Shown: positions 1 through 64,000 of the stretch, in pieces
How the letters are laid out: the number at the start of each line of letters is the position of its first letter
Numbering within the stretch: position 1 is the first letter of the stretch
From: Candidatus Saccharimonadota bacterium
Lineage (GTDB): Bacteria > Patescibacteriota > Saccharimonadia > Saccharimonadales > Saccharimonadaceae
Direction: 5' to 3'
NCBI GenBank assembly: GCA_017524405.1
Contig: JAFWSJ010000018.1
Location: 1-64,000 of the forward strand
DNA length: 64,000 nucleotides
Made by a program: the position numbers and the translations under genes
The notes under the pieces: generated by a model
Told to the model about the DNA's origin: nothing
Database searches by the model: none
The model's input: the letters and a program-made list of their open reading frames with translations, nothing else

Positions 1-33
1 CATCCTGAGCCAGGATCAAACTCTCCATAAAAA
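1..33 (-). rRNA. rrs: 16S rRNA, 5' end only
   Basis: The reverse complement carries the universal 16S start, GAGAGTTTGATCCTGGCTCA, so only about the first 33 bases of the gene lie in the window and the rest runs off the left edge. The mature 5' end is placed by analogy with E. coli and may be off by a few bases. Confidence 0.95.
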
Positions 34-163
34 TTTTTGAATTTGAAAACTCAATATAAAAGACTGACGATGATAATTAATTGCACACTAAATTGTTAAA
101 AAACTTGAGCCTTAACTAACAAGCGTCCGAAAATGGACCACCTCGCAGTTAAAACTATCTCCT

Positions 164-192
164 ATCTTATACCATCCTGAAGGCCAAGTCAA
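164..192 (-). promoter_or_regulatory. probable rRNA promoter
   Basis: Read on the minus strand there is TTGACT (187-192) followed after 17 bases by TAAGAT (164-169); TATAAG at 166-171 is an alternative -10. The A/T-rich leader between here and the 16S start (34-163) holds a short hairpin around 121-140 that could be part of the pre-16S processing stem. No gene is seen in 34-298. Confidence 0.6.
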
Positions 193-298
193 GCACTTTT
201 TTCGAGATTTTTTGACTTTTTTGCGTTTTTTCTGCCCTACCCCTAAACATAACCATTTTAGGAGCCTATTTTTGGGCTTTTTGCTGTTATTTTTTGGC

Positions 299-745
299 CT
301 AGAAACAAAGCGCCATCAAGACGCCGATGAGAGCCCCCAAAAACGCCCCAACAATCACCTGTGGCACCGTGTGCCCCTCGACAACCTTCACCTTTTTCTT
401 CTTATAATTACGGTCCATGATCATGAGATTGATGACTTTGCCCTGCTCGCCCACGGCGTATCGGACATTCACCGCGTCATATACCACTATAACCGTCATA
501 CAAAGCGCTAGGACGGTGATTGGCGCGAAAACACCATATTGACCAATAAAGAAGGTCGAAAGGCCCGTAAAGCTCGCTGTGTGGCCGCTAGGCATGCCTC
601 CACTACGGAAGAAGCAATCAAATATCTCCCGGCCGCTCATGCGCCCCTTGCTTTTAATCAAATCCCCAATCAATTTACCGGTCTGCGCTACAAACCATCC
701 GATTATGAATGCTAGCAGCCCACCGAGCCCTTCTATGTTTTCCAT
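299..745 (-). CDS. divergent PAP2 family membrane protein (DUF212/YuiD-like)
   Basis: A 148-residue membrane protein. The motifs SGGMPSGHTA in the middle and VEGHTVPQVIVGAFLG near the C-terminus are the signature of the divergent PAP2 (DUF212) family, related to lipid phosphate phosphatases and vanadium haloperoxidases. The family's substrate is not settled; a role in lipid or polyprenyl phosphate turnover is only an inference. Several hydrophobic segments are visible, including residues 5-25 and the last 25 residues. A -10 box TAAAAT ends six bases before the ATG and there is no Shine-Dalgarno sequence, so the mRNA is probably leaderless. It is transcribed on its own; the terminator of the upstream RNA at 764-1073 separates it from gyrA. 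Confidence 0.85.
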   Translation of the reverse strand: MENIEGLGGLLAFIIGWFVAQTGKLIGDLIKSKGRMSGREIFDCFFRSGGMPSGHTASFTGLSTFFIGQYGVFAPITVLALCMTVIVVYDAVNVRYAVGEQGKVINLMIMDRNYKKKKVKVVEGHTVPQVIVGAFLGALIGVLMALCF

Positions 746-763
746 GACCTTATTTTAACACAA

Positions 764-1073
764 AAAAGAGCTCCCCCACATCCGTGGGGGAGGATAAATT
801 GGTATACGTACATTAACTCGGGGGGAGATTTTTAAACAGCCCGGAAGCAGGCCCTCAATCTTGTTTTTACGCGCAGATAATCAACCAACACCGAAGCATC
901 GGGTTAAAATCGTTTGCCTTCACCTATCTGACGCTACCCGTTTATTTCCCTTTTATGCTAGACCTTCCATATAGCCTCTTCAAAAATATCCTTGGTCAAT
1001 GCGATTTTCAAAGAGAGAACTCCCGCGTTCGTGGGCTTCGCCTTAATGTTCTAGCAATAGTAATGCACGTATC
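764..1073 (-). ncRNA. structured non-coding RNA of unrecognised family, with terminator
   Basis: A strong minus-strand promoter predicts a start at about 1073. The first 14 transcribed bases (GATACGTGCATTAC) pair with 803-816 near the 3' end, closing a domain of about 270 nucleotides. Inside, GCG-CAGATA pairs with TTATCTG-CGC around a hairpin-rich core. The transcript ends in a GC-rich hairpin (771-792) followed by a U run (763-768). The reading frames inside look non-coding. It lacks the tmRNA, RNase P and SRP hallmarks, and tmRNA and RNase P RNA are found elsewhere in the window. SRP RNA or 6S RNA of unusual form cannot be excluded. Confidence 0.6.
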
Positions 1074-1078
1074 TATCC

Positions 1079-1107
1079 ATTATAGCACAAAAGCCGCAAA
1101 ATGTCAA
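1079..1107 (-). promoter_or_regulatory. consensus sigma-70 promoter of the 764-1073 RNA
   Basis: Perfect TTGACA (1102-1107) and TATAAT (1079-1084) separated by 17 bases on the minus strand. A second TTGACA lies at 1109-1114. This is the best promoter match in the window, which suggests an abundant transcript. Confidence 0.8.
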
Positions 1108-1116
1108 CTGTCAACC

Positions 1117-1149
1117 AAAAATACCCCTGCGCTAACAGGGGTATTTTTT
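1117..1149 (-). terminator. gyrA intrinsic terminator
   Basis: The inverted repeat AAAATACCCCTG / CAGGGGTATTTTTT, with a six-base loop, lies just after the gyrA stop codon. On the minus strand it ends in a T run of the stem itself. Confidence 0.85.
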
Positions 1150-1161
1150 GCTAGGAGTTTC

Positions 1162-3825
1162 CTATTTCTTTGCCGGCTTCTCTGCCTTCTCAGCAGGAGC
1201 CTCAGCGGTCTCAGCGTCCTCTTCTTCCTCTTCTTCCTTCGGGAGAATACCGATTGAAGCGACTGCATCGCCGTCATTGAGGCGCATCACGCGGACACCC
1301 TGCGTTGCGCGGCCAAGGGTCGGAATATCCTTAACTGCGACGCGGATTGCCTGACCATCGGTGGACATCATGATGATTTCCTTTGCCTCTGGGTCGAGCG
1401 TGTGAACCGCTGCGATTGGGCCAGTCTTAGAGGTGATAGCCGCAACCTTAACGCCCACGCCGCCACGCTTATGTGGTGGGAAGTTCATTGCAGCCGTCAT
1501 CTTACCGTAGCCCTTCGTAGAGATAACGATGAGCTTCTGGTTCTCTGGATCAGATACGACGTCCATGCCGACCACTGTATCGTTTGGACGCAGACGCACA
1601 CCGCGGACACCGCGAGCAGCGCGACCCATTGGGCGAACTTCCTTCTCGTTGAAGCGGACTGCCTGACCAGCGGAGGTAGAGATAATAATCTCATTCTCAC
1701 CGGTCGTAGCGCGTACCCAGCGAAGTTCGTCACCATCATCGAGCTTGATCGTGATGAGACCGTTCGTACGGATATTAGCATAATCCTTGAGCGAAGTCTT
1801 CTTAATCGTACCCTTCGTGGTTGCCATGAAGAGATAACCGTCATCGCCAGCATCAGAGCCAGACTTAATCACCGAGGTAATCTTTTCCTCCGGGTGTAAG
1901 CTGAGCAAGTTCACCGAAGCCGTGCCCTTCGCAACGAGCGAAGACTGCGGGATTTCGTAAGCCTTGATGCGGAAAATGCGACCCTGGTTCGTGAAGAATA
2001 ACAGATAATCATGGGAGTTGGCCAAGATAATCGTGTCAATCACGTCTTCTTCCTTGGTCGTCATACCGCGACGGCCCTTGCCGCCTCTGTTCTGCTTCTT
2101 GAAGTCGTTCTGAAGCACACGCTTGACGTAGCCCTGTGCGGTAAGAAGCACCACGCTCTCCTCATCTGGGATCAAATCTTCCTCAGCGAACTTACCGAGC
2201 TCGTGATTAATAATCTTACTGCGGCGAGGATCGCCATACTTCTCTTTCATCGCGAGGAGTTCTTCCTTGATAACATCAAGAATTGCCTGTTCGGAAGCAA
2301 GGATTGCCTCGAGCTTAGCGATAAGCTCATGGAGCTCCTTGAGCTCGTTCTCAATCTTATCGCGTTCGAGACCCTGGAGGCGGCGAAGCTGCATGGCCAA
2401 GATAGCGGCAGCCTGAATCTCAGAAAGACCAAAGCGTTCCATGAGGCGCTTATCTGCGTCGTCATAAGATTCGCGAATCGTCTTAATCACCTCATCAATA
2501 TGGTCGAGCGCAATCTTGAGACCTTCGAGGATATGAGCGCGTTCCTTCGCCTTCTGGAGGTCAAACTCCGTACGGCGGCGGACCACCTTCTGGCGGTGCT
2601 TGATAAACTCCGCGAGAATTTCCTTGAGGCCCATCACCTTTGGCTGAATACCATCAATGAGCGCGAGCACATTATAATGGAAGCTCGTCTGAAGACCGGT
2701 AAGCTTATAGAGCTGATTCAAAATCTTCTTCGGGAAGGCATCCTTCTTGAGCTCGACTACGACGCGCACCTTACCACGAGCGGACTCGTCGCGTGCGTCA
2801 GCGATATGGTCAAGCTTCTTTGCCATCACGAGCTCGCGTACCTTATCAACGAAAGCTTCCTTGCTCATGCCGTAAGGCACCTCTGTAATAACAATGTTAA
2901 AGCGACCGTTCTTCTTCTCTTCAATATTCGCAACAGCGCGAATCGTCACCGAACCGCGACCGGTTGCATAGGCCTGCTTCATCGGTGCACCACCGTAGAC
3001 CTCAGCACCAGTTGGGAAATCTGGACCTTTTACGTGCTTCATGAGCTCTTCGAGCGTAATATCTGGATTGTCAATCTGAGCAATCGTTGCATCGACGACC
3101 TCTCCGAGGTTATGCGGCGGGATATTCGTCGCCATACCGACGGCAATACCCATCTGGCCATTCAAGAGAATGTTCGGTAATGCTGCAGGAAGCACCACTG
3201 GCTCCTGTTCGGTACCATCGAAGTTATCGCGGAAATCAACCGTATTTTTCTCGATATCAGTCAAAAGCTCAGCGCCAACCTTGTCCATGCGGGCCTCGGT
3301 ATAGCGCGATGCAGCTGGTTCATCACCGTCCATCGAACCGAAGTTACCCTGACCTTCGACGAGTGTATAACGCATCTTCCAAGGCTGAGCAAGGTTTACC
3401 ATCGAATCATAAATCGACGAATCGCCGTGTGGGTGGTATTTACCCATCACTTCACCGACGATACGAGCGGACTTCACTGTTGCGTGTGGAGCCTTCCAGC
3501 CGTTTTTGTTCATTGCGTAAAGAATACGGCGGTTCACCGGCTTGAGACCATCGCGTACATCTGGGAGTGCGCGGTCAATGAGGACCGACATCGAGTAGCG
3601 CAGGAAGCTGTCTTCCATCACGTTCTCAACTGTCAATTCCTCGACGCCATCTTCAGCGAGATGCGCCTTTAGGCCACCAACCTTTACGATCTCTTCTTCA
3701 TCAGGAGTGGTGGTTCCGAGCGTTTCGTCGACGCCTTTGTCGTCCGCGCTATCTGGCACGTTACCGACTTTGCTCTCGTCGCGCTCGTCTTCTGGATTTT
3801 CAATCTGTTTTTTCTTGTCTACCAT
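1162..3825 (-). CDS. gyrA: DNA gyrase subunit A
   Basis: An 887-residue GyrA. The catalytic tyrosine lies in AASRYTEARM, close to its usual place, and the GyrA-box is present as QNRGGKGRRGM, which marks it as gyrase rather than ParC. The C-terminal beta-pinwheel blades are recognisable by repeated motifs such as TTKGTIKK and STKGYGKM. There is an extra acidic N-terminal segment of about 60 residues before the conserved VTVENVMEDSFLRYSMSVL-type start, and an acidic, Ala/Lys-rich tail. With GyrB it introduces negative supercoils using ATP. A GGAGG sequence lies just before the ATG; gyrB ends 13 bases upstream, so the two are one operon. Confidence 0.97.
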   Translation of the reverse strand: MVDKKKQIENPEDERDESKVGNVPDSADDKGVDETLGTTTPDEEEIVKVGGLKAHLAEDGVEELTVENVMEDSFLRYSMSVLIDRALPDVRDGLKPVNRRILYAMNKNGWKAPHATVKSARIVGEVMGKYHPHGDSSIYDSMVNLAQPWKMRYTLVEGQGNFGSMDGDEPAASRYTEARMDKVGAELLTDIEKNTVDFRDNFDGTEQEPVVLPAALPNILLNGQMGIAVGMATNIPPHNLGEVVDATIAQIDNPDITLEELMKHVKGPDFPTGAEVYGGAPMKQAYATGRGSVTIRAVANIEEKKNGRFNIVITEVPYGMSKEAFVDKVRELVMAKKLDHIADARDESARGKVRVVVELKKDAFPKKILNQLYKLTGLQTSFHYNVLALIDGIQPKVMGLKEILAEFIKHRQKVVRRRTEFDLQKAKERAHILEGLKIALDHIDEVIKTIRESYDDADKRLMERFGLSEIQAAAILAMQLRRLQGLERDKIENELKELHELIAKLEAILASEQAILDVIKEELLAMKEKYGDPRRSKIINHELGKFAEEDLIPDEESVVLLTAQGYVKRVLQNDFKKQNRGGKGRRGMTTKEEDVIDTIILANSHDYLLFFTNQGRIFRIKAYEIPQSSLVAKGTASVNLLSLHPEEKITSVIKSGSDAGDDGYLFMATTKGTIKKTSLKDYANIRTNGLITIKLDDGDELRWVRATTGENEIIISTSAGQAVRFNEKEVRPMGRAARGVRGVRLRPNDTVVGMDVVSDPENQKLIVISTKGYGKMTAAMNFPPHKRGGVGVKVAAITSKTGPIAAVHTLDPEAKEIIMMSTDGQAIRVAVKDIPTLGRATQGVRVMRLNDGDAVASIGILPKEEEEEEDAETAEAPAEKAEKPAKK

Positions 3826-3838
3826 AGTTCATTCCCTC

Positions 3839-5842
3839 CTAGAAGTCCAAATCATCCAAGTCGACCGTGGCCGCTCTCGATTGAATAAAGTTTTTACGGA
3901 GTTCTGCTTCGTCGCCCATCAACTTCGTGAAGATCGCGTCAGCCTTCTCGGCATCCTCAATGTTCACGCGGATAAGCGTACGATTTGCTGGATTCATTGT
4001 GGTCTCCCAGAGCTGAGCTGCGTCCATCTCACCAAGACCTTTGAAGCGCTGCTGTGCAGTATAGCCCGCCTGTTTGAAGGTTTCGTCCTCTGGGTTAATC
4101 TTCGTACCGGCAGCCTTGCGCTCTTCGATACGCTTTGCAAGCGTCTGTTCGAGTGCTTCCTCGTTATAGATATATTCAATCTTACGAGTGTTGCCCGTAC
4201 CCTTGATGAGGCCAAATAGAGGCGGCTTCGCGAGATAAACGTGACCAGCCTTGATGACCTCTGGCATGTAGCGGAAGAAGAATGTGAGGAGCAAAGTTGA
4301 GATATGCGCACCATCGACATCGGCATCCGTCATGAACACAATCTTGTAATAACGCAGACCATTAATATCAAAGGTATCGCCAATACCGACGCCAAGCGCC
4401 TTGATAAGCGAAACAATCTCGGCGTTCGCGAACATCTTATCGAGACGTGCGCGCTCGGTGTTGAGCACCTTACCACGAAGCGGCAAGATTGCCTGAATCT
4501 TCGAATCGCGACCTTCCTTTGCGGAACCAGCAGCGGAGTTACCCTCTACGATGAAGAGCTCGCACTCGGTACGATCGCGCGAAGAACAGTCAGCGAGCTT
4601 CGAAGGCAAGTTGAGACCTTCAAACGCACCCTTGCGGATAACGTTATCGCGAGCAGCACGAGCAGCCTTGCGGGCGCGTGCAGCAAGCGTAGCTTTCTGA
4701 ACAATCTTCTTTGCGATGTCCGGATGCTCTTCGAGATAGTAGGCGAAGTATTCGCTCGTAACCTTGTCGACATAACCACGGACCTCTGGGTTGCCAAGCT
4801 TGTTCTTGGTCTGACCTTCGAACTGCGGATCTGGAAGCTTCACCAAGATAACCGCGGTGAGACCTTCCTTGATATCGTCGCCAGTGAGGTTGTCTTCCTT
4901 TTCCTTGAGGAGACCGTTCTTGCGGGCGTAATCATTAATAACACGGTTCATTGCCGTGCGGAAACCAACGACGTGAGTACCGCCATCTGGGGTCAACACG
5001 TTGTTTGCGAATGGACGCATCGTTTCCGAGAAGGAATCATTATACTGAACTGCAATCTCGACGCCGCTGTCTTCGACCTGTTTTTCAACGTAGAAGATAT
5101 CGTCAGAAACTACTTCCTTGCCCTCGTTCAAGCGGCGAACGTAGCTCTTGATACCACCTTCGAAGTAGAAGGAATCGGTCTTGCCCGTGCGCTCGTCATG
5201 AACAGAGGTCAAGATGCCCTTCGTCAAATATGCCTGGTGGCGAAGATAATTCACTACCCAGTCATAATCGAAGGTCGTTGTCTCCTTGAAGATTGCTGGA
5301 TCAGGATAGAACGTAATGCTCGTACCCTGCTTGTCAGTCGAACCAGTAACCTCGATAGGCTTTACGGTCTTACCAGTATCGAACTCGATATGGTTAATCT
5401 TGCCGTCACGATAGACCTCGGCGATCATGTGCGTCGAAAGCGCGTTCACGACCGAAGAACCCACACCGTGGAGACCGGATGAGACCTTGTAGCCACCGCC
5501 GCCGAACTTACCGCCAGCGTGGAGCACTGTTAATACTGTTTCTAGTGTAGATAGTTTTGTTTTTGGGTGGATATCTACAGGGATACCACGACCGTCATCA
5601 TCGACACGGCAGCCACCGTCATTAAGGAGCGTAACCTTAACATGGGTAGCGTAACCGGCAATCGCCTCATCGATGGAGTTGTCTGCAATCTCCTTGATAA
5701 GGTGATGAAGGCCATCAAAACCAGTTGAGCCGATGTACATACCAGGGCGCTTGCGCACTGGCTCGAGCCCTTCCAAAACCTGAATTTCGGACGCATTGTA
5801 CTCTTCGTCGGCCCCACCGGACTTCTTAGCTGCTGCAGCCAT
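3839..5842 (-). CDS. gyrB: DNA gyrase subunit B
   Basis: A 667-residue type IIA topoisomerase ATPase subunit. The GHKL ATP site is clear: EIADNSIDEA, then DDGRGIPVD, then GLHGVGSSVVNALS. The TOPRIM domain has MTDADVDGAHI for the metal-binding aspartates. The usual EGDSAGG is replaced by EGNSAAG; the catalytic glutamate is kept. The C-terminal QRFKGLGEM block is present. The length fits the short GyrB form without the Gram-negative insert. It heads the gyrB-gyrA operon with its own promoter, and GAGG precedes the start. Confidence 0.97.
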   Translation of the reverse strand: MAAAAKKSGGADEEYNASEIQVLEGLEPVRKRPGMYIGSTGFDGLHHLIKEIADNSIDEAIAGYATHVKVTLLNDGGCRVDDDGRGIPVDIHPKTKLSTLETVLTVLHAGGKFGGGGYKVSSGLHGVGSSVVNALSTHMIAEVYRDGKINHIEFDTGKTVKPIEVTGSTDKQGTSITFYPDPAIFKETTTFDYDWVVNYLRHQAYLTKGILTSVHDERTGKTDSFYFEGGIKSYVRRLNEGKEVVSDDIFYVEKQVEDSGVEIAVQYNDSFSETMRPFANNVLTPDGGTHVVGFRTAMNRVINDYARKNGLLKEKEDNLTGDDIKEGLTAVILVKLPDPQFEGQTKNKLGNPEVRGYVDKVTSEYFAYYLEEHPDIAKKIVQKATLAARARKAARAARDNVIRKGAFEGLNLPSKLADCSSRDRTECELFIVEGNSAAGSAKEGRDSKIQAILPLRGKVLNTERARLDKMFANAEIVSLIKALGVGIGDTFDINGLRYYKIVFMTDADVDGAHISTLLLTFFFRYMPEVIKAGHVYLAKPPLFGLIKGTGNTRKIEYIYNEEALEQTLAKRIEERKAAGTKINPEDETFKQAGYTAQQRFKGLGEMDAAQLWETTMNPANRTLIRVNIEDAEKADAIFTKLMGDEAELRKNFIQSRAATVDLDDLDF

Positions 5843-5878
5843 TTTACATTTACCTCAACTTTTTTATATAACATAACT

Positions 5879-5908
5879 ATTTTAGCACAACTCACCCCAA
5901 AAAATCAA
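5879..5908 (-). promoter_or_regulatory. gyrB promoter
   Basis: TTGATT (5903-5908) and TAAAAT (5879-5884) with an 18-base spacer on the minus strand, giving a leader of roughly 30 bases before the gyrB ATG. A GC-rich inverted repeat (GGGCCCTAGAA / TTCTAAGGCCC, 5916-5941) sits directly upstream and could be a supercoiling-sensitive or protein-binding site. Confidence 0.6.
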
Positions 5909-5949
5909 GTATAAGGGCCCTAGAATCGCTTCTAAGGCCCTTCTGGCCC

Positions 5950-5975
5950 AAAAACCATATATTTATATGGTTTTT
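5950..5975. terminator. probable bidirectional terminator
   Basis: AAAAACCATAT / ATATGGTTTTT forms an A/T-flanked hairpin between the gyrB promoter and the next gene. Confidence 0.5.
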
Positions 5976-5986
5976 GGAATAAAAAT

Positions 5987-6011
5987 GAATCCGCGCTTTT
6001 GGCACGGATTC
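5987..6011 (-). terminator. hairpin after the 6020-6754 gene
   Basis: GAATCCG / CGGATTC hairpin located just past the stop codon of the minus-strand coiled-coil gene, followed on that strand by an A/T tract with a short U run. Confidence 0.5.
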
Positions 6012-6019
6012 GTGTATTT

Positions 6020-6754
6020 TTATTTCTTTTCGCCCTTTTTCTTTGGCGCTAGATGCTCTAGTGCGAAATGTAAGCTACGATACTCAGACAATGATGTATG
6101 GGGATTATCCCACTTCTTCTGGACAGTAATACCCATCTCCTTCGCCTTCTTCCTAAACTTGAATGGATGCGCCTTCTTTATCTGAGCTAGTTCTCTATAA
6201 TGTTTTTCCTTCGCTCGGCCATATGCTTCGGCAGCCGCCGCGCCAACAACGTCTCTCGCTTCCCGATAGGCCTCATCGTCCCTTCCTGTCCAAACCGTTC
6301 CTCTTTTTTCGTATGCTTTTTTAGCCTTTCTTCTCTCTTTCGGGTCCTTAATCTCCGCCAATTCTTTCTGAGCTTTTTCGTATCGCTCTTTCTTGTATTT
6401 CAAATGGCTCGCCTCAGCGCCATGCGCACCCCGAGCCTGACTATCTGGGATGTTCGCACCCCACGTCTCGATATTTCTATCGCGCTCAGTGCGCACCTCT
6501 TTGGCCTTCCAGTCTCTTACTTCCTTCTGATGATCTGCCTTTCTCTGCAGATTATCGTATTCCTCCATGAGTTCCGCGCGCTGTTTTTCTTGCCAAGGCA
6601 TACATTTTTCCGCCTTCTCAAAAGTGGCATTTCGCGCTTCTCTGGTATCTTCTAACTTATCGCTCATCTGGCGGAATTCCACCTCTTTCATGCTTTCCCA
6701 GCCGTTCGCGCCGTCACCATCCTTTTCCTTATCCCCCTTGACCTTCTCGAACAT
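6020..6754 (-). CDS. hypothetical highly charged coiled-coil protein
   Basis: A 244-residue soluble protein that I do not recognise. It is extremely rich in Lys, Glu, Arg and Ala, has no signal peptide or membrane segment, and most of residues 15-220 looks like long charged helices that could form a coiled coil. AAAGGAGG lies six bases before the ATG, so translation from this start is well supported. It follows the TraD-like gene by 41 bases on the same strand, but a TAATAT box in that gap may give it its own promoter. A DNA-binding or scaffolding role with the neighbouring ATPase is possible, without direct evidence. Confidence 0.75.
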   Translation of the reverse strand: MFEKVKGDKEKDGDGANGWESMKEVEFRQMSDKLEDTREARNATFEKAEKCMPWQEKQRAELMEEYDNLQRKADHQKEVRDWKAKEVRTERDRNIETWGANIPDSQARGAHGAEASHLKYKKERYEKAQKELAEIKDPKERRKAKKAYEKRGTVWTGRDDEAYREARDVVGAAAAEAYGRAKEKHYRELAQIKKAHPFKFRKKAKEMGITVQKKWDNPHTSLSEYRSLHFALEHLAPKKKGEKK

Positions 6755-6795
6755 TTTCCTCCTTTTGTTTTATATTAGCACATCTTCCTAATGCT

Positions 6796-9738
6796 CTAGC
6801 GCCACCTAAGAACGACCTCGTCTGCGTTGTTCTTTTCTGTTCTAATGCCACCATTATCCTCTGCTTGAGCAGCCGGCTTAGCAGGAGCTGCCGGAGCTGC
6901 TGGTTTCTCCGCTGGCGCTTCCGCCTCTGGAGCTGGCGTTGGCGTAGCTGGTGCAGCCGGCTTAAACGACAGTAATTCATCCTTATCTGTCACAATCTTT
7001 GTCTCTGGCACTGCAGCACCGCCCTTGTCGACTAAACCTATTGCTTCGTCGCGCGATTCTTCTTCCACCATCTTCGCAGTCGGCGCAACCGAGGCCTTCG
7101 GCACAGTAATCGGTGTCGGATCCGCGCCCGCATTAGCCTTATTCTGTTTCTCTACTGCCGCCCTCTTCTCTAGCCAGGAATCAAGGAAGGTCTTCTTCGA
7201 CGCCGGTGCCTTGCCAACCGCATTCGCCTCAGGCGCAGATTCCTCTTTCTTCTCCGGCGTAGAAGGCGTTAGACGCGCCTCAATCTCCGCTTCAACCTCC
7301 GCACGTGGACGACCATACTTCGTAAGTACATAATCGCGAATCGTATGCATCAGCTCAGGGCTGCCCTCGCCCATCGGCGGCAACGAGCGCATCGTAAATG
7401 GCGCCGTTGGCGTGTTGAACATCATCACCGTTGCGATCCAGTTGTAGTTCGGCTGCTTGTGGAGGTCCTCCGCCGTGAACACAGGGGTAAACGCCTTCTC
7501 CATCAATTCTGCATCCGTCACGCCAATACGGCCAGACATAATCGTACCGACGTTACCGATAATCGCCTCGCGAATCTTATCTGTTAGCTGCGTCATAAAC
7601 TGGTTAGCAAGCACGAGGTTCAGGCGGTATTTGCGCGCCTCAGATAGAATCGACTCGAAGCTCTCTGTCGCGAAGTTCTGGAACTCGTCCACGAAGAGAC
7701 AGAAGTCCTTGCGTTCGTCCTCTGGCGTATCAGCACGGCTCATTGCTGCAGCCTGGAACTTCATCACGAAGATCATACCGAGAAGCCTTGCGTTAAGCTC
7801 ACCGGTCGTACCCTTTGAGAGATTCACAAGCAAGATCTTATTATTATCCATAATATCGCGCAGATTAAAGCCGGACTTCACCTGACCAAGGATATTGCAC
7901 ATCATCTTATTCGAAAGGAATGGGCCCCACTTCGAGACAAACCAAGTCGTAACCTCGCCCGCATCATTAGATTTCTGCGCTGCCGGGAACTCCTTGGTCC
8001 AGTAGTCGAAGACGTTCCTATCCCTGACGTATTGCAACTTACTCTTCACGAACTCTGGGTCGATGAAACAGCGTGGAATATCGACAAAAGTACCGCCATT
8101 CGGGTCGCTCATAAGGAGGAGTGCCGCATTGCGGAACATGTGCTGAGCGCGCGCGCCGAACATACCCTGTTGTCCTGGATCGTACAAGGACACGAGCATA
8201 TTGATACCTTCCTGCACGATAAAGTCCTTCTGGTCCTCGCGGTCGAACTCAAACATATTCATACCGACCGGGTTATCCATGCTACCCGGCTCAAAGAGAA
8301 TCACGTCCTCGAGGCGCTCTTGCGGCACGCGACTAAGCAGCCACTCAACCGCATCGCCATGCGGATCGATGAAACAGAAACCGCGCCCATCGCACATATC
8401 CTGATAGGCAATATTTTCGAGGAGCACAGACTTACCAGAACCCGTAGCACCGATCGCGTAAGTATGACGGCGACGATCATTTGTCTGCAGGCGAATCACC
8501 TTCTGCTCACCGCGGAATTCATTCACGCCAAGAATCACACCCTCTTCTGGGATCTTAGTCGGACCATCGACCTGCTTCACTGCCTGGCGCTCCACCTGGC
8601 TCGTCGGGATCGCGTTCTGGCTCGGCAAATGGAAGATACTTGCGAGCTCCATGCTATTCAGAATCATGCTATTGGATTCCTGCGGGAACCAGCGCAAGAT
8701 GAAGTTACGCGTCAACTCACTCGTATTATTCAAGAAATCGTATTTGAACCCATTGTATTGCGGCAAATCAAACTGCGAGAATACCGAGACCACGCCGCCG
8801 AGCAAACCTTCCGCTCTTGCGTGCGTCGACGAGCTTGCCACGACACGGATAAGTACCTCGAACCCTGGGTGCTTCGTCTTCTCCTCGATGCGCTGAATTC
8901 TCTCCTGATCGAGATTCGAAAGCTGATGCTGCTCAGGATTGCCTTTGTCTTGTTCATGAGCCTCAGGCGGTTTCCAAAGCGCCTCGGCTAGGTCTCCAAC
9001 TAAATTACCCGCGCCGACAACTAATTTGTTCAATGCGCCGCTGCCTGCCTTCTTGGATTTTTTGCCTTCTTTAATGTCATTGGCTTTCATTTGCGCGAGT
9101 TTCGCCCAGTTACCATCCGTCGGGCGGAACAAAATCTGAATGCCAATGCCATCACCCTTCTTAGCGTTCGACATCGCGTTGATAATACCGATGCTCGCGT
9201 CGCGCTTCGTATCTTCGTAGCTTGCAATTGGCAGGTGGAACTCCTCTTTGAGGCGCATCTCGCCACCAACTACGCCCTCAATCTTGCCTTCTTTGCTAAA
9301 GAAGTTAATCTCATCGACTTCCTCGAGACGCGCCGTCGGATAAGACGCCGTCACAGCCTGCTTGACTGTCTCTGTTAGCACTGCTGGTACCACTGCGTAA
9401 TACTTGATATAGCCATCGTGCGCGATAATCTCAAAGCTCAGATGCTTCTGCCCCTCAATCTTCGACTTCCAGCCCTTCTTCACCGTCGACGCAATGATGC
9501 TATACATCACCTGCGCCTCAGAAATCTGCTCGCCAATCACATCGCGTTCGTCACGGCCACCCACCTGGACGTCATCTGTGCTCGGTGGCAAATGAATCAA
9601 CATCGGCACCAACTTCAAAGAGCGAGCATAATTCTTGCGCGATCTCCTCGAGTTAACGTAAAGTTTCCAGGCTATTATAGCGGCCACAATCAGCACAACT
9701 GTCACCACCACAATTGTCGCCACCCCTTCTAATGTCAT
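6796..9738 (-). CDS. TraD/VirD4-like DNA-translocation ATPase with membrane anchor
   Basis: A 980-residue protein. One N-terminal transmembrane helix (about residues 5-27) is followed by a domain of some 400 residues that I do not recognise. The motor then has Walker A GATGSGKSVLLEN (near residue 430) and Walker B FCLFVDEFQNFA, followed by SEARKYRLNLVLANQF, typical of the TraG/TraD/VirD4 coupling-protein superfamily. The last 150 residues are Pro/Ala/Glu-rich and probably disordered. Such proteins pump DNA through a conjugation or type IV secretion channel, but no relaxase, VirB4 or channel genes are nearby, so a role in DNA uptake, pilus biology or chromosome handling is equally open. It overlaps the 9735-10259 gene by four bases (ATGA). 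Confidence 0.85.
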   Translation of the reverse strand: MTLEGVATIVVVTVVLIVAAIIAWKLYVNSRRSRKNYARSLKLVPMLIHLPPSTDDVQVGGRDERDVIGEQISEAQVMYSIIASTVKKGWKSKIEGQKHLSFEIIAHDGYIKYYAVVPAVLTETVKQAVTASYPTARLEEVDEINFFSKEGKIEGVVGGEMRLKEEFHLPIASYEDTKRDASIGIINAMSNAKKGDGIGIQILFRPTDGNWAKLAQMKANDIKEGKKSKKAGSGALNKLVVGAGNLVGDLAEALWKPPEAHEQDKGNPEQHQLSNLDQERIQRIEEKTKHPGFEVLIRVVASSSTHARAEGLLGGVVSVFSQFDLPQYNGFKYDFLNNTSELTRNFILRWFPQESNSMILNSMELASIFHLPSQNAIPTSQVERQAVKQVDGPTKIPEEGVILGVNEFRGEQKVIRLQTNDRRRHTYAIGATGSGKSVLLENIAYQDMCDGRGFCFIDPHGDAVEWLLSRVPQERLEDVILFEPGSMDNPVGMNMFEFDREDQKDFIVQEGINMLVSLYDPGQQGMFGARAQHMFRNAALLLMSDPNGGTFVDIPRCFIDPEFVKSKLQYVRDRNVFDYWTKEFPAAQKSNDAGEVTTWFVSKWGPFLSNKMMCNILGQVKSGFNLRDIMDNNKILLVNLSKGTTGELNARLLGMIFVMKFQAAAMSRADTPEDERKDFCLFVDEFQNFATESFESILSEARKYRLNLVLANQFMTQLTDKIREAIIGNVGTIMSGRIGVTDAELMEKAFTPVFTAEDLHKQPNYNWIATVMMFNTPTAPFTMRSLPPMGEGSPELMHTIRDYVLTKYGRPRAEVEAEIEARLTPSTPEKKEESAPEANAVGKAPASKKTFLDSWLEKRAAVEKQNKANAGADPTPITVPKASVAPTAKMVEEESRDEAIGLVDKGGAAVPETKIVTDKDELLSFKPAAPATPTPAPEAEAPAEKPAAPAAPAKPAAQAEDNGGIRTEKNNADEVVLRWR

Positions 9739-10259
9739 GCCGCAATTTCCCCCGTGCCAGTTAGGCCATCGCCCACGCCTCTGTTAAACGCCCCCTTCTT
9801 GTACTTCCAGCCATCGATGAAAAATATCTTCGCCTGCGCATATGGATCATATCCGTACTTCTTCATGTGCCCATAGAACTCGCTCGCGACATGCTTATCG
9901 ATGTCGTCCTCGTTGCGCTTCACGCGGAGGTCGACTATCTTACCGAACTCTTCGGCGTCTTGCTCGACCTGCGCGTCTTCACTGGATCCGGAGTTTAGCT
10001 CAGTCACTTCAGCGCGCTGCTCGCTTGGCTCAATCTGTTCAGTATCTGCGGTTGGCTGCTCTGACTCTTCAATGCGCGGCTCTTCAGGATAAAGAGGCGT
10101 CACCTCAGCACGCGGCGCATCAATCTCTCCCTGTTCAGTATCAGGTACGTTTTCAAAATTGTCGACTGCCCCCATCAGATTTTCGGAAGCATTCAAAATC
10201 TCGGTGTTCTCGCCCGAGCCACCACTAATAGCGGCGTTAGAACCTCCCTTTATATCCAT
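9735..10259 (-). CDS. hypothetical acidic protein, translationally coupled to the TraD-like ATPase
   Basis: A 174-residue protein with a long Glu/Pro/Ser/Thr-rich acidic N-terminal half (about residues 1-115) and a compact C-terminal part with the sequence DKHVASEFYGHMKKYGYDP. No signal peptide or membrane helix is seen and I do not recognise the family. An in-frame ATG two codons upstream (10265) is only one base from the TATAAT -10 box, so the second ATG, seven bases after the box, is the likelier start and would be leaderless. Its stop overlaps the start of the ATPase gene, so the products probably act together. Confidence 0.7.
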   Translation of the reverse strand: MDIKGGSNAAISGGSGENTEILNASENLMGAVDNFENVPDTEQGEIDAPRAEVTPLYPEEPRIEESEQPTADTEQIEPSEQRAEVTELNSGSSEDAQVEQDAEEFGKIVDLRVKRNEDDIDKHVASEFYGHMKKYGYDPYAQAKIFFIDGWKYKKGAFNRGVGDGLTGTGEIAA

Positions 10260-10267
10260 AAGCATTA

Positions 10268-10633
10268 TTATATCACATTACGTGACGTCAAAAAGCACAA
10301 AAGTATCTCAAGCCCCAAAATTAGTGCAACTTCGGCAATCGTGATGCCACCAAATGACCACGCCAAGATAAGCGTAACCGGGGCGATCGCAATCACGAGC
10401 CCATAGCGCAAACTCTTCTTCTCGACATTCCCAGCCTTCGCCTTGTCCATCTTGCTGCGAAGCCAAAAAAACAGCCTGCAGCATAGTACTGCAAGCCCTA
10501 AGAAGAACAAGTAGGATATTGTAAAAAATACTAAAACACCTACCGGACCTACTTCGCTCGGTGATGTTAGGAACATCATAGCCATCAGAATAACGAATGC
10601 GATAGCACTCACAATTAGTAGTAATTTATGCAT
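10268..10633 (-). CDS. hypothetical small membrane protein, four transmembrane helices
   Basis: A 121-residue hydrophobic protein with four predicted membrane segments: about residues 4-22, 28-58, 75-93 and 97-115. A short basic loop follows the second helix. I see no known family motif. The -10 box TATAAT ends six bases before the ATG and there is no ribosome binding site, so it is probably leaderless with its own promoter. The next gene downstream also has its own -10 box. Confidence 0.65.
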   Translation of the reverse strand: MHKLLLIVSAIAFVILMAMMFLTSPSEVGPVGVLVFFTISYLFFLGLAVLCCRLFFWLRSKMDKAKAGNVEKKSLRYGLVIAIAPVTLILAWSFGGITIAEVALILGLEILLCFLTSRNVI

Positions 10634-10639
10634 AAGCCC

Positions 10640-11073
10640 ATTATACCATGCGCTTCTGCACCACTCACGACTAATTCTGAAGCCCCATTCTGGCCTCGCC
10701 CCCTCACAAGATGTTCGTTCCTAAAAGCTAAAGGTAGAGAGGGTTATCCGGCAAATATATACATTACTTAAAGCCGCAACCTTTAGATCTACCTATTAGC
10801 TTCATTGACCGCCTCTCGTATAGAGAGGCATAGTCCCTGCAAAGTGCTTTTGTAGTTCTCTGTTATGTGGGTATCAATGTGCTAGTACTACTTTGCTCTT
10901 TACGCGCTCTACGCTCCTTAACTCTCGTTAAGCTTTGGCGGAGCTATTAGCTTACTCCTAGAGTGTAATTTATGGCTAGAAATAAGCTATTACTACGCCA
11001 AATACAATTTATTTAACCCATTCACGCTCCGTTTTTATGTTTGTTTTGCTTGTTTTTATTTCTGTTCAAGCAT
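10640..11073 (-). ncRNA. candidate long structured non-coding RNA
   Basis: A promoter at 11080-11109 points leftward into about 430 bases without a plausible gene, and the next gene (10268-10633) has a separate promoter. The stretch holds many short stems: CTTAAC-GAGA-GTTAAG with a GNRA-type loop (about 10918-10933), CCTCTC-TATAC-GAGAGG (about 10811-10827), and GGAGC/GCTCC pairings. The 5' part is A-rich with tandem AAACA-like runs. The 3' end is not defined by a clear terminator. Family unknown. Confidence 0.45.
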
Positions 11074-11079
11074 AGCTTC

Positions 11080-11109
11080 ACTATAGCAGACCGGGACCGA
11101 AAAGTCAAT
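11080..11109 (-). promoter_or_regulatory. promoter reading into the 10640-11073 RNA
   Basis: TTGACT (11104-11109) and TATAGT (11080-11085) with an 18-base spacer on the minus strand. Confidence 0.6.
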
Positions 11110-11141
11110 AATCTTTTTGTTCAATTTTTGTAGTATTTTTT

Positions 11142-11415
11142 ACAACAAACACTGCTCTAACAGATATAATTCGCTTGTTCGTTTTGTTGTCAGTTTTACA
11201 ACACAAACCCCATTTCCCGCCCCTACTTTGCGATCAATTCGTGTTCGACATGTAACGCTCAGTCCAACATGGCCGCGCAAAACGCGATTTTCCGTGCACG
11301 CCACATGTTCATTTCCGGCCGGCATGTTGTTTTTATTATTTGCTCATTTTTGTGTTGTATTTTCGTCCACAACATGCTCGCATTTTGCACAAGAATATTG
11401 TAAATATTACAACAC
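11142..11415. repeat. cluster of TACAACA and CAACATG motifs in A/T-rich spacer
   Basis: TACAACA occurs at 11142, 11198 and 11409, its complement TGTTGTA at 11354, and ACAACA at 11370. CAACATG or CATGTTG occurs at about 11266, 11324 and 11372, with further ACATG words between. The cluster lies between two divergent promoters (leftward RNA at 11080, rightward RNA at 11425). It could be regulator binding sites or initiator-like iterons; no open reading frame here is convincing. Confidence 0.4.
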
Positions 11416-11424
11416 TTATTTTAT

Positions 11425-11454
11425 TGACATTAGCATTATGGGGGGCTTATTATA
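11425..11454 (+). promoter_or_regulatory. promoter of a small plus-strand RNA
   Basis: TTGACA (11425-11430), an 18-base spacer, and TATTAT (11449-11454). A G6 run sits in the spacer. Confidence 0.5.
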
Positions 11455-11460
11455 GAGGTA

Positions 11461-11578
11461 GCTTTTGAGTAAAATCTTTGCGCAAAGGCCAAAAACAAAA
11501 ATCGATTCCAAAATATAACTCCACACTCCACTTGAAAAAGGATCGGTTTTACTCGCAGTTGCCGGTCCTTTTTCCTTT
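11461..11578 (+). ncRNA. candidate small RNA ending in a Rho-independent terminator
   Basis: About 120 bases run from the promoter at 11425-11454 to the hairpin AAAAAGGATCGG / CCGGTCCTTTTT (11535-11573), which is followed by more T. A second 11-base inverted repeat, AACTCCACACT (11517-11527) with AGTGTGGAGTT (11606-11616), spans this terminator and could form an alternative fold. No protein is encoded. Confidence 0.4.
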
Positions 11579-11626
11579 TTTGTTTTCTGACCCAAATCTG
11601 CCCACAGTGTGGAGTTAAAAACAAAC

Positions 11627-11660
11627 AAAAACACCCTCTCTTGACCCGAGGGGGTGTTTT
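11627..11660 (-). terminator. tmRNA terminator
   Basis: AAAACACCC / GGGGTGTTTT hairpin directly after the tmRNA 3' end on the minus strand, followed by a T-rich run. Confidence 0.8.
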
Positions 11661-11676
11661 CTCTTTTCAAAACTAA

Positions 11677-12044
11677 TGGTGGAGCTGCCGGATACTGCCT
11701 CCGGGTCCGAAAAATCTCCATGTACGCATTCTACGAGCATAGTCTATTCTTTTAATCTTGGCTTAAAGTGGGGCTGGAATAAACAAAACCCTCACACGCC
11801 ATGGCTAAATTTTCGTGCTAGCCCCTGCCAGGAGGCCAACCTTCATACCAAAGTGTATAATACCGAAATCACGCTATGGTATCTCGAGTGACTCGACAAG
11901 ATCTAATAAGTTAAGATCTTAGGCGTAAGCTGGCATGTATGCCACATGCTTACTAGCAGTTTTGTCTGCATTTACTAGAGTACTTACGGTACAACTCGAC
12001 TCGCCTGCATACTGTCAATAATCCGTCTAAGCTTTGTCAGCCCC
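11677..12044 (-). ncRNA. ssrA: transfer-messenger RNA
   Basis: A 368-base tmRNA. The 5' end GGGGCTG pairs with CAGCTCC before the encoded ACCA end, keeping the G3-U pair that AlaRS recognises. The T-arm lies in the last 30 bases. An in-frame tag follows TAGTAAAT: ADKTASKHVAYMPAYA and then TAA (start of the tag inferred from the usual resume codon, GCA). The tag ends in AYA rather than the common LAA, so the degradation signal may be lineage-specific. It rescues stalled ribosomes and marks the incomplete product for proteolysis. It is divergent from comM and shares a 66-base spacer with it. Confidence 0.95.
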
Positions 12045-12057
12045 AGACCTAACAGAG

Positions 12058-12086
12058 ATTTTATCATACTTAAGCTTCTCTTTCAA
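12058..12086 (-). promoter_or_regulatory. tmRNA promoter
   Basis: TTGAAA (12081-12086), a 17-base spacer and TAAAAT (12058-12063) on the minus strand, about 14 bases before the mature tmRNA end. Confidence 0.7.
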
Positions 12087-12110
12087 GATAAGGCGAGCTA
12101 CACTCCGGGG

Positions 12111-13637
12111 ATGAAAACACCAAAAACCTATTCATCAATACCGAAAGGATTCGGCGCAGAGCTCGTCACTGTCGAAGGCTGTCTCGCGAGAGGCCTCAGC
12201 AGTTTCCAAATCGTTGGCCTTGCCAGCAGGACAATCGACGAAAGCCGCGAACGCATCCGTGCAGCCATCAACAATTCAAGGCTCTACTTCCCAAAAGATA
12301 AGCTCACCATCAACCTCGCCCCCGCTAGCTTACAGAAGTCCGGAAACTACTTAGACCTCGCCATCGCCGTCAACATTTTAGCGCTCACAGGCCAGCTTTT
12401 GACGAACGACATAGCGAATTCCATGTTCGTGGGCGAACTGGCCTTAGACGGCCATATACGGCCCGTGAGAGGCATAATAAACGTCGCCGAGTGTGCGGAA
12501 AAACACGGATTCAAACAACTCTTTCTGCCCTCCGCAAACGCCGAACAGGTGCGCTTCTTGCGTCTAAAAAACTTGCACATCACCCCCATTAATTCCCTTT
12601 CCGAACTCGTGCTTACGCTTAAAGGAGTTGTTCAACCTTCGCTCGACCAAAGCTACACCAAATCAAGTGTTGTAAAAAATACACATACAGATAATGCTTA
12701 TGGTTTTCTCGATCAAATTATTGGTCAGGAGCAAGCTAAACGCGCACTCACTATCGCACTCGCCGGCCACCACAATCTCCTGCTCTACGGGCCGCCCGGC
12801 TCCGGCAAAAGCATGCTTGCTTCCTGTGCGCCAATGCTCCTCCCGCCACCCAGCCGCCAAGAAGCCATCGAAGCTACCAAGATTCACTCACCGGCAAAAG
12901 ACCTCACTTCAGTACTAACTGAGCGCCCATTCCAAGCGCCGCACCACAGCGCCTCGCGCGCCGCACTGATTGGCGACGGCAACTTGCCCGGCGAAATCTC
13001 GCTCGCCCACACCGGCGTGCTCTATCTCGACGAACTGCCCGAATTCCGTCGCGACCTTCTTGAAGCCCTTCGTCAGCCGCTCGAAAACCATACAATCACA
13101 ATCGCTCGCGCCAAACAGCGCGTCAGTTTCCCCGCAAGCTTCATGCTCATCGCCACCATGAACCCATGCCCTTGCGGCTACTACGGTGACGACCGGCACG
13201 AATGTAAATGCAACCCCACCCAGCGCGTCAACTACCTCCACCGGCTTTCCGGCCCGTTGCTCGATCGAATAGATATGACCATCCGCATGCCGCGCGTCGA
13301 TAGCTCTGTTTTAGTAAAAAATACAACAATTAGCACTCACGAACATGCTAGTGCTAAACGCCAGATCGCGGCTGCTGCCAAGCGCCAGCTAGCCCGCCAA
13401 GGCAAGCAGAACGGAACGCTTAGCTCCTACGAGACGACGCTCCATTGCCCACGAACACCAGAAGCCAACCAAATCCTCGAGGACGCCGCAAGGCGCCTCG
13501 GTCTCTCTGCTCGCAGCTATTTCAAGCTCATCAAGGTCGCCAGGACCATCGCCGACCTCGCCAAATCCGACCGAATCGAAGCCGCTCACGTCCTCGAGGC
13601 GCTCCAATTCCGCGATATCGGTCCAAATCTGGAATAA
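12111..13637 (+). CDS. comM: YifB/ComM family Mg-chelatase-like AAA+ ATPase
   Basis: A 508-residue protein with the three expected parts: an N-terminal ribosomal-S5-fold/Lon-like domain (FQIVGLASRTIDESRERIRAAI, about residues 30-55), a ChlI-type AAA+ core with Walker A GPPGSGKSML and Walker B GVLYLDELPEF, and a C-terminal helical lid. A four-cysteine group (NPCPCGYYGD to HECKC) between them matches the family's zinc-like site. In naturally competent bacteria ComM is a helicase that extends branch migration during transformation, so it fits with the type IV pilus genes at 57-62 kb. The start is the first ATG in frame; CCGGGG just before it is a weak ribosome binding site. Confidence 0.93.
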   Translation: MKTPKTYSSIPKGFGAELVTVEGCLARGLSSFQIVGLASRTIDESRERIRAAINNSRLYFPKDKLTINLAPASLQKSGNYLDLAIAVNILALTGQLLTNDIANSMFVGELALDGHIRPVRGIINVAECAEKHGFKQLFLPSANAEQVRFLRLKNLHITPINSLSELVLTLKGVVQPSLDQSYTKSSVVKNTHTDNAYGFLDQIIGQEQAKRALTIALAGHHNLLLYGPPGSGKSMLASCAPMLLPPPSRQEAIEATKIHSPAKDLTSVLTERPFQAPHHSASRAALIGDGNLPGEISLAHTGVLYLDELPEFRRDLLEALRQPLENHTITIARAKQRVSFPASFMLIATMNPCPCGYYGDDRHECKCNPTQRVNYLHRLSGPLLDRIDMTIRMPRVDSSVLVKNTTISTHEHASAKRQIAAAAKRQLARQGKQNGTLSSYETTLHCPRTPEANQILEDAARRLGLSARSYFKLIKVARTIADLAKSDRIEAAHVLEALQFRDIGPNLE

Positions 13638-13641
13638 CCGC

Positions 13642-13670
13642 TTGCATTTTTTCGCCCCCTTTGATATAAT
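13642..13670 (+). promoter_or_regulatory. promoter of the infC-rpmI-rplT operon
   Basis: TTGCAT (13642-13647), a 17-base spacer and TATAAT (13665-13670), about 38 bases before the infC start. Confidence 0.75.
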
Positions 13671-13708
13671 CTACCCCATAACAAGTCTAATTTTTGAGGA
13701 GCAAAACT

Positions 13709-14224
13709 ATCAGTAATCCTACATCTCGTACTCGCATCAACGGAGACATCCGTTATCCCGAGGTACGCGTTATAAGTGCTGATGGAGCGCAGTTAGGCAT
13801 TATGTCTAGCCGCGATGCGCAGCTCAAGGCTCGCGACGCAGGTTTGGATTTAGTGGAGATTTCCCCTAACGCCAATCCACCAGTTGTTAAGATCATCGAT
13901 TGGGGCAAATATCAGTACCAAAAGATGAAGGAACAATCTCGTGCGAAGAAGAACGCCAAGAGCAGCGAACTCAAACAGATTAGGCTCGGTTTGAAAATTG
14001 GGGAGAATGACCTCAATATTAAAGTCCGCAAGACCCTCGAATTGCTCGAGGATGGCGATCGCGTCAAGATCATGATCGTTTTCCGTGGCCGCGAAATGGC
14101 CCACAAGGAGATCGGCGATGAATTGATGAATCGCATCATCGAAAAGCTTGGCGCCGACGTTGTCGTCGATGGCAAAGCTCAGATGGCCGGACGCAACCTC
14201 AGCTTTACGGTTCGCCATAAGTAG
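13709..14224 (+). CDS. infC: translation initiation factor IF-3, probably with an ATC start codon
   Basis: A 171-residue IF-3 that binds the 30S subunit and checks the start codon. It has the N-domain (TRINGDIRYPEVRVI and LVEISPNANPPVVKI), a basic linker, and the C-domain (GREMAHKEIGDELM). There is no ATG, GTG or TTG at a sensible place: a TTG at 13694 lies upstream of the Shine-Dalgarno sequence GAGGAG (13696-13701). Seven bases after it is ATC (13709). IF-3 genes of other bacteria use rare AUU-type starts, which lets IF-3 repress its own synthesis, so ATC is the best call. First gene of the infC-rpmI-rplT operon. Confidence 0.92.
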   Translation: MSNPTSRTRINGDIRYPEVRVISADGAQLGIMSSRDAQLKARDAGLDLVEISPNANPPVVKIIDWGKYQYQKMKEQSRAKKNAKSSELKQIRLGLKIGENDLNIKVRKTLELLEDGDRVKIMIVFRGREMAHKEIGDELMNRIIEKLGADVVVDGKAQMAGRNLSFTVRHK

Positions 14225-14299
14225 AGGCTGCACAGACGCCCACCGGTTCCCTACACCCCAAAGCGTCTCGAATATTAACTAAAGTAGGAAAGGTATAAC

Positions 14300-14494
14300 A
14301 TGCCAAAACTTAAAACCCATAAGGGTACCGCTAAGCGTGTCCGCATTACCAAGACTGGTAAGATTATGCGCGAACGTGCTTTCGGCAACCATATCTTGGC
14401 TAAGAAGTCCAAGGCGCGCAAGCGCAACATGAAGACCCCTGGCACCGTCAAGGGCAAAATTGCTAAAAACGTTAAAACTGCATTGGGAGCTTAA
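14300..14494 (+). CDS. rpmI: 50S ribosomal protein bL35
   Basis: A 64-residue basic protein beginning [20 protein letters not shown], the classic bL35 pattern. It sits between infC and rplT as in most bacteria; AGGAAAGG precedes the start. The 75-base gap after infC has no strong hairpin. Confidence 0.96.
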
Positions 14495-14496
14495 TC

Positions 14497-14838
14497 ATGA
14501 GAGTTAAACGTGGAGTTGCTGCTCGCGCAAAGCACAAAAAGATTCTCGCTGCTGCCAAGGGTATGCAGCATTACCGCACCCGTAGCTTCCGCCTCGCGAA
14601 GCAAGGTGTTATCAAGTCATTGCGCTATTCCTACCGTGATCGCCGCAATAAGAAACGCGATCTTCGCGCTCTTTGGATCACCCGCATTAACAATGCGGCC
14701 CGCGACAACGGCATCAGCTACAGCAAGTTGATCAACGGCATGAAGAACAAAGGTATCGAACTCGATCGCAAGGTCCTCGCTGACCTCGCCGTCAACGATC
14801 CAAAAGCCTTCACCGCTATCTGCGAAAGCGTCAAGTAA
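14497..14838 (+). CDS. rplT: 50S ribosomal protein bL20
   Basis: A 113-residue bL20 starting [17 protein letters not shown], with the [22 protein letters not shown] block. It binds 23S rRNA early in assembly and is often the operon repressor in this gene set. It follows rpmI after two bases and is closed by a terminator at 14850-14883. Confidence 0.96.
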
Positions 14839-14849
14839 CTAGCTTGAGA

Positions 14850-14883
14850 AAAAATATCTCCTCCTAACCGGGGAGATATTTTG
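14850..14883 (+). terminator. terminator of the infC operon
   Basis: AAATATCTCC / GGGGAGATATTTT hairpin with an eight-base loop and a T-rich end. Confidence 0.8.
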
Positions 14884-14884
14884 T

Positions 14885-14893
14885 TGGTATAAT
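14885..14893 (+). promoter_or_regulatory. extended -10 promoter of dut
   Basis: TGGTATAAT (TG one base before TATAAT at 14888-14893) directly after the terminator; no good -35. The dut ATG starts six bases later, so the transcript should begin at or next to the A of ATG. Confidence 0.65.
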
Positions 14894-14899
14894 TATCTT

Positions 14900-15361
14900 A
14901 TGAGAGATTTTGAAAAGATTAGCTTCGAACAGTTCAAAAAAGACGTCGCTGACGACCGCGACCTCTATGAAAGCCTAACCATTCCGCACCGCGACTCTAT
15001 TGCGTCCGCTGGCTATGATTTCCCTCTCCTATCCGATCTGACTCTTGAACCGGGCGAAACCGCCAAGCTCCCTACCGGCCTCAAGGCCCACTTCCAGACA
15101 GATGAGGCTCTCCTGATTATCGACCGCAGTAAAACTGGCTTCAAATATAACATTCGCCTCTGTAACCAGGTCGGCGTAATCGACTCGGATTATTACAACA
15201 ACCCAGACAACGAAGGCCATATCTGGGTCAAAGTCCAAAACGAAGATACCGTCGCCCATAGCTTCAAGCGCGGCGATGCTCTCGCTCAGGGCGTCTTCAT
15301 CAAGTATCTCGCCACCGACAGCGACAAAAAACTCGACAAAGAACGTGGCAGCACTTACTAA
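14900..15361 (+). CDS. dut: dUTP diphosphatase
   Basis: A 153-residue trimeric-type dUTPase that hydrolyses dUTP to dUMP and keeps uracil out of DNA. The conserved blocks are SAGYDF (motif 1), DRSKTG (2), NQVGVIDSDYYN (3), GDALAQGVF (4) and RGSTY at the very end (5). Some motif residues differ from the consensus: motif 3 ends in N rather than G, and motif 5 ends in Y rather than G/F. dCTP deaminase-like activity is therefore not fully excluded. Predicted leaderless mRNA. Confidence 0.85.
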   Translation: MRDFEKISFEQFKKDVADDRDLYESLTIPHRDSIASAGYDFPLLSDLTLEPGETAKLPTGLKAHFQTDEALLIIDRSKTGFKYNIRLCNQVGVIDSDYYNNPDNEGHIWVKVQNEDTVAHSFKRGDALAQGVFIKYLATDSDKKLDKERGSTY

Positions 15362-15366
15362 ACCTC

Positions 15367-15397
15367 AAAAAATCCACGACATGTGCGTGGATTTTTT
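15367..15397. terminator. bidirectional terminator between dut and rnpB
   Basis: AAAAAATCCACG / CGTGGATTTTTT with a seven-base loop, serving dut on the plus strand and RNase P RNA on the minus strand. A second perfect hairpin, CGAACTTTCTTT / AAAGAAAGTTCG, lies at 15419-15444. Confidence 0.85.
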
Positions 15398-15452
15398 GAT
15401 GAAATAAGTTTCTTTGCCCGAACTTTCTTTTCGAAAGAAAGTTCGTAGCTTG

Positions 15453-15793
15453 AGGCTCGCTCTGATAAGCCGGGTTCTGTAACTACACCGGAGTGCAGCC
15501 TGTAGCCATCTATCTAGCTTCGCGATTGCTCACGAAGTCGAGCGGTAAGCGACCATCCGCGGATCACGGTATCTAGGTCTCCTTGCAGCCGATAGAGTTT
15601 ACCCCGTCTCACTGTCACCAGTAAAACCTGTGGGCTCTTACCCCACTCTTTTCACCCTTACCCGAAGGCGGTATTGTTTCTGTGGCACTGTTCCTACGCT
15701 TGCACGCGGTTGCCGTTAGCAACTATCGTATCCTGTGCTGCCCGGACTTTCCTCTCGCCATTTTTCAGGCCAGCGGCTACATTGAACGAGCTA
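15453..15793 (-). ncRNA. rnpB: RNase P RNA
   Basis: About 340 bases on the minus strand. The CR-I hallmark GAGGAAAGTCCGGGC, the ACAGAAACAATACCGCC segment, the block GGTAAGGGTGAAAAG and the 3' region ACAGAACCCGGCTTATCAG are all present, and AGCTCGTT near the 5' end pairs with AGCGAGC near the 3' end (P1). It matures tRNA 5' ends. The exact ends are estimated from P1 and the promoter. Confidence 0.95.
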
Positions 15794-15799
15794 ACGTAT

Positions 15800-15808
15800 A
15801 TTATATCA
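15800..15808 (-). promoter_or_regulatory. extended -10 promoter of rnpB
   Basis: TGATATAAT on the minus strand (-10 at 15800-15805), seven bases before the presumed 5' end of RNase P RNA. No clear -35. Confidence 0.6.
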
Positions 15809-15812
15809 CAGA

Positions 15813-16700
15813 TTAGTACTCGCCCCTAGCGAGGGCCTCGTCGATTACCCTGTTCGCCTCCGAATCAGCCTCAGTATTCTGCGAACGTGGCACGTGCGTA
15901 AAGGAGTAGCTCTCAAGCTTCTTCAGAAGCTCCAAAACGTCCATGTAGACCTGCATCAGGTCCTGATTCTTCACCTTATAGACGCCATTCATCTGGTTTA
16001 CCATCATTAGGTTATCGCTGATGAAGCTCACGCGCTTGAGGCCAAGCTCAATTGCCTGCTCGATGCCCTCCTTGAGGCCATAATATTCGGCCAAACGAGA
16101 GTTCGACATTCCAAGGAATTCGCCGCCACGCTTGAGCTCGCGCCCATCCGTCCCGATAATATAATATCCGATACCGCTTGGGCCTGGGTTGCCACGACTT
16201 GCGCCATCGGTATAGACCGTCGCCGCATCGCTCTCTGGCGCCACCTGTTCGCCGCCGATCTGACGAAGCTTCGGCTTCACCTCGACGCCCTTCGTCGAAG
16301 TAATCTGGAGCACCATCATCGTTGCCTCATCGAGCGGCAAATTTGTCGTATCTGTTAATGGCGTCCATTTATAGGAAGAATAACGCTCGGACGTCATCTT
16401 AATCGTTGATTCTTCGCCCAGTTTGACCTCATAAACAATATAAAGACTACCGAGCTGCGACGATCCAACGAGATTCGTAAACGTCACCACATCCATCAAC
16501 TGCATGCTAGCGGTCTGTACCCCTGTATTTTCATAAAGCACACGCGCCATCGCCTCTTCCGGCTGCTCGCCAAAGATAATCTTCCCTGTCGGGAGCTCAA
16601 AATCAATCTCCGCGCCATCCATACGCCCACCAGCGCGCTTCAAAAGCAAGATGTCGCCATCTTTCTTACAGATTGCCGTCACCCGAATCCGTTGTTTCAT
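15813..16700 (-). CDS. Nudix-domain / RNase HI fusion protein
   Basis: A 295-residue two-domain protein. Residues 1-135 have the Nudix fold pattern, with the box at GKIIFGEQPEEAMARVLYEN; the usual RE-x-x-EE is reduced to RV-x-x-EN, so hydrolase activity is doubtful. Residues 160-295 are RNase HI: VYTDGASRGNPGPSGIG (first Asp), SRLAEYYGL (Glu), FISDNLMMV (Asp) and NTEADSEAN (last Asp), so all four metal ligands are present. It should cut RNA in RNA-DNA hybrids. A -10 TAAAAT ends seven bases before the ATG, with no ribosome binding site (leaderless). Confidence 0.88.
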   Translation of the reverse strand: MKQRIRVTAICKKDGDILLLKRAGGRMDGAEIDFELPTGKIIFGEQPEEAMARVLYENTGVQTASMQLMDVVTFTNLVGSSQLGSLYIVYEVKLGEESTIKMTSERYSSYKWTPLTDTTNLPLDEATMMVLQITSTKGVEVKPKLRQIGGEQVAPESDAATVYTDGASRGNPGPSGIGYYIIGTDGRELKRGGEFLGMSNSRLAEYYGLKEGIEQAIELGLKRVSFISDNLMMVNQMNGVYKVKNQDLMQVYMDVLELLKKLESYSFTHVPRSQNTEADSEANRVIDEALARGEY

Positions 16701-16724
16701 TACTTCTATTTTACCATAAGCATC

Positions 16725-16882
16725 AAAAAATCCGCGTCTAGCGCAGATTCTTTGTTAGCTCCTTCACAAGTTTTCCCGTGATAAGAACACGGTGGGTAGA
16801 TTCTTATGCGCCTAAACCACGGTTTAGCCGCCACGAATCCCCTGAAACATGATTATTCAGGAAAATCATGTGTGAAGGGGCT
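16725..16882 (-). ncRNA. independently transcribed structured RNA with a predicted pseudoknot
   Basis: The transcript runs from its own -10 box (16889-16894) to a hairpin and U run at 16725-16749, inside the gap between the M50 protease and the Nudix-RNase H gene. CCTTCACA near the 5' end pairs with TGTGAAGG (minus-strand reading of 16871-16878 with 16759-16766) to close the domain. Inside are CATGATT/AATCATG with a loop whose CCTGAA can pair with the TTTCAGG that follows (pseudoknot), CTAAACC/GGTTTAG, and CCGTG/CACGG. It encodes no protein; family unknown. Confidence 0.55.
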
Positions 16883-16888
16883 ACTTTT

Positions 16889-16894
16889 ATTATA
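16889..16894 (-). promoter_or_regulatory. -10 box of the 16725-16882 RNA
   Basis: TATAAT on the minus strand, overlapping the end of the gap just past the M50 stop codon. The predicted start, seven bases on, coincides with the 5' strand of the closing helix. Confidence 0.55.
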
Positions 16895-16897
16895 CTA

Positions 16898-17533
16898 CTA
16901 CCGCGCACCCACAATCCAGTAGAACGCATCAATGAGCGCGCTCTGCCCAGTCGCCATATACTTCGAGAAAACCGTACCGCCAATCAGAATAACGGCATAG
17001 ATAATAATGATGCCATACTTCTCTATTGACTCCATAAAACTCCTCGCTCCATCTGGCGCTAACGCATACAACACCCTGCTGCCATCAAGCGGCGGAATCG
17101 GAATAATATTAAAGAGACAAAAGCCCATATTGAGAACCATACCTATATAGCAAAGCATCCCGCCAAAGCCATCGACATAAAATGCCCCCGTAAAATGCCC
17201 AAACAAGAAGAAAATGAAGGCTAGAATTAGATTCGTTAGCGGCCCAGCAATCGCTACGAGAGCAAAGCCCCAGACGCCACCCTTCAGATTACGTGTATTA
17301 ATCGGCACCGGCTTCGCTCCGCCAAAGATTGGCATCCCTGCCATCGCAAGGAGCACCGGTAATAGAATCGACATAAACGGATCAATGTGCTTGATCGGAT
17401 TGAGCGTCAAGCGGCCGCTCAGCTTCGCGGTCTGATCGCCTAGCCAATAAGCGACTACGCCGTGCGCCAGCTCGTGCAAGATAATTGAGCCAACCGACAA
17501 AACCAATACCAACCCAATATAGCCAAAATTCAT
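16898..17533 (-). CDS. site-2 protease family (M50) membrane metallopeptidase
   Basis: A 211-residue integral membrane protease. The zinc motif HELAH lies in the first helix (VGSIILHELAHGVVAYW), and the second metal site is in NIIPIPPLDGSRVL, where the Asp is the third ligand. Five or more membrane segments are visible. Related proteins cut membrane-bound anti-sigma factors or signal-peptide remnants; its substrate here is unknown. The frame is open 12 codons further up, but an A/T-rich -10 region (TAATAT) lies seven bases before the ATG at 17533, so this is the better start. Confidence 0.87.
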   Translation of the reverse strand: MNFGYIGLVLVLSVGSIILHELAHGVVAYWLGDQTAKLSGRLTLNPIKHIDPFMSILLPVLLAMAGMPIFGGAKPVPINTRNLKGGVWGFALVAIAGPLTNLILAFIFFLFGHFTGAFYVDGFGGMLCYIGMVLNMGFCLFNIIPIPPLDGSRVLYALAPDGARSFMESIEKYGIIIIYAVILIGGTVFSKYMATGQSALIDAFYWIVGAR

Positions 17534-17621
17534 ATATATTATATTAACATACTTGCAAACCCAAAACACTTATGCTTTACTAGAAAAAAGGGTCAAAAAA
17601 ACATACAAAAAGGGAGAGGTC

Positions 17622-20600
17622 ATGTCCAAGATAAAAACACGCAACAAATGGGTCTTTGTTGCTTTTTGCGCGCTATTTTTAGCGTTCATTTTTAGTAATA
17701 ACACCTTCGCTGCGGGGAGCGGCATCGTCGAAAACGGCGACGCCCGCTGGGAATATATCCTCGAAGACGCCACCGCAGACAAACCGCAAGAACTTACGAT
17801 TAAGTTCTACGATAAGACTCCTTCCGCAACCACCGTTGTCGTCCCTTCCCTTGATTGGCTCAAGAGTAACGTCCCGGGCGCCTCCGCCGACCTCGACACC
17901 TACTTGCTCAAAAACGCCAACTCGACCCAACAGGACGCCAACTACCCTTCCTTCACTCGCCGCGCTCCAACCGCCGACACGACCAAGCTCGACATGACCA
18001 ATACCAGCAAAATCCAGATTTTTGGCGTCAAGCCAATGATCAATCCTAGTATAGAGACTGAACTAATTTTTGGCTCAAATATGGTCATCGGCGAATCGGG
18101 CCGCGACCTCAAAGTTACCGTTTCGACCTGCAAAATGGACCCACGATACTACGAAGAAGAATACAACGATATTCTCTGCATTGAGTCTACGCCTATTGAG
18201 ATAGACCACTTCGAGCAGTACATTTCGGGCTGGGACAACATGACCGAAGCCGAGCAAGAGGCCTACGTTCCTACCCATCAGCAAGTCGCAGACCTTCGCG
18301 GCTGCCAAGTTATCTGGGGCGGCTGGGTTGCTCCTGCTACCAGCTATGACTGGAATGGCTGCTATATTCTAGAAGGCAGGCAAGTTCAAACTGAAACTCA
18401 AATCGCCGGCAAAGCCTTCGGCGGCTACAAACTAAAACTCACGAACTTCGTACCATCAAACTTCAACTACATCGGCTGGGGCGCATTCGCCAATTCCACC
18501 TTCAACGAAGCAAATACTAGCATCGTCATCGATAGTAACGTCTATGGCGGTAGTAATATTTTCGCAAACACCAACATCAAGAACATCACGATCAACACGA
18601 CCGACACCGGCGCCGGCCTCTTCAGAGATTGCCAGCACATCGAAAGCGTCACCTTCGGAAGCGGCATCGATACGATTATTGAGGACACTTTCGCCGGCGC
18701 GAATCTTACTAGCTTCGATTTCGGAGCCCACGGCATCAAACACATCAAGGCTCGCGCATTCGAAGGCGCACGTCTTAACGAAATCGACCTTACCGGCGTC
18801 GAACGCATCGATTACCGCGCCTTCAGAAACACCGACCTCCGCGAACTTTATCTGCCAAAAACCATCAATCGCCTCGAAGTCGAGGTCTTCATAGGCAACG
18901 ACAATCTAAAGAAGGCCACGGTCGCCTACGATACGCTAAGAAGCGGTATGATTCATCCATTCGCCGAGGTCCTCGGCGACAGTAGCTATCATTCGAGCCC
19001 AAATGCGCTAGATACGAAGCTCGAAGAGCTCATTGTGCTCGCGCCATACTCCACAGACGAACAAGTGAGCGCAGATCACCTCACGATTGATGACTACGTA
19101 TACCACTACGACAATAACATGAACTATCATAGCAACGAATCCACGCGCGAATTTTGCCCATACCTAAGCAAAAATGCCAGCTATTGGAGCTTTTACTATC
19201 GCGACTGCGGCAAGGATTTAACCGAACCAGAAAAACGCTGGGCGAAACCCGACGAAAAGAAAAACGTCGTTGCTCCGTTCTATTTCATGAATCTCCATAG
19301 TTTAAAGAAAATCACCGTCGGCGACGGCTACGAACATCTTGGCGCCATGTCGTTCATCGATGCTACTGGCCATGATCAATGGGGCTGGGAGTTTGGCTCT
19401 CCGATTGCGTATTGCACAAAAGATGAGATCGACTGTTCGTACACGAGTGTAAGAAGGACTGAAAAAATATCTCTTCCAGATTCCCTCAAAGGCATCGGCG
19501 CAATGGCTTTCGGCGCCGCTTGGTATCCAAATATGGAAGTTACCATTCCGCGAGACATCGAATTCATCGGGCAAGCTGCCTTCAAAAAGGCGTTCACCCT
19601 CGAAATCGACGTCGACTTCCCGAATCTAAAGTTCCTCGGCGACGACGCCTTCTCTGAGACTCTCGTCAGAAACATCCACCTCTACGATAAGCTCGAATAC
19701 ATGGGCTGGTACGTGTTCCACGAATGTGCTGGCATTCGCGACGTCACCTTCGACCTCGACTTCTTCAACCCAGACAATCTCATCCTCGCAGGCACAGTCT
19801 TGCTCGACGACGACTCCTGGAATTTGATCGGCGGCGCCGAAGGCAATACGTACAAAAAGTTCCTCTCTCAATTTGGTGGCGAAGGCGTATCTAGGTCACA
19901 ATACTCAGAAGACATTAGGCAAAGCTGGGGGCTCGACCGTGCCGAAAATTCTTCTGACGGCTACTTCCAAAAATATGGAAAGATCACCTTTACTGAAAAA
20001 GCAACAACCGCACCGTTCGTCCAGGCCGCCAACGGCTATCGCTATAGCGGCATTGTCAACACCGACGGTAGTGGCTACGGCGACACTATTTCAATGTCCG
20101 GCCCTACCGGCCACTACTTCGTCTCGGTAATTGCCGACGAGGTAGACTTTAGCGCTACACCGTGGAAGGCTATCGCCCCATTCCTCTTCCACCATGGACA
20201 AATCCGCAAGCTCTCGCTTCCTAGCGGCCTCGAAACGATTGGCGCAATGGCATTCACCCAGACGAAAATAGAAGACGAATTAGTCCTACCGAGCACACTC
20301 AAAGTCATCGGCGACGCAGCATTCTTGTGCAATAACGGGACCTGTGGAGATGGCGCCAATATCAAGCATCTGCCAGAAGGTCTCGAATATATTGGCGACC
20401 GCGTCTTCTGGGGCGATAAAGGCTTAACTGCAAACTTGAACGCTACGGGCCTCAAGCGCCTAGGCTTCGAGGCCTTCCGCGGCACGCGCCTCCAGGACGT
20501 CTACATTCCAGACACGCTCGAATTCCTCCGTCCTGCGACCTTCGCTCAAATCCCTACCCTCCGCGACATCACAATCGACGCCGATTGGGCAAGAATCACG

Positions 20601-22793
20601 ACTGCACCTTACGCTGGCCCAGAAACATACGCCAGCTTCCCACAATCGTTGATCGACTATACGGAAGGCCTGTACCCGACGTATAGAGTTCTCGACGATA
20701 CGTTCATCCCCGATTCGCAAACCACCTACGCCGCCGAAACGGTAGAAACTTTCTATACCGTATTCAACCAAACAGAAGAGCGAGGTACCTGCGAGGAAGA
20801 AATTTGGAAACCTGGTTTCGGTTGGCAATACAAAAAATGTACTGGCCAGATTGATGCCGCTAACTCATTTGGCGCTCTCGTCTTTACGGACAAAAACGTA
20901 ACGGACATCGATGGTACGACCGGCATCTTCTCCGGTATGTCATTCTCGTCCGTCGATCTCGGCGCCACTAACTGGACTAAAATCACGGAACAGCCATATG
21001 CCTTTGCTAGCGCAAATATCGGCACTCTAATCCTCCCAGGCGGTCTCAAGACCATCACGGAAGGCGCCTTCCACGACGCCGTAATCGATAACGAATTCGA
21101 AGTCCCGGCAACCACCGAGACCATCGACCGCGCCGCCTTCCAAAGCGCAACGGGCAAAATCACGAACGCTCTCCCAGAGGGCGTCAAATCCATCAACGAA
21201 GCCGCCTTCTACGATGCGAATATGGCAGACAATCTCACTATCCCATCCACCGTCGAGCACATCGGCAGGTCCGCCTTCAATGCCGGGAGCCAAGATGTTC
21301 ACTACGGCACCATCACTATTAAGCCGGCTCTCGCCTACGACAATACGGACGGCCAACTTGTCCACCAATTCCTCTGGGGCTCGAGCCTAGACAAGCTCGT
21401 CGTTGAATCGCCTACCCTCCCAGCCCTTAGCGCCAACGTCTCCGAAACCGGCTACCAAGAGTTCTGGAATATGGACATGAATGAAGTCATCCTGAAGAAT
21501 CTCACCGGCATCTCGTTTGCTGCCTTCGATGGTTGTACTAACCTCACCAAGGTTGATGCAACGGGCGACCCAGATCTCGCATTAATTGGCGAACAAGCCT
21601 TCGTGGACGACGAGAAACTAGATACCTTCCTCTTCGCCCCAGGTTCCAAGAATAAAGTCATTACAGTGGGCTCCAACGCCTTCTCTGGCACCGGCTTTAC
21701 CGAGCTCGGCGACGCTAGCAGCAAGTTCGACCTCACGGCGGCAAAGTTCGATGCCACTCCGAGCCATAGCTTTGCCAATATGCCAAAGCTCAAGAAGGTC
21801 ACCATCCCTCGCACCTTCAGCGGCGCCACCATCCCAGAATATACCTTCTACAACGATGGACTTCTCGAAGAGGCAATCGTAGACTACAAGATCACAGATA
21901 TCAAGAATGCCGCCTTCACGAGAGATAATAACTTGAAGCGTATCTTCATCTGGGGCGACACTATCGTCGAGGATCAGAGCCTCGATGGCTATATTCCACC
22001 AACTCGTGGTCCAATCCCGGTCGTCGTCGGTCCAACCATTCCAGAAACGACAGACATCTATGCCTACTCTACGGCAAAGACTGAAGACTATGCCGCGAGC
22101 GAACAGCGCGCAGACTTTGCTGGTAAGTTCTATCCGCTCGATGAAGTCCTCTATCTCACCTCCAACCACCCAATCGTACTCCTCAATGAAGACGATACCG
22201 ATTTCGATAAATCCGACCTCATCGTCTACGCGATGCGCCGCGATGGCGTAATTCTCGAATCTGACAGCTGGCAAGAGTTCGATGGTAACGCCTATGCCCG
22301 AGCCGGCAAAAACCTAAACTTCGAGCACATGGCTGAAACTATTGCGGAGGACGAAGCCTTCGGTACTGTCTGGGATACTCCAGTTCCAATGAACGAACTA
22401 GATATTACGAACCAAAACTTTGCAAACCTCGCTTATAGCATTCGCCCAGCCGCCGACGACCCCGCAGTTCTAATAGTCAATCTCGTCCACACTGACAAAT
22501 ATACTACCAACCCTGCAGACACCGACGTCGACCCGCGCGACTATGTCCCTACTCCGACCCCAGATCCGACTCCAGACCCGACTCCAGACCCGACTCCGGA
22601 TCCAACCCCGACCCCAGACCCAACCCCAACTCCGACTCCGACTCCAGATCCGGAACCGCAACCGACTCCAACTCCGCAGCCGCAGCCAGACACACCAAAG
22701 ACGCTCGATGAGATCGCAAAATATGTCGCCATTCTTGCCGGTAGTGGCATGGCGACAGCCGCACTAGCCATCTTTAGCCGCAAGCATCGCTAA
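17622..22793 (+). CDS. giant BspA-type leucine-rich-repeat surface protein
   Basis: A 1,723-residue secreted protein. It has a signal peptide (basic MSKIKTRNKW, then a hydrophobic stretch to about residue 32) and then more than a dozen BspA/LRR_5 repeats of the form 'lp..l..IG..AF....l..i.iP', for example IGAMAFGAAW and LEYIGDRVFWG. A Pro/Thr/Asp repeat linker of about 55 residues (PTPDPTPDP) follows, then one hydrophobic helix and the basic end SRKHR, a sorting-type tail with PKT before it. BspA-like proteins in other bacteria bind host or partner-cell surfaces, so adhesion to a host bacterium is a fair inference. GGGAGAGG precedes the ATG at 17622; an upstream in-frame ATG at 17553 has no such site. 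Confidence 0.9.
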   Translation: MSKIKTRNKWVFVAFCALFLAFIFSNNTFAAGSGIVENGDARWEYILEDATADKPQELTIKFYDKTPSATTVVVPSLDWLKSNVPGASADLDTYLLKNANSTQQDANYPSFTRRAPTADTTKLDMTNTSKIQIFGVKPMINPSIETELIFGSNMVIGESGRDLKVTVSTCKMDPRYYEEEYNDILCIESTPIEIDHFEQYISGWDNMTEAEQEAYVPTHQQVADLRGCQVIWGGWVAPATSYDWNGCYILEGRQVQTETQIAGKAFGGYKLKLTNFVPSNFNYIGWGAFANSTFNEANTSIVIDSNVYGGSNIFANTNIKNITINTTDTGAGLFRDCQHIESVTFGSGIDTIIEDTFAGANLTSFDFGAHGIKHIKARAFEGARLNEIDLTGVERIDYRAFRNTDLRELYLPKTINRLEVEVFIGNDNLKKATVAYDTLRSGMIHPFAEVLGDSSYHSSPNALDTKLEELIVLAPYSTDEQVSADHLTIDDYVYHYDNNMNYHSNESTREFCPYLSKNASYWSFYYRDCGKDLTEPEKRWAKPDEKKNVVAPFYFMNLHSLKKITVGDGYEHLGAMSFIDATGHDQWGWEFGSPIAYCTKDEIDCSYTSVRRTEKISLPDSLKGIGAMAFGAAWYPNMEVTIPRDIEFIGQAAFKKAFTLEIDVDFPNLKFLGDDAFSETLVRNIHLYDKLEYMGWYVFHECAGIRDVTFDLDFFNPDNLILAGTVLLDDDSWNLIGGAEGNTYKKFLSQFGGEGVSRSQYSEDIRQSWGLDRAENSSDGYFQKYGKITFTEKATTAPFVQAANGYRYSGIVNTDGSGYGDTISMSGPTGHYFVSVIADEVDFSATPWKAIAPFLFHHGQIRKLSLPSGLETIGAMAFTQTKIEDELVLPSTLKVIGDAAFLCNNGTCGDGANIKHLPEGLEYIGDRVFWGDKGLTANLNATGLKRLGFEAFRGTRLQDVYIPDTLEFLRPATFAQIPTLRDITIDADWARITTAPYAGPETYASFPQSLIDYTEGLYPTYRVLDDTFIPDSQTTYAAETVETFYTVFNQTEERGTCEEEIWKPGFGWQYKKCTGQIDAANSFGALVFTDKNVTDIDGTTGIFSGMSFSSVDLGATNWTKITEQPYAFASANIGTLILPGGLKTITEGAFHDAVIDNEFEVPATTETIDRAAFQSATGKITNALPEGVKSINEAAFYDANMADNLTIPSTVEHIGRSAFNAGSQDVHYGTITIKPALAYDNTDGQLVHQFLWGSSLDKLVVESPTLPALSANVSETGYQEFWNMDMNEVILKNLTGISFAAFDGCTNLTKVDATGDPDLALIGEQAFVDDEKLDTFLFAPGSKNKVITVGSNAFSGTGFTELGDASSKFDLTAAKFDATPSHSFANMPKLKKVTIPRTFSGATIPEYTFYNDGLLEEAIVDYKITDIKNAAFTRDNNLKRIFIWGDTIVEDQSLDGYIPPTRGPIPVVVGPTIPETTDIYAYSTAKTEDYAASEQRADFAGKFYPLDEVLYLTSNHPIVLLNEDDTDFDKSDLIVYAMRRDGVILESDSWQEFDGNAYARAGKNLNFEHMAETIAEDEAFGTVWDTPVPMNELDITNQNFANLAYSIRPAADDPAVLIVNLVHTDKYTTNPADTDVDPRDYVPTPTPDPTPDPTPDPTPDPTPTPDPTPTPTPTPDPEPQPTPTPQPQPDTPKTLDEIAKYVAILAGSGMATAALAIFSRKHR

Positions 22794-22813
22794 AAGAAAC
22801 TGCTCGGGCCAAA

Positions 22814-22843
22814 AAAATACGCCCCTTTCGGAGCGTATTTTTA
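22814..22843. terminator. terminator shared by the LRR gene and rpmB
   Basis: AAATACGC / GCGTATTTTT hairpin between two convergent genes. Confidence 0.75.
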
Positions 22844-23032
22844 TTTCAAAAGACCTTTTTTCTTGAGCGTACGGAGCGCAGAAGTCGAAACATTGAGTTT
22901 GACCTTCTGACCGTCGATCACGAAAGTGCGCTTCTGAACGTTAGGCTTGAAAACCTTGCGAGTCTTATGCTGAGAAAAACTCACATTGTGGCCATACATC
23001 TTGCCTTTACCGGTAATTTCACAAATTGCCAT
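22841..23032 (-). CDS. rpmB: 50S ribosomal protein bL28
   Basis: A 63-residue basic protein of the bL28 family: MAICEITGKG at the start, then GHNVSFSQHKTRK and SALRTLKKKGLL. No CxxC zinc pair is present. It has its own TATAAT box about 40 bases upstream (around 23071). Confidence 0.93.
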   Translation of the reverse strand: MAICEITGKGKMYGHNVSFSQHKTRKVFKPNVQKRTFVIDGQKVKLNVSTSALRTLKKKGLLK

Positions 23033-23114
23033 ATCTGTTCTCTTTACTATTAATTAAAAACTGTTATCTATTATACCCCATAAAGCGTAAACAGTCAATA
23101 AAATCCGCCATCAA

Positions 23115-23138
23115 AATACGGCCCCGTAAGGCCGTATT
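23115..23138 (-). terminator. terminator of the 23143-23589 gene
   Basis: AATACGGC / GCCGTATT hairpin with a T-rich end on the minus strand, just past the stop codon. Confidence 0.65.
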
Positions 23139-23142
23139 CTTA

Positions 23143-23589
23143 TTAGTCCATCTTCCAGATTTCGAGTGTAGCAGGAAGCGCAGAAGGCTTTACCTTCACC
23201 TTGCGGTCGGTCTTAACGCTACCCTTCACCTCAGCAAAGTCCATATTCCCCATCGGGATGACAGCCTTTGGCTCAACTACGGGGACAAACTTTGCGTTGC
23301 TGGTGCCAAGAATATCGATAGGGCCGAGCTCATCGAGGTCCTCGATCTTCGCAGTGCTGCCGACGAGACCGACCTTAACGCCTTCAACTACGACGCGATA
23401 CATGATACCGCCATCGGTGAGCGGTTTTGCTGAGATGGCAAGATCGCCAATCTCGAACTCGCCTGCACCGCCAATCGTGCCGACGCGAAGATCAGCCTTG
23501 ATGGTCGACTCAGCAATGTTAATCGCGACATTTTTATCTTTGTCGTGAATAATTAATTCTTCTGGGTTTTTTAGCTCTAGTTCAAACAT
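23143..23589 (-). CDS. hypothetical protein, possibly a reduced metallo-beta-lactamase-fold relative
   Basis: A 148-residue soluble protein made mostly of short beta-like segments; no signal peptide. The piece GGAGEFEIGDLAISA resembles the 'GEYEI.gv.v' strand of UlaG-like metallo-beta-lactamase-fold proteins, but the metal-binding HxHxDH motif is absent, so the likeness is weak. A ribosome binding site (GGAGG) precedes the start. It follows the regulator gene 23614-24219 after 24 bases, and the two may form an operon. Confidence 0.6.
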   Translation of the reverse strand: MFELELKNPEELIIHDKDKNVAINIAESTIKADLRVGTIGGAGEFEIGDLAISAKPLTDGGIMYRVVVEGVKVGLVGSTAKIEDLDELGPIDILGTSNAKFVPVVEPKAVIPMGNMDFAEVKGSVKTDRKVKVKPSALPATLEIWKMD

Positions 23590-23613
23590 TTTACCTCCTA
23601 TTTCAGCCTTACC

Positions 23614-24219
23614 CTATAATATCCTATCTGGATCATATTTTTCGCTGATCTGAAGAGACAAGACCTCGGCGAGGAACTTATCACGGACGCTCTTGCGATA
23701 AATATAATCTTCACGGCTCATAATTGCGTAATTGAGCGGCTTGCCCATACGCTTCTCGACAACCTCGGCCCACTTCGTGAGCTTGTGAGTGCGGTCATCG
23801 CCAATAATCAACAAATCGAGGCCATCCTGACCCGGAATACGATTTGTCACGATAAGACCAGAGACAAGATTTGCCACTGGGCGCACATATTCTTCCCAAA
23901 CAGAAGAGACTTCTTCCTTGCCAGCCGTACGGCCACCTTCGGTAATGCTCTTTTTGCCGCTAGAACGAGCAAAAATTTCGGTCATCGGGCGAGCAAAAGG
24001 ATGCTTCATATCAGCCGAATAGTATACTTTATTTTCATAATTTTCGGTCTTTACGAGACCAAGTGAAGACAAATTATTTAACTCGCGGCGAACCGAGTTA
24101 ATCTGTTCTTCAATCACGCGCGTAATCTCACGCACATAATAAGATTTTTCTGGGTTATCAAAGAAAAGTCCGAGAAGCTTCGCCCTAGTCTTCGAACCGA
24201 ACAATTTATCTAGTTGCAT
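23614..24219 (-). CDS. winged-helix transcriptional regulator with a nucleotidyltransferase-like C-terminal domain
   Basis: A 201-residue protein. The N-terminal 75 residues are an ArsR/MarR-like winged helix: SKTRAKLLGLFFDNPEKSYYVREITR, then INSVRRELNNLSSLGLVKT. The C-terminal part (GLDLLIIGDDRTHKLTKW) resembles MNT-type minimal nucleotidyltransferases, in a form I judge degenerate. AAAGGG before the ATG at 24219 favours this start over one six codons upstream. Its target is unknown; autoregulation or control of the following gene is possible. Confidence 0.7.
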   Translation of the reverse strand: MQLDKLFGSKTRAKLLGLFFDNPEKSYYVREITRVIEEQINSVRRELNNLSSLGLVKTENYENKVYYSADMKHPFARPMTEIFARSSGKKSITEGGRTAGKEEVSSVWEEYVRPVANLVSGLIVTNRIPGQDGLDLLIIGDDRTHKLTKWAEVVEKRMGKPLNYAIMSREDYIYRKSVRDKFLAEVLSLQISEKYDPDRIL

Positions 24220-24273
24220 TACCGTCCCTTTGTTCATATTTAGTATAATTTTAGCACAAAACGGCTAAAATTA

Positions 24274-25059
24274 TTAAGCATACTGGCTCAAAATGAACTC
24301 TTTTGCTTTATCGAGTGGCAACCATACTATATTTGGATTGCGTTTAAACCAAGTAAGCTGCCTCTTAGCCAGATGCCAATCATCCGTGATGAACAATTCG
24401 ATCGCTTCATCGCGAGTAATTTTCCCATCCATCATATCCTGAACAATTGGGTAAATATTGGACTTCATCGCCTGACACTCCCAGCCATATTCTTTGGCCA
24501 TTCTGCGGCATTCATCCTCGATCGGCTGATTAAAGAATTGCTCGGCACGAGCCCGCAAGCGCTCACGTAATTGTTCGCGTGGCCAGTCGATACCAACAAC
24601 GAGAAAATCTGAACACATCTCGTCGCGGTCTGCATAACTTTTTTTCGCATTTTCGGAAAATGAATAATTATATATCAAAGCATCCACATACAACCCTGTT
24701 CCGCCAGCAATTATCGGCAGATGCCCACGATCTCTAATTTCTTTAATTTTTTGTTCAGCATAGGCTTTGAAGTCAGCAACCGTAAAACGCTCGCCCGGCC
24801 CGACTAGGTCAATACCAAAATGTGGCACACCCTTCATCTCCTCAATGGTCGGTTTTGCGGTTCCAATATCCATTCCTTTATAAATCGCCCTAGAGTCCGC
24901 CGAAATCACCTCTGCAGCCGTTTCGGGCGGCAAAAAGCCACGTCTGCGCGTCAATTCTAGCGCCACGTCTATCGATAGTCCCGTCTTGCCCGACCCCGTG
25001 GGACCAATAATGACCAGAACTTTGTCCTGGCCATCACTAGTTTTCCCCTGAGAATTCAT
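24274..25059 (-). CDS. miaA: tRNA dimethylallyltransferase
   Basis: A 261-residue enzyme that adds an isoprenoid group to A37 of tRNAs reading U-starting codons. The P-loop GPTGSGKTGLS, SADSRAIYKGMDIGTAKPT and GGTGLYVDALIYNYSF are diagnostic, and LAKRQLTWFKRNPNIVWL ends the catalytic core. It is about 40 residues shorter than usual, partly in the tRNA-binding insertion. The start is the ATG one base after the efp stop, where translation is probably coupled. Confidence 0.93.
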   Translation of the reverse strand: MNSQGKTSDGQDKVLVIIGPTGSGKTGLSIDVALELTRRRGFLPPETAAEVISADSRAIYKGMDIGTAKPTIEEMKGVPHFGIDLVGPGERFTVADFKAYAEQKIKEIRDRGHLPIIAGGTGLYVDALIYNYSFSENAKKSYADRDEMCSDFLVVGIDWPREQLRERLRARAEQFFNQPIEDECRRMAKEYGWECQAMKSNIYPIVQDMMDGKITRDEAIELFITDDWHLAKRQLTWFKRNPNIVWLPLDKAKEFILSQYA

Positions 25060-25060
25060 C

Positions 25061-25621
25061 TTATTTCTGACGTTCGCGGTAAGCGTAAGTCTCCGTATCA
25101 ATCGAAACGATGTCGCCATTCTTAATGAATGCAGGCACCTTTACGACTACACCGGTCTCGAGCTTCGCATCCTTAACGATAGAAGTTGAGGTATCGCCCT
25201 TTACGGCGTTCTCTGTGTATTCGACCGTCAACCAGACGTTCTTTGGTAGGTTCAAGTTGATTGGAAGTTCGTTATAGAACTGAATTTCTGCCTCAGAACC
25301 CTCTTTGAGGAAGTCCTTCGCATCGCCAACCATATCGGCTGCGAGCTCGTACTGCTCAAAGGTAGTAGGATCCATGAAATAGAACTTCTCGCCATCATTG
25401 TAGAGGTACTGAACAGTTTGGTTCGTGACCTCTGCTGGCTCAATCTTTTCCTGGCCCTTGAAGGTCTTTGGAAGAAGAGCGCCGGTCATAAGGTTCTTTA
25501 CCTTAACGTTCACGATGCTGCCACCGCGACCCATAACCTTCTGGGAATACTCAACAACCTTGTATGGCTGACCATCGAGGGTGATGAGCGTATTTTTCTT
25601 TAAATCAGTTGGTCCGTACAT
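25061..25621 (-). CDS. efp: translation elongation factor P
   Basis: A 186-residue EF-P with the KOW-like N-domain and two OB folds; it helps ribosomes through polyproline stretches, which several surface proteins here contain. Aligning from DGQPY, the tip residue modified in E. coli (Lys34, PGKG) is Arg in MGRGG, as in the class modified on arginine; no modifying enzyme is visible nearby. The C-terminal signature is present as VVVKVPAFIKNGDIVSIDT. Followed directly by miaA. Confidence 0.95.
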   Translation of the reverse strand: MYGPTDLKKNTLITLDGQPYKVVEYSQKVMGRGGSIVNVKVKNLMTGALLPKTFKGQEKIEPAEVTNQTVQYLYNDGEKFYFMDPTTFEQYELAADMVGDAKDFLKEGSEAEIQFYNELPINLNLPKNVWLTVEYTENAVKGDTSTSIVKDAKLETGVVVKVPAFIKNGDIVSIDTETYAYRERQK

Positions 25622-25633
25622 ATCAGACCTCTA

Positions 25634-25831
25634 TTATGCTGCTGCGACAAATGGCATTAATGCTAGATGGCGAGCGCGCTTAACTGCGACAGCGAGTTGG
25701 CGCTGCTGCTTTGCAGAGAGACCAGTCTTGCTGATTGGCTCAATGCGGCCGTATGCATCGACATAGCGCTGGAGAGTCTTCACGTCGCGATAGTCGAAAT
25801 ACATATCTGGATCATTCTTGTATCTCTTCAT
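25634..25831 (-). CDS. rpsR: 30S ribosomal protein bS18
   Basis: A 65-residue bS18 containing [19 protein letters not shown] and [20 protein letters not shown]. It partners bS6 on the 30S platform. Third gene of rpsF-ssb-rpsR; 12 bases after ssb, and AAAGGG precedes the start. Confidence 0.95.
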
Positions 25832-25842
25832 TTTTCCCTTTC

Positions 25843-26286
25843 TTAGAATGGAATATCACTTAAATCAATTGGTTCTTCGCTGATATCATCAGGAGCGACG
25901 TCGCTGGAAGCTGCAGAACTCTTACTGCTGCCGCCGTTACCGCCGTCACCATTTACGCCACCGACGAAATTGAAGTCTTCGACCACGATTTCGACACGGG
26001 AACGCTTCTGGCCTTCCTTGTCTTCCCAGCTGCGCTGTTCAAGACGACCAGAGACTAAGATACCGCTACCCTTTTTGGCATATTGCGCGATAATCTCACC
26101 AGATTTGCCCCAAGCAGAACAGTCAAAGAACGAAACATTCTCTTTCTGCTCACCGGAATTATCCTTGTAATTGCGATTGACTGCTACCGAGAAGCCGCAA
26201 ACCTGCGTGCCACTTGGCGTAGTGCGTAATTCTGGATCACGCGTAATGTTGCCCACAATTATAACTTTGCTAAAACCTCGCGCCAT
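25843..26286 (-). CDS. ssb: single-stranded DNA-binding protein
   Basis: A 147-residue SSB: an OB fold ([19 protein letters not shown] to [14 protein letters not shown]), a Gly/Ser-rich linker, and the acidic tip DLSDIPF used to recruit replication and repair proteins. It sits between rpsF and rpsR, as in many bacteria. Confidence 0.96.
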
Positions 26287-26291
26287 TGTTG

Positions 26292-26639
26292 TTATTCCTC
26301 CTCTTTATCTTCTTGCGCTTTGCGCTCTTGGCGTTTTGCCATGAGCTTCTCACGACGTGGATCCTTTGCTACGAGCAAGTAGCGGATAGCTTCGTCGGTA
26401 ATGTTGAGTACCGAAGAAATCTTCGCTGGTGCTGCGGCAGGAAGTTCCAATTCGTAATAGTAGTAAACCGCAAAATCCTGACCTTTAATCTGGTAGGCGA
26501 GGCGCTTCTTGCCTTCGTTGGCTTCTTTGACAATCTTGCCACCATTGCCTTCGATCAAAGTCTTGATCTTGTCGGTTGCCGGCTCGAGATTCATCTCTAA
26601 ATCAGGGTGAATGAGCACGGTTAATTCGTATTCTCGCAT
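26292..26639 (-). CDS. rpsF: 30S ribosomal protein bS6
   Basis: A 115-residue bS6 (MREYELTVLIHPD, and KRLAYQIKGQDFAVYYYYEL). The ATG at 26639 lies five bases after GGAG; an in-frame GTG two codons up would overlap that site. First gene of its operon. The tail is Lys/Glu-rich. Confidence 0.94.
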   Translation of the reverse strand: MREYELTVLIHPDLEMNLEPATDKIKTLIEGNGGKIVKEANEGKKRLAYQIKGQDFAVYYYYELELPAAAPAKISSVLNITDEAIRYLLVAKDPRREKLMAKRQERKAQEDKEEE

Positions 26640-26657
26640 GAACACTCCTTTGGTTAA

Positions 26658-26699
26658 AGCAGAAGCTCGATAAACTCTCTGTTAGAGTCGCCTTCTGCT
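26658..26699 (-). promoter_or_regulatory. leader hairpin of the rpsF-ssb-rpsR operon
   Basis: AGCAGAAG (minus-strand, 26692-26699) pairs with CTTCTGCT (26658-26665), ending a few bases before the ribosome binding site. This is where S6:S18 autoregulatory structures occur in other bacteria, but the CCG bulge of the known S6:S18 motif is not evident. A TAAAAT -10 box lies about 20 bases upstream. Confidence 0.45.
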
Positions 26700-26741
26700 G
26701 AGCTAATATTGCGATAATTTTACCACAAACGCCGGAGAAAA

Positions 26742-29700
26742 TCAACGGCGTCGTGCTTTTTCCTTCAAGACAAGCAGCAAGGAGCAAGTGAGCGTCATTA
26801 CCATGATCGCCGAGAGCCCAAAGATATTAGTCGCTTCAGTGTTTGGCGTATTCGGCATACTAGGTGTATTAGGCGTCTCAGAGCCCTCCGGAGCCACTTC
26901 TGGCTCATCGTCGTACTCACTGCCACCCTCACTGCTCTCCTCGTCATCTCCCTCATCAGAATCGCTATCGTCATTCATCGGGTCCGACTCCTCTTCCTTC
27001 CAAACCGCATAGAGCGTCACGTCGACACCATCGGTATATATATCGCCTGCGACATATTCTGGCGTAGTAGCCTCCGGATCTCTGCTCCAACCAATATGGA
27101 GATAACCAACGCGACCAAGATTAGAATGCGGAATCATAAATCGATAGCCCGCACCTGTTATCGGAGTCGGCGCTCCAACGCCGCCGTTCGCATCGAAGGA
27201 AACGACGTACTGGTTTTCACTCCAGACCGCGTAGAGCGTAATTTCAGCATCCTCGAGATCAATCTCGTCGCCCGGATTATAATCGACAATCAAACCAGCA
27301 GGAAGGATGCTCCATCCAAGGAATCCGTAGCCATCTCTCACTGCATTTATATCAGGAATCGTCACTGTATGATGCGGCGCCGCGCTAATTCTGCCCGGAC
27401 CGCTCTTACCGCCCTTGAGATCAAAGTTCACGCCAATCGTATTCTCCGACCAAACCGCAACAAGCGAAATGCTCCTGTCGCCCAAGTAGCTCTGACCCGG
27501 CCTATACTCTACCGAAGACCCGCCACGAACCGACCAACCATCAAAGTTATAGCCGTTACGCGTTGGAATTACTGTCGAAATCGCAATCGAACCAGCCGTT
27601 CCGCCATGACGTGCAGGCGCACCAAAGCCGCCGTTCGCATCATAATCAATCCAAATCTTATCAAGATTCCATGCGGCATATAGTACCTTATCGCCGCTCA
27701 TATTAACTGCTTCGCCTTCATGATAGCGAGCACCAGTGCCAGCGGCATTCTCCGCCCAGCCATCAAACACATAACCATCTCTGGTCGGCGCACCGGCCGG
27801 AATTGTCGTCTGAATCGAATTCCTAACCTCAACGGTACCAGGACCGCCTTCGCCGCCATTCGCGTCAAATGACAAGTAATAAATCGTATCTGCAGGAGGC
27901 GTTACATTTTCCTCCCAAACTGCGTAGAGCGTTGCGTCCGAACGACCAGAATAGCTCGCAGATGGTTGGTACGCCACAGCACCACCGCTAGTTGTGCCCC
28001 AACCCTTGAAGCTAAAACCGCTTCGTGTCGGCCTGTTGCTCGGCAGCGTAATTGGCGACTCGGTCTTCGGTTTCTTTACGGCCGAAGGCGCACCAGAACC
28101 ACCATTCGCGTTGAAACTAATCGTATAATATTGAACTTCCCAGACTGCATAGAGATTAAGATTTGTATGGCCAGAAAAAGTCTCGCCACCATTACCCGTA
28201 TAGGTAATAGCGGTTGACGACGCACTGGTCGACCAACCCTTGAAGGTATAGTATTCTCGCGATGGCTTCGTCGTCGAAATCGCAACGCTATCTGCTGCAT
28301 TGAACGTTGTCGACCAGGATGAACCAGTGCCGCCATTCGGATAATACGTCACCTTATACTGGATAGGCGCCCAGACCGCGTAGAGCGTAACGTTCACGTG
28401 GTTCGTATAAGTATCGCCAGGATTATAGACGACCGATCCGCCGCTCGATGTCGCCCAGCCCTTGAAGGTATAGTACTGTCTCGTCGGTTTAGTTGTCGGG
28501 ATAGTTACGTTGAGGGATTTTCTTTGCGTCTGCGCCGCTGGTGCACCAGTGCCGCCATTCGCATTATATGAAACCGTATAATAATCTTCGTAAACCGCAT
28601 AGAGCGTAACGTCGCTCTCGCTGCTACCATACGCTTTTACGTACTCGTTGCCCGGGCTATAAGTAGCGCTCGTGGCCGTCGCGCTCGTCGACCAACCGAG
28701 GAAATATTTGTTCGCCTTTGTCGGTCTGTCGGAGATGATATTCTGCGGCACGCCAACGATCGCATCCTTCGTTGTGCTCACGCTGCCCGACCAAGTACCA
28801 CCATTCGCGTTGTAGTTAATCTTGAATTTGTGATAAAGATACTTGTTCAAATCTGTGCTCATTGTCGGATTGCTATCACCTGGCTTAGTAGCCACTTTTG
28901 TAACTTTCGCAATCATAAAGGCGCCACTCGTCTGGCCGCTATCACTACAGTTGTTATATAAAATGTAAGGGACATTTTTGTAGAACGCCATGCTCTCGAT
29001 CTCACACAAAGGAGACGACGTGAAATACGAGCGGTGCCAATTAGCCGGAGACTTAGCATATCCGCTTAATTGAGTAATGACGCCTACGTTCTTCTTGCCA
29101 TACGAATACGTCGTTGTACCGTTGCTAGTAATCCCAACTTCTTGAGTCAAACGATAAACATATCCATTGTGATATGCGATGTCCTGATTCGATAACGAAG
29201 GGCTGTAATCAAACCAAAGATACGACTCTAGCTTATGGCTAGTATTTTCGTCGCTATTATCTATCATGATGATACGGCCTTGCGACGGATTACCAGTACT
29301 AGTGCGAACAGAAGTTACAATATAATCGTCCAAATCATTATAGGCAACACTATTGGCCCTTAAACGAGAGCCGTCACCCTTCGTTTGATAAAACGTAGAC
29401 ATATGCGTAAGCATGCCGTCATTGTGATGGAACCTGAGGATTTCACCATATTTTGCCGAATCGCTTAAGTGTGATGCGACCAAAACATCGTCGTTCTTGC
29501 TATCAAAGGTAGCTCCGTTTGCGTGACCGAGCTTATACGACGCGTCAGCGTGACCACTTCCTATAGAGCCATTGGCATTGAATTGGTAAACTTTAATTTT
29601 GTTTGCTTTCTGATTATAGTAGTTGCCGCTCCCCTGGGTCGTATCGCTCGTATTCGGAGCAAGCAGCACATAGATATATCCGTCATCAGAAATCGCCATG

Positions 29701-29936
29701 CTCTCAGCAGCAGAAAAACCCGAGGGGCGAGATCCCGTAAAAATAGGCGTTACTTCCAGCTTGTATGAATTGCTGATGTTGTCCCCCGTCAAATCTATCG
29801 TTTCCGCTGCCTCTGCGCTCTTCCTGTTAATCAGCCCGTAGCTAACCAGCGCAGTTATAACCAATACGATCATTACGCCATAAAAAACAATACCATGCTC
29901 CAACAGCGCTTTAAATACACCTTTGACCCGTTTCAT
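26742..29936 (-). CDS. membrane-anchored surface protein with eight Listeria-Bacteroides (InlB B-type) repeats
   Basis: A 1,064-residue protein. A hydrophobic N-terminal segment (about residues 14-36) serves as signal or anchor. Residues 45-370 look like a propeller-type domain (repeated YIYVLL, DDVLVASHL, YNDLDDYIVTS). From about 375 to 990 come eight repeats of some 70 residues with 'NANGG..GAP' at the start and 'GW......Y.PG......LYAVW' at the end, the List-Bact (Flg_new) repeat. An acidic linker, MPNTPNTEA, one membrane helix and KEKARRR close the protein. It is a likely adhesin. Confidence 0.88.
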   Translation of the reverse strand: MKRVKGVFKALLEHGIVFYGVMIVLVITALVSYGLINRKSAEAAETIDLTGDNISNSYKLEVTPIFTGSRPSGFSAAESMAISDDGYIYVLLAPNTSDTTQGSGNYYNQKANKIKVYQFNANGSIGSGHADASYKLGHANGATFDSKNDDVLVASHLSDSAKYGEILRFHHNDGMLTHMSTFYQTKGDGSRLRANSVAYNDLDDYIVTSVRTSTGNPSQGRIIMIDNSDENTSHKLESYLWFDYSPSLSNQDIAYHNGYVYRLTQEVGITSNGTTTYSYGKKNVGVITQLSGYAKSPANWHRSYFTSSPLCEIESMAFYKNVPYILYNNCSDSGQTSGAFMIAKVTKVATKPGDSNPTMSTDLNKYLYHKFKINYNANGGTWSGSVSTTKDAIVGVPQNIISDRPTKANKYFLGWSTSATATSATYSPGNEYVKAYGSSESDVTLYAVYEDYYTVSYNANGGTGAPAAQTQRKSLNVTIPTTKPTRQYYTFKGWATSSGGSVVYNPGDTYTNHVNVTLYAVWAPIQYKVTYYPNGGTGSSWSTTFNAADSVAISTTKPSREYYTFKGWSTSASSTAITYTGNGGETFSGHTNLNLYAVWEVQYYTISFNANGGSGAPSAVKKPKTESPITLPSNRPTRSGFSFKGWGTTSGGAVAYQPSASYSGRSDATLYAVWEENVTPPADTIYYLSFDANGGEGGPGTVEVRNSIQTTIPAGAPTRDGYVFDGWAENAAGTGARYHEGEAVNMSGDKVLYAAWNLDKIWIDYDANGGFGAPARHGGTAGSIAISTVIPTRNGYNFDGWSVRGGSSVEYRPGQSYLGDRSISLVAVWSENTIGVNFDLKGGKSGPGRISAAPHHTVTIPDINAVRDGYGFLGWSILPAGLIVDYNPGDEIDLEDAEITLYAVWSENQYVVSFDANGGVGAPTPITGAGYRFMIPHSNLGRVGYLHIGWSRDPEATTPEYVAGDIYTDGVDVTLYAVWKEEESDPMNDDSDSDEGDDEESSEGGSEYDDEPEVAPEGSETPNTPSMPNTPNTEATNIFGLSAIMVMTLTCSLLLVLKEKARRR

Positions 29937-29957
29937 ACTTAATATAAGTATAAGCGG

Positions 29958-31895
29958 TTAGTAGAAAACTGGCAAGTCTTCCGGGAATGGATCTTCATTA
30001 TCTTCTTCGTCAAAATCATTGAACCCGTCACCATCCAGATCGTGCGAGCCGTACGGATTAAATCCGAGGTCGTTCAAGAAGCGCGATGGAAAATTATAGG
30101 TCCTACCGCCAAACATAAAGCGCGAATTCGCAAAGCTCAGGAACAGCTCCTGCATCGCGCGTGTCATGCCAACATAAGTCAAACGGCGCTCTTCCTCGAC
30201 ATCCTCTGCTGACTCATCCATCGAGCGAACATGCGGGAGCAACCCTTCCTCGAGCCCGACCAGGAACACAACTGGAAATTCCAAACCCTTCGCAGCATGC
30301 AAAGTCATCAAAGTCACCGCGTCTTTCCCTGCATCTTCATCCGACGACGACATCAGAGCCGCATCCGCCAAGAACTCATCGAGCGTCTCGTAGGTCCCTG
30401 CTTCGCCAATGAGCGCCGTCACGTTTTCGTTGCGCTCCTCAGCCTTCAGCTTTTCGTCTTCATTCAAATAGCCGCGATAGTCAATCTTTCGCACCAACTC
30501 CTCGATAATCTCCGCTGGGTTAGCGCCATTCGCGTTCTTCTTGCGCAAATCATTCAAAATCTTCGCAAATTTCTCATACGCCGCCGCTGTCTTTGCCGTC
30601 AGGCCGGCAATATCACCCGCTAGAATCTTCTGCACCGATTTCTCGCCAATACCACGGGTCGGAACATTTATTACACGCGTCAACGAAATAATATCGCGCG
30701 GATTCACGATTAGATGCAAATATGCAACAATATCCTTGATTTCCTTACGGTCATAGAAACGTACACCGCCAACCAACTTGTACGGCAAGCGATATTCCAT
30801 AAATACTTTTTCGAAAGCCTGCGACTGCGCGTTTGTGCGATATAGCACCGCGTAATCCGACAATGAGCGACGCAGCTTCTTGATGGTTGTCGCCACCCAA
30901 CGCGCCTCGTCTTGCTCATCGCGCGCCTGATGAATTGTAATCGGCGCGCCCTTCCCCGCCTCCGTAAATAGCACTTTATCGCTGCGCTGAGTATTCTTCG
31001 TAATGATCTTTTGTGCCGCATCGAGAATATTCTGCGTCGAGCGATAATTTTGCTCCAGTTTTATCACTTTCGCGCCCGGAAAATCTCGTTCAAAGTTGAG
31101 AATATTCGTAAAATCCGCTCCGCGCCACGAATAAATCGACTGCCAGTCATCGCCCACACAACAAATATTGCGTTCTTCATTTACTAGCAATTTGACAATC
31201 TGGTACTGAATATGGTTCGTGTCCTGATACTCGTCAATCAAGATATGGCGAAAACGTTTGCTCCACTTCTCGCGGATATCTTTGCGGCTTTTCATCATCC
31301 GTGCTACATAAAGCAATAAATCGTCGAAGTCGACCGCGTCAGCTTCTTTTCGCATGTCTTCGTATTTTTCGTAAATCGCGGCAATATCGCGCTGATTTGG
31401 ATAATACGCATCGGCAAGCATCTCGTCCGGATCCTTGCCCTCATTTTTTGCCTTTGAAATCGCTGCTTCTGCCGCACGCGGCTTCACGCGTTTATCGCTA
31501 ATATCGAGCGCTTTCATTGCGCGTTTTATCAGCGCCAAACGATCATCCGTATCGTAAATCACAAAGTTCTTATCGAGGCCAACATTCGCTGCCTCGACGC
31601 GTAAAATCTTCACGCAAATCGCATGAAAGGTTCCCATCCAAGGCATGAAGTTAAAGCTGTTTTCGCGATCCAAAAGTCGCGCTAAGCGCTCGCGCATCTC
31701 GCGCGCCGCCTTATTCGTAAAAGTCAGTGCCAAAATTTCACTCGGCAAAACCCCATTCGCAATCAAATTTGCAATGCGGTGCGTCAAAGTCTTCGTCTTA
31801 CCGGAACCCGCGCCCGCTAAAATCAAAACCGGTCCAGACAAAGTCTCAACTGCCTCTTTTTGCGCCGGATTTAACCCTTCAAAAATTTTGGTCAT
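29958..31895 (-). CDS. pcrA: UvrD/PcrA-type superfamily 1 DNA helicase
   Basis: A 645-residue 3'-5' helicase. Motifs in order: LNPAQKEAV (Q), GAGSGKTKTL (I), ALTFTNKAAREMR (Ia), ILIDEYQDTN (II), CCVGDDWQSIYSWRGAD (III), LEQNYRST (IV), VTLMTLHAAKGLEFPVVFL (V) and RRLTYVGMTRAM (VI). It is about 80 residues shorter than typical PcrA, and the C-terminal tail is acidic. Roles are DNA repair and removal of RecA or stalled polymerases. TAAAAT ends six bases before the ATG (leaderless). Confidence 0.94.
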   Translation of the reverse strand: MTKIFEGLNPAQKEAVETLSGPVLILAGAGSGKTKTLTHRIANLIANGVLPSEILALTFTNKAAREMRERLARLLDRENSFNFMPWMGTFHAICVKILRVEAANVGLDKNFVIYDTDDRLALIKRAMKALDISDKRVKPRAAEAAISKAKNEGKDPDEMLADAYYPNQRDIAAIYEKYEDMRKEADAVDFDDLLLYVARMMKSRKDIREKWSKRFRHILIDEYQDTNHIQYQIVKLLVNEERNICCVGDDWQSIYSWRGADFTNILNFERDFPGAKVIKLEQNYRSTQNILDAAQKIITKNTQRSDKVLFTEAGKGAPITIHQARDEQDEARWVATTIKKLRRSLSDYAVLYRTNAQSQAFEKVFMEYRLPYKLVGGVRFYDRKEIKDIVAYLHLIVNPRDIISLTRVINVPTRGIGEKSVQKILAGDIAGLTAKTAAAYEKFAKILNDLRKKNANGANPAEIIEELVRKIDYRGYLNEDEKLKAEERNENVTALIGEAGTYETLDEFLADAALMSSSDEDAGKDAVTLMTLHAAKGLEFPVVFLVGLEEGLLPHVRSMDESAEDVEEERRLTYVGMTRAMQELFLSFANSRFMFGGRTYNFPSRFLNDLGFNPYGSHDLDGDGFNDFDEEDNEDPFPEDLPVFY

Positions 31896-31915
31896 AAATC
31901 TATTTTACCATCAAA

Positions 31916-31939
31916 AAGAGGCGCTTTAACGCGCCTCTT
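31916..31939 (-). terminator. terminator of the 31952-32956 gene
   Basis: AAGAGGCGC / GCGCCTCTT hairpin, with a U run on the minus strand, placed between the stop codon and the pcrA promoter. Confidence 0.8.
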
Positions 31940-31951
31940 AATGTTCGCTAA

Positions 31952-32956
31952 TTATAGCGTAACGTCTTTGCTGGAAGATTCATCCCAACATTTCTCGCCC
32001 TTGTAGGCCTCTTTGAGCTCAGCGGTGTTGTACTCACTACAAGAAATTGCCTGCTGCGTTGCGGTGAAATACTTCCACTCGCCGCCCGCTTTGCGGTAGA
32101 ATAGTGCGACCGCATCCGCAAAGCCGACCGTAATAGTCTCATAAGTGCCAGCTGGATTCTTCTTAATCTTTCTCGTAAGAGCGCCGCCGATATAGCTAAT
32201 CGGATACTGCTTGCCGTCCTTGGTGTTGTTGTAGGCAGCAGCTAAATCAATAGCCAACTTTTTATTATCTCCAGTTAACCATTTTTCATCCATACATTGG
32301 TATTCAAACCAAGAATAGCCCTCATTATAGCCAGATCCCTTAACCTGGGAAATATCCGAAACATGGCAATAAATACCATCGTCGCTCTTAAAGTAGCTAG
32401 TAGTATCAGTGTCAGCTTCAAGGCCATTGTAGCCAAAAATTGGGACCGAAACGCTCTTTAGCCCTTTCTCTTTTAGGACACTGATAGCGCTGTTGCGAGT
32501 CTCAGTAGCGTTGCCTTCACTACCGTCATACTTCTTGACAAAGGCGCCATAAGACCTGGCCGACTCGGTCCAAAGCTTATCGCCAACCTTGATTGGCAAA
32601 CCATAATCGCTGTAGATTCTATCGACCGAATAGCCCCCATTGGGGAATGCATTCTCCATCGCATCGAGTAAACTCTGAATTTCGTCATCTTGACTCGAAA
32701 CCAATGCGGTATTCCCGGCCGAACCACCATTTCCGGCATTGCCGCCATTCGTGGAACTACCGCCAGACTCGCCACCCTTAGCTGGGTTCATGAGCAAAAT
32801 TGCGATCCAAACACCAAGACCGACCGCTATCAACGCGAACACGATTGCCGCGATCACGGCGCCTTTACCGCCCTTCTTTACAGGCGCTGAAATACCCGCC
32901 GGCACAGTGCGATCAACTGGCGCACTTGCGACTGGTTCTGCTGCCAAATTATCCAT
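31952..32956 (-). CDS. hypothetical protein with one transmembrane anchor and an extracellular domain
   Basis: A 334-residue protein. A short cytoplasmic Pro/Ala-rich segment is followed by a membrane helix (about residues 33-55), a Gly/Ser/Asn-rich linker (60-85), and a folded domain of 250 residues with four cysteines (around YCHV, YQCM, SCSE and KCWD) that may form two disulfides. No family recognised. The layout (Pro-rich cytoplasmic tail, helix, linker, domain) is shared with the 56157-56891 protein. GGAGGTAATA precedes the ATG. Confidence 0.75.
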   Translation of the reverse strand: MDNLAAEPVASAPVDRTVPAGISAPVKKGGKGAVIAAIVFALIAVGLGVWIAILLMNPAKGGESGGSSTNGGNAGNGGSAGNTALVSSQDDEIQSLLDAMENAFPNGGYSVDRIYSDYGLPIKVGDKLWTESARSYGAFVKKYDGSEGNATETRNSAISVLKEKGLKSVSVPIFGYNGLEADTDTTSYFKSDDGIYCHVSDISQVKGSGYNEGYSWFEYQCMDEKWLTGDNKKLAIDLAAAYNNTKDGKQYPISYIGGALTRKIKKNPAGTYETITVGFADAVALFYRKAGGEWKYFTATQQAISCSEYNTAELKEAYKGEKCWDESSSKDVTL

Positions 32957-32994
32957 TATTACCTCCCTAAATTACTTATGTTTATTGTAGCACA

Positions 32995-33017
32995 AAAAAC
33001 GCCCCCGAAGGGGCGTT
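32995..33017 (-). terminator. thrS terminator
   Basis: AAAACGCCCC / GGGGCGTTTT hairpin with a four-base loop, just past the thrS stop. Confidence 0.85.
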
Positions 33018-33024
33018 TTGTAGA

Positions 33025-34776
33025 TTATAGGCTGCGTAGATATTCGGCAAGCTTATCGAGCTTCACCTTCTCTTCCGAGTCGCGAAGGCGCACTGAAACC
33101 TCACCGGCCTCAGCGTCCTTCGGCCCGACAATCAAGACGCAAGGAATCTTCATCTTCGTCGCCTCGCGAATCTTCTTGCCAAGGCTCTCATTGCGATCAT
33201 CAAACGTGTAACGAATCGCACGGTGTTCGAGCGGCTCGTCAAGTTCGGTCTCATCGAGAATCTTGCGAATCTTTTCAGCGTAATCCGCAACCGAATCATT
33301 AATCGTGAGCACCCTCACCTGCTCTGGCGCCATCCAGAATGGGAACCAGCCAGCCGTATGCTCAATGAGCACGCTCATAAAGCGCTCGATCGAACCAACC
33401 AAGGCACAGTGAATCATCACCGGCGTCTTCTTGCTGCCGTCTTCGGCGGTATATTCGAGCCCAAAGCGCGTCGGCGTTGCATAATCGAGCTGCACCGTTG
33501 CAACCTGCCATTCGCGACCCAAGGCGTCAGTTGCCATGAAGTCCATCTTTGGGCCATACATCGCAGCCTCGCCAATACCAATGAAATATTCAATCTTGTG
33601 CTTGTCGGCCATTGCCTGAATCGCGCCCTGCGCCTTCTCCCACATCTCCGGCGTGCCAGTGTAACCATCACCATCATCGCGGAAGCTCAAGCGGAGCTTT
33701 AGGTTCATATCGATGCGCTTGTAAAGATCCTGCGCCGCGGCAATCAATTCGCCAAAAATCTGGCCAATCTGGTCCTCAGTGCAAAACACGTGCGAATCGT
33801 CCTGCGTAATCGAGCGAACACGGCTAAGGCCGCCGAGCTCACCCTTGCGCTCATCGCGGTAAACCATCGTCGTCTCGAGATATTTAATCGGAAGTTCCTT
33901 GTATGAGCGTGGTTGCGAAGCAAAAATCTGCGAATGATGCGGGCAGTTCACCGGCTTTAAAGCCAAGTGGTCGCCAGACTCCTGGCTTACAAACTGCAAC
34001 ATCTCTGGGAATTTCTCATAATGCCCCGAGGTCTTATAGAGGTCAACGAGCGCAATATGTGGGATACAAACCTTCTGATAGCCCGCCTTGATGCGGTAGC
34101 TCTGCGAGAAATCATTAAGAATATCGCGGAGAATCGTGCCGCGCGGAGTGAACATCGGAAGGCCCGAGCCTACGAGCTCCGAGAAGCAGAACAAATCAAG
34201 CTCTTTTCCCAGCTTGCGGTGATCGCGCGCCTTTGCTTCTTCCTGTTTCTTCACATATTCATCGAGCTCTTCCTGAGTTTCGAATGCGAGGCCATAGATA
34301 CGAGTGAGCATTTCACGCTTCTCGTCACCACGCCAGTAAGCGCCGGCAACCTTATCGAGCTTGAACGCGCCGACCTTACCGGTATCCTCAACGTGAGGCC
34401 CCTTACAAAGATCCTCAAACTCACCGAGCGTATAGAACGAAATCGTCTCCTCATCTGGCAAATCATTGATGAGCTCAGCCTTAAACTTCTGGCCGTTCTC
34501 CTCTGCCCACTTCAAAGCCTCGGTGCGAGATTTCTCGCTATAAACCATCGGCAATTTCTGCGCAATAATTTTGCGCATTTCTTTTTCGATCTTCTTCAAA
34601 TCTTCGTCGGAAACCTTTACGCCGCCGAAGTCGATATCATAATAAAAGCCATCATCAATCGCTGGGCCAACACCGAACTGCAATGTTGTTGTGCCAGCAT
34701 AAATCCTCTTTACCGCTGCAGCCATAATGTGGCTTAGCGTATGACGTTGCTTCATAACTAGTGATTCTTCTGACAT
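33025..34776 (-). CDS. thrS: threonyl-tRNA synthetase without the N-terminal TGS domain
   Basis: A 583-residue class II synthetase. The editing domain comes first (HTLSHIMAAAVKRIY, and the HGPH-like VED block), then the catalytic core with SGHYEKFPEML, NCPHHSQIF (Cys and His zinc ligands) and YRDERKGELGGLSRVRSITQDD (motif 2), then the anticodon-binding domain. Standard ThrRS is about 640 residues; the missing 60 are the TGS domain, which is dispensable in some lineages. AAAGGG precedes the ATG. Related function: tRNA-Thr(CGT) lies at 50 kb. Confidence 0.95.
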   Translation of the reverse strand: MSEESLVMKQRHTLSHIMAAAVKRIYAGTTTLQFGVGPAIDDGFYYDIDFGGVKVSDEDLKKIEKEMRKIIAQKLPMVYSEKSRTEALKWAEENGQKFKAELINDLPDEETISFYTLGEFEDLCKGPHVEDTGKVGAFKLDKVAGAYWRGDEKREMLTRIYGLAFETQEELDEYVKKQEEAKARDHRKLGKELDLFCFSELVGSGLPMFTPRGTILRDILNDFSQSYRIKAGYQKVCIPHIALVDLYKTSGHYEKFPEMLQFVSQESGDHLALKPVNCPHHSQIFASQPRSYKELPIKYLETTMVYRDERKGELGGLSRVRSITQDDSHVFCTEDQIGQIFGELIAAAQDLYKRIDMNLKLRLSFRDDGDGYTGTPEMWEKAQGAIQAMADKHKIEYFIGIGEAAMYGPKMDFMATDALGREWQVATVQLDYATPTRFGLEYTAEDGSKKTPVMIHCALVGSIERFMSVLIEHTAGWFPFWMAPEQVRVLTINDSVADYAEKIRKILDETELDEPLEHRAIRYTFDDRNESLGKKIREATKMKIPCVLIVGPKDAEAGEVSVRLRDSEEKVKLDKLAEYLRSL

Positions 34777-34860
34777 CGCTGCCCTTTCTTGATTAATTAA
34801 TACCCATATATTTTACCACATTTTCCCCTAGCAGCGATAACGTTTTTACCTTCGCGCCTA

Positions 34861-34889
34861 TTGACTTTTTAACGCGTTTGTGCTATAAT
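34861..34889 (+). promoter_or_regulatory. promoter of the 34968-36311 gene
   Basis: TTGACT (34861-34866), a 17-base spacer and TATAAT (34884-34889), giving a leader of about 70 bases with AAAGGTGG at 34951-34958. Confidence 0.75.
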
Positions 34890-34967
34890 AATCGAATAGG
34901 CGAGTTCTGCCCCATTATTTTTAATGTCGGCAGCACTTGTACTTTTAAAGAAAGGTGGTACTTATGA

Positions 34968-36311
34968 ATGAGATACCGCAACATAGACAAAATTTCTGCA
35001 GCAGCAACATGTATCAAAGATAACATGGGAAACACCGTAGAAATCCTTACCCCCAAGAACCTCAATGTAGCCAAAGCGGCTTTTATTGAGGCAGCCAAAG
35101 AACCCTTCGCTGAACAGTTCAAAAAGGAATCCGAAGGGGATATCGGTAACCCTAGCTTCCCGCTCGAGCTCAACCCTCAGTTCATCTACAACGAAGAACT
35201 TCTTCGCAAGGTGGCAGATGGTGGCGAAAAGATAGCGGAAGCGCTCGCAATAATCCAGGAGTGCGTCATACCGGAAAACCGCAGGGACGAAGCCGTCCTC
35301 GAACTTATCGAGAAGCGCGCCCGCAAAGCAATGAAAATTGCATTGGCAGCAAAATCGATTCTCGCCAAAGACGACGAGGCGACAAATAGTGCCCTGTCGA
35401 GCGTATTTAGTGCCCCGTCAAAGGAGCTTTGTGAGAAGGCGATTGATCTCTATTTTGAGAACAAAAAGTTGACGCCCGAAGACAAAGCTAAACTCAGCGT
35501 TATCAACGCGGAAATCAGAAACAAGCTGTCGAATATCACCGAAATCGGTGCCGAAAAGCTTAGTTGGTTTTTCTACAGAGCGATGCTCTACTTTGACGTT
35601 CCCCCTTGGAAAGTGAAGATATCGGACAACTGTGCAGCTATCGACGTCCGCGATATTAACGAAAGCGGTGAACCGATGATAGTCATACCGAAAGACCGTG
35701 TCGTTAACGGAGCCAAAGCCGCAGAGCTCATTTGCCACGAAATCTTCTGTCATTGGCGCGGCAGCGCTAACGGACAAAGGTTCTTCAAGGAAATTCTGCG
35801 CGGAACACCTCTGGAGCCTCTCGCGGACATCCTCGCTAAATCCCCCGATGAGACGCACTACGAGGGTGAAGCAAAAATGAGCGACGTCTGGGTAAACGGC
35901 GGATCCAGCCTCCCCGACCCTCTGACGATAGCCGTTATTGATTTTGCAAGCCACGGATTGTCGTTCGCAGATGTTGCATATCAGGTTTATAAGATCCGTC
36001 GTCAGGCAGGAGCTAGTGAAGATGCAGCATTGAAAACAGCTTGGGCAAAGACCTACCGTATTCTCAGGGGCATTACAGATGCCGCAAAGAACAAAGGCTG
36101 CTATGCGTTCACGAAGGACGCTGCTTATTTCCTCGGGTACAAGGTAGCACGTGATCATGCAGACGACGAATTATACAGGCTCTACGCTTCCATGGAGGAA
36201 GAAGAAATACCTGTTTTCGCCAGCCTCTTCCCTGAATTTGCAGCAAGCGCTCGCAGTATTCCCTTCAGAACTCTCATCGACAATGCAATCGATATTGTAT
36301 TAGAAGGCTAA
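34968..36311 (+). CDS. probable DUF1704 (MATCAP-like) zinc metallopeptidase
   Basis: A 447-residue soluble protein. LICHEIFCHWRGSANGQ contains HExxxH (H257, E258, H262), the unusual zinc motif of the DUF1704/MATCAP family rather than HExxH, and THYEGEA (E299) fits the family's third ligand in an EGLA-like motif. The N-terminal 180 residues are helical. Eukaryotic MATCAP enzymes trim tubulin tails; bacterial members have no established substrate. It stands alone on the plus strand with a strong promoter and terminator. Its codon choice seemed different to me from its neighbours, by impression only. The start at 34968 is nine bases past AAAGGTGG; an overlapping out-of-frame ATG at 34964 gives only a short peptide. 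Confidence 0.65.
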   Translation: MRYRNIDKISAAATCIKDNMGNTVEILTPKNLNVAKAAFIEAAKEPFAEQFKKESEGDIGNPSFPLELNPQFIYNEELLRKVADGGEKIAEALAIIQECVIPENRRDEAVLELIEKRARKAMKIALAAKSILAKDDEATNSALSSVFSAPSKELCEKAIDLYFENKKLTPEDKAKLSVINAEIRNKLSNITEIGAEKLSWFFYRAMLYFDVPPWKVKISDNCAAIDVRDINESGEPMIVIPKDRVVNGAKAAELICHEIFCHWRGSANGQRFFKEILRGTPLEPLADILAKSPDETHYEGEAKMSDVWVNGGSSLPDPLTIAVIDFASHGLSFADVAYQVYKIRRQAGASEDAALKTAWAKTYRILRGITDAAKNKGCYAFTKDAAYFLGYKVARDHADDELYRLYASMEEEEIPVFASLFPEFAASARSIPFRTLIDNAIDIVLEG

Positions 36312-36333
36312 CAAGGCTAGTACTACCACTTTT

Positions 36334-36369
36334 AAAAAGCTCAGCCGGGTTTTCCGACTGAGCTTTTTT
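36334..36369 (+). terminator. terminator of the metallopeptidase gene
   Basis: AAAAAGCTCAG / CTGAGCTTTTTT hairpin. Confidence 0.85.
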
Positions 36370-36388
36370 GTGCTATAATCACTCTGTT

Positions 36389-36465
36389 GGGTCGCTAGCT
36401 CAGTTGGCTAGAGCGCCTCGTTTACACCGAGGAGGTCGGGGGTTCGAGCCCCTCGCGACCCACCA
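36389..36465 (+). tRNA. tRNA-Val (anticodon TAC), CCA encoded
   Basis: A full cloverleaf: acceptor GGGTCGC/GCGACCC, anticodon loop TTTACAC, T-arm GGGGG-TTCGAGC-CCCTC, and genome-encoded CCA. A TATAAT box lies at 36374-36379. A hairpin terminator (AATATCCC/GGGATATT) follows at about 36474-36496, and then the structured element at 36523-36651 that repeats the last 18 bases of this tRNA. Confidence 0.97.
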
Positions 36466-36522
36466 AGTATTAAACAATATCCCACAGGGATATTTTTTAA
36501 TACTTCTTTGGTTCACGAGCAA

Positions 36523-36651
36523 GGGGCGAGAACCCAAAGGGTTCGTGCGAGCCAGGAGCCGAGCCAAGCAAAAATGCTTGCATTTTTATTTGCGAGGCGA
36601 CGCCAGCGAATCAAGGCTCCGCTAGGAGCCGCTGCCCCTCGCGACCCACCA
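36523..36651 (+). repeat. tRNA-associated structured element A, ending in a copy of the tRNA-Val 3' end
   Basis: Non-coding. The last 18 bases (36634-36651) repeat tRNA-Val 36448-36465 exactly, from the T-stem to CCA. GGGGC (36523-36527) can pair with GCCCC (36634-36638). Three hairpins lie between: GAACCC-AAA-GGGTTC (36530-36544), AAAAATG-CTTG-CATTTTT (36570-36587) and GGCTCC-GCTA-GGAGCC (36615-36630). GGAGCCGAGC and GCGAGGCGACGCC (36592-36604) are shared with element B at 41617. A terminator-like GCCC-GCGA-GGGC plus T run follows. Confidence 0.75.
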
Positions 36652-36668
36652 CATCAAGCCCGCGAGGG

Positions 36669-37067
36669 CTATTTTTGTACGCGGTATTTATTGACGGCGT
36701 CGGCGAGAGCCTGATGGCCGAGAACAGAACAGTGGAATTTGTGTTTTGGGAGGTTGCCAAGATAATCATCAATGTCTTTGGCGGAGATTTTTACAGCTTC
36801 GTCGAGGGTTTTGCCCTTGGCGAGCTCCGACAGCGCAGAAGTCGAGGCGATGGCCGAGGCGCAGCCGTAGGTTTTCCAGCGGACGTCCTCGATTTTGTCG
36901 TCTTTGACCTTGATATACATTTTCATCTGGTCGCCACAAATTGGGTTGCCAACGATGCCGACTGCATCAAAATCGAACTGGGATTCGTCGCCAAACAAGA
37001 AGTTGCGCGGGTTCATAAAATGGTCCTTCACGGTGTCTGAATAAATCCAATCTTGCCCTTCGTTCAT
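36669..37067 (-). CDS. iscU: IscU/NifU-type iron-sulfur cluster scaffold
   Basis: A 132-residue scaffold protein. The three cluster-binding cysteines are in NPICGDQM, KTYGCASAIAS and HKFHCSVLG, and the N-terminus YSDTVKDHFMNPRNF is typical. It accepts sulfur from the cysteine desulfurase encoded just upstream; the two genes overlap by four bases (ATGA). It passes Fe-S clusters to target proteins. Confidence 0.95.
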   Translation of the reverse strand: MNEGQDWIYSDTVKDHFMNPRNFLFGDESQFDFDAVGIVGNPICGDQMKMYIKVKDDKIEDVRWKTYGCASAIASTSALSELAKGKTLDEAVKISAKDIDDYLGNLPKHKFHCSVLGHQALADAVNKYRVQK

Positions 37068-38137
37068 TTTGTCTTCCTTTCGATAGTGCTGATTTTTTGT
37101 AGGCGGTCGATAATTCCCGGTAAAACCGCCATAACTTTGTCGATGTCTTCTTCGGTATTATCGAGACCGAAGGAAAAACGAATCGACGAATGCGCCACTT
37201 CGGCGTCGCCAGTTTTTGCCATCAGAACATGGCTCGGCTTAATGTCGCCAGAGGCGCAGGCGGAGCCAGTCGAGACAACGATACCTTCGGCGTCGAGATA
37301 AAGCTGGATAGATTCACCCTCGGCCGCCTCGAAAGAGGCGTTTAGAATGTTTGGAAGCGAATTTTTGAGGTCGGTATTGAGGCTGCTGCCCGGAATTTCC
37401 TCGAGAATACGCTGAGCTAGTTCGTCGCGCAGGGCACGGATTTTTGTATCGTAAATTTCCCAGGTTTTGTGGTCGAGAAGGTATTTTAGCGCAGCGCCAA
37501 AACCGATGATGCCGACCGTATTGTAGGTCGTACCGCGGCGTTTTTTCTCTTGATTGCCACCAATAATCAGAGGCTTGAACGGAACGCCATTCTTGACGTA
37601 GAGCGCGCCGACACCAATCGGGCCGCCAATTTTGTGCGCGCTAAAGGTTGCATAGTCCAGATCGAGCGCCTTTACGTCAATCGGGAGTTTGCCGAGCACC
37701 TGTGTGAGGTCAGAATGGACGGAACCACCCTCTTTGTGAGCCTTTTTGACGACATCGGCAATCGGCAAAAACTCGCCGATTTCATTGTTCGCCAACATAC
37801 AGGAATAGAGGGCGGGTTTTTCGTTACCACCAAGCACGCGCGCGGCCTCGATAATTGAGTGGTGCTCGAGCGGCGAAGTGATAATTTTGTGCCCTTCGAA
37901 AGTGCGAATTACGGTATTGTTTGACTCAGAGGCACCGGACGTGAAAATAATTTCGCTAGGATCAGCGTTGATGAGTTTCGCCAAAAGTTCGCGCGCTTCC
38001 TCAATCTTGTTCATCGAGAGGTGGCCCGGAGTGTGGAGTGCCGAGGCGTTCGCAAAATACCGCTGCTCTGCTTCGCGCATAGCATCAATCACCTCCGGTA
38101 AAAGTGGGCTGGTTGCCGCATAATCCAAATACACCAT
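37064..38137 (-). CDS. iscS: cysteine desulfurase
   Basis: A 357-residue PLP enzyme that takes sulfur from cysteine for Fe-S clusters and tRNA thiolation. It begins VYLDYAATSPLLPEV. The PLP lysine is in FSAHKIGGPIGVGALY, and the catalytic cysteine in STGSACASGDIKPSHVL. Together with iscU it forms a minimal two-gene system. A TATAAT box ends nine bases before the ATG, with no ribosome binding site. Confidence 0.95.
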   Translation of the reverse strand: MVYLDYAATSPLLPEVIDAMREAEQRYFANASALHTPGHLSMNKIEEARELLAKLINADPSEIIFTSGASESNNTVIRTFEGHKIITSPLEHHSIIEAARVLGGNEKPALYSCMLANNEIGEFLPIADVVKKAHKEGGSVHSDLTQVLGKLPIDVKALDLDYATFSAHKIGGPIGVGALYVKNGVPFKPLIIGGNQEKKRRGTTYNTVGIIGFGAALKYLLDHKTWEIYDTKIRALRDELAQRILEEIPGSSLNTDLKNSLPNILNASFEAAEGESIQLYLDAEGIVVSTGSACASGDIKPSHVLMAKTGDAEVAHSSIRFSFGLDNTEEDIDKVMAVLPGIIDRLQKISTIERKTK

Positions 38138-38211
38138 CGTAATCTGATTATACCCTGTTTAACCCAAGCTATCGAGAATATCGACCTGGATTATGGTTCT
38201 AACTTTGCAAA

Positions 38212-38859
38212 CTACGGCAAAAGCTCTTTCTTATCGCCATCAATTACATATACGGACGACTGGTTGAGTAGTAGTACCACATTCCCGTCGGCTTCGATAC
38301 GATTCTTATAGAGCTCCGAGGTAGCCTCGTGCTTCTCGACATCACAGTGCGGGATCATATATTCGTCAATTAGCCCGAGTCCATCAAGCTCCGCCTCGAC
38401 GCCATAAAGCCCCGGAACCGCTTCTGGTACCAAATAATCGTGGCCGTAGTAACGTAGATTCTTCGTCGTAACCATCGAACCGGCGCTGTAACCACCATAT
38501 ACAAACTTATCGCCTGCTACGCCATCTTTAATAATCTCATCCATACCACTGAGTTCCATTGCCGTCCTAAGCAAGAATACATTGCCGCCAACCGAAAAGA
38601 CCACATCGGGGCTATAACTTTCTACGTACTCCTTAAGCTCATCTGGCTTGCCGAAATAATCTCTAAGATCAAGCTCCGTCACTTCGAACCCGGCGTCGAC
38701 CAAGCAACGACTCTTTCGATATAAATAATCTGCACGCTTTTCAGAATCATAATAATCATGCGCATTTCCAATAAACAAAACCTTGCGGCCCTCGTCCGCC
38801 ATCTTCTGGAGCACATCCGCATGGTTGCCTAGTTCTTCGCTTGCTAGATATAGCCTCAT
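38212..38859 (-). CDS. peptidase E-like (family S51) serine dipeptidase
   Basis: A 215-residue protein of the class-I glutamine-amidotransferase-like fold. FSVGGNVFLLRTAM and GGYSAGSMV (nucleophile Ser) are the S51 hallmarks; IPHCDVEKHE supplies a likely histidine. Peptidase E cleaves Asp-X dipeptides; cyanophycinases are relatives. It overlaps the upstream hypothetical gene by four bases, so both belong to one operon. Confidence 0.85.
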   Translation of the reverse strand: MRLYLASEELGNHADVLQKMADEGRKVLFIGNAHDYYDSEKRADYLYRKSRCLVDAGFEVTELDLRDYFGKPDELKEYVESYSPDVVFSVGGNVFLLRTAMELSGMDEIIKDGVAGDKFVYGGYSAGSMVTTKNLRYYGHDYLVPEAVPGLYGVEAELDGLGLIDEYMIPHCDVEKHEATSELYKNRIEADGNVVLLLNQSSVYVIDGDKKELLP

Positions 38860-39809
38860 TTCACTACTCTCACTTTCTTAAAATTCTTACCATCGAGGCC
38901 AATATTTACGTCTTCAAAAACACACTCTGCATTCGCCAATTGCTTCGGCGAAAGCACCAACATTTTATAACTATCTCCATCCGCCCTCAGGGCACCTACG
39001 CCAACCCAAAACTTCGCAATCGAAGACTTTGTCGTGCCGAGCGAAATCGTCGAGCCAGACGGCAACGGCTGCGTAAAGACCAAAATCTTGTCCTCGCGGC
39101 CCTTATGATAACCGGTACCACCTTTGATCGCGAGATAAGCACTTTCTAGTTGTGCAGCCTTTTCCCGCCAGAGCGGATCGTCCGCCTGCCCTTCAGCCAA
39201 CCGCACATTTAGCTCGATTGTCGCAATATCTTTTTCGTCCACATAGGTCGGCATCGGCGTCTTCGCCAAGCTCTCGGCAAGCTTCGCCTCAAACTCATCG
39301 CGCGACGCGAATGCGCTACTTACCGGCGTAATCGTCATCTTCAAATTTGCAGGCTGGTACGCCCTTAGGTAATCCATCGCCGCCTGGTAAGAACGAATAT
39401 AAGCCTCAATCTCCTCCTGCGCATAATGGTCCATAATCTCGACTATATAATCGTCAACAAAGAAATCAAACCAAACCCCCGGCTCATAAATCTCGCAAAC
39501 CGGCTTCACGTACTTCGTGTAGTACATCAAAGAAAACAGCTCAGCAAAATCAACCTCTGGCGCCTCATCGAGTCGCCAAAGCTTATACGCACCATGCAAG
39601 AAAGTGAGATTGATCGGCTGATTGCGGCTCACGCAAAAATGCACGACATCTTTCACGTGCTGAATTAGCGTCTCGTTTGCCGAATATTTGCGGAACTTTT
39701 TAGATAAAAGCAACTGAACAATCTGCGCTTCGATATCCTCAGATTTCTGAATCCCTAACGGCTCTTTCAGCTTCCGAAGCTCGTTCTTTATGTATTGTTC
39801 TGCATTCAT
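38856..39809 (-). CDS. hypothetical protein, first gene of an operon with peptidase E
   Basis: A 317-residue soluble protein that I do not recognise. Residues 1-165 are helical and rich in aromatic and acidic residues (KYVKPVCEIYEPGVWFDFF); the C-terminal half has more beta character (GGTGYHKGREDKILVFTQ). The frame opens with a TTG at 39815, but the ATG at 39809 lies eight bases after AGGA, so the shorter form is chosen. A folded 5' leader (39823-39895) precedes it. Confidence 0.65.
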   Translation of the reverse strand: MNAEQYIKNELRKLKEPLGIQKSEDIEAQIVQLLLSKKFRKYSANETLIQHVKDVVHFCVSRNQPINLTFLHGAYKLWRLDEAPEVDFAELFSLMYYTKYVKPVCEIYEPGVWFDFFVDDYIVEIMDHYAQEEIEAYIRSYQAAMDYLRAYQPANLKMTITPVSSAFASRDEFEAKLAESLAKTPMPTYVDEKDIATIELNVRLAEGQADDPLWREKAAQLESAYLAIKGGTGYHKGREDKILVFTQPLPSGSTISLGTTKSSIAKFWVGVGALRADGDSYKMLVLSPKQLANAECVFEDVNIGLDGKNFKKVRVVK

Positions 39810-39822
39810 AATCAAAATCCTG

Positions 39823-39895
39823 GAGATGCGAGATGGGCATTACGCCACCGTAAATAGCCTTGCGAGCTATCGCCTATTCTCGGCCATCGCATCTC
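39823..39895 (-). promoter_or_regulatory. structured, cloverleaf-like 5' leader of the 38856-39809 operon
   Basis: The -10 TATAAT (39900-39905) puts the transcription start at the first base of a nine-base helix, GAGATGCGA/TCGCATCTC, that encloses hairpins GCC/GGC, ATAGC/GCTAT and GGC/GCC. The ribosome binding site AGGA follows directly after the closing helix. It resembles a tRNA in outline but lacks U33 and the T-loop. Confidence 0.5.
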
Positions 39896-39905
39896 TATTA
39901 TTATA

Positions 39906-41459
39906 TCAAATTTTGGCGTACAACTTTTTGTACTTATCGAGATTATCTTTATCATAAACCGCCGCACGGCTCATGCGAACATAGAGCGCGACGATAAGGA
40001 GCGCCTTCTTATACTCCGGCTCATACTCACCAAAGAAGTTCATATAATAATCCATACCAAGCTCCGCAAAAATATCCGTATCAGACAAAATCGCAAAATA
40101 AAAATCGTAAAGCCTATCCCCCACTACCGGCATCGGATCAATCACGCGAATCTTGCCATTAGACAACAAGAAATTATGCGTGCCAAAATCGCCATGCATC
40201 AAATACTGCTTCGGACGAGTAAAACCAATCTTTTCGACCGCTGCAAGCACCTTTTCCTGCGAAACGTCCGTAATCGTTCGATAGGCGTAATCAATCTCGT
40301 CGAGCAAAAACTCACGCCAACTCGCCTTCTCGTCATTCAAGAATCCATACTTATCATGCGGATACTCTGGGTATGACTCAACGATTGCTGCAATCTGGTT
40401 CACGGCCTCCTTCGGATCAATAAGCGAGCCGTCAAAATGCTCGCCCTCGATAAACTCAAAACATTCGTAGCCCAAGCTCTCATTCGAACACAAAAGTTTT
40501 TGGAAAACACCCTCCGGCACGCGCGACAAAAACTCCTTCTGCGTCCGCACCGTCATAGCATCCGCCATCTTGACGAGATATTTCCCGCCCAGGCCAAACA
40601 CCGTCGCATCAGTCGCCCCATCAGAATAGAACGTCGGGGCCAAATCGCGCACACGGCAACCAAGTTGTCGCTCAATATCGCGAATTACAACCATTTGCTC
40701 GGCATTAAACTGGCTCATTAGCCTGTCGATCAAATCTGCCACCGAATCAGCACGATGTTCCTCGTCGAATTCTTCCACAAAGAACGACGCGGCGCTGCTC
40801 ATCACATAGCCGTCAAATTCCTTCAACATCACGATATCATTATTACCATCGCCGACCGCGACCGCATGCTCGCTCTCATGCATCGCCGCCAAGCGCTCGA
40901 GCGCGCGCTCTTTGCCGGCGTTACTAGCCGCAACATCAAGCAAGCAGACGAAGTCTCCATCCGGCTCAAAATTTATGAGCGCCAACGCCGCATGATGCCC
41001 AGTATAGAACTTCAGGTCAGGATATCTCTCGGAGAGTTCCTTCTCCGTCCTCTCCATCAACTCGTCATCGTCGAACCAAATGCGCACCTTCGTCTGCGCA
41101 CCCGACAGCTCGTCATATTCCTCGCAGTTCTTATAAAAAGTGTAGCCAACATGGTGCCCCGACGACCTGCTATCAACATACTCGACAACTTCTTTCGCAA
41201 CTTCTTCCGGGAATGTGCACTCAAAAAGTACCTTCCTATCCTTGTCTAGACAAGCCGCACCGTTATCCACTACAACATAGTCAATGTAATCCCAAAAATC
41301 CGGAAAATCTTCTGTCAAACTCGGAACACTACGACCAGTCGAAATCACAAAAAGATTTCCAGCCTCACGAAAACGCTTCACGGCCTCCAGATTCCGCTCG
41401 AAATCACCGGGAATTTCCTCTCGGCTCAAAGTGCCATCAAAATCACAGAACAAAATCAT
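39906..41459 (-). CDS. fusion of a HAD phosphatase (Cof-like) and an aminoglycoside-phosphotransferase-like kinase
   Basis: A 517-residue bifunctional protein. Residues 1-245 form a Cof-type HAD phosphatase: ILFCDFDGTLS (nucleophile Asp), VISTGRS (motif II), and AVGDGNNDIVML (motif IV). Residues 255-517 are a small-molecule kinase of the APH/choline-kinase fold: LMHGDFGTHNFLL (catalytic loop) and IRVIDPMPVVGD (metal Asp). Possible substrates are sugars, choline-like compounds or phosphorylated nucleosides; none can be inferred safely. Leaderless start: TATAAT ends six bases before the ATG, back to back with the tRNA-Ala promoter. Confidence 0.85.
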   Translation of the reverse strand: MILFCDFDGTLSREEIPGDFERNLEAVKRFREAGNLFVISTGRSVPSLTEDFPDFWDYIDYVVVDNGAACLDKDRKVLFECTFPEEVAKEVVEYVDSRSSGHHVGYTFYKNCEEYDELSGAQTKVRIWFDDDELMERTEKELSERYPDLKFYTGHHAALALINFEPDGDFVCLLDVAASNAGKERALERLAAMHESEHAVAVGDGNNDIVMLKEFDGYVMSSAASFFVEEFDEEHRADSVADLIDRLMSQFNAEQMVVIRDIERQLGCRVRDLAPTFYSDGATDATVFGLGGKYLVKMADAMTVRTQKEFLSRVPEGVFQKLLCSNESLGYECFEFIEGEHFDGSLIDPKEAVNQIAAIVESYPEYPHDKYGFLNDEKASWREFLLDEIDYAYRTITDVSQEKVLAAVEKIGFTRPKQYLMHGDFGTHNFLLSNGKIRVIDPMPVVGDRLYDFYFAILSDTDIFAELGMDYYMNFFGEYEPEYKKALLIVALYVRMSRAAVYDKDNLDKYKKLYAKI

Positions 41460-41477
41460 GCATCTATTATACTATGG

Positions 41478-41483
41478 TATAAT
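41478..41483 (+). promoter_or_regulatory. -10 box of tRNA-Ala, divergent from the HAD-kinase gene
   Basis: TATAAT at 41478-41483 on the plus strand; the minus-strand TATAAT of the neighbouring gene is at 41467-41472, only five bases away. Confidence 0.6.
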
Positions 41484-41496
41484 AATACCTAGCCAT

Positions 41497-41572
41497 GGGG
41501 TGTTAGCTCAGTTGGTAGAGCGATTGGTTCGCAATCAATAGGTCAGGAGTTCGAATCTCCTACACTCCACCA
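41497..41572 (+). tRNA. tRNA-Ala (anticodon CGC), CCA encoded
   Basis: Acceptor GGGGTGT/ACACTCC with the G3-U70 pair that specifies alanine, anticodon loop TTCGCAA, T-arm AGGAG-TTCGAAT-CTCCT, and encoded CCA. The terminator ATGACC-GTAA-GGTCAT plus T run follows (about 41584-41607). The 21 bases at its end are copied at 41737-41757. Confidence 0.97.
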
Positions 41573-41616
41573 TTCAACGAAAAGATGACCGTAAGGTCAT
41601 ATTTTTGTTGAACTAT

Positions 41617-41757
41617 GTAGGAGATGAGAACTCGTAGAGTTCGGTAGCAGTAGGAGCCGAGCGAAAACTGAGAAATGCTTGCATTTCGGATTTTCCGAGG
41701 CGACGCCCTGCTATGTCTTGAGCGCAAGCGAAAGGCAATCTCCTACACTCCACCATT
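41617..41757 (+). repeat. tRNA-associated structured element B, ending in a copy of the tRNA-Ala 3' end
   Basis: Related to element A (36523-36651). Bases 41737-41757 repeat 41554-41574 exactly (T-loop to CCA plus TT), and the terminator that follows is also duplicated (41575-41610 and 41758-41793, about 31 of 36 identical). GTAGGAGAT (41617-41625) pairs with ATCTCCTAC (41738-41746). Hairpins: GAACTC-GTA-GAGTTC (41628-41642), GAAATG-CTTG-CATTTC (41672-41687) and CTTG-AGCG-CAAG (41717-41728). AGGAGCCGAGC and GAGGCGACGCC match element A. Confidence 0.75.
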
Positions 41758-41798
41758 TGATGAAAAGATGACCGTAGGGTCATATTTTTATTGTCGGC

Positions 41799-42464
41799 TT
41801 ACAGAGATCGAGCTCTTAGCACTAGGATATCTCTCTTCGCCCTCGCCGCGCGGTCGCAAGTCGACAGAATAATATATTTGTCGTCGCCAAGCCCCAAACT
41901 AGAACCGTCTAACCTGCTATATATTCCGTCTTCGACCGACAGCACCCGATACTCGATCGCCAGCAGCTCATATCCCCCACCCCGCACGAACAATCGCCCA
42001 GATTGATGCGCGGCAAAAAACTCGTCATCGGCATATTTCGCTACGTCCGAAAACATCAAATCTCCGTTCATTCGGTGACCATATATTATAGACACATAGT
42101 CCCCGAAGTCTGCTCGATTGCGATAATCCAAAAATACACTTCCACTCGCAGCGTAGCGGCCAAGATAATCATGCGTCAAATACCATTTATTGTCGTCGCC
42201 CTGCATCACGGGGTAGTCTATACGCGTACCATCAATTCTCAACCACGCCACCATCCCCTCGCGCCATTCGAACGACTCTACGTCTTCGGCGACTTGCTCG
42301 CGAAGCTCAGCAATCTCATTTGGTTCTCGACCGGCATTCACCCCATCATAAATCGCATAGGAGACTAACGCGCATATTGCAAAAAGAATCACAATCTCTA
42401 CAGCATCCAGCATAAAACTAACACCACGCAGAACTACTAAATATCGCGGACTCGTATACTCCAT
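41799..42464 (-). CDS. class B-type sortase
   Basis: A 221-residue sortase with an N-terminal membrane helix (about residues 18-40). The catalytic histidine is in IIYGHRMNGDLMFSDV, the wording typical of class B, and the cysteine is in IILSTCDRAARAKRD, with arginines following. Sortases join surface proteins to each other or to the cell wall. The neighbouring pilin gene and the NPRTN-tailed protein at 46006-46668 (NPxTN is the class B sorting signal) are likely substrates. The start lies inside the upstream gene, overlapping by 28 bases. Confidence 0.9.
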   Translation of the reverse strand: MEYTSPRYLVVLRGVSFMLDAVEIVILFAICALVSYAIYDGVNAGREPNEIAELREQVAEDVESFEWREGMVAWLRIDGTRIDYPVMQGDDNKWYLTHDYLGRYAASGSVFLDYRNRADFGDYVSIIYGHRMNGDLMFSDVAKYADDEFFAAHQSGRLFVRGGGYELLAIEYRVLSVEDGIYSRLDGSSLGLGDDKYIILSTCDRAARAKRDILVLRARSL

Positions 42465-42721
42465 ATCACTTTACCTCTTCCCGCGCGCGACTCCTCAGCT
42501 CGAACAATCCGGCCTCCATCAACGGCCAACTCGCCGACTTCTGGCGGAAGAAAACGCAAATACACCAGCAGGTCGCCGTCCTTTACGTCTGGCGCATAGT
42601 CATCCCCCTCCACCCGATAAATGCCAAAAACAGTCGCCAGTATCAGCGCGAAACCCACCATCGCCCCTGCTTTCGCCCCGAAACGCGCCCATTCGCGCTT
42701 CGGGGACCTCAGACGCCTCAT
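42437..42721 (-). CDS. SipA-like non-catalytic signal-peptidase homologue (pilus assembly)
   Basis: A 94-residue membrane-anchored protein with one N-terminal helix (about residues 17-35). VEGDDYAPDVKDGDLLVYLR lines up with the signal peptidase I box 'G-D-S-M-x-P-x-x-x-x-G-D', but the catalytic serine is Asp and no lysine is present at the usual downstream place. The same Ser-to-Asp change is known in SipA of streptococcal pilus loci, which aids pilus polymerisation without cleaving. Lying between a pilin and a sortase, this protein probably does the same. Confidence 0.75.
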   Translation of the reverse strand: MRRLRSPKREWARFGAKAGAMVGFALILATVFGIYRVEGDDYAPDVKDGDLLVYLRFLPPEVGELAVDGGRIVRAEESRAGRGKVIWSIRVRDI

Positions 42722-42722
42722 T

Positions 42723-43808
42723 TTAGATGTTTTTCGTTACCCTACGCACTGCAATTGCGCCGCCAAGGCACACGACCGCCACTGCCGCATATGGCCACAC
42801 ACTAATAAACGCACCTGTATTCACGGCCGCTTCCTTGTTGTTTCCCGCCACCGTCGTATTGTGCGCCGCAAAATCTGCCGCACCCGGCCTTACAACCGAC
42901 TTCGTCACAGCCAGCCCCGCTTCGCCATCGATGCTCGTCGTATAACCATCATCGTCATCTAGCTTCGTGATCGTATAGCTCGTACCTTGCGGCAACTCAT
43001 TGTATGTCGTTCCGCGATTCGTACGCTCGCCAATCGTCACCGATTGCCCGTGCTTCAAATACACAATCAGTCCGTCTGCGCCGACCGTATATTCGCTAGA
43101 TGTCACGACGTTCTCGCCGCCATATTCGACCCGTTCGTCTTGGCCAACAACCGCAAGCGTTGCGCCTTCATCAATTCCCTCGAAGTTTACCTGGTACTTA
43201 AAATACTTATCCGTATCCGCGGCATTGCCCGTTACTTTATTCTCGAGCTCGATATGCGTATAATTTCCCACTGATTCAAAAATCGCGCCATTTAACCCGA
43301 CCTTACCGTCGGCCTTCTGGCTATATAAATAATCCATAAGTTCCACATTCAGCGCGCCCGTCGGATTATTATTCTCGTCTAGCTTATTCGTTACACGAAA
43401 ATACACCTCATATTTATTCGTATCGATCGGAAAATTCTCTTCATCGCTCGAATAGACCTCCGACAACTCGAACGCATAATCGCCAACCTTACTAAACGTC
43501 ATGCTTCCAATCGCCAATGAATTGTTTGAAGTCCACACGCCGTCTCGCGTACCGCCATCAACTGCAGTAATTGCCGTTGAGGTCTGTAAGCCCCTTACTG
43601 GCGCCGGGTTCCCTTCCTTCGCCTTGAATTCAAACCGAAAACTTGCATTAATCTTCCCGCCAATATTAGAAATTCTCCGGATAATCGGGATCGAAGTTCT
43701 CGCTCCCGGCATCGAAGAGTACATCACTCCATCTGTCGCCGAAACCTTCGACGCAGTCATAACAGCCGCTAGCGCTAGCACCGGCAAACCAATCAAAATT
43801 TTATTCAT
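42723..43808 (-). CDS. FctA/Spy0128-like sortase-assembled major pilin
   Basis: A 361-residue secreted protein. The signal peptide ends near VSA-TDG. Two immunoglobulin-like pilin domains follow: ASFRFEFKAKEG then MTFSKVGDYAFELSEVYSSD in the first, and YFKYQVNFEG then GTSYTITKLDDDD in the second. The pattern of FctA (T-antigen) domains includes a glutamate (LSEV) that would catalyse a Lys-Asn isopeptide bond. The C-terminus is a sorting tail: AAVNTG, a membrane helix, and RRVTKN. GGAGGTGAA precedes the ATG. Gene order pilin, SipA-like, sortase matches Gram-positive pilus islands. Confidence 0.85.
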   Translation of the reverse strand: MNKILIGLPVLALAAVMTASKVSATDGVMYSSMPGARTSIPIIRRISNIGGKINASFRFEFKAKEGNPAPVRGLQTSTAITAVDGGTRDGVWTSNNSLAIGSMTFSKVGDYAFELSEVYSSDEENFPIDTNKYEVYFRVTNKLDENNNPTGALNVELMDYLYSQKADGKVGLNGAIFESVGNYTHIELENKVTGNAADTDKYFKYQVNFEGIDEGATLAVVGQDERVEYGGENVVTSSEYTVGADGLIVYLKHGQSVTIGERTNRGTTYNELPQGTSYTITKLDDDDGYTTSIDGEAGLAVTKSVVRPGAADFAAHNTTVAGNNKEAAVNTGAFISVWPYAAVAVVCLGGAIAVRRVTKNI

Positions 43809-43955
43809 TTCACCTCCTATTTATTTTATTAATCGCAACAAAAATACTCTCATGGCCCCGCCATATTGACCTCCACATTAATGTCTGCAACAAAAATAAC
43901 GCGAGGACGCGTCTACGTGAAGCATAAGTTCAATGATTTTGACAACTAGCAACGA
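43809..43955 (-). promoter_or_regulatory. leader region of the pilus operon
   Basis: Holds the terminator of the glycosyltransferase gene (ACGCG-TCCT-CGCGT plus T run, about 43893-43907), two direct copies of TATTTTTGTTGC, and a four-codon ORF (ATGGCGGGGCCATGA) behind GGAGG. No clear promoter is seen. Confidence 0.35.
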
Positions 43956-45578
43956 TTATTTCTTAACAGCCTTGTCGGTAACGTCAAATTTCTCCATATA
44001 AAAGCCCGATGCAAGGCGAAACTGCGAGTAGAACGCACAGAACGACGAATAAATAATCGAGATAATCGGCGAAATCGCCCACTGCAAAACCATCATAAAC
44101 TTCCTCGAATTACGATACTTTGCCGGTTTCGGCGGGAGCATCTTGATGGACAAAATTAGCGAGATAAAGATGCCCAACGCCGCAACGGCCTCTACGCAAC
44201 CAACCACCGTCGGCAAATTATGCGACACGAGATCGCGCGAATGTACGCTAAACAGCATCGGCACCCAACCGCCAAACATCACGATTGGCGCAGTCGCCGC
44301 GAGCGTCACGTGGCCATCGAGCAAGCGGATAAACTTCGGGAATAGCCCCAAAATCGGCGCGGTTCTCTTCTTCGAGAATAAATTGTCGCCAACATATGCC
44401 ACATCCGATGCGCCATAGTCCCAGCGCCTGAGCTGCACCCATTGCGCCTTGAGCGTCTTCCAGAACGTATCCGAAAGCACCGCATCCTGGTAAATCGGCG
44501 CGCGAATCGGCAACACTTCGTAATCTCCATCAAAATACAGATAAGAACGCCAATATTGGTGTCCATCCTCCACAATGGTACGCGTACTCCAGAAATTCAT
44601 TTCGACGAGCGCATCAAGCGGCTGCGAATGCGAAGCAAAGTTGCGCAACGCATGCGGGCGCATTGCACAAATAATGTTCCAGAACGAGTTCGTTGATGCA
44701 ATCACGCGCGTCACCGCCGGCGCATCCCAAATATTATTCGTAAATAGCGACACTGGCTGGTAACTCAAGCGCTTCCTATCCTCATGCACAATATATTCAT
44801 ATGCAACCTGATCGAAGTAGCACTTATGCGGGCGGTTATCGCTATCAAGCGTCGTCACAATCACGTCGCTAAAGCGCATCTTCTGCTCTTTCACATATTT
44901 CTTGAGCAGCTTACCGGCATAAGTAATGTTGCCACCTTTACCAATCACCTCGTGCTTCAAGCCGTCTGGATGCTTAGACATAAGGAAAGTGCCGAATCTC
45001 TTGCCGTAATTCTTCTGGAGCGTCATTGCGACCTTTTCAGCCGCCTCGCCACCGCGTTCCTCGTAGGCTAGAACCACAATCATGCGCTCTTTCGGATAAT
45101 CTACATTTGCAAGGCTCTCGAAAGTCGGCGCAAGCACATCAAGCGTCTCGTTGTACATCGTCACAATCACGGCATGGTAAATTGAGCTCGGCTTCGGGAA
45201 ATACCCTTCCTCTGCCGCCGCAACCATGCAAAGATTGCGCAAATGCTGCTTGTGGTCATACGCGTCGCTCTTCGTGCCAACTAGTCTGTCATAGCTAGCG
45301 GCAGCGTCCTCAAGATCATTCAGGCGCTTTGACCAGTTCACTTTCATGCCGCGTTTCAATAGCTTATAGCCCTGAATCGTGCGTACCGCGACACCAATTG
45401 CCTTCACGAAGCTCATGATCACAATCACGAGCAAATACGCCGAGGCTAGCACAGGATTAATTGCCGACAGAATAAACAACAAAGCAATCATCGCCGCGCT
45501 AAGCAGCAACGGCAAAATTTCAAAAAAACGATACTTAAGCGAGCGTTTCCCGACCGGGACCTCAATGACCTTCGACAT
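43956..45578 (-). CDS. membrane-bound family 2 glycosyltransferase
   Basis: A 540-residue processive-type GT2. Two N-terminal and three or more C-terminal membrane helices enclose the catalytic domain, with VTMYNE (nucleotide binding), TTLDSDNRP (metal-binding DxD), IVEDGHQYWRSYL (catalytic acid) and QLRRWDYG (the QxxRW acceptor motif). It probably builds or exports a surface polysaccharide; whether it glycosylates the neighbouring pilins is open. Directly follows the 45579-45941 gene with no gap. Confidence 0.88.
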   Translation of the reverse strand: MSKVIEVPVGKRSLKYRFFEILPLLLSAAMIALLFILSAINPVLASAYLLVIVIMSFVKAIGVAVRTIQGYKLLKRGMKVNWSKRLNDLEDAAASYDRLVGTKSDAYDHKQHLRNLCMVAAAEEGYFPKPSSIYHAVIVTMYNETLDVLAPTFESLANVDYPKERMIVVLAYEERGGEAAEKVAMTLQKNYGKRFGTFLMSKHPDGLKHEVIGKGGNITYAGKLLKKYVKEQKMRFSDVIVTTLDSDNRPHKCYFDQVAYEYIVHEDRKRLSYQPVSLFTNNIWDAPAVTRVIASTNSFWNIICAMRPHALRNFASHSQPLDALVEMNFWSTRTIVEDGHQYWRSYLYFDGDYEVLPIRAPIYQDAVLSDTFWKTLKAQWVQLRRWDYGASDVAYVGDNLFSKKRTAPILGLFPKFIRLLDGHVTLAATAPIVMFGGWVPMLFSVHSRDLVSHNLPTVVGCVEAVAALGIFISLILSIKMLPPKPAKYRNSRKFMMVLQWAISPIISIIYSSFCAFYSQFRLASGFYMEKFDVTDKAVKK

Positions 45579-45941
45579 TTAGCCTTCTCCAAGAATATTC
45601 AGCAAGAATCTGATCCCAATTATGATAATAATCATAGAAATAGCGAGGAATAGGCGCGCAATGTCCTTCCCGCGCTTCGAATATAGGCGCGCTGCGAGCA
45701 AAATATGCCCAACGCCAAACGTGAATGCGATAATCGAGAATGAAAGGAGATACCACCAGTCGCTCTGACCGTAGCTGGTAATATCCGAGTACCAGGCCCA
45801 AATCTTTGCGCGACCCGAATTCAGGTTAAAAATCGGTATCAAAAATAGCCATAAACTAAACAAAAAATCTATGGTCATCCACCAAAACAAGTTTCGATCT
45901 TTTTTCGCAATCGACTTGAAATCTTCTGCTAATTCTTTCAT
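45579..45941 (-). CDS. hypothetical small membrane protein, three helices, next to the glycosyltransferase
   Basis: A 120-residue protein with three hydrophobic segments (about residues 17-40, 57-84 and 92-118). No recognised motif. TAAAAT and AAGGATA precede the start, so it opens the operon with the glycosyltransferase and may be a subunit of it. Confidence 0.65.
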   Translation of the reverse strand: MKELAEDFKSIAKKDRNLFWWMTIDFLFSLWLFLIPIFNLNSGRAKIWAWYSDITSYGQSDWWYLLSFSIIAFTFGVGHILLAARLYSKRGKDIARLFLAISMIIIIIGIRFLLNILGEG

Positions 45942-45976
45942 AGCGATATCCTTATTTTACCATAAATTGAACAAAA

Positions 45977-46002
45977 AATATCCCCGTTAAGGGCGGGGAT
46001 AT
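45977..46002. terminator. bidirectional terminator
   Basis: AATATCCCCG / CGGGGATATT hairpin between the fibre operon's last gene and the next operon. Confidence 0.8.
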
Positions 46003-46005
46003 TAA

Positions 46006-46668
46006 CTATTTCTTTTTATCTTTTTTCTTCCGAATAACTTCGTAAACAATCACTACAATAAGCACTGCCCCGGACACGCCGAAGATAACGAAATACCACG
46101 GCGAGAAGTCGTCATTCGTGCGCGGGTTCGGCGTAATCTCTTCTGGCTTTTCTGGCTGGTCTGAAAGATAGAATAGCCAGTGCGTATGCGCCGTATCGTG
46201 ATTATCGATATCTTCGTAGTTTTCATCAAAATGCGTCTCTACGCGCATCGAAACCGATTCGTGTGCCGCAAAGCGCTTAATTAGCACCGCGTCAGTTAGA
46301 TCGACGCCCTCACCTCTGTAATCTTTGCCCTTCGCCTTGCCGTCATAGAATAGCTCATCATTCACGTAAACTTTCATGCTGATATAATCGAGCAGATCCT
46401 CAGCATTTTCCGTATTCGCCTCGTCTAGGGCAACCTTGAAGTAGATATCGTGCTCATACGATGTTCCATTTTCGACCACGAGCGTATCGCTATATGAATC
46501 CCCAGGGACCATATTCTCATGGACCATAAATCGATCATCGAATTGCTTGCTATCATAATAAATCTTCTCGTCTTGTTCGTAGATGAAGACCTTATTCTTC
46601 TCTTCAGCAAAAACAGGAGTAGCGATGATGATACTAGCTAGTAATGCTATAAATATCTTCTTCATCAA
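46006..46668 (-). CDS. secreted protein with an NPxTN sortase B sorting signal
   Basis: A 220-residue surface protein. Signal peptide to about residue 21 (TPVFA-EEK). A beta-rich domain follows (MVPGDSYSDTLVVENGTSYEHD). The tail is NPRTNDD, then a membrane helix and RKKKDKKK. NPQTN-like motifs are recognised by class B sortase, and one is encoded at 41799-42464. Its position at the end of the SipW/TasA operon suggests that it anchors the fibre to the wall. GGAG precedes the ATG. Confidence 0.8.
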   Translation of the reverse strand: MMKKIFIALLASIIIATPVFAEEKNKVFIYEQDEKIYYDSKQFDDRFMVHENMVPGDSYSDTLVVENGTSYEHDIYFKVALDEANTENAEDLLDYISMKVYVNDELFYDGKAKGKDYRGEGVDLTDAVLIKRFAAHESVSMRVETHFDENYEDIDNHDTAHTHWLFYLSDQPEKPEEITPNPRTNDDFSPWYFVIFGVSGAVLIVVIVYEVIRKKKDKKK

Positions 46669-46703
46669 CTACTCCTGTATTTTACAAATTTTTGTTTTAC
46701 AAA

Positions 46704-47354
46704 TTAATTGGTTGGGCAGATGCTCGTTGGAGCACCGGTCCAAGCCTGAGCACATTTGTCGGCCTGAACAGTCTCAATCGTGATTGTCAAAGTGTAAGTA
46801 CCCTTGCCGATGCCGTCAATGCCGGTCGTACAAGTCTTCGTATAGGTGCCCTGGCCAATCGTACCGGTCTCGGTGCAGGTCTGGCTAGAAGCAACATTAG
46901 CGTTCAAAGTGACGCTTTCGATGAAAGTCGAGGTAGAGTCAACCGTGTCACCACTCTTTGCGGCGAGCTGGCGGTTGAAGTAGTACTTGCCATCAGTATG
47001 GAGCGTCCACTCATTGTTACCAGTGCCAATATTCGTAAAGTTGATCGTGGTATAGTCGCGATAATCCGAAATCGCAACATCCTGGTTCTGCTCGTTCTTC
47101 CAGTTTTCAGCCAAGCTTGCGCGGACGACGACAGGAATCGTACCTTCGTTCTCGGTAACGACGGTCTTTGGCGTAGTAGTGCCTGGAAGCCAGTCGGTTG
47201 GAGACGAGAAAGTCTCAGTCGTCTTAGTCTTATAAGTAGCAGTCGTGAAAACGTTATCGAGCGTTACTTCGCTTGTGAAGTAAGCAATGGTTGCGCCAAC
47301 GAGGCCGACTGCGACCAAGGCTGCGAGCGCGATGATAGGTTTTTTATTCTTCAT
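46704..47354 (-). CDS. TasA/CalY-like fibre protein, SipW-type signal peptide
   Basis: A 216-residue secreted protein. The signal region ends VGATIAYFTSEVTLDNVFT, the pattern cut by SipW in TasA and camelysin. The mature domain carries the local module 'E.F.SPTDWLPG...K.V..NEG..PVVVRA...E.WKN', shared with three neighbours. Two cysteines (QTC and KTC) may form a disulfide. Probably the main fibre subunit. AAAGGGAA precedes the ATG. It lies downstream of the SipW gene. Confidence 0.8.
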   Translation of the reverse strand: MKNKKPIIALAALVAVGLVGATIAYFTSEVTLDNVFTTATYKTKTTETFSSPTDWLPGTTTPKTVVTENEGTIPVVVRASLAENWKNEQNQDVAISDYRDYTTINFTNIGTGNNEWTLHTDGKYYFNRQLAAKSGDTVDSTSTFIESVTLNANVASSQTCTETGTIGQGTYTKTCTTGIDGIGKGTYTLTITIETVQADKCAQAWTGAPTSICPTN

Positions 47355-47398
47355 TGATTCCCTTTCATTTATAAGTTATTTATAATCTCTTGAATGAG

Positions 47399-47920
47399 CT
47401 AGGCCTGTTCTTCTTTCTCTTTTTCTTGACCTTTCTCGCTTACGCTTATCTTATCACGTTTTATATTACTTAGCAAGAATTCCGCCAGTAGTATGCCTAC
47501 TACGATAAGAATGACAAATAGATGCGTATTTACGAAAGCCACCCCAAAGCCAAGCCATGGGATAACCGGGCCAACAATCTTGCCCTCTACGCTGCTATAT
47601 GGCACCGGCGAAGCATCCTTGACGTTATTTGCATCGCCCTGCGTAATATAATTTCCATTTTCAATTTCGACCACCCGGTGCGTCACAATCTCACCATTAT
47701 TCATATGATACGAAATCGCATCGCCAACCTGGATTTCTGCTTGATCGACTTTCTTGTAATAAATAATCGTACCAATATTATAGGTCGGGATCATCGAGCC
47801 GGTTGTCACTACCTCTGGCTTTAGGCCAAAAATCATCGGAGCGCAAATCAAAGCATAAATCGCAATGAGGCCATAACAAATAAAGCTCAAAACATGAACT
47901 ATTTTTCTTAGAACGTCCAT
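47399..47920 (-). CDS. sipW: SipW-type signal peptidase I (S26B)
   Basis: A 173-residue signal peptidase of the archaeal/ER type. The serine is in VTTGSMIPTYNIG, and histidine rather than lysine is the second catalytic residue (EIVTHRVVEI), then GNYITQGDANN. One N-terminal and one C-terminal membrane helix. It should mature the TasA-like proteins encoded on both sides; it overlaps the upstream gene by 13 bases. The tail is strongly charged (Lys/Glu). Confidence 0.9.
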   Translation of the reverse strand: MDVLRKIVHVLSFICYGLIAIYALICAPMIFGLKPEVVTTGSMIPTYNIGTIIYYKKVDQAEIQVGDAISYHMNNGEIVTHRVVEIENGNYITQGDANNVKDASPVPYSSVEGKIVGPVIPWLGFGVAFVNTHLFVILIVVGILLAEFLLSNIKRDKISVSEKGQEKEKEEQA

Positions 47921-48492
47921 GTTACTGCGCTAGTTTCAGTATTAATCGTCGCAGTTTTCGACCAAAGCGCTGTCGCCGCAGCCGAATCTGCCTGAATCGC
48001 TTCAAAGCGGAAATTCAAATCATAATTGTATGCCGCATAAGAAGGTTCTGCGAGCGCAATCGCCGTAATCACCTTCACGCTATCGCTAGGATTAAGCAAC
48101 TTTTTGTAATAGTACCAGCCATCGCCGCCATCTACAAAATCATTCGTAAATGCGCTCGTCCAGGTCTTCGTCACGACATTATTGCCGTTATACACATTAC
48201 TAACAACATTGTCGCTGTTATCTTTCCAGGTCTCGCTGTAGCCAATCCTGAGGAGCATCGGAATGCTATTTGCATCGCTGCTCACGAACGACACTTCCTT
48301 CTTGCCAAAACCCGGATCGGAATCGTCGACAATCTGAACCGTACCAGTCCCTACCGGAATATCGTTCGTCACAACAGTAGTATTATGGCTCAACGCATAG
48401 ACAATCAAAACACCAGCACCCACCACAGCCAAAGCTAAGACAGGCGTAATCAAAAGATACTTTTTGCTCTTGTTTTGCTTAATTCTCTTCAT
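47908..48492 (-). CDS. TasA-like secreted protein, first gene of the SipW operon
   Basis: A 194-residue protein with a basic N-terminus and a hydrophobic segment (residues 14-33), then a beta-rich module ending in the shared 'MLLRIGYSETWKDN' and 'GGDGWYYYKKLLNPSDS' motifs. It lacks the PTxW box of its relatives. It may be a minor subunit or a nucleator. AGGAAAAGG lies before the ATG. Confidence 0.72.
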   Translation of the reverse strand: MKRIKQNKSKKYLLITPVLALAVVGAGVLIVYALSHNTTVVTNDIPVGTGTVQIVDDSDPGFGKKEVSFVSSDANSIPMLLRIGYSETWKDNSDNVVSNVYNGNNVVTKTWTSAFTNDFVDGGDGWYYYKKLLNPSDSVKVITAIALAEPSYAAYNYDLNFRFEAIQADSAAATALWSKTATINTETSAVTWTF

Positions 48493-48510
48493 CGACCTTT
48501 TCCTGTCCTA

Positions 48511-48540
48511 AATATAGCTTATGGTTATATGTTTTGTCAA
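48511..48540 (-). promoter_or_regulatory. promoter of the SipW/TasA operon
   Basis: TTGACA (48535-48540) and TATATT (48511-48516) with an 18-base spacer on the minus strand. The -35 overlaps the stop codon of the upstream GH20 gene. Confidence 0.6.
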
Positions 48541-50180
48541 TTTGTGTCCCCTGATGGCGTATCCAATTTCGGATACATCGCATTGTACATTGCGGAGGCC
48601 TGCTGGAATATCGCCTCGTCGCTCACGCCGGCCGAATTCTCGCCCCAAATACACACTGCCCCGCCCAAAATTCCGTTTCTTGTGTTGAGCTTACTTGGGA
48701 ACGTATAGTTCCAACGATCGAGCTCCCACGTCTCGCGTATATCACGAATCGTACGCGCATTATTCTCCGCCGTCATCGTCTCAACCGATGGAACAAAGAA
48801 CAAATAGAAGCGGTTCGTAATAATAAGCTTGAAGCCGCGCTCCTGGAAATCCGGCACCGTCGCATAACCATATTGCTCAACATCTGCCCACCAACCCCAA
48901 TAAATAATCTCAATATTAGTATTCAAATTGTCGATATTCGTCTTCGTGACTGCATCGCTCCACATCCGAACTTTGAAGCCCTTTTGCGCCAAATAATTAT
49001 ACATTTCGTTAGCGAAATCGATCTTCTCGTCGATGCGGAAAGTATATTCGTCAAAGCCCATGTGGAAGTATTTTCTGTCGCTGAAGAAAGCTGTGTATTC
49101 ATCATAAAGCGCTTTGATGAAGTTTTTGCCCTGCTCGCGCACGATGTCGACGCTGTCCGCTTCTTCGCCCGTGCCCCACGCATAGCCATACTCATGGCTG
49201 CGTACTGCCTCGTAGCCAAACTTAGCCACGGCTAAATCGAGGAACCCAGTCATATGCGCCGGCATATCAATCTCTGGCACAAATTCTACGCCCTTCGCAT
49301 CCGCATAATCCATCAGCTCACGCACCTGCGCATACGACAGAAACTTCTTGCCGTTCGCATTATTCGTATAAACGCCGTTTTCGTACGTCGCATTTGCCAC
49401 GGTCTGATCAAGGTAATCGCATTCGATGCCGACATTCTCATCGTCCGTAAAATGCATCTGCAACGTCGAATTCTTGTTCACCGACAGCACATCTATATAC
49501 CGTTTAATTTCATTCACTGGATAATAGCGGCGTGCCACGTCGAGCATAATCATGCTCTCCTTCGCAATATTTGCCCAATGGTCAGACGCAACATCGGACT
49601 GCGCCGTTTCGACACGAATCGCCAAATGATAATGGGCGTCCTCATATTCATCAGCCGGTCTTTCGCAAACTGTGCCGGTAGCAGTTTCTGTGCAGGTCTG
49701 ACGGCCGCTCATGTTCGCTTCGCAGTTAAACACTATTTTCTCGAATAATGAGCTCGTCGAAGCGCCCGGCGACAACGCTACTTTATAGTAATAATACCCG
49801 TCGTCGCGCAATTCCCAGTCGTCCTCATTTTGGAACACAATCGACACGAGTCTCGCACCATCTCTTTCGAGCGGCAAACGCGTAATATCATCAGCCGCCA
49901 ACCAATATTCGTTATATTTCAAGCGCACCGAAACATCTACCGAGCTCTCGTTCTTTGCGAACACGGTCTTCGGAGCCTCGTCACATGGTGTCCAATTCGT
50001 CGGCGACACGAAATCTTCCGAAACTAAAGTCTTGTAGCCCGCCACGCCGAAATCATTCGAAAACGGATGCACCGCGCTATTATACGCAATCGTTAAGCCA
50101 ATTCCGGCGACCACGAACAAAAGAACCGCAAAAAGAAGCGGTTTTTTATTACGGCCAAAATCAGTCGTTTTACCTCTCAC
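48537..50180 (-). CDS. TasA-like module fused to a glycoside hydrolase family 20 domain
   Basis: A 547-residue surface enzyme. Residues 1-35 are a SipW-type signal (LTIAYNSAVHPF). Residues 40-205 are the TasA-like module (EDFVSPTNWTPCDEAPKTV, then YYYYKVALSPG). Residues 205-535 are GH20: LDVARRYYPVNEIKRYIDVL, HFTDDENVGIE, PEIDMPAHMTGFL, the catalytic pair in FHMGFDEYTF, and WGWWADVEQYG. GH20 enzymes remove terminal N-acetylhexosamine, so trimming of host or partner cell-wall glycans is likely. Starts with GTG nine bases after TAAGAT (leaderless). Confidence 0.85.
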   Translation of the reverse strand: MRGKTTDFGRNKKPLLFAVLLFVVAGIGLTIAYNSAVHPFSNDFGVAGYKTLVSEDFVSPTNWTPCDEAPKTVFAKNESSVDVSVRLKYNEYWLAADDITRLPLERDGARLVSIVFQNEDDWELRDDGYYYYKVALSPGASTSSLFEKIVFNCEANMSGRQTCTETATGTVCERPADEYEDAHYHLAIRVETAQSDVASDHWANIAKESMIMLDVARRYYPVNEIKRYIDVLSVNKNSTLQMHFTDDENVGIECDYLDQTVANATYENGVYTNNANGKKFLSYAQVRELMDYADAKGVEFVPEIDMPAHMTGFLDLAVAKFGYEAVRSHEYGYAWGTGEEADSVDIVREQGKNFIKALYDEYTAFFSDRKYFHMGFDEYTFRIDEKIDFANEMYNYLAQKGFKVRMWSDAVTKTNIDNLNTNIEIIYWGWWADVEQYGYATVPDFQERGFKLIITNRFYLFFVPSVETMTAENNARTIRDIRETWELDRWNYTFPSKLNTRNGILGGAVCIWGENSAGVSDEAIFQQASAMYNAMYPKLDTPSGDTN

Positions 50181-50237
50181 GATACTTCTATCTTACCATG
50201 AGCGTTATATACTTATCAATTTTTCAAGCCAAAAAAA

Positions 50238-50313
50238 TGGAGCCGTTGACTGGGATCGAACCAGCGACCTGCTCGTTACGAATGAGCTGCTCTACCAGCT
50301 GAGCTACAACGGC
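50238..50313 (-). tRNA. tRNA-Thr (anticodon CGT), CCA encoded
   Basis: Acceptor GCCGTTG/CAACGGC, anticodon loop TTCGTAA, T-arm CTGG-TTCGATC-CCAG, encoded CCA. One A-C mismatch closes the anticodon stem. Its TATAAT is at 50323-50328. Confidence 0.95.
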
Positions 50314-50379
50314 AATACAGGTATTATAACACATTCTTCTTGCTTTTCATGACGGTTTCCATTATAATTAGTCGAGTAA

Positions 50380-50456
50380 GGGCTCGTAGCTCAGTTGGTT
50401 AGAGCGCCTCCCTGTCACGGAGGAGGTCGCGCGTTCGAGTCGCGTCGGGCCCGCCA
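50380..50456 (+). tRNA. tRNA-Asp (anticodon GTC), CCA encoded
   Basis: Acceptor GGGCTCG/CGGGCCC (with G-U), anticodon loop CTGTCAC, T-arm GCGCG-TTCGAGT-CGCGT, encoded CCA. TATAAT at 50363-50368. Terminator ATACGCC-GTCA-GGCGTTAT plus T run at about 50466-50490. Confidence 0.96.
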
Positions 50457-50517
50457 TTACAAGAAATACGCCGTCAGGCGTTATTTTTTTACTCAAAAAA
50501 TAGCCCCGAAAGGCTTC

Positions 50518-50592
50518 TGGTGCGGGTAGAGGGAGTCGGACCCTCATCTCTTGCTTGGGAAGCAAACATAATAGCCGCTATACGATACCCGC
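50518..50592 (-). tRNA. tRNA-Gly (anticodon CCC), CCA encoded
   Basis: Acceptor GCGGGTA/TACCCGC, anticodon stem TTTGC/GCAAG with loop TTCCCAA, T-arm GAGGG-TCCGACT-CCCTC, encoded CCA. The T-loop begins TCC rather than TTC and the D-stem is weak (GTAT/TTAT). TATAAT at 50602-50607; a terminator (GCC/GGC plus T run, about 50496-50515) follows on the minus strand. Confidence 0.93.
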
Positions 50593-50632
50593 AATGCACT
50601 AATTATAGCACGCCCCTCATCTTAGAACTACC

Positions 50633-50661
50633 TTGACGTTTTATTCTACTTATGCTAAATT
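50633..50661 (+). promoter_or_regulatory. promoter of the 50692-52872 gene
   Basis: TTGACG (50633-50638), a 17-base spacer, and TAAATT (50656-50661). Confidence 0.6.
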
Positions 50662-50691
50662 TTAATCATATAAATAGGCCAAAACAAACAA

Positions 50692-52872
50692 GTGAAAAAG
50701 TTCCGTATTCTCATGAATAGAAAATTTGTCGCTATTTTTGGTGCCCTGCTCTTTCTCTCCGTCGGTGCCACAATCGCATTCAATAGCGACAGCATGCTTT
50801 TCCCTAACGTCTTCCGCCCAGCCGCAACCAAAACGTCCGTGATCGAGACTTTCGTTGCGCCAACCGATTGGCTCCCATGCCAAACCGCCGACAAAGTCAT
50901 CACCGTCCGCAATGACGGCAACGTCCCAGTCGCAGCGCGCATCAAGATCGCCGAAAGTTGGAAAGATAAAGACAACAACGAGCTCGCCCTCACCTTCGTC
51001 GATACGAACGGAAATACGCAAAGACTCGCGCTTATTAATATAAATACCGCCGACTGGGAAAAACGCGGCGCTTACTATTATTACAAGACCGACCTCGCCC
51101 CAGGCGAAACCAGCACGCCATTCATGACCGACGTCACGCTAAACTGCGCCGCCAACCTCGTCGGCACCCCATACCTCGGCGGAACCTATACGCTGAGCGC
51201 CACTATCCAGACCATCGAAGCAGACAACAAAGACATATGGATAAATGGCGCCGTCCTCGCCCCAGGCGAAACCGTCAACGGCAAACTGAAGGCACTAGCC
51301 GGCAACACTATCGGCGACAGCCTTCCTCGCGACATAGTAGACAATAACATCAAAACAATCCTTGATGCCTCTACGCTCCCTGCGAATTTCGACATAACCG
51401 ACGAAGCTCGCATTATTTCCGCCGAGGGATCAGAGCCAATCTATGCCTGGTTTGATAATACTGATGACGCCGGAATTATCTATATTTATTCCAACTCCCA
51501 CACAATCAAGGGTGGCAATGACATGATCCACATGTTCGGGAATATGCGCACCCTCACAAGTGCCCCCGCCATAGCAGACTGGGATACTAGCAGCGTAACA
51601 ACTATGCAATATGCATTCTATAACTGCTCATCCCTTGCGTCGCTAGACGTCTCTCGCTGGGATACCAGTAGCGTAGCAAGTATGGAATCCATGTTTGGCA
51701 ACTGCTCCTCTCTCGCATCGCTAGATGTTTCGAGCTGGGATACTGGCAACGTAACAACCATGCGAACTATGTTCGCATACTGCTCATCTCTCACGTCATT
51801 AGATGTTTCAAACTGGGACACTAGCAACGTAACGGACATGTCGGGGACATTCCAAAAGGCATCTTCCCTAACTGCACTAGACGTTTCGAACTGGGACACT
51901 GGTAACGTAACGAGCATGTGGGCTTTATTTGCTTATTGCTCATCTCTCACATCACTAGATGTTTCAAACTGGGATACTGGTAACGTGACGGACATGAGAA
52001 CCGTGTTTGGGTATTCATCATCCCTCACGTCGCTAGACGTTTCCAACTGGGACACTAGTAAAGTGATCTCCATGAGTCATATGTTCAAACTCAACTCGTC
52101 CCTCACGTCGCTAGACGTTTCCAACTGGGACACTAGTAACGTAACGAGCATGAACTCGATGTTTGCCGTCGGCGAAAATTATGTTGGCAACGGCCAGTTA
52201 GCCGAGATTATTGGCCTCGAAAATTTCGACACCTCAAAAGTTACCAACATGACAACGATGTTCTACGGCGCCGGACAAATGACGCATTACAATATCTCCG
52301 GCTGGAACGTCTCAAAAGTCGAATCGTTTAACCATATGTTCTGCGATAACTTCAAGCTCGAATCGCTCGACCTATCTCGCTGGGATGTCTCTAGTGCCAA
52401 GACCATGTATGACATGTTCGACGATGCAAGATCCCTCACTACCCTCGGCGACATCTCGCACTGGAACACCGCCAATCTAATCGACGCAGGCGGCTTCCTC
52501 AATGGCGCCACATCCTTCGTCGGAGATAACGGAACGCTCGACCTCTCTGGCTGGAATACAAGCAATCTCTTAGCGTCCGGCGAAATGTTCCGCGAGACAC
52601 CCCTCATCACAATCGACATCAGAGGTTGGGATTTCGGCAAGCTTACCAACGACTCTTGGGAAGGTGCCGGTACCGGCATTTATTACGAGACTGGCAACAC
52701 TTCTCACTACCCAGGCCTCTCCGGCATGTTCCTCAATATGCCAAATCTCCAAAACGTCTACATCGACCAAGACGGCAAAGACTCCTTCGATGCCGCCGTC
52801 GCAAGGGGCGTCAACGTCGACAAATTCTGGCAAGGCTCCCCAACCAGCAACTTCACCGTCCTCTCGAACTAG
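50692..52872 (+). CDS. TasA-like module fused to BspA-type DUF285 repeats
   Basis: A 726-residue surface protein. The N-terminus is a SipW-type signal (LFLSVGATIAFNSDSMLF), then the TasA-like module (ETFVAPTDWLPCQTADKVI, AESWKDKDN, YYYYKTDLAPG; residues 40-180). From about residue 270 to 690 come some fifteen DUF285 repeats of 24-25 residues (LTSLDVSNWDTSNVTDM), ending without an anchor. Retention through the fibre is therefore likely. GTG at 50692 is taken as the start because it supplies the basic n-region (MKKFR); no ribosome binding site is visible and an ATG at 50713 is an alternative. Confidence 0.85.
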   Translation: MKKFRILMNRKFVAIFGALLFLSVGATIAFNSDSMLFPNVFRPAATKTSVIETFVAPTDWLPCQTADKVITVRNDGNVPVAARIKIAESWKDKDNNELALTFVDTNGNTQRLALININTADWEKRGAYYYYKTDLAPGETSTPFMTDVTLNCAANLVGTPYLGGTYTLSATIQTIEADNKDIWINGAVLAPGETVNGKLKALAGNTIGDSLPRDIVDNNIKTILDASTLPANFDITDEARIISAEGSEPIYAWFDNTDDAGIIYIYSNSHTIKGGNDMIHMFGNMRTLTSAPAIADWDTSSVTTMQYAFYNCSSLASLDVSRWDTSSVASMESMFGNCSSLASLDVSSWDTGNVTTMRTMFAYCSSLTSLDVSNWDTSNVTDMSGTFQKASSLTALDVSNWDTGNVTSMWALFAYCSSLTSLDVSNWDTGNVTDMRTVFGYSSSLTSLDVSNWDTSKVISMSHMFKLNSSLTSLDVSNWDTSNVTSMNSMFAVGENYVGNGQLAEIIGLENFDTSKVTNMTTMFYGAGQMTHYNISGWNVSKVESFNHMFCDNFKLESLDLSRWDVSSAKTMYDMFDDARSLTTLGDISHWNTANLIDAGGFLNGATSFVGDNGTLDLSGWNTSNLLASGEMFRETPLITIDIRGWDFGKLTNDSWEGAGTGIYYETGNTSHYPGLSGMFLNMPNLQNVYIDQDGKDSFDAAVARGVNVDKFWQGSPTSNFTVLSN

Positions 52873-52879
52873 CCCCCTC

Positions 52880-52908
52880 TTGACAAAACATAAGATTTTT
52901 GATATAAT
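52880..52908 (+). promoter_or_regulatory. promoter of the TrmH-family gene
   Basis: Perfect TTGACA (52880-52885), 17 bases, and TATAAT (52903-52908). The ATG begins eight bases later, so the mRNA should have no leader. Confidence 0.8.
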
Positions 52909-52916
52909 AGTAAGAT

Positions 52917-53660
52917 ATGAAGCTTCAAAAATACAAACGTGGTTCAGAGGTCAGCTATGCCCTCGGCGCCACTCTTGTCGCCGAACTCCTAAAAACTCAT
53001 CCGAATGCCATCACGCGCGTATTTCTCCGCCCTGCCGACAAATACGGCGACGACCTGGCAAAAATCCTCGACGAATTAAAGGCCAGGAAGTTCGAAATCA
53101 TCGAATCGACCAAGGCCTTCAATATCCTCGGCGCCAAAGACAACTGCCTCCTCGCCGCCGAATTCAGAAAAGAATGCCTCTACGAGCCCCAGAGCGACGT
53201 TTTGCGCATGCCCGGCCAAAAAGACATTATCCTCGTCAATCCTTCCGATTCCGGCAACCTCGGCACCATCATGCGTAGCGCCGCTGCCTTCGGGTTCAAC
53301 GAAATCACTATCGTCCCCCCGGCCGTCGACCCGTATGATCCAAAAGTCATCCGCGCATCTATGGGCGCGATTTTCCATCTGCTCGTCTACGTAGCGAACG
53401 AACCCTCTATCTACCCGAGCGAAAGCCACATTTTTTACGCATTCATGCTCGACGAAAATGCCAAAACCCTAGATAGCATCACGGCAAGCTGCAAGGATAA
53501 AGACCTCACCCTCATCTTCGGCAACGAAGCCGCTGGCCTGCCGAAAGATTTCTGCGAAAAAACTGGCGCCACGCCAGTCTTCATCCGCCAAAGCGACCAG
53601 GTCGACAGTCTCAACCTAGGCGTCGCCGCCTCTATCGCAATGCACTATTTTAGCCACTAA
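52917..53660 (+). CDS. TrmH/SpoU family RNA 2'-O-methyltransferase
   Basis: A 247-residue SPOUT enzyme. An N-terminal substrate-binding domain (residues 1-90) precedes the knotted catalytic domain: motif 1 NPSDSGNLGTIMRSAAAFGF, motif 2 LIFGNEAAGLP, motif 3 VDSLNLGVAASIAMHYF. Motif 1 has D where N is common; the catalytic Arg is kept. It methylates ribose in tRNA or rRNA; the exact site cannot be assigned. Leaderless start. It overlaps the converging 53657-54703 gene by four bases. Confidence 0.9.
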   Translation: MKLQKYKRGSEVSYALGATLVAELLKTHPNAITRVFLRPADKYGDDLAKILDELKARKFEIIESTKAFNILGAKDNCLLAAEFRKECLYEPQSDVLRMPGQKDIILVNPSDSGNLGTIMRSAAAFGFNEITIVPPAVDPYDPKVIRASMGAIFHLLVYVANEPSIYPSESHIFYAFMLDENAKTLDSITASCKDKDLTLIFGNEAAGLPKDFCEKTGATPVFIRQSDQVDSLNLGVAASIAMHYFSH

Positions 53661-54703
53661 TTCTCAGACTTCTGGTCGGACTCTTCATTTTTGTCGTCCG
53701 CGACATCTTTGAGCTCAATCATTTCTTCGACTTTGTTGTCGGCGCGCAAGCCCTCGAGCACCTTGTCTAGCTCAGTGAAACGAATCCAGATCGAATCATA
53801 TTTCACTTTCGAGCCGTCACGCTCGGTCAACTTCACGAAATAATACCCGTTACCATTCTTTGAGACAAATCGCGGAGAAATATCGCCAACTTCCTTTAGG
53901 CTCATCGCCATCGCGGCACGGCCAGAGTCAAGGTTCGTCGCATCAACCATCTCGCCAAGGCTTTCAAAGCTAAAGATATCATTCTCTTTGTAGGCCTCTT
54001 CAATCTTCGCAAAGTCCTTCTCTCCCCCATCGATTGCCGCCTGAACTTCCTTTGCCATCTTCTGCGCAGTTTTATCAATCGACTCGGCATACTTCTTCTT
54101 CGACAAAGTCATCCGAATCATGTCACGATACTCGTCCATGCTGAGGCCAAAATTCTCACGAATAATGCCCTGGAATGCCGCATCGCTGCGCTCTTCGCCA
54201 TCAATCATCTTGTGATCGTGAATAACCTCATCAATCTCTTCGTCCGTGACCTTGTTATTTGCCTCAGCAAGCTTCGCAGCCGCGTAGGCATAATCTTCTG
54301 CATCGGAAAGCGCCTGGCGCTTGTAATAGGCCTTCAAACGCTCAGAATCCTTCGAATCATCAAGCGTACCCTGCTGGTGCTCAATCGACTTAATGCTGCT
54401 TCTATAAAGCATCAAATAGTCACCATAGCTCACATTCACGCCGTCAATCTTTGCAACCGGCATGCGGAAAGTCCTCGCAAAGCGATACATCACGTCACCA
54501 GTATCCTGCGCCTTATATAGACGGAACCAGCACATGAAGCCAAACGCAATCACAGCGAGAACAGCAATCAAAATCGCATTGTTCACCAAGCGATGCTTAG
54601 AGTACTGAAAAGGATAGCGGAACTTCTTGCCTTTCGACAAAATTTCGTCACGACTTTCTTCAAGGTTTTGTTGAGTAACAACTTTTTTCTTATCTTTTTT
54701 CAT
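53657..54703 (-). CDS. membrane-anchored SurA/PrsA-like foldase with a parvulin-type domain
   Basis: A 348-residue extracytoplasmic chaperone candidate. A basic cytoplasmic tail, one membrane helix (about residues 43-65), a SurA-N-like helical region (VAKIDGVNVSYGDYLMLYR; KVTDEEIDEVIHDH), then a PPIC-like domain (DFAKIEEAYKE, then GEMV..., LKEVGDISPRFVSKNGNGYYFVKLTERDG). The parvulin pattern is recognisable but divergent, so isomerase activity is uncertain. It may help fold the many surface proteins encoded here. Acidic C-terminus. Confidence 0.8.
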   Translation of the reverse strand: MKKDKKKVVTQQNLEESRDEILSKGKKFRYPFQYSKHRLVNNAILIAVLAVIAFGFMCWFRLYKAQDTGDVMYRFARTFRMPVAKIDGVNVSYGDYLMLYRSSIKSIEHQQGTLDDSKDSERLKAYYKRQALSDAEDYAYAAAKLAEANNKVTDEEIDEVIHDHKMIDGEERSDAAFQGIIRENFGLSMDEYRDMIRMTLSKKKYAESIDKTAQKMAKEVQAAIDGGEKDFAKIEEAYKENDIFSFESLGEMVDATNLDSGRAAMAMSLKEVGDISPRFVSKNGNGYYFVKLTERDGSKVKYDSIWIRFTELDKVLEGLRADNKVEEMIELKDVADDKNEESDQKSEN

Positions 54704-55163
54704 GCCAAGTATTCTCTAATTCATTATACACTGTCTCGGGGTGGCTGACCATGCTGAGCACCAAATCTCCAGCGTCCGTCTGAATCAAAATCGAACCGTA
54801 ATTAAAGATGGTCGCGAACAGTCCATGCACGCCAAAGCTCATGTTTTGAATCCTGCCGAGCTCGAGATCGACGACGCTCTTCTGGAAGAAACCCTTCTGG
54901 CGCGTCTGGCGCAAACGCTCATTCGTCACGATATAGAAGCTGAAATACCATAGCATCCAGCTATAAACTGCACCCATCAAACCAACAGCAAAGAAGATTA
55001 GCCAGACCCAGAACATGTCGCTATTATTTGGCCAAATCAGGCTCGGCACAAATCCTAACGCCGTCACGATGATCAACCAAAGCCAACCGCGAATCGTCGT
55101 CACAAAATGCCGACGGAACACATATTTTACTTCTTCCCCCTCTCTCTGGCCTTCAAATTCCAT
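54690..55163 (-). CDS. bacterial PH-domain (bPH2/DUF304) membrane protein
   Basis: A 157-residue protein with two membrane helices (about residues 27-47 and 51-73) followed by a PH-like domain: FYIVTNERLRQTRQKGFFQKSVVDLELGRIQNM. It fits the bPH2 family of unknown function. It overlaps the foldase gene by 14 bases and so shares its operon. Leaderless: TAAAAT ends six bases before the ATG. Confidence 0.85.
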   Translation of the reverse strand: MEFEGQREGEEVKYVFRRHFVTTIRGWLWLIIVTALGFVPSLIWPNNSDMFWVWLIFFAVGLMGAVYSWMLWYFSFYIVTNERLRQTRQKGFFQKSVVDLELGRIQNMSFGVHGLFATIFNYGSILIQTDAGDLVLSMVSHPETVYNELENTWHEKR

Positions 55164-55190
55164 ATCTATATTTTACCATAAGCACAAAAA

Positions 55191-55266
55191 TGGTGACCCA
55201 GGCGCGAGTCGAACGCACAACCTTCTCCTTAGGACGGAGCCGCTCTATCCATTGAGCTACTGGGCC
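55191..55266 (-). tRNA. tRNA-Arg (anticodon CCT), CCA encoded
   Basis: Acceptor GGCCCAG/CTGGGTC, anticodon loop GTCCTAA, T-arm GTGCG-TTCGACT-CGCGC, encoded CCA. An extended -10 TGATATAAT lies at 55277-55285. Confidence 0.95.
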
Positions 55267-55291
55267 ACTTCTCAATATTATATCACTCTGT

Positions 55292-55375
55292 TATACTATA
55301 CGCAGTAGGTCAGGGGCTAGGACTCCCGACCTCGTTGGTTGAAAGTTACCTTAGCCTACGGCGGGTAACTTTTTT
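55292..55375 (+). ncRNA. small promoter-driven RNA with two mutually exclusive folds
   Basis: An extended -10 (TGTTATACT, -10 at 55292-55297) predicts a start near 55302. CGCAGTAGG (55301-55309) can pair with CCTACGGCG (55355-55363), while the terminator AAAGTTACC / GGTAACTTT plus T run (55342-55375) uses bases overlapping the same 3' strand. GGTC/GACC closes an inner hairpin. No gene follows on this strand, so it is probably a free RNA rather than a leader. Family unknown. The rest of 55376-55440 shows nothing clear. Confidence 0.5.
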
Positions 55376-55440
55376 GAGTTTCCGACTCCGGATCCTCAAC
55401 TCCACAATCAACTTGAAGACTTAAAATAGCCCGGCAAGAA

Positions 55441-55481
55441 AAAAACTGCCAAGCATAAGTCTAATATGTTTGGCAGTTTTT
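55441..55481 (-). terminator. ndk terminator
   Basis: AAAAACTGCCAA / TTGGCAGTTTTT hairpin with an 17-base loop just past the ndk stop. Confidence 0.75.
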
Positions 55482-55498
55482 ATTACATATGTCAGAAT

Positions 55499-56113
55499 CT
55501 AGCGAGTAAATCTCTCGGAAAGCGTCTTGTAAATCTGAATCTCTTCAGGCTTGAACCAGTAGGAAACTTCCTGCTCTGCCTCAGAAGCGTTACCAGAAGC
55601 ATGGATGAGGTTTGCGACGCCTTCGTTGCGAGCATCAGCATAACCGAAGGAAACGTGCGCGTAATCGCCACGAATCGTACCCATATCTGCCGCCATTGGC
55701 TCAGTCGAACCGACAATCTTGCGGACAACTGGAATCGCCTCGACACCTTCGAGCACCATTGCAATCACTGGACCGGAGATCATGAAATCGACGACGAGAT
55801 CGAAAGCCTTCTGACCACGGCGAGTAATCATCTTCGAAATCTCTTCGTAATGATGATAGTAGTGATCCTTGTCTGGGTTAACCATCTTGGTCGCAACAAT
55901 CTTGAGACCAACGCGCTCAAAGCGAGAAAGAATCTCGCCAACAATACCGCGCTGAACTGCATCTGGCTTGAAGATGATAAGCGTACGCTGGATCAAACCG
56001 TCTGGGTTATTTTCTTTCGTGAAACCGATATTCCAAGCGGTTGCCTTTTTCGTCTCGGCAGCGACCTGTTTTGCTGCACTTCCAATTTTCTTAGCTTCTT
56101 TTTTATCAGCCAT
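55499..56113 (-). CDS. ndk: nucleoside diphosphate kinase with N-terminal extension
   Basis: A 204-residue NDK, which moves the gamma phosphate between nucleotides through a phosphohistidine. The catalytic histidine is in NLIHASGN, with RTLIIFKPDAVQRGIVGEI at the start of the fold and GTIRGDYAH before the active site. It is about 55 residues longer than usual: some 40 extra at the N-terminus (Lys/Ala-rich, MADKKEAKKIGSAAK) and an insertion near HYYHHYEEIS. AAGGAG precedes the start. Confidence 0.93.
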   Translation of the reverse strand: MADKKEAKKIGSAAKQVAAETKKATAWNIGFTKENNPDGLIQRTLIIFKPDAVQRGIVGEILSRFERVGLKIVATKMVNPDKDHYYHHYEEISKMITRRGQKAFDLVVDFMISGPVIAMVLEGVEAIPVVRKIVGSTEPMAADMGTIRGDYAHVSFGYADARNEGVANLIHASGNASEAEQEVSYWFKPEEIQIYKTLSERFTR

Positions 56114-56156
56114 AAAAAACTCCTTTTCGATTATTATAACAGATTAAAGCCCATAA

Positions 56157-56891
56157 TTAATGATTATCTACGCAAGCGATATCGCCGCCCTCGAGACGCA
56201 TCGACAACGAATATTGGCGCGGCGCATTATGCCACGTAACCACACCGCCTTCATCACTGCAAGACGAATTCAGCACCACAACAATCTTGTAGCCGTTCGG
56301 CCACTTACCTAGATAGCCGCGAATTGAAGCATCGTTTGTGCCGTTATCCGTAAGGTTATCCTCAATATTCTTTATGACTTTGAAGCCATATGCATTCCCA
56401 TCCGGGTCAAGCCACTCCGCCGCCCCATCCTGGCACTTATATTTCTCTTCCACGCTGCCCGTCGTTTTATAAACATCGTCAGTAATCTTCACGCACTTCG
56501 AATCAATATATCTCTGCACGAATTTCTCCGACGTCTCACCATCAGCCCACGGCGTTTGCCCCCTATTGTTTGTCTGATAATCCTGAGCGGCAATCACGAA
56601 GTGGTTTAAACGAGCCCTACGCTCCTTGTCGCGCTCCTTGACTAGACTTACTTCCGACGACTCCTCCTGTTCTTCGGTCTTCGAAGCCGCTTTGTCGTTC
56701 GGTTTACTGCCAGACCCCATCAAAACGATAATCAAAGCGATCACTAGCCCCACCACTGCAACACCGAGCACCGCGATAATTACGTAAAGGCCAGTCTTCG
56801 AGTCTTTCTTCGGCGCCGGCGCAACCTGCATCGGCTGAACTGGCGCTACGGGCTGCGCCATCGGTTGGTTTTGGTATTCGTTGTTTTCCAT
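56157..56891 (-). CDS. pilin-type ectodomain on a conventional membrane anchor
   Basis: A 244-residue protein. A Pro/Gln/Met-rich cytoplasmic tail (1-30), a membrane helix (34-57), a charged linker, and an ectodomain whose sequence tracks the pilin at 58712-59263: AAQDYQTNNRGQTPW versus AANDYQTNNHGKTPF, FVQRYIDSKC versus FVKRYIDDTC, and the ending LEGGDIACVDNH versus LEGNSITCNDNH. There is no prepilin (KKGFTIIE) leader, so it cannot enter the pilus by the usual route. GGAGGCAAA precedes the ATG. It could be a base, inhibitor or retraction partner of the pilus. Confidence 0.8.
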   Translation of the reverse strand: MENNEYQNQPMAQPVAPVQPMQVAPAPKKDSKTGLYVIIAVLGVAVVGLVIALIIVLMGSGSKPNDKAASKTEEQEESSEVSLVKERDKERRARLNHFVIAAQDYQTNNRGQTPWADGETSEKFVQRYIDSKCVKITDDVYKTTGSVEEKYKCQDGAAEWLDPDGNAYGFKVIKNIEDNLTDNGTNDASIRGYLGKWPNGYKIVVVLNSSCSDEGGVVTWHNAPRQYSLSMRLEGGDIACVDNH

Positions 56892-56903
56892 TTTGCCTCC
56901 TTT

Positions 56904-57851
56904 TTAGATATCGCTATGGAATTTCTTATGTACTTCGCGAAGCTGCGGATCGGTCACGTGCGTATAAATCTGTGTCGTCGAAATATTCGCGTGGCCGAGC
57001 AGCGATTGCACCGAGCGCAAATCTGCCCCATTCATCAATAAATCCGTCGCAAACGAATGGCGAAAAGTATGTGGCGTCACATGCTTCGTAATCCCAGCTG
57101 CGCGCACGTATTTTTCAATAATTCTCTGAATACTGCGCGGCGTCAAACGACGATAATTCCCCGAAGTGCCTTGGAGTGGCGTATTCCGCGAGTTATTAAG
57201 GAACAACGCCGGCAACGAATCTTTGCGCTCAGCTAGATAATCTTCAATCGCCTCCGCCGCCGCGTCGGTAATAAACACCGGGCGGTCCTTTTGCCCCTTA
57301 CCGCGCACCATGAATTCCTTGCGCTGCAAGTTCACATGATCGCGATTCAAATTGATTAGCTCCGACACGCGAAGACCCGACGAGAATAATAACTCCATAA
57401 TCGCGCGATCCCTAAGCCCCGTCTCCGTATCGAGCGGAATCTCTTTAAAAATGCGTTCTATTTCGTCCACGTGTAAGAATGTCACCTGCGGTCGATGCGT
57501 TCTCGGCAACTCCACGAGCGTCGGATCAAGCGTCTTAATCCCCCGCTTCGTCAAGTACTTCAAAAACCCGCGTAGCGCAACCAGATGATACGCCTGTGTC
57601 GTCACCGACAAAGTCTTGCCGTGCCCATCGCGTACCTCGTAGCGGTTCAGCCACAGGCGATACTTCCTGAGCCATTCCGGCGTAATATCGTCCGGCTTCA
57701 TATCGCCATCACTAATCTCACCGTTAAACTCGAGAATTCGCATGAGGCAAATCTCATAATTCCGCGTCGTAAAGCGGCTGCGCCCGTTCTCTACCTCGAG
57801 CGCTTCCAGGAATTCATTAATGAGATCCGCAACAAACATTCTAGAATCCAT
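56904..57851 (-). CDS. XerC/XerD-type tyrosine recombinase
   Basis: A 315-residue site-specific recombinase. SAM-like N-domain to about residue 105, then the catalytic domain: SSGLRVSELINLNRDHV (Arg I), VRGKGQKDRPVFI (Lys), TPHTFRHSFATDLL (His-x-x-Arg), LGHANISTTQIYTHV (His and the nucleophile Tyr). Size and motifs fit Xer, used to resolve chromosome dimers at dif; some Patescibacteria have only one such enzyme. It overlaps pilD by 11 bases. Whether it also acts on the tRNA-linked elements A and B is speculation. Confidence 0.92.
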   Translation of the reverse strand: MDSRMFVADLINEFLEALEVENGRSRFTTRNYEICLMRILEFNGEISDGDMKPDDITPEWLRKYRLWLNRYEVRDGHGKTLSVTTQAYHLVALRGFLKYLTKRGIKTLDPTLVELPRTHRPQVTFLHVDEIERIFKEIPLDTETGLRDRAIMELLFSSGLRVSELINLNRDHVNLQRKEFMVRGKGQKDRPVFITDAAAEAIEDYLAERKDSLPALFLNNSRNTPLQGTSGNYRRLTPRSIQRIIEKYVRAAGITKHVTPHTFRHSFATDLLMNGADLRSVQSLLGHANISTTQIYTHVTDPQLREVHKKFHSDI

Positions 57852-58650
57852 TAATAAAGTTTAGGAATAATACTTGGAAATAATAAACAACCAAGAAGCC
57901 CAAGATAAGGAATGGTCCAAACGGAATCATCGCATGTTTTTCCTTCTTCGCAATCGTGACCGGCAACATAATCACGCTACCAATCATATTCGACAGGAAC
58001 AAGCAGAACATCGCGAGCCAGAAATTCCCTAGCATCATCGCGAGTGGCACGCACAGAATCGCATCGCCACTGCCAACCCACTTCTCTTTGCTCGCCTTGT
58101 ACATGAAATAGTAGAACCCCGGCAAAATCAGCATCGCACCCGCAAGCTGAATCAAAGTCATCTGGTCAAACCCAAATAGAACAATTATTTTAATAAAGTT
58201 CACTACCCAAAATGCCACACCAAGCACGCAGCTCGCGATCAAAATCGGAACCGGCATCTCCTTCCACTTCGCATCATAGACGAACAAAATCGCGAACAAC
58301 ACTAGTTGAATGAGGAATAGCGCAAACTTCGCAATCTCAAATCCGCAAAGCTCAACGAGTTGCTGATGATGTGGCCACAACACGAAAGACAACACGAACG
58401 CCACTGCGAGACCAAGCTCCGACAAAATCTCCGCCGCACCGATTGGCTTGCGACACTTTCTGCACTTCCCGCCAAGCATCAACCAGCTAAGCACCGGAAT
58501 GTTATCGTACCATTTCAACTTATAGCTACAATTCATGCAGTGCGAACGCGCTGACTTGTCGTGTTTGTAAATTCGCCAAGCCTGACAGCATGCAAAAGAG
58601 CCAAATGCCGCACCAAATACCCCCAAAATAATCATAAAAACTATGTCCAT
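57841..58650 (-). CDS. pilD: type IV prepilin peptidase / N-methyltransferase
   Basis: A 269-residue polytopic protein that removes prepilin leaders. Two CxxC pairs (HCMNCSYKLKWYDNIPVLSW and KCRKCRKPIG) are kept in the N-terminal methylase part; the aspartyl protease residues are in VYDAKWKEMP and VGSGDAILC (GxGD). Seven or eight membrane helices. First gene of a run with xer downstream; TAGAAT six bases before the ATG suggests a leaderless mRNA. Its substrate is the pilin at 58712-59263. Confidence 0.93.
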   Translation of the reverse strand: MDIVFMIILGVFGAAFGSFACCQAWRIYKHDKSARSHCMNCSYKLKWYDNIPVLSWLMLGGKCRKCRKPIGAAEILSELGLAVAFVLSFVLWPHHQQLVELCGFEIAKFALFLIQLVLFAILFVYDAKWKEMPVPILIASCVLGVAFWVVNFIKIIVLFGFDQMTLIQLAGAMLILPGFYYFMYKASKEKWVGSGDAILCVPLAMMLGNFWLAMFCLFLSNMIGSVIMLPVTIAKKEKHAMIPFGPFLILGFLVVYYFQVLFLNFINGF

Positions 58651-58711
58651 ATCTATATTCTACCACGAACAAAAAAGAACCTCCTTTCGGGAGGTTCTTT
58701 CCTAACCGAGA

Positions 58712-59263
58712 TTAGTGGTTATCGTTACAAGTAATCGAGTTACCCTCGAGCATGTAGAAGAGAGCGTACTGACGTTCGCCAGTGCCTTTTACTGCCTGGT
58801 TTTCGTCGCCACACGTAGCATAGGTGACTGCATGAATAGTATGCTTTGCATCAGAGAAATTCGTAGCATCAATCACACTATCATCAGTGCCTGTGTCTTT
58901 AATAGAAGTGTTACCGTCCATATTGTAGTTAGTACCATCTGGATCGCGCATCTCGTCGCCAGTACAGCCATAACCATCATTCTCATCATAAGACGTACAA
59001 GTGTCATCGATGTATCGCTTTACGAAATTTTCATCAACACCTTTATTCCCACCATCTTTATGGAATGGCGTCTTGCCGTGGTTATTTGTCTGGTAATCGT
59101 TAGCAGCAGTTAGGATGCGAGAAATATCGTCCTCACGCTGAGTATTACGCTGTGAGCGCTGAAGCGCTGGGAGCGCAATGAAGACCATGAGGAAGATCAA
59201 ACCTGCGATAGCAAGCACCAAGACCACCTCGATGATCGTGAACCCTTTTTTGCTTTTAGCCAT
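58712..59263 (-). CDS. type IV pilin
   Basis: A 183-residue prepilin. The leader ends KKG, followed by FTIIEVVLVLAIAGLIF, with Glu5 present for assembly. The globular part has four cysteines and repeats seen in the 56157-56891 protein. AGGAG lies seven bases before the ATG at 59263, so the 16 extra upstream codons are not used. A strong hairpin (AAGAACCTCC / GGAGGTTCTT, 58676-58700) downstream acts as a terminator. Likely the major pilin; it is directly downstream of pilC. Confidence 0.9.
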   Translation of the reverse strand: MAKSKKGFTIIEVVLVLAIAGLIFLMVFIALPALQRSQRNTQREDDISRILTAANDYQTNNHGKTPFHKDGGNKGVDENFVKRYIDDTCTSYDENDGYGCTGDEMRDPDGTNYNMDGNTSIKDTGTDDSVIDATNFSDAKHTIHAVTYATCGDENQAVKGTGERQYALFYMLEGNSITCNDNH

Positions 59264-59352
59264 TATATAGCTCCTTTTTATTTGTTTATTTTGCGATGCG
59301 AAAAACCGCAATTAACGTTATTATACAAAAAACATAAGCAAAATGCAAGGGT

Positions 59353-60552
59353 TTAGGCGATTTCGTTTACGAGCGCGTAGATTGGGAACAAAATACCGCC
59401 GACCAAACCACCAGCTAGGATAGCAAGGAGGATCATCATCACCGGCTCAATTGCCGAAGAAATTGCCTGAACTTTCTCGTCGAGTTCGTCTTCGAAGACC
59501 TGCGCGGCCTTCCCTAGCATCTCGTCCATCTTACCGGACTGCTCGCCAATCGCCGCCATCTGGTGCACGAGCGGCAAGATATATTCCTTATCCTTCAACG
59601 ATTCGGACATTGCCTTACCAGCTTGGACCTTCTCCATTGCGTCTTTCACTTCATCGTAGACAATCACGTTGTTCGTGGCCTCGCCGGCGATATTCATCGT
59701 ATCAAGCACCGCCACGCCGGTCGAAAGAAGAATTTGTGAGATGCGCGTAAAACGCGCCATATAAAGCATGCGGAACAAACCATTAAACATCGGCACGTTT
59801 AGTTTAACCTTTGCAGCCATACGAATACCCGGTTCGGTCTTTCTATACTGCAAGAAGCCAACTACGAGGCCGGCAAGAATAATGAGTGCGAGCCACCAGA
59901 AATTAAGAATAAAGTCCTTTAGTGCAACGAGGAACAGCGTGAATGGCGGCAATGTCTGGCCGAGATCCTGGTAAAGACCTTCCACCTGCGGCACAACCGC
60001 GAGCATCATGTAAAGGAAGACGACGAAAATCACAGCGAGCGTGATAATCGGCATGACCATTGCGCCCTTGATGCTGCCCATCATCTTTGCATCTTTTTCC
60101 TCTTGCGTAGCGATGCGCTTCAAGCTCTCATCGAGCGTACCGGAAACTTCACCAGCTTTGATCAAAGAAAGATAAACATTGCTAAATACGTCTTTGTGCT
60201 TGCCGAACGAATCACCAAGCGTATGACCTGCTTCTACGTCAGCCAAAATTTCCTCAACCACGGCCTTCATTGCCTTGTTCGAAGTCTGCTCAATCACCGT
60301 ACGAAGCGACTGCGCAATCGGAAGACCAGCACCAACGAGCGTCGCAAACTGACGCGTAAAGTTAATGCGGTCCTTCGCGGTAACACGGTTCAACTTCTCG
60401 CCGAAGCTCGTGCCTTCCTCGCGAATCATATCTGGCACATAGCCACGATCAACCAAAAGCTTACCGGCAACGTTCTCGTTCTCGGCCTGAATCGTGCCTT
60501 TGATTACCTTACCAGTGCCCTGCTCTTTGGCTTTGTAGCTAAAGCGTTTCAT
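59353..60552 (-). CDS. pilC: type IV pilus inner-membrane platform protein PilC
   Basis: A 399-residue GspF/PilC protein. Two GspF domains (INFTRQFATLVGAGLPIAQSL; MARFTRISQILLSTGVAVLDTM) are each followed by membrane helices. It couples the motor ATPases to pilin assembly. Four-base overlap with pilT upstream. PilB (assembly ATPase) is not in this window and should lie elsewhere. Confidence 0.94.
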   Translation of the reverse strand: MKRFSYKAKEQGTGKVIKGTIQAENENVAGKLLVDRGYVPDMIREEGTSFGEKLNRVTAKDRINFTRQFATLVGAGLPIAQSLRTVIEQTSNKAMKAVVEEILADVEAGHTLGDSFGKHKDVFSNVYLSLIKAGEVSGTLDESLKRIATQEEKDAKMMGSIKGAMVMPIITLAVIFVVFLYMMLAVVPQVEGLYQDLGQTLPPFTLFLVALKDFILNFWWLALIILAGLVVGFLQYRKTEPGIRMAAKVKLNVPMFNGLFRMLYMARFTRISQILLSTGVAVLDTMNIAGEATNNVIVYDEVKDAMEKVQAGKAMSESLKDKEYILPLVHQMAAIGEQSGKMDEMLGKAAQVFEDELDEKVQAISSAIEPVMMILLAILAGGLVGGILFPIYALVNEIA

Positions 60553-61766
60553 CCGCGCGACAACCTTTCAAATTCTTGTAGATCAACCGCAAACTCACGT
60601 GCATTATCGTGCGTGATAACACCCGTCTGAACGAGCTTAACGAGCGTGCGATCCATCGTCTGCATACCCTGGTCTGCACCAGTCTGGATAATCGTATCAA
60701 GCTGATGTGTCTTGCCCTCGCGAATCACCGAGCGAACTGCCGGGTTAGCCACGAGAATTTCTGCTGCAACTACGCGACCACCACCAATTGCTGGCACGAG
60801 GCGCTGCGCACAAATACCCATGAGGATATTCGAAAGCTGCGAGCGCACCTGTGGCTGCTGATGTGGCGGGAACACGTCGATCATACGGTCGATACTCTGC
60901 GATGCTGAGTTGGTGTGAAGCGTCGCGAAAACCAAGTGACCAGTTTCTGCGATCGTAATCGCTGCCGAAATCGTCTCAAGGTCGCGCATCTCACCGATGA
61001 GCACTACGTCTGGATCTTCGCGGAGTGCGCTACGAAGCGCTGCCGAGAAGGAATAAGTATCATAGTGGACTTCACGCTGAACCACTACCGAACGCTTCGA
61101 TTTGTGCGTAAACTCGATAGGATCCTCAATCGTAATAATGTGGCAAGCCTTTTCAGTGTTGATCTTATCAACAAGCGCAGCAAGCGTCGTAGACTTACCG
61201 GAACCAGTAGGACCAGTCACGAGAACCAACCCGCGCGGGAAATCTGCAAAGCTCGTCACGACAGGTGGCATACCGAGCTCAGCAATTGTCTGAATCTGAT
61301 TTGGAATTAAGCGGAATGCGGCAGCAAGGTTGCCCTTTTCATGGAAGGCATTCACGCGGAAGCGACCGAGGTCGCCGAATGAGAACGAATAGTCAAATTC
61401 CTTATCCTTGATAAGAATCTGCTTCTGGTCTTCTTCAAGTGTGGCAAAAACCAACTGCTCGACCGTAGGCTCGTCGAGAGCGGCATAACCAGAAACTGGC
61501 TGCAAGGCACCATCAATACGAAGAATCGGAGGAAGACCGACCTGAATATGCAAGTCGCTTGCTTTCGTGCGAACGCATTCCTCAAGAAGATTCTCGATGC
61601 GAATATTTTCCTTTGCAATCATCGGCGCGGCCGGCGCTACTGGAGCTGCCTGTTGCTGCGCTGGCGGTGTCATATCCTGGGACACCTCTGTAACCGGCTC
61701 TTGTGCCGGAGTCTGTACCGGTTCCGCTGCAGCGGCACCAGCATTTACCTGCCCACTTTGTTCCAT
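60549..61766 (-). CDS. pilT: twitching motility (pilus retraction) ATPase PilT
   Basis: A 405-residue hexameric ATPase. Walker A GPTGSGKSTTLA, the Asp box TIEDPIEFTHK, Walker B VVLIGEMRDLETISAA, and the His box ATLHTNSA are intact. AVRSVIREGKTHQLDTIIQTG is the PilT-specific motif, so it retracts rather than extends pili. The N-terminal 50 residues are a Pro/Ala/Gln-rich extension. Leaderless: TATAAT ends six bases before the ATG. With ComM it hints at DNA uptake. Confidence 0.94.
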   Translation of the reverse strand: MEQSGQVNAGAAAAEPVQTPAQEPVTEVSQDMTPPAQQQAAPVAPAAPMIAKENIRIENLLEECVRTKASDLHIQVGLPPILRIDGALQPVSGYAALDEPTVEQLVFATLEEDQKQILIKDKEFDYSFSFGDLGRFRVNAFHEKGNLAAAFRLIPNQIQTIAELGMPPVVTSFADFPRGLVLVTGPTGSGKSTTLAALVDKINTEKACHIITIEDPIEFTHKSKRSVVVQREVHYDTYSFSAALRSALREDPDVVLIGEMRDLETISAAITIAETGHLVFATLHTNSASQSIDRMIDVFPPHQQPQVRSQLSNILMGICAQRLVPAIGGGRVVAAEILVANPAVRSVIREGKTHQLDTIIQTGADQGMQTMDRTLVKLVQTGVITHDNAREFAVDLQEFERLSRG

Positions 61767-61826
61767 ACTCCCATTATACTTATGCTTTTCAAAAATTACA
61801 ACAAAAACCTACCCGTTTTCTGAAAT

Positions 61827-61934
61827 AAAAAACTCTCTCGATGGAAACATTACGGAGGCTACGGCCGAGTACGAAGCGGCGGCCTCCCGTAACGACGGGC
61901 CGGCCGAACGCTGTTTTCCATGAGAGAGTTTTTT
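61827..61934 (-). terminator. composite rpoD terminator with a nested hairpin
   Basis: AAAAAACTCTCTC (61827-61839) pairs with GAGAGAGTTTTTT, extended by ATGGAAAC/GTTTTCCAT, but the loop is some 64 bases long and contains a second palindrome, TTACGGAGGC/GCCTCCCGTAA (61850-61892), and GGCCGGCC. Confidence 0.7.
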
Positions 61935-62934
61935 ATTTCAAATATTCGTGCAATTTTTTGGTGTCTTTGTTCTTGCGTAGCTTCGTCAAAGCCTTTGCTT
62001 CAATCTGGCGAATACGCTCACGCGTCACCGAGAACTCGGCGCCAACTTCCTCGAGCGTGTGGCTCTTCCCGCCACCAATACCAAAGCGCATCTTAATAAT
62101 CTTCTGTTCACGATCGGAAAGCGTCGAAAGGATCGAAGCAATTTGCTCCTTGAGAAGCTGCGTTGCGGCAGAATCTTCTGGCGAAATGCGGTCCTCGTCC
62201 TCGATGAAATCACCGAGCGAAGAATCGTCATCGTCGCCATCACGGCCAACGGATGCGTCAAGCGATGCGATATCCTGCTTAATCTTCATGACATACTCAA
62301 TCTTGTCCGTTTCCATGCCCATCGCCTTTGCGATTTCCTCGACGGTCGGCTCGCGGTTAAGATCCTGCGTGAGACGGCGCTGCATACGCATCACCTTGTT
62401 AATCGTTTCAACCATGTGTACTGGAATACGAATCGTACGTGCCTGGTCGGCAATCGCACGCGTAATCGCCTGGCGAATCCACCAAGTTGCGTAAGTCGAG
62501 AATTTGAAGCCTTTGTCCGGATCGAACTTCTCGACAGCGCGGAGCAAACCGGTGTTACCTTCCTGAATCAAATCAAGAAAGTCTAGACCACGGCCAGAAT
62601 AGCGCTTCGCAATCGAAACCACGAGACGCATATTTGACTCAGCCATTTTGTCCTTAGCCTTCTTCTGCTCTTTTGGCGTGCCGTTAATGATTTTCTGTGC
62701 GAGTTCATATTCCTCTTCCTGGCTAAGGAGCGGAATCTTACCAATTTCGCGGAGATAAAGCTTCACTGAGTCATCGGAAACTTCATCATAACCACCGGCT
62801 TCAAGATCGAGGTTCGCAATATCTTCCTCGCCCTCTTCGTCCATATCGTCAAAACTCGGCTCGTCAACGTAATCGTCACCGCCGCCCATTTCGTCTAAAT
62901 TATCTAGTTGTAGGTCTCTCTCTTCGTCGTCCAT
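61933..62934 (-). CDS. rpoD: primary sigma factor of RNA polymerase
   Basis: A 333-residue group 1 sigma-70. After an acidic N-terminus (1-50) come region 1.2 ([21 protein letters not shown]), 2.1-2.4 ([32 protein letters not shown]), 3 and 4.2 ([24 protein letters not shown]). Region 1.1 is replaced by the short acidic tail. It recognises the TTGACA/TATAAT promoters seen throughout the window. It lies just downstream of dnaG, the usual macromolecular-synthesis pairing. Leader about 110 bases. Confidence 0.96.
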
Positions 62935-63053
62935 AAAAACCCTATATAAGTTGCTATTCTTTGTTTTTTCAATCTTTGTTTTGTTTAAATAACTTCTATC
63001 TGGATGGGTAGTAAAACAAAAACTTGCCCGCTAATCCAGCGCATTCATCGCAA

Positions 63054-63059
63054 ATTATA
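63054..63059 (-). promoter_or_regulatory. -10 box upstream of rpoD
   Basis: TATAAT on the minus strand inside the dnaG-rpoD gap, giving rpoD its own transcript with a roughly 110-base A/T-rich leader. Confidence 0.5.
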
Positions 63060-63083
63060 ACACATTAGATAGGAAAACCAAAA

Positions 63084-64000
63084 TTATTTCGCTCGCGAAT
63101 TGAGTGACTGCATCTTACGCATCAACTCATCGACTTTCTCGTCGTCGCCCGCCTCTTCTGCTGCGCGAATCGCTTCGGCAAGCTCTTCCCGCTCCGCCTG
63201 CATCCGTTCGCGCTCCACGATTTTTTGCAAGTTTTTCGCTTCACGCTCGCGCTGGTTGCCGTCCATCTGCGCGTAGTTCATTTCAAAAATCAAATCGAGC
63301 TCGTCAGCATTTAGCCCTTCGGCCGGCTCAAAGTCCTCACATTTAACACCATTTTTAATCAGTGCCGCAAGATTCTGCTCTGCTCTCGACACTTTCGATT
63401 GATCGCCCTTTTTCGCGACATTCTTCTTCAATTTTTTCGTGTCCTGTTTGACCTTCTTCGCACGGAACGCCTCGAGCGAAATACCGAGCCGGTCCGCAAC
63501 TTGGCGCTCGTACTTCTCGCGAAGCACCGCGTCCTCAACGTCGTCAATCAAAGTCTTCGCCGCCGCCGCATATTCCGCAAAACCTTTTTCGGTCTTTAGG
63601 TTATATTGCCCTTCGTATTTTTCGAGTAACCACTCAAGCGCCGGACGATAACTATTCACCGCCTTCTGCCACAAAGCCGGATCTTTTTGAATAAGTTCGT
63701 CTGCATCCTTGCAACCATGATAATCGTCAATCACCGACAAATAAATGCCAAATTTCGAGGCCATACTAATCGCACGTTCAGCCGCCCTCACGCCCGCTTC
63801 GTCGCCATCATAAGCGAGACGAATATCGTTCGTCATGCGCGAGAAACTCTTGAGATGCATCTCGGTCATCGCCGTACCTGCCGTCGCCACCGCTTCGCAT
63901 ACCCCAGCCTGATGCGACGAAATCACGTCCATGTTCCCCTCGACTACGACCACAAATTCCGAACGACGAATCGCGTCCTTCGCCTGGCTGAGACCGAAAA
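63084..64000 (-). CDS. dnaG: DNA primase, C-terminal part (gene continues past the window)
   Basis: A 305-residue fragment open to the right edge. It begins within the TOPRIM domain (FGLSQAKDAIRRSEFVVVVE, GNMDVI), with the metal-binding DGDEAG and, further on, DADELI. The C-terminal half is a charged helical region that should contact DnaB. The zinc-binding domain and the start lie outside. DnaG makes the RNA primers for replication. The same frame continues 5' without a stop to the edge. Confidence 0.95.
   Translation of the reverse strand, partial: FGLSQAKDAIRRSEFVVVVEGNMDVISSHQAGVCEAVATAGTAMTEMHLKSFSRMTNDIRLAYDGDEAGVRAAERAISMASKFGIYLSVIDDYHGCKDADELIQKDPALWQKAVNSYRPALEWLLEKYEGQYNLKTEKGFAEYAAAAKTLIDDVEDAVLREKYERQVADRLGISLEAFRAKKVKQDTKKLKKNVAKKGDQSKVSRAEQNLAALIKNGVKCEDFEPAEGLNADELDLIFEMNYAQMDGNQREREAKNLQKIVERERMQAEREELAEAIRAAEEAGDDEKVDELMRKMQSLNSRAK

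Follow-up and report, generated by a model that had tools for sequence, protein, structure and literature searches.

The DNA analysed (hereafter the window) was a stretch of 64,000 nt from Candidatus Saccharimonadota bacterium (Saccharimonadaceae), covering positions 1-64,000 of the forward strand of contig JAFWSJ010000018.1 in assembly GCA_017524405.1; the genome measures about 0.9 Mb, and its genus-mates are Candidatus Saccharibacteria MAGs. A tRNA-Ala(CGC) gene with an encoded CCA (41497-41572, + strand; detected by ARAGORN and Rfam RF00005) is the host gene of the structure described here, element B, all parts of which lie on the + strand. From 5′ to 3′, these parts are a terminator hairpin (T1), the 5′ strand of an outer helix (P1), a hairpin (P2), a long arm (P3), a second hairpin (P4), a tRNA 3′ end with CCA, and a second terminator (T2). 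T1 (41573-41612) has long complementary flanks TTCAAC...GTTGAA and opens the inserted unit, as judged from the sequence and from an empty tRNA-Gly site in a related genome (G250, see below). In reverse complement, the 5′ strand of P1, TGTAGGAGAT (41616-41625), reads as the T-stem/acceptor 3′ strand of tRNA-Ala, as indicated by the fold, by an inverted repeat at the locus (41547-41564 / 41616-41633) and by the own-tRNA test given below. P2 (41628-41642; GAACTC-GTA-GAGTTC, of the general form GAAC...GTTC) was delimited from the fold and a comparison of 27 copies, and its 3′ strand is identical to the T-arm 5′ strand of the tRNA. P3 (41643-41714; covariance-model R1 match 41643-41743, and covariation) consists of a base stem, conserved blocks and a variable tip hairpin; the blocks AGGAGCCGAGC (41652-41662) and GAGGCGACGCC (41697-41707) are read as two tandem G.A motifs flanking GCC/GGC. 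P4, GTCTTGAGCGCAAGCGAAAGGC (41715-41736), was assigned from the fold and from the tracking of tRNA identity by its sequence across genomes. The following 19 nt (41737-41755), comprising the T-stem 3′ strand, the acceptor 3′ strand and CCA, are an exact direct repeat of 41554-41572 and supply the 3′ strand of P1 (41738-41747). P3 and P4 are thus an insert within a T-loop copy, preceded by an antisense T-arm copy.

A first-pass annotation had claimed that element B copies 21 bases of tRNA-Ala together with the terminator behind it. The 21 bases at 41554-41574 are indeed exactly repeated at 41737-41757, 19 of them belonging to the tRNA and two lying beyond CCA, and the repeat runs on to 57 bp at 91% identity through T2 (41756-41793), which resembles T1.

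The architecture is common to three copies on this contig. Element A (36522-36651, + strand) lies behind a tRNA-Val(TAC) gene (36389-36465, + strand) and its own T1, recognised from the sequence (AGTATTAAA...TTTAATACTT; 36466-36505, + strand), and is composed of the P1 5′ strand (36522-36527), P2 (36530-36544), P3 with P4 (36545-36633) and a tRNA 3′-end copy (36634-36651); the third copy, element C, lies behind a tRNA-Gly gene. The window contained two covariance-model matches only, in element B (41643-41743, E 9e-22) and in element A (36545-36639, E 6e-18). Folding energies of A, B and C were all at least 3 s.d. below those of shuffled sequences (z -3.0, -4.0 and -3.6). Stems that differ between A and B with pairing kept, as the same annotation had pointed out, are present in the sequence (GAACCC/GGGTTC versus GAACTC/GAGTTC, AAAAATG/CATTTTT versus GAAATG/CATTTC, and GGCTCC/GGAGCC versus CTTG/CAAG). 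A search of the window copies with the 4227 covariance models of Rfam gave no family, the only matches being to tRNA and, by chance, over element B.

Distribution and covariation of the family

An exact-core search found the element in 19 of 246 genomes of the window's family. Covariance model R1, built on P3 and P4, matched 36 of the 45 genomes of the window's genus with up to nine copies each, which bears out the earlier proposal of a conserved folded element with many genomic copies. Across the class, R1 matched 127 of 393 genomes, all but one (126) belonging to the window's own family. Copy number reached 19 per genome, as for a dispersed palindromic repeat of about 100-150 bp, counting elements with a recognisable core. 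Exact-core matches from GTDB in Streptomyces and other high-GC genomes were taken as probable chance coding matches, and two IMG/VR matches were discarded as lacking tRNA context and resembling coding DNA. Weak model matches (bits <50), which may be non-homologous and were treated separately, were seen upstream of 16S rRNA genes on either strand, or overlapping promoters (L119, L121-L123, L081; L098, L101, L103, L115, L118, L120).

Pairing was preserved when more copies were compared (27, then 107). In the alignment of 107 copies, all 24 modelled pairs showed double changes (24/24; 0/500 shuffles), and 490 cells were changed on both sides versus 115 in shuffles, while slid control structures failed; counts on alignment A6 are biased towards the structure that guided its alignment. 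Even the 'conserved' helix GGAGCC/GGCGAC was swapped for GCATCC/GGATGC or GCTTCC/GGAAGC in some copies. MAG assemblies could contain local errors, which the agreement among many independent genomes makes unlikely as a source of these patterns.

In the literature searched (mostly open-access, bioRxiv preprints lying outside it), no account of such elements in Saccharibacteria or CPR was found, and we regard the family as previously undescribed and, in essence, limited to a single family of Candidatus Saccharibacteria. The family itself, its structure, its linkage to tRNA genes and the in-frame copies described below are stated with high confidence.

Copies behind tRNA genes and the search for a mover

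Most of 106 analysed matches lay 40-90 nt behind a tRNA gene, giving 75 such cases with 15 isoacceptors. Among these 75, the tRNA 3′-end copy was exact (18/18) in 47 and matched at 17/18 positions in eight, and complementarity of the 5′ arm to its own tRNA exceeded that to tRNAs of other types in 72, so that the outer helix follows the copied T-stem as had been anticipated from A and B. In relatives, sites were found empty, filled, tandem, reordered or decayed. The empty sites that the first-pass annotation had predicted are represented by tRNA-Gly(TCC) in G250, in which tRNA-CCA is directly followed by the terminator that G000 carries behind its element; T2 is therefore the old terminator, and T1 arrived with the unit. 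At the same tRNA-Gly(TCC), 3′ or 5′ remnants were left in G197 and G171/G248. Units recurred in tandem every 173-183 bp in G193, G247, G144 and G253, and the order of two unit types behind the same tRNA-Gly was reversed between G193 (L068) and G247 (L069/L386).

At one locus (L027, 1334-1610), the element behind a tRNA-Lys has the ends of tRNA-Glu, like those of L020 and L022, which suggests movement between tRNAs. Tip sequences were homogenised within genomes (p 2e-4) and P4 tracked the tRNA across genomes (p 1e-62), the pairs being non-independent and both p values indicative; the copies are therefore mosaic. The tracking of the tRNA by P4 also gives the tRNA-linked copies the look of old residents, which counts against the mobile-element reading given below. 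In three genomes, cargo lay between tRNA-Val(CAC) and the element, namely GNAT plus isochorismatase, a serine hydrolase and a zinc-finger protein (L014 111-1597 in G236, L112 1560-2610 in G189 and L082 673-2560 in G136); each locus has an exact tRNA 3′-end repeat at its far side, and the cargo segments terminate in CCACCA.

This variable cargo makes it possible to read the tRNA sites as integron-like: the tRNA 3′ end would be a dock, and an attC-like folded single strand would be inserted and excised, sometimes with cargo, by a tyrosine recombinase that might be the lone Xer. As in integron cassettes, units lie between a fixed dock and downstream DNA, end in the dock sequence (CCA bounds them on both sides, with 18/18 repeats), form tandem arrays, change order (X-Y or Y-X behind one and the same tRNA-Gly), leave empty sites and occasionally carry different cargo, and the fold is strongly strand-biased. 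Unlike integron cassettes, the dock here is a tRNA 3′ end, most units are cargo-less, P1 differs per target, and in-gene copies occur in both orientations without bounding CCA repeats. No IntI-type integrase was found in the genus genomes (the IntI-specific domain being without a model of its own), and one strong Xer-like match was present in most of them, element-free genomes included, with only sporadic extras. Taken as an account of the tRNA-linked units, this reading is unlikely. The earlier suggestion of an attC-like recombination site of folded single-stranded DNA thus keeps some room for tRNA-linked copies, but its integron side is at odds with a recombinase repertoire that is mostly one Xer-like gene per genome. 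The only tyrosine recombinase detected in the window's genome (Xer-like) is encoded at 56949-57479 on the - strand. In many relatives, the Xer-like gene shares its contig with elements no more than tens of kb away, a proximity uncorrected for tRNA density.

Other candidate movers (Y1 transposase, IS110 Transposase_20 and extra tyrosine integrases) were rejected as absent or sporadic. Y1 was detected in one of 18 genomes tested and was missing from nearly all element-rich ones; the single gene belongs to an element-rich genome (L361, G255). REP/BIME sequences, which are served by the Y1 protein RAYT, are likewise imperfect hairpins dispersed in the genome, but the fold described here is longer and branched, and Y1 is missing in 17 of the 18 genomes. 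Having arms that match the target on either side of its fold, the element might also be RNA-guided, like the IS110 bridge RNA or TIGR, with the P1 and P2 strands as guides to the target, and TIGR stem-loop arrays have been reported in CPR bacteria (PMC12045711). Transposase_20 was found in none of 13 genomes tested (0/13) and the elements are dispersed, not arrayed, which makes such a system highly improbable.

Copies inside protein genes

Elsewhere among the Saccharibacteria of this family, genus g2 included, 16 elements were found as stop-free in-frame copies in 15 ORFs, 10 on the same strand as the gene and six on the opposite strand. The interrupted ORFs encode RecX, TrmD, a P-type ATPase, ValRS (ValS), QueA, an RNA methyltransferase, NifS, RsuA, DusB, GatA, ObgE and a TlyA-like protein; QueA is interrupted in two species at different sites, and the RNA methyltransferase is interrupted twice. 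When eight of the proteins were scanned with NCBIfam models, the families were recovered with the insert appearing as a gap, and the remaining gene names were assigned from reading the sequence. Non-host frames over the same stretches were open in only 10 of 80 cases, and stop-free host frames are therefore unlikely by chance. Copies in unrelated genes were 89-94% identical over 119-184 nt (valS/P-ATPase, 92% over 184 nt; gatA/obgE, 93% over 166 nt; queA/rsuA, 94% over 119 nt), and dispersal is thereby shown. These in-frame insertions changed the reading of element B to that of a mobile palindromic element.

Among 58 species with a match, TrmD ranged from 216 to about 306 aa owing to in-frame inserts in a single loop flanked by two conserved blocks; in the sister genus, the protein has a hotspot for in-frame inserts of many sizes. 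In the AlphaFold model of one TrmD (L341; mean pLDDT 60, a modest model), insert residues 114-181 had very low confidence and were without secondary structure, the flanks being better modelled, and the insert is predicted to be disordered. In another TrmD gene (L359), 15 bases of the flank (GAGGAAGTTTGCATC), whose protein sequence is conserved, recur exactly inverted as the distal arm GATGCAAACTTCCTC, and several ORF copies form long concentric palindromes extending into the gene. In-frame inserts without the P3 core, e.g. SEGVRSAAAREVAPAAHGDGPAGRAPK and SIRDDGSERSEEPRNDGRDEAF, were also seen in L308 (valS), L330 (queA) and L313 (obgE); they recur within and between proteins and apparently belong to core-less or related palindrome families.

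Occupation of essential genes, together with a guide-like 5′ strand that pairs with a downstream target, recalls self-splicing introns, in which an internal guide pairs with the flanking exon. Such introns are extremely improbable here, given that the host frame runs through the inserts without a stop while only 10/80 other frames are open, that the inserts stand in both orientations, and that the window copies match no intron family of Rfam.

Origin of the pairing and proposed mechanism

In an RNA fold under selection, G-U wobble pairs are expected to be far better tolerated than A-C mismatches. Helix mismatches in the elements were G-U in 77 cases and A-C in 67 (42:31 minus one linked column pair), versus 15:0 in tRNA stems of the same loci, a comparison that takes no account of relatedness among copies; wobble-tolerant covariation, with G-U well above A-C, was thus not seen. 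Two further copies (L012, L013) lie directly upstream of dnaK between divergent promoters and have CIRCE-like outer arms; the end of P4 provides a -35-like box, and the outer arm (P1) differs compensatorily between the two species. Template switching (quasipalindrome mutation) can create reverse-complement arms and introduce multi-base compensatory changes, so correcting a stem, in one step (PMC8794818); it is a mutation process and not an element, and we propose that it drives the upkeep and extension of the arms. Together with the near-equal numbers of G-U and A-C, the copies in both orientations in mRNAs and those at dnaK, the L359 arm and the concentric palindromes, this leads us to infer that the covariation arose mainly from DNA-level palindrome copying by fold-back synthesis, and not from RNA selection.

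Of the two alternatives originally drawn from the covariation, selection on a folded RNA accordingly found no support in that form, given the mismatch counts and the occurrence of both orientations inside mRNAs. A functional structured RNA kept behind tRNAs for tRNA 3′ processing, termination or regulation would agree with the covariation, the fixed orientation behind tRNAs, the k-turn-like tandem G.A motifs and the flanking terminators. It is nonetheless improbable, since G-U is not favoured over A-C, copies stand in both orientations in mRNAs and between the divergent promoters at dnaK, close relatives have the same tRNA without the element, and transcription into the element is not assured with T1 upstream. 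Pure palindrome correction would not preserve the strong strand specificity of the tandem G.A motifs and of the element's orientation towards tRNAs; this specificity suggests that some protein recognises one folded strand.

We consider element B, with a probability of about two in three, to be one copy of a mobile (selfish) family of palindromic DNA that works like the Rickettsia palindromic elements (RPE) and is spread by fold-back copying. The observations behind this reading are the four-helix fold with its covarying P3 arm, the dispersed copies, the filled, empty and decayed sites, and the target-matching arms. Confidence is good for the overall class of a selfish mobile palindrome and moderate for the fold-back template-switch mechanism; mobility is deduced from sequence patterns, and the searches described above revealed no dedicated mover. 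As proposed, a hairpin-forming DNA unit would spread by joining existing palindromes (the tRNA T-arm, the CIRCE repeat or older palindromes in genes), fold-back synthesis would write the target flank into the outer arm, and later rounds would re-perfect the arms, giving 'compensatory' changes without RNA selection. Behind tRNAs, the unit (terminator, cloverleaf and tRNA 3′ end) would come to lie between the tRNA CCA and the old terminator, which would leave the tRNA intact, and in-gene copies would be tolerated because they are stop-free, a multiple of three in length and probably an unstructured loop. A wider generalisation, in which mobile palindromes write a reverse copy of the target into their own arm at insertion without a dedicated transposase, dock at tRNA 3′ ends in integron-like fashion, as units that stack, can be re-ordered and occasionally carry cargo, and find further homes in essential proteins, is offered tentatively and is less likely than not to hold.

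RPE were reportedly described by Ogata in 2000 and 2002. According to a review (PMC2229807), they are palindromic repeats of 100-200 bp that occur between genes and in-frame in conserved proteins, with some in RNA genes. The present element is likened to them because it lies in-frame in essential genes, in both orientations, with near-identical copies in unrelated genes; this is an analogy, and not a claim of membership or homology. RPE and the coding palindromes of Wolbachia share with it the dispersal of 100-200 bp palindromes, the in-frame position in conserved proteins and the reduced genomes of host-dependent bacteria. Unlike RPE, most copies in the window's genus are tied to tRNA 3′ ends, tRNA-end copy included, and the family has a conserved four-helix fold, a tandem G.A core, target-matching outer arms, nested growth and unit stacking. 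Coding palindromes of Nematomorpha mitochondria (PMC6649704) resemble it in that stem arms are kept perfect in coding sequence, apparently by an active process, but these are perfect hairpins scattered over mitochondrial genes, whereas the present copies are homologous to one another and share a conserved core that is imperfect.

In the literature found, palindromes inserted in-frame into essential proteins of bacteria are reported for Rickettsia and Wolbachia. The family in the parasitic Saccharibacteria is an independent, more structured and tRNA-tied case, and its filled and empty sites, in well over 100 genomes, lend themselves to comparison. With it one can test how palindromes spread without a transposase, and what share of 'compensatory' covariation is due to DNA template switching versus RNA selection, a question that bears on all covariation-based RNA discovery. 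Caution is called for with annotated TrmD, ValRS, QueA and other proteins in these genomes, which bear parasitic loops.
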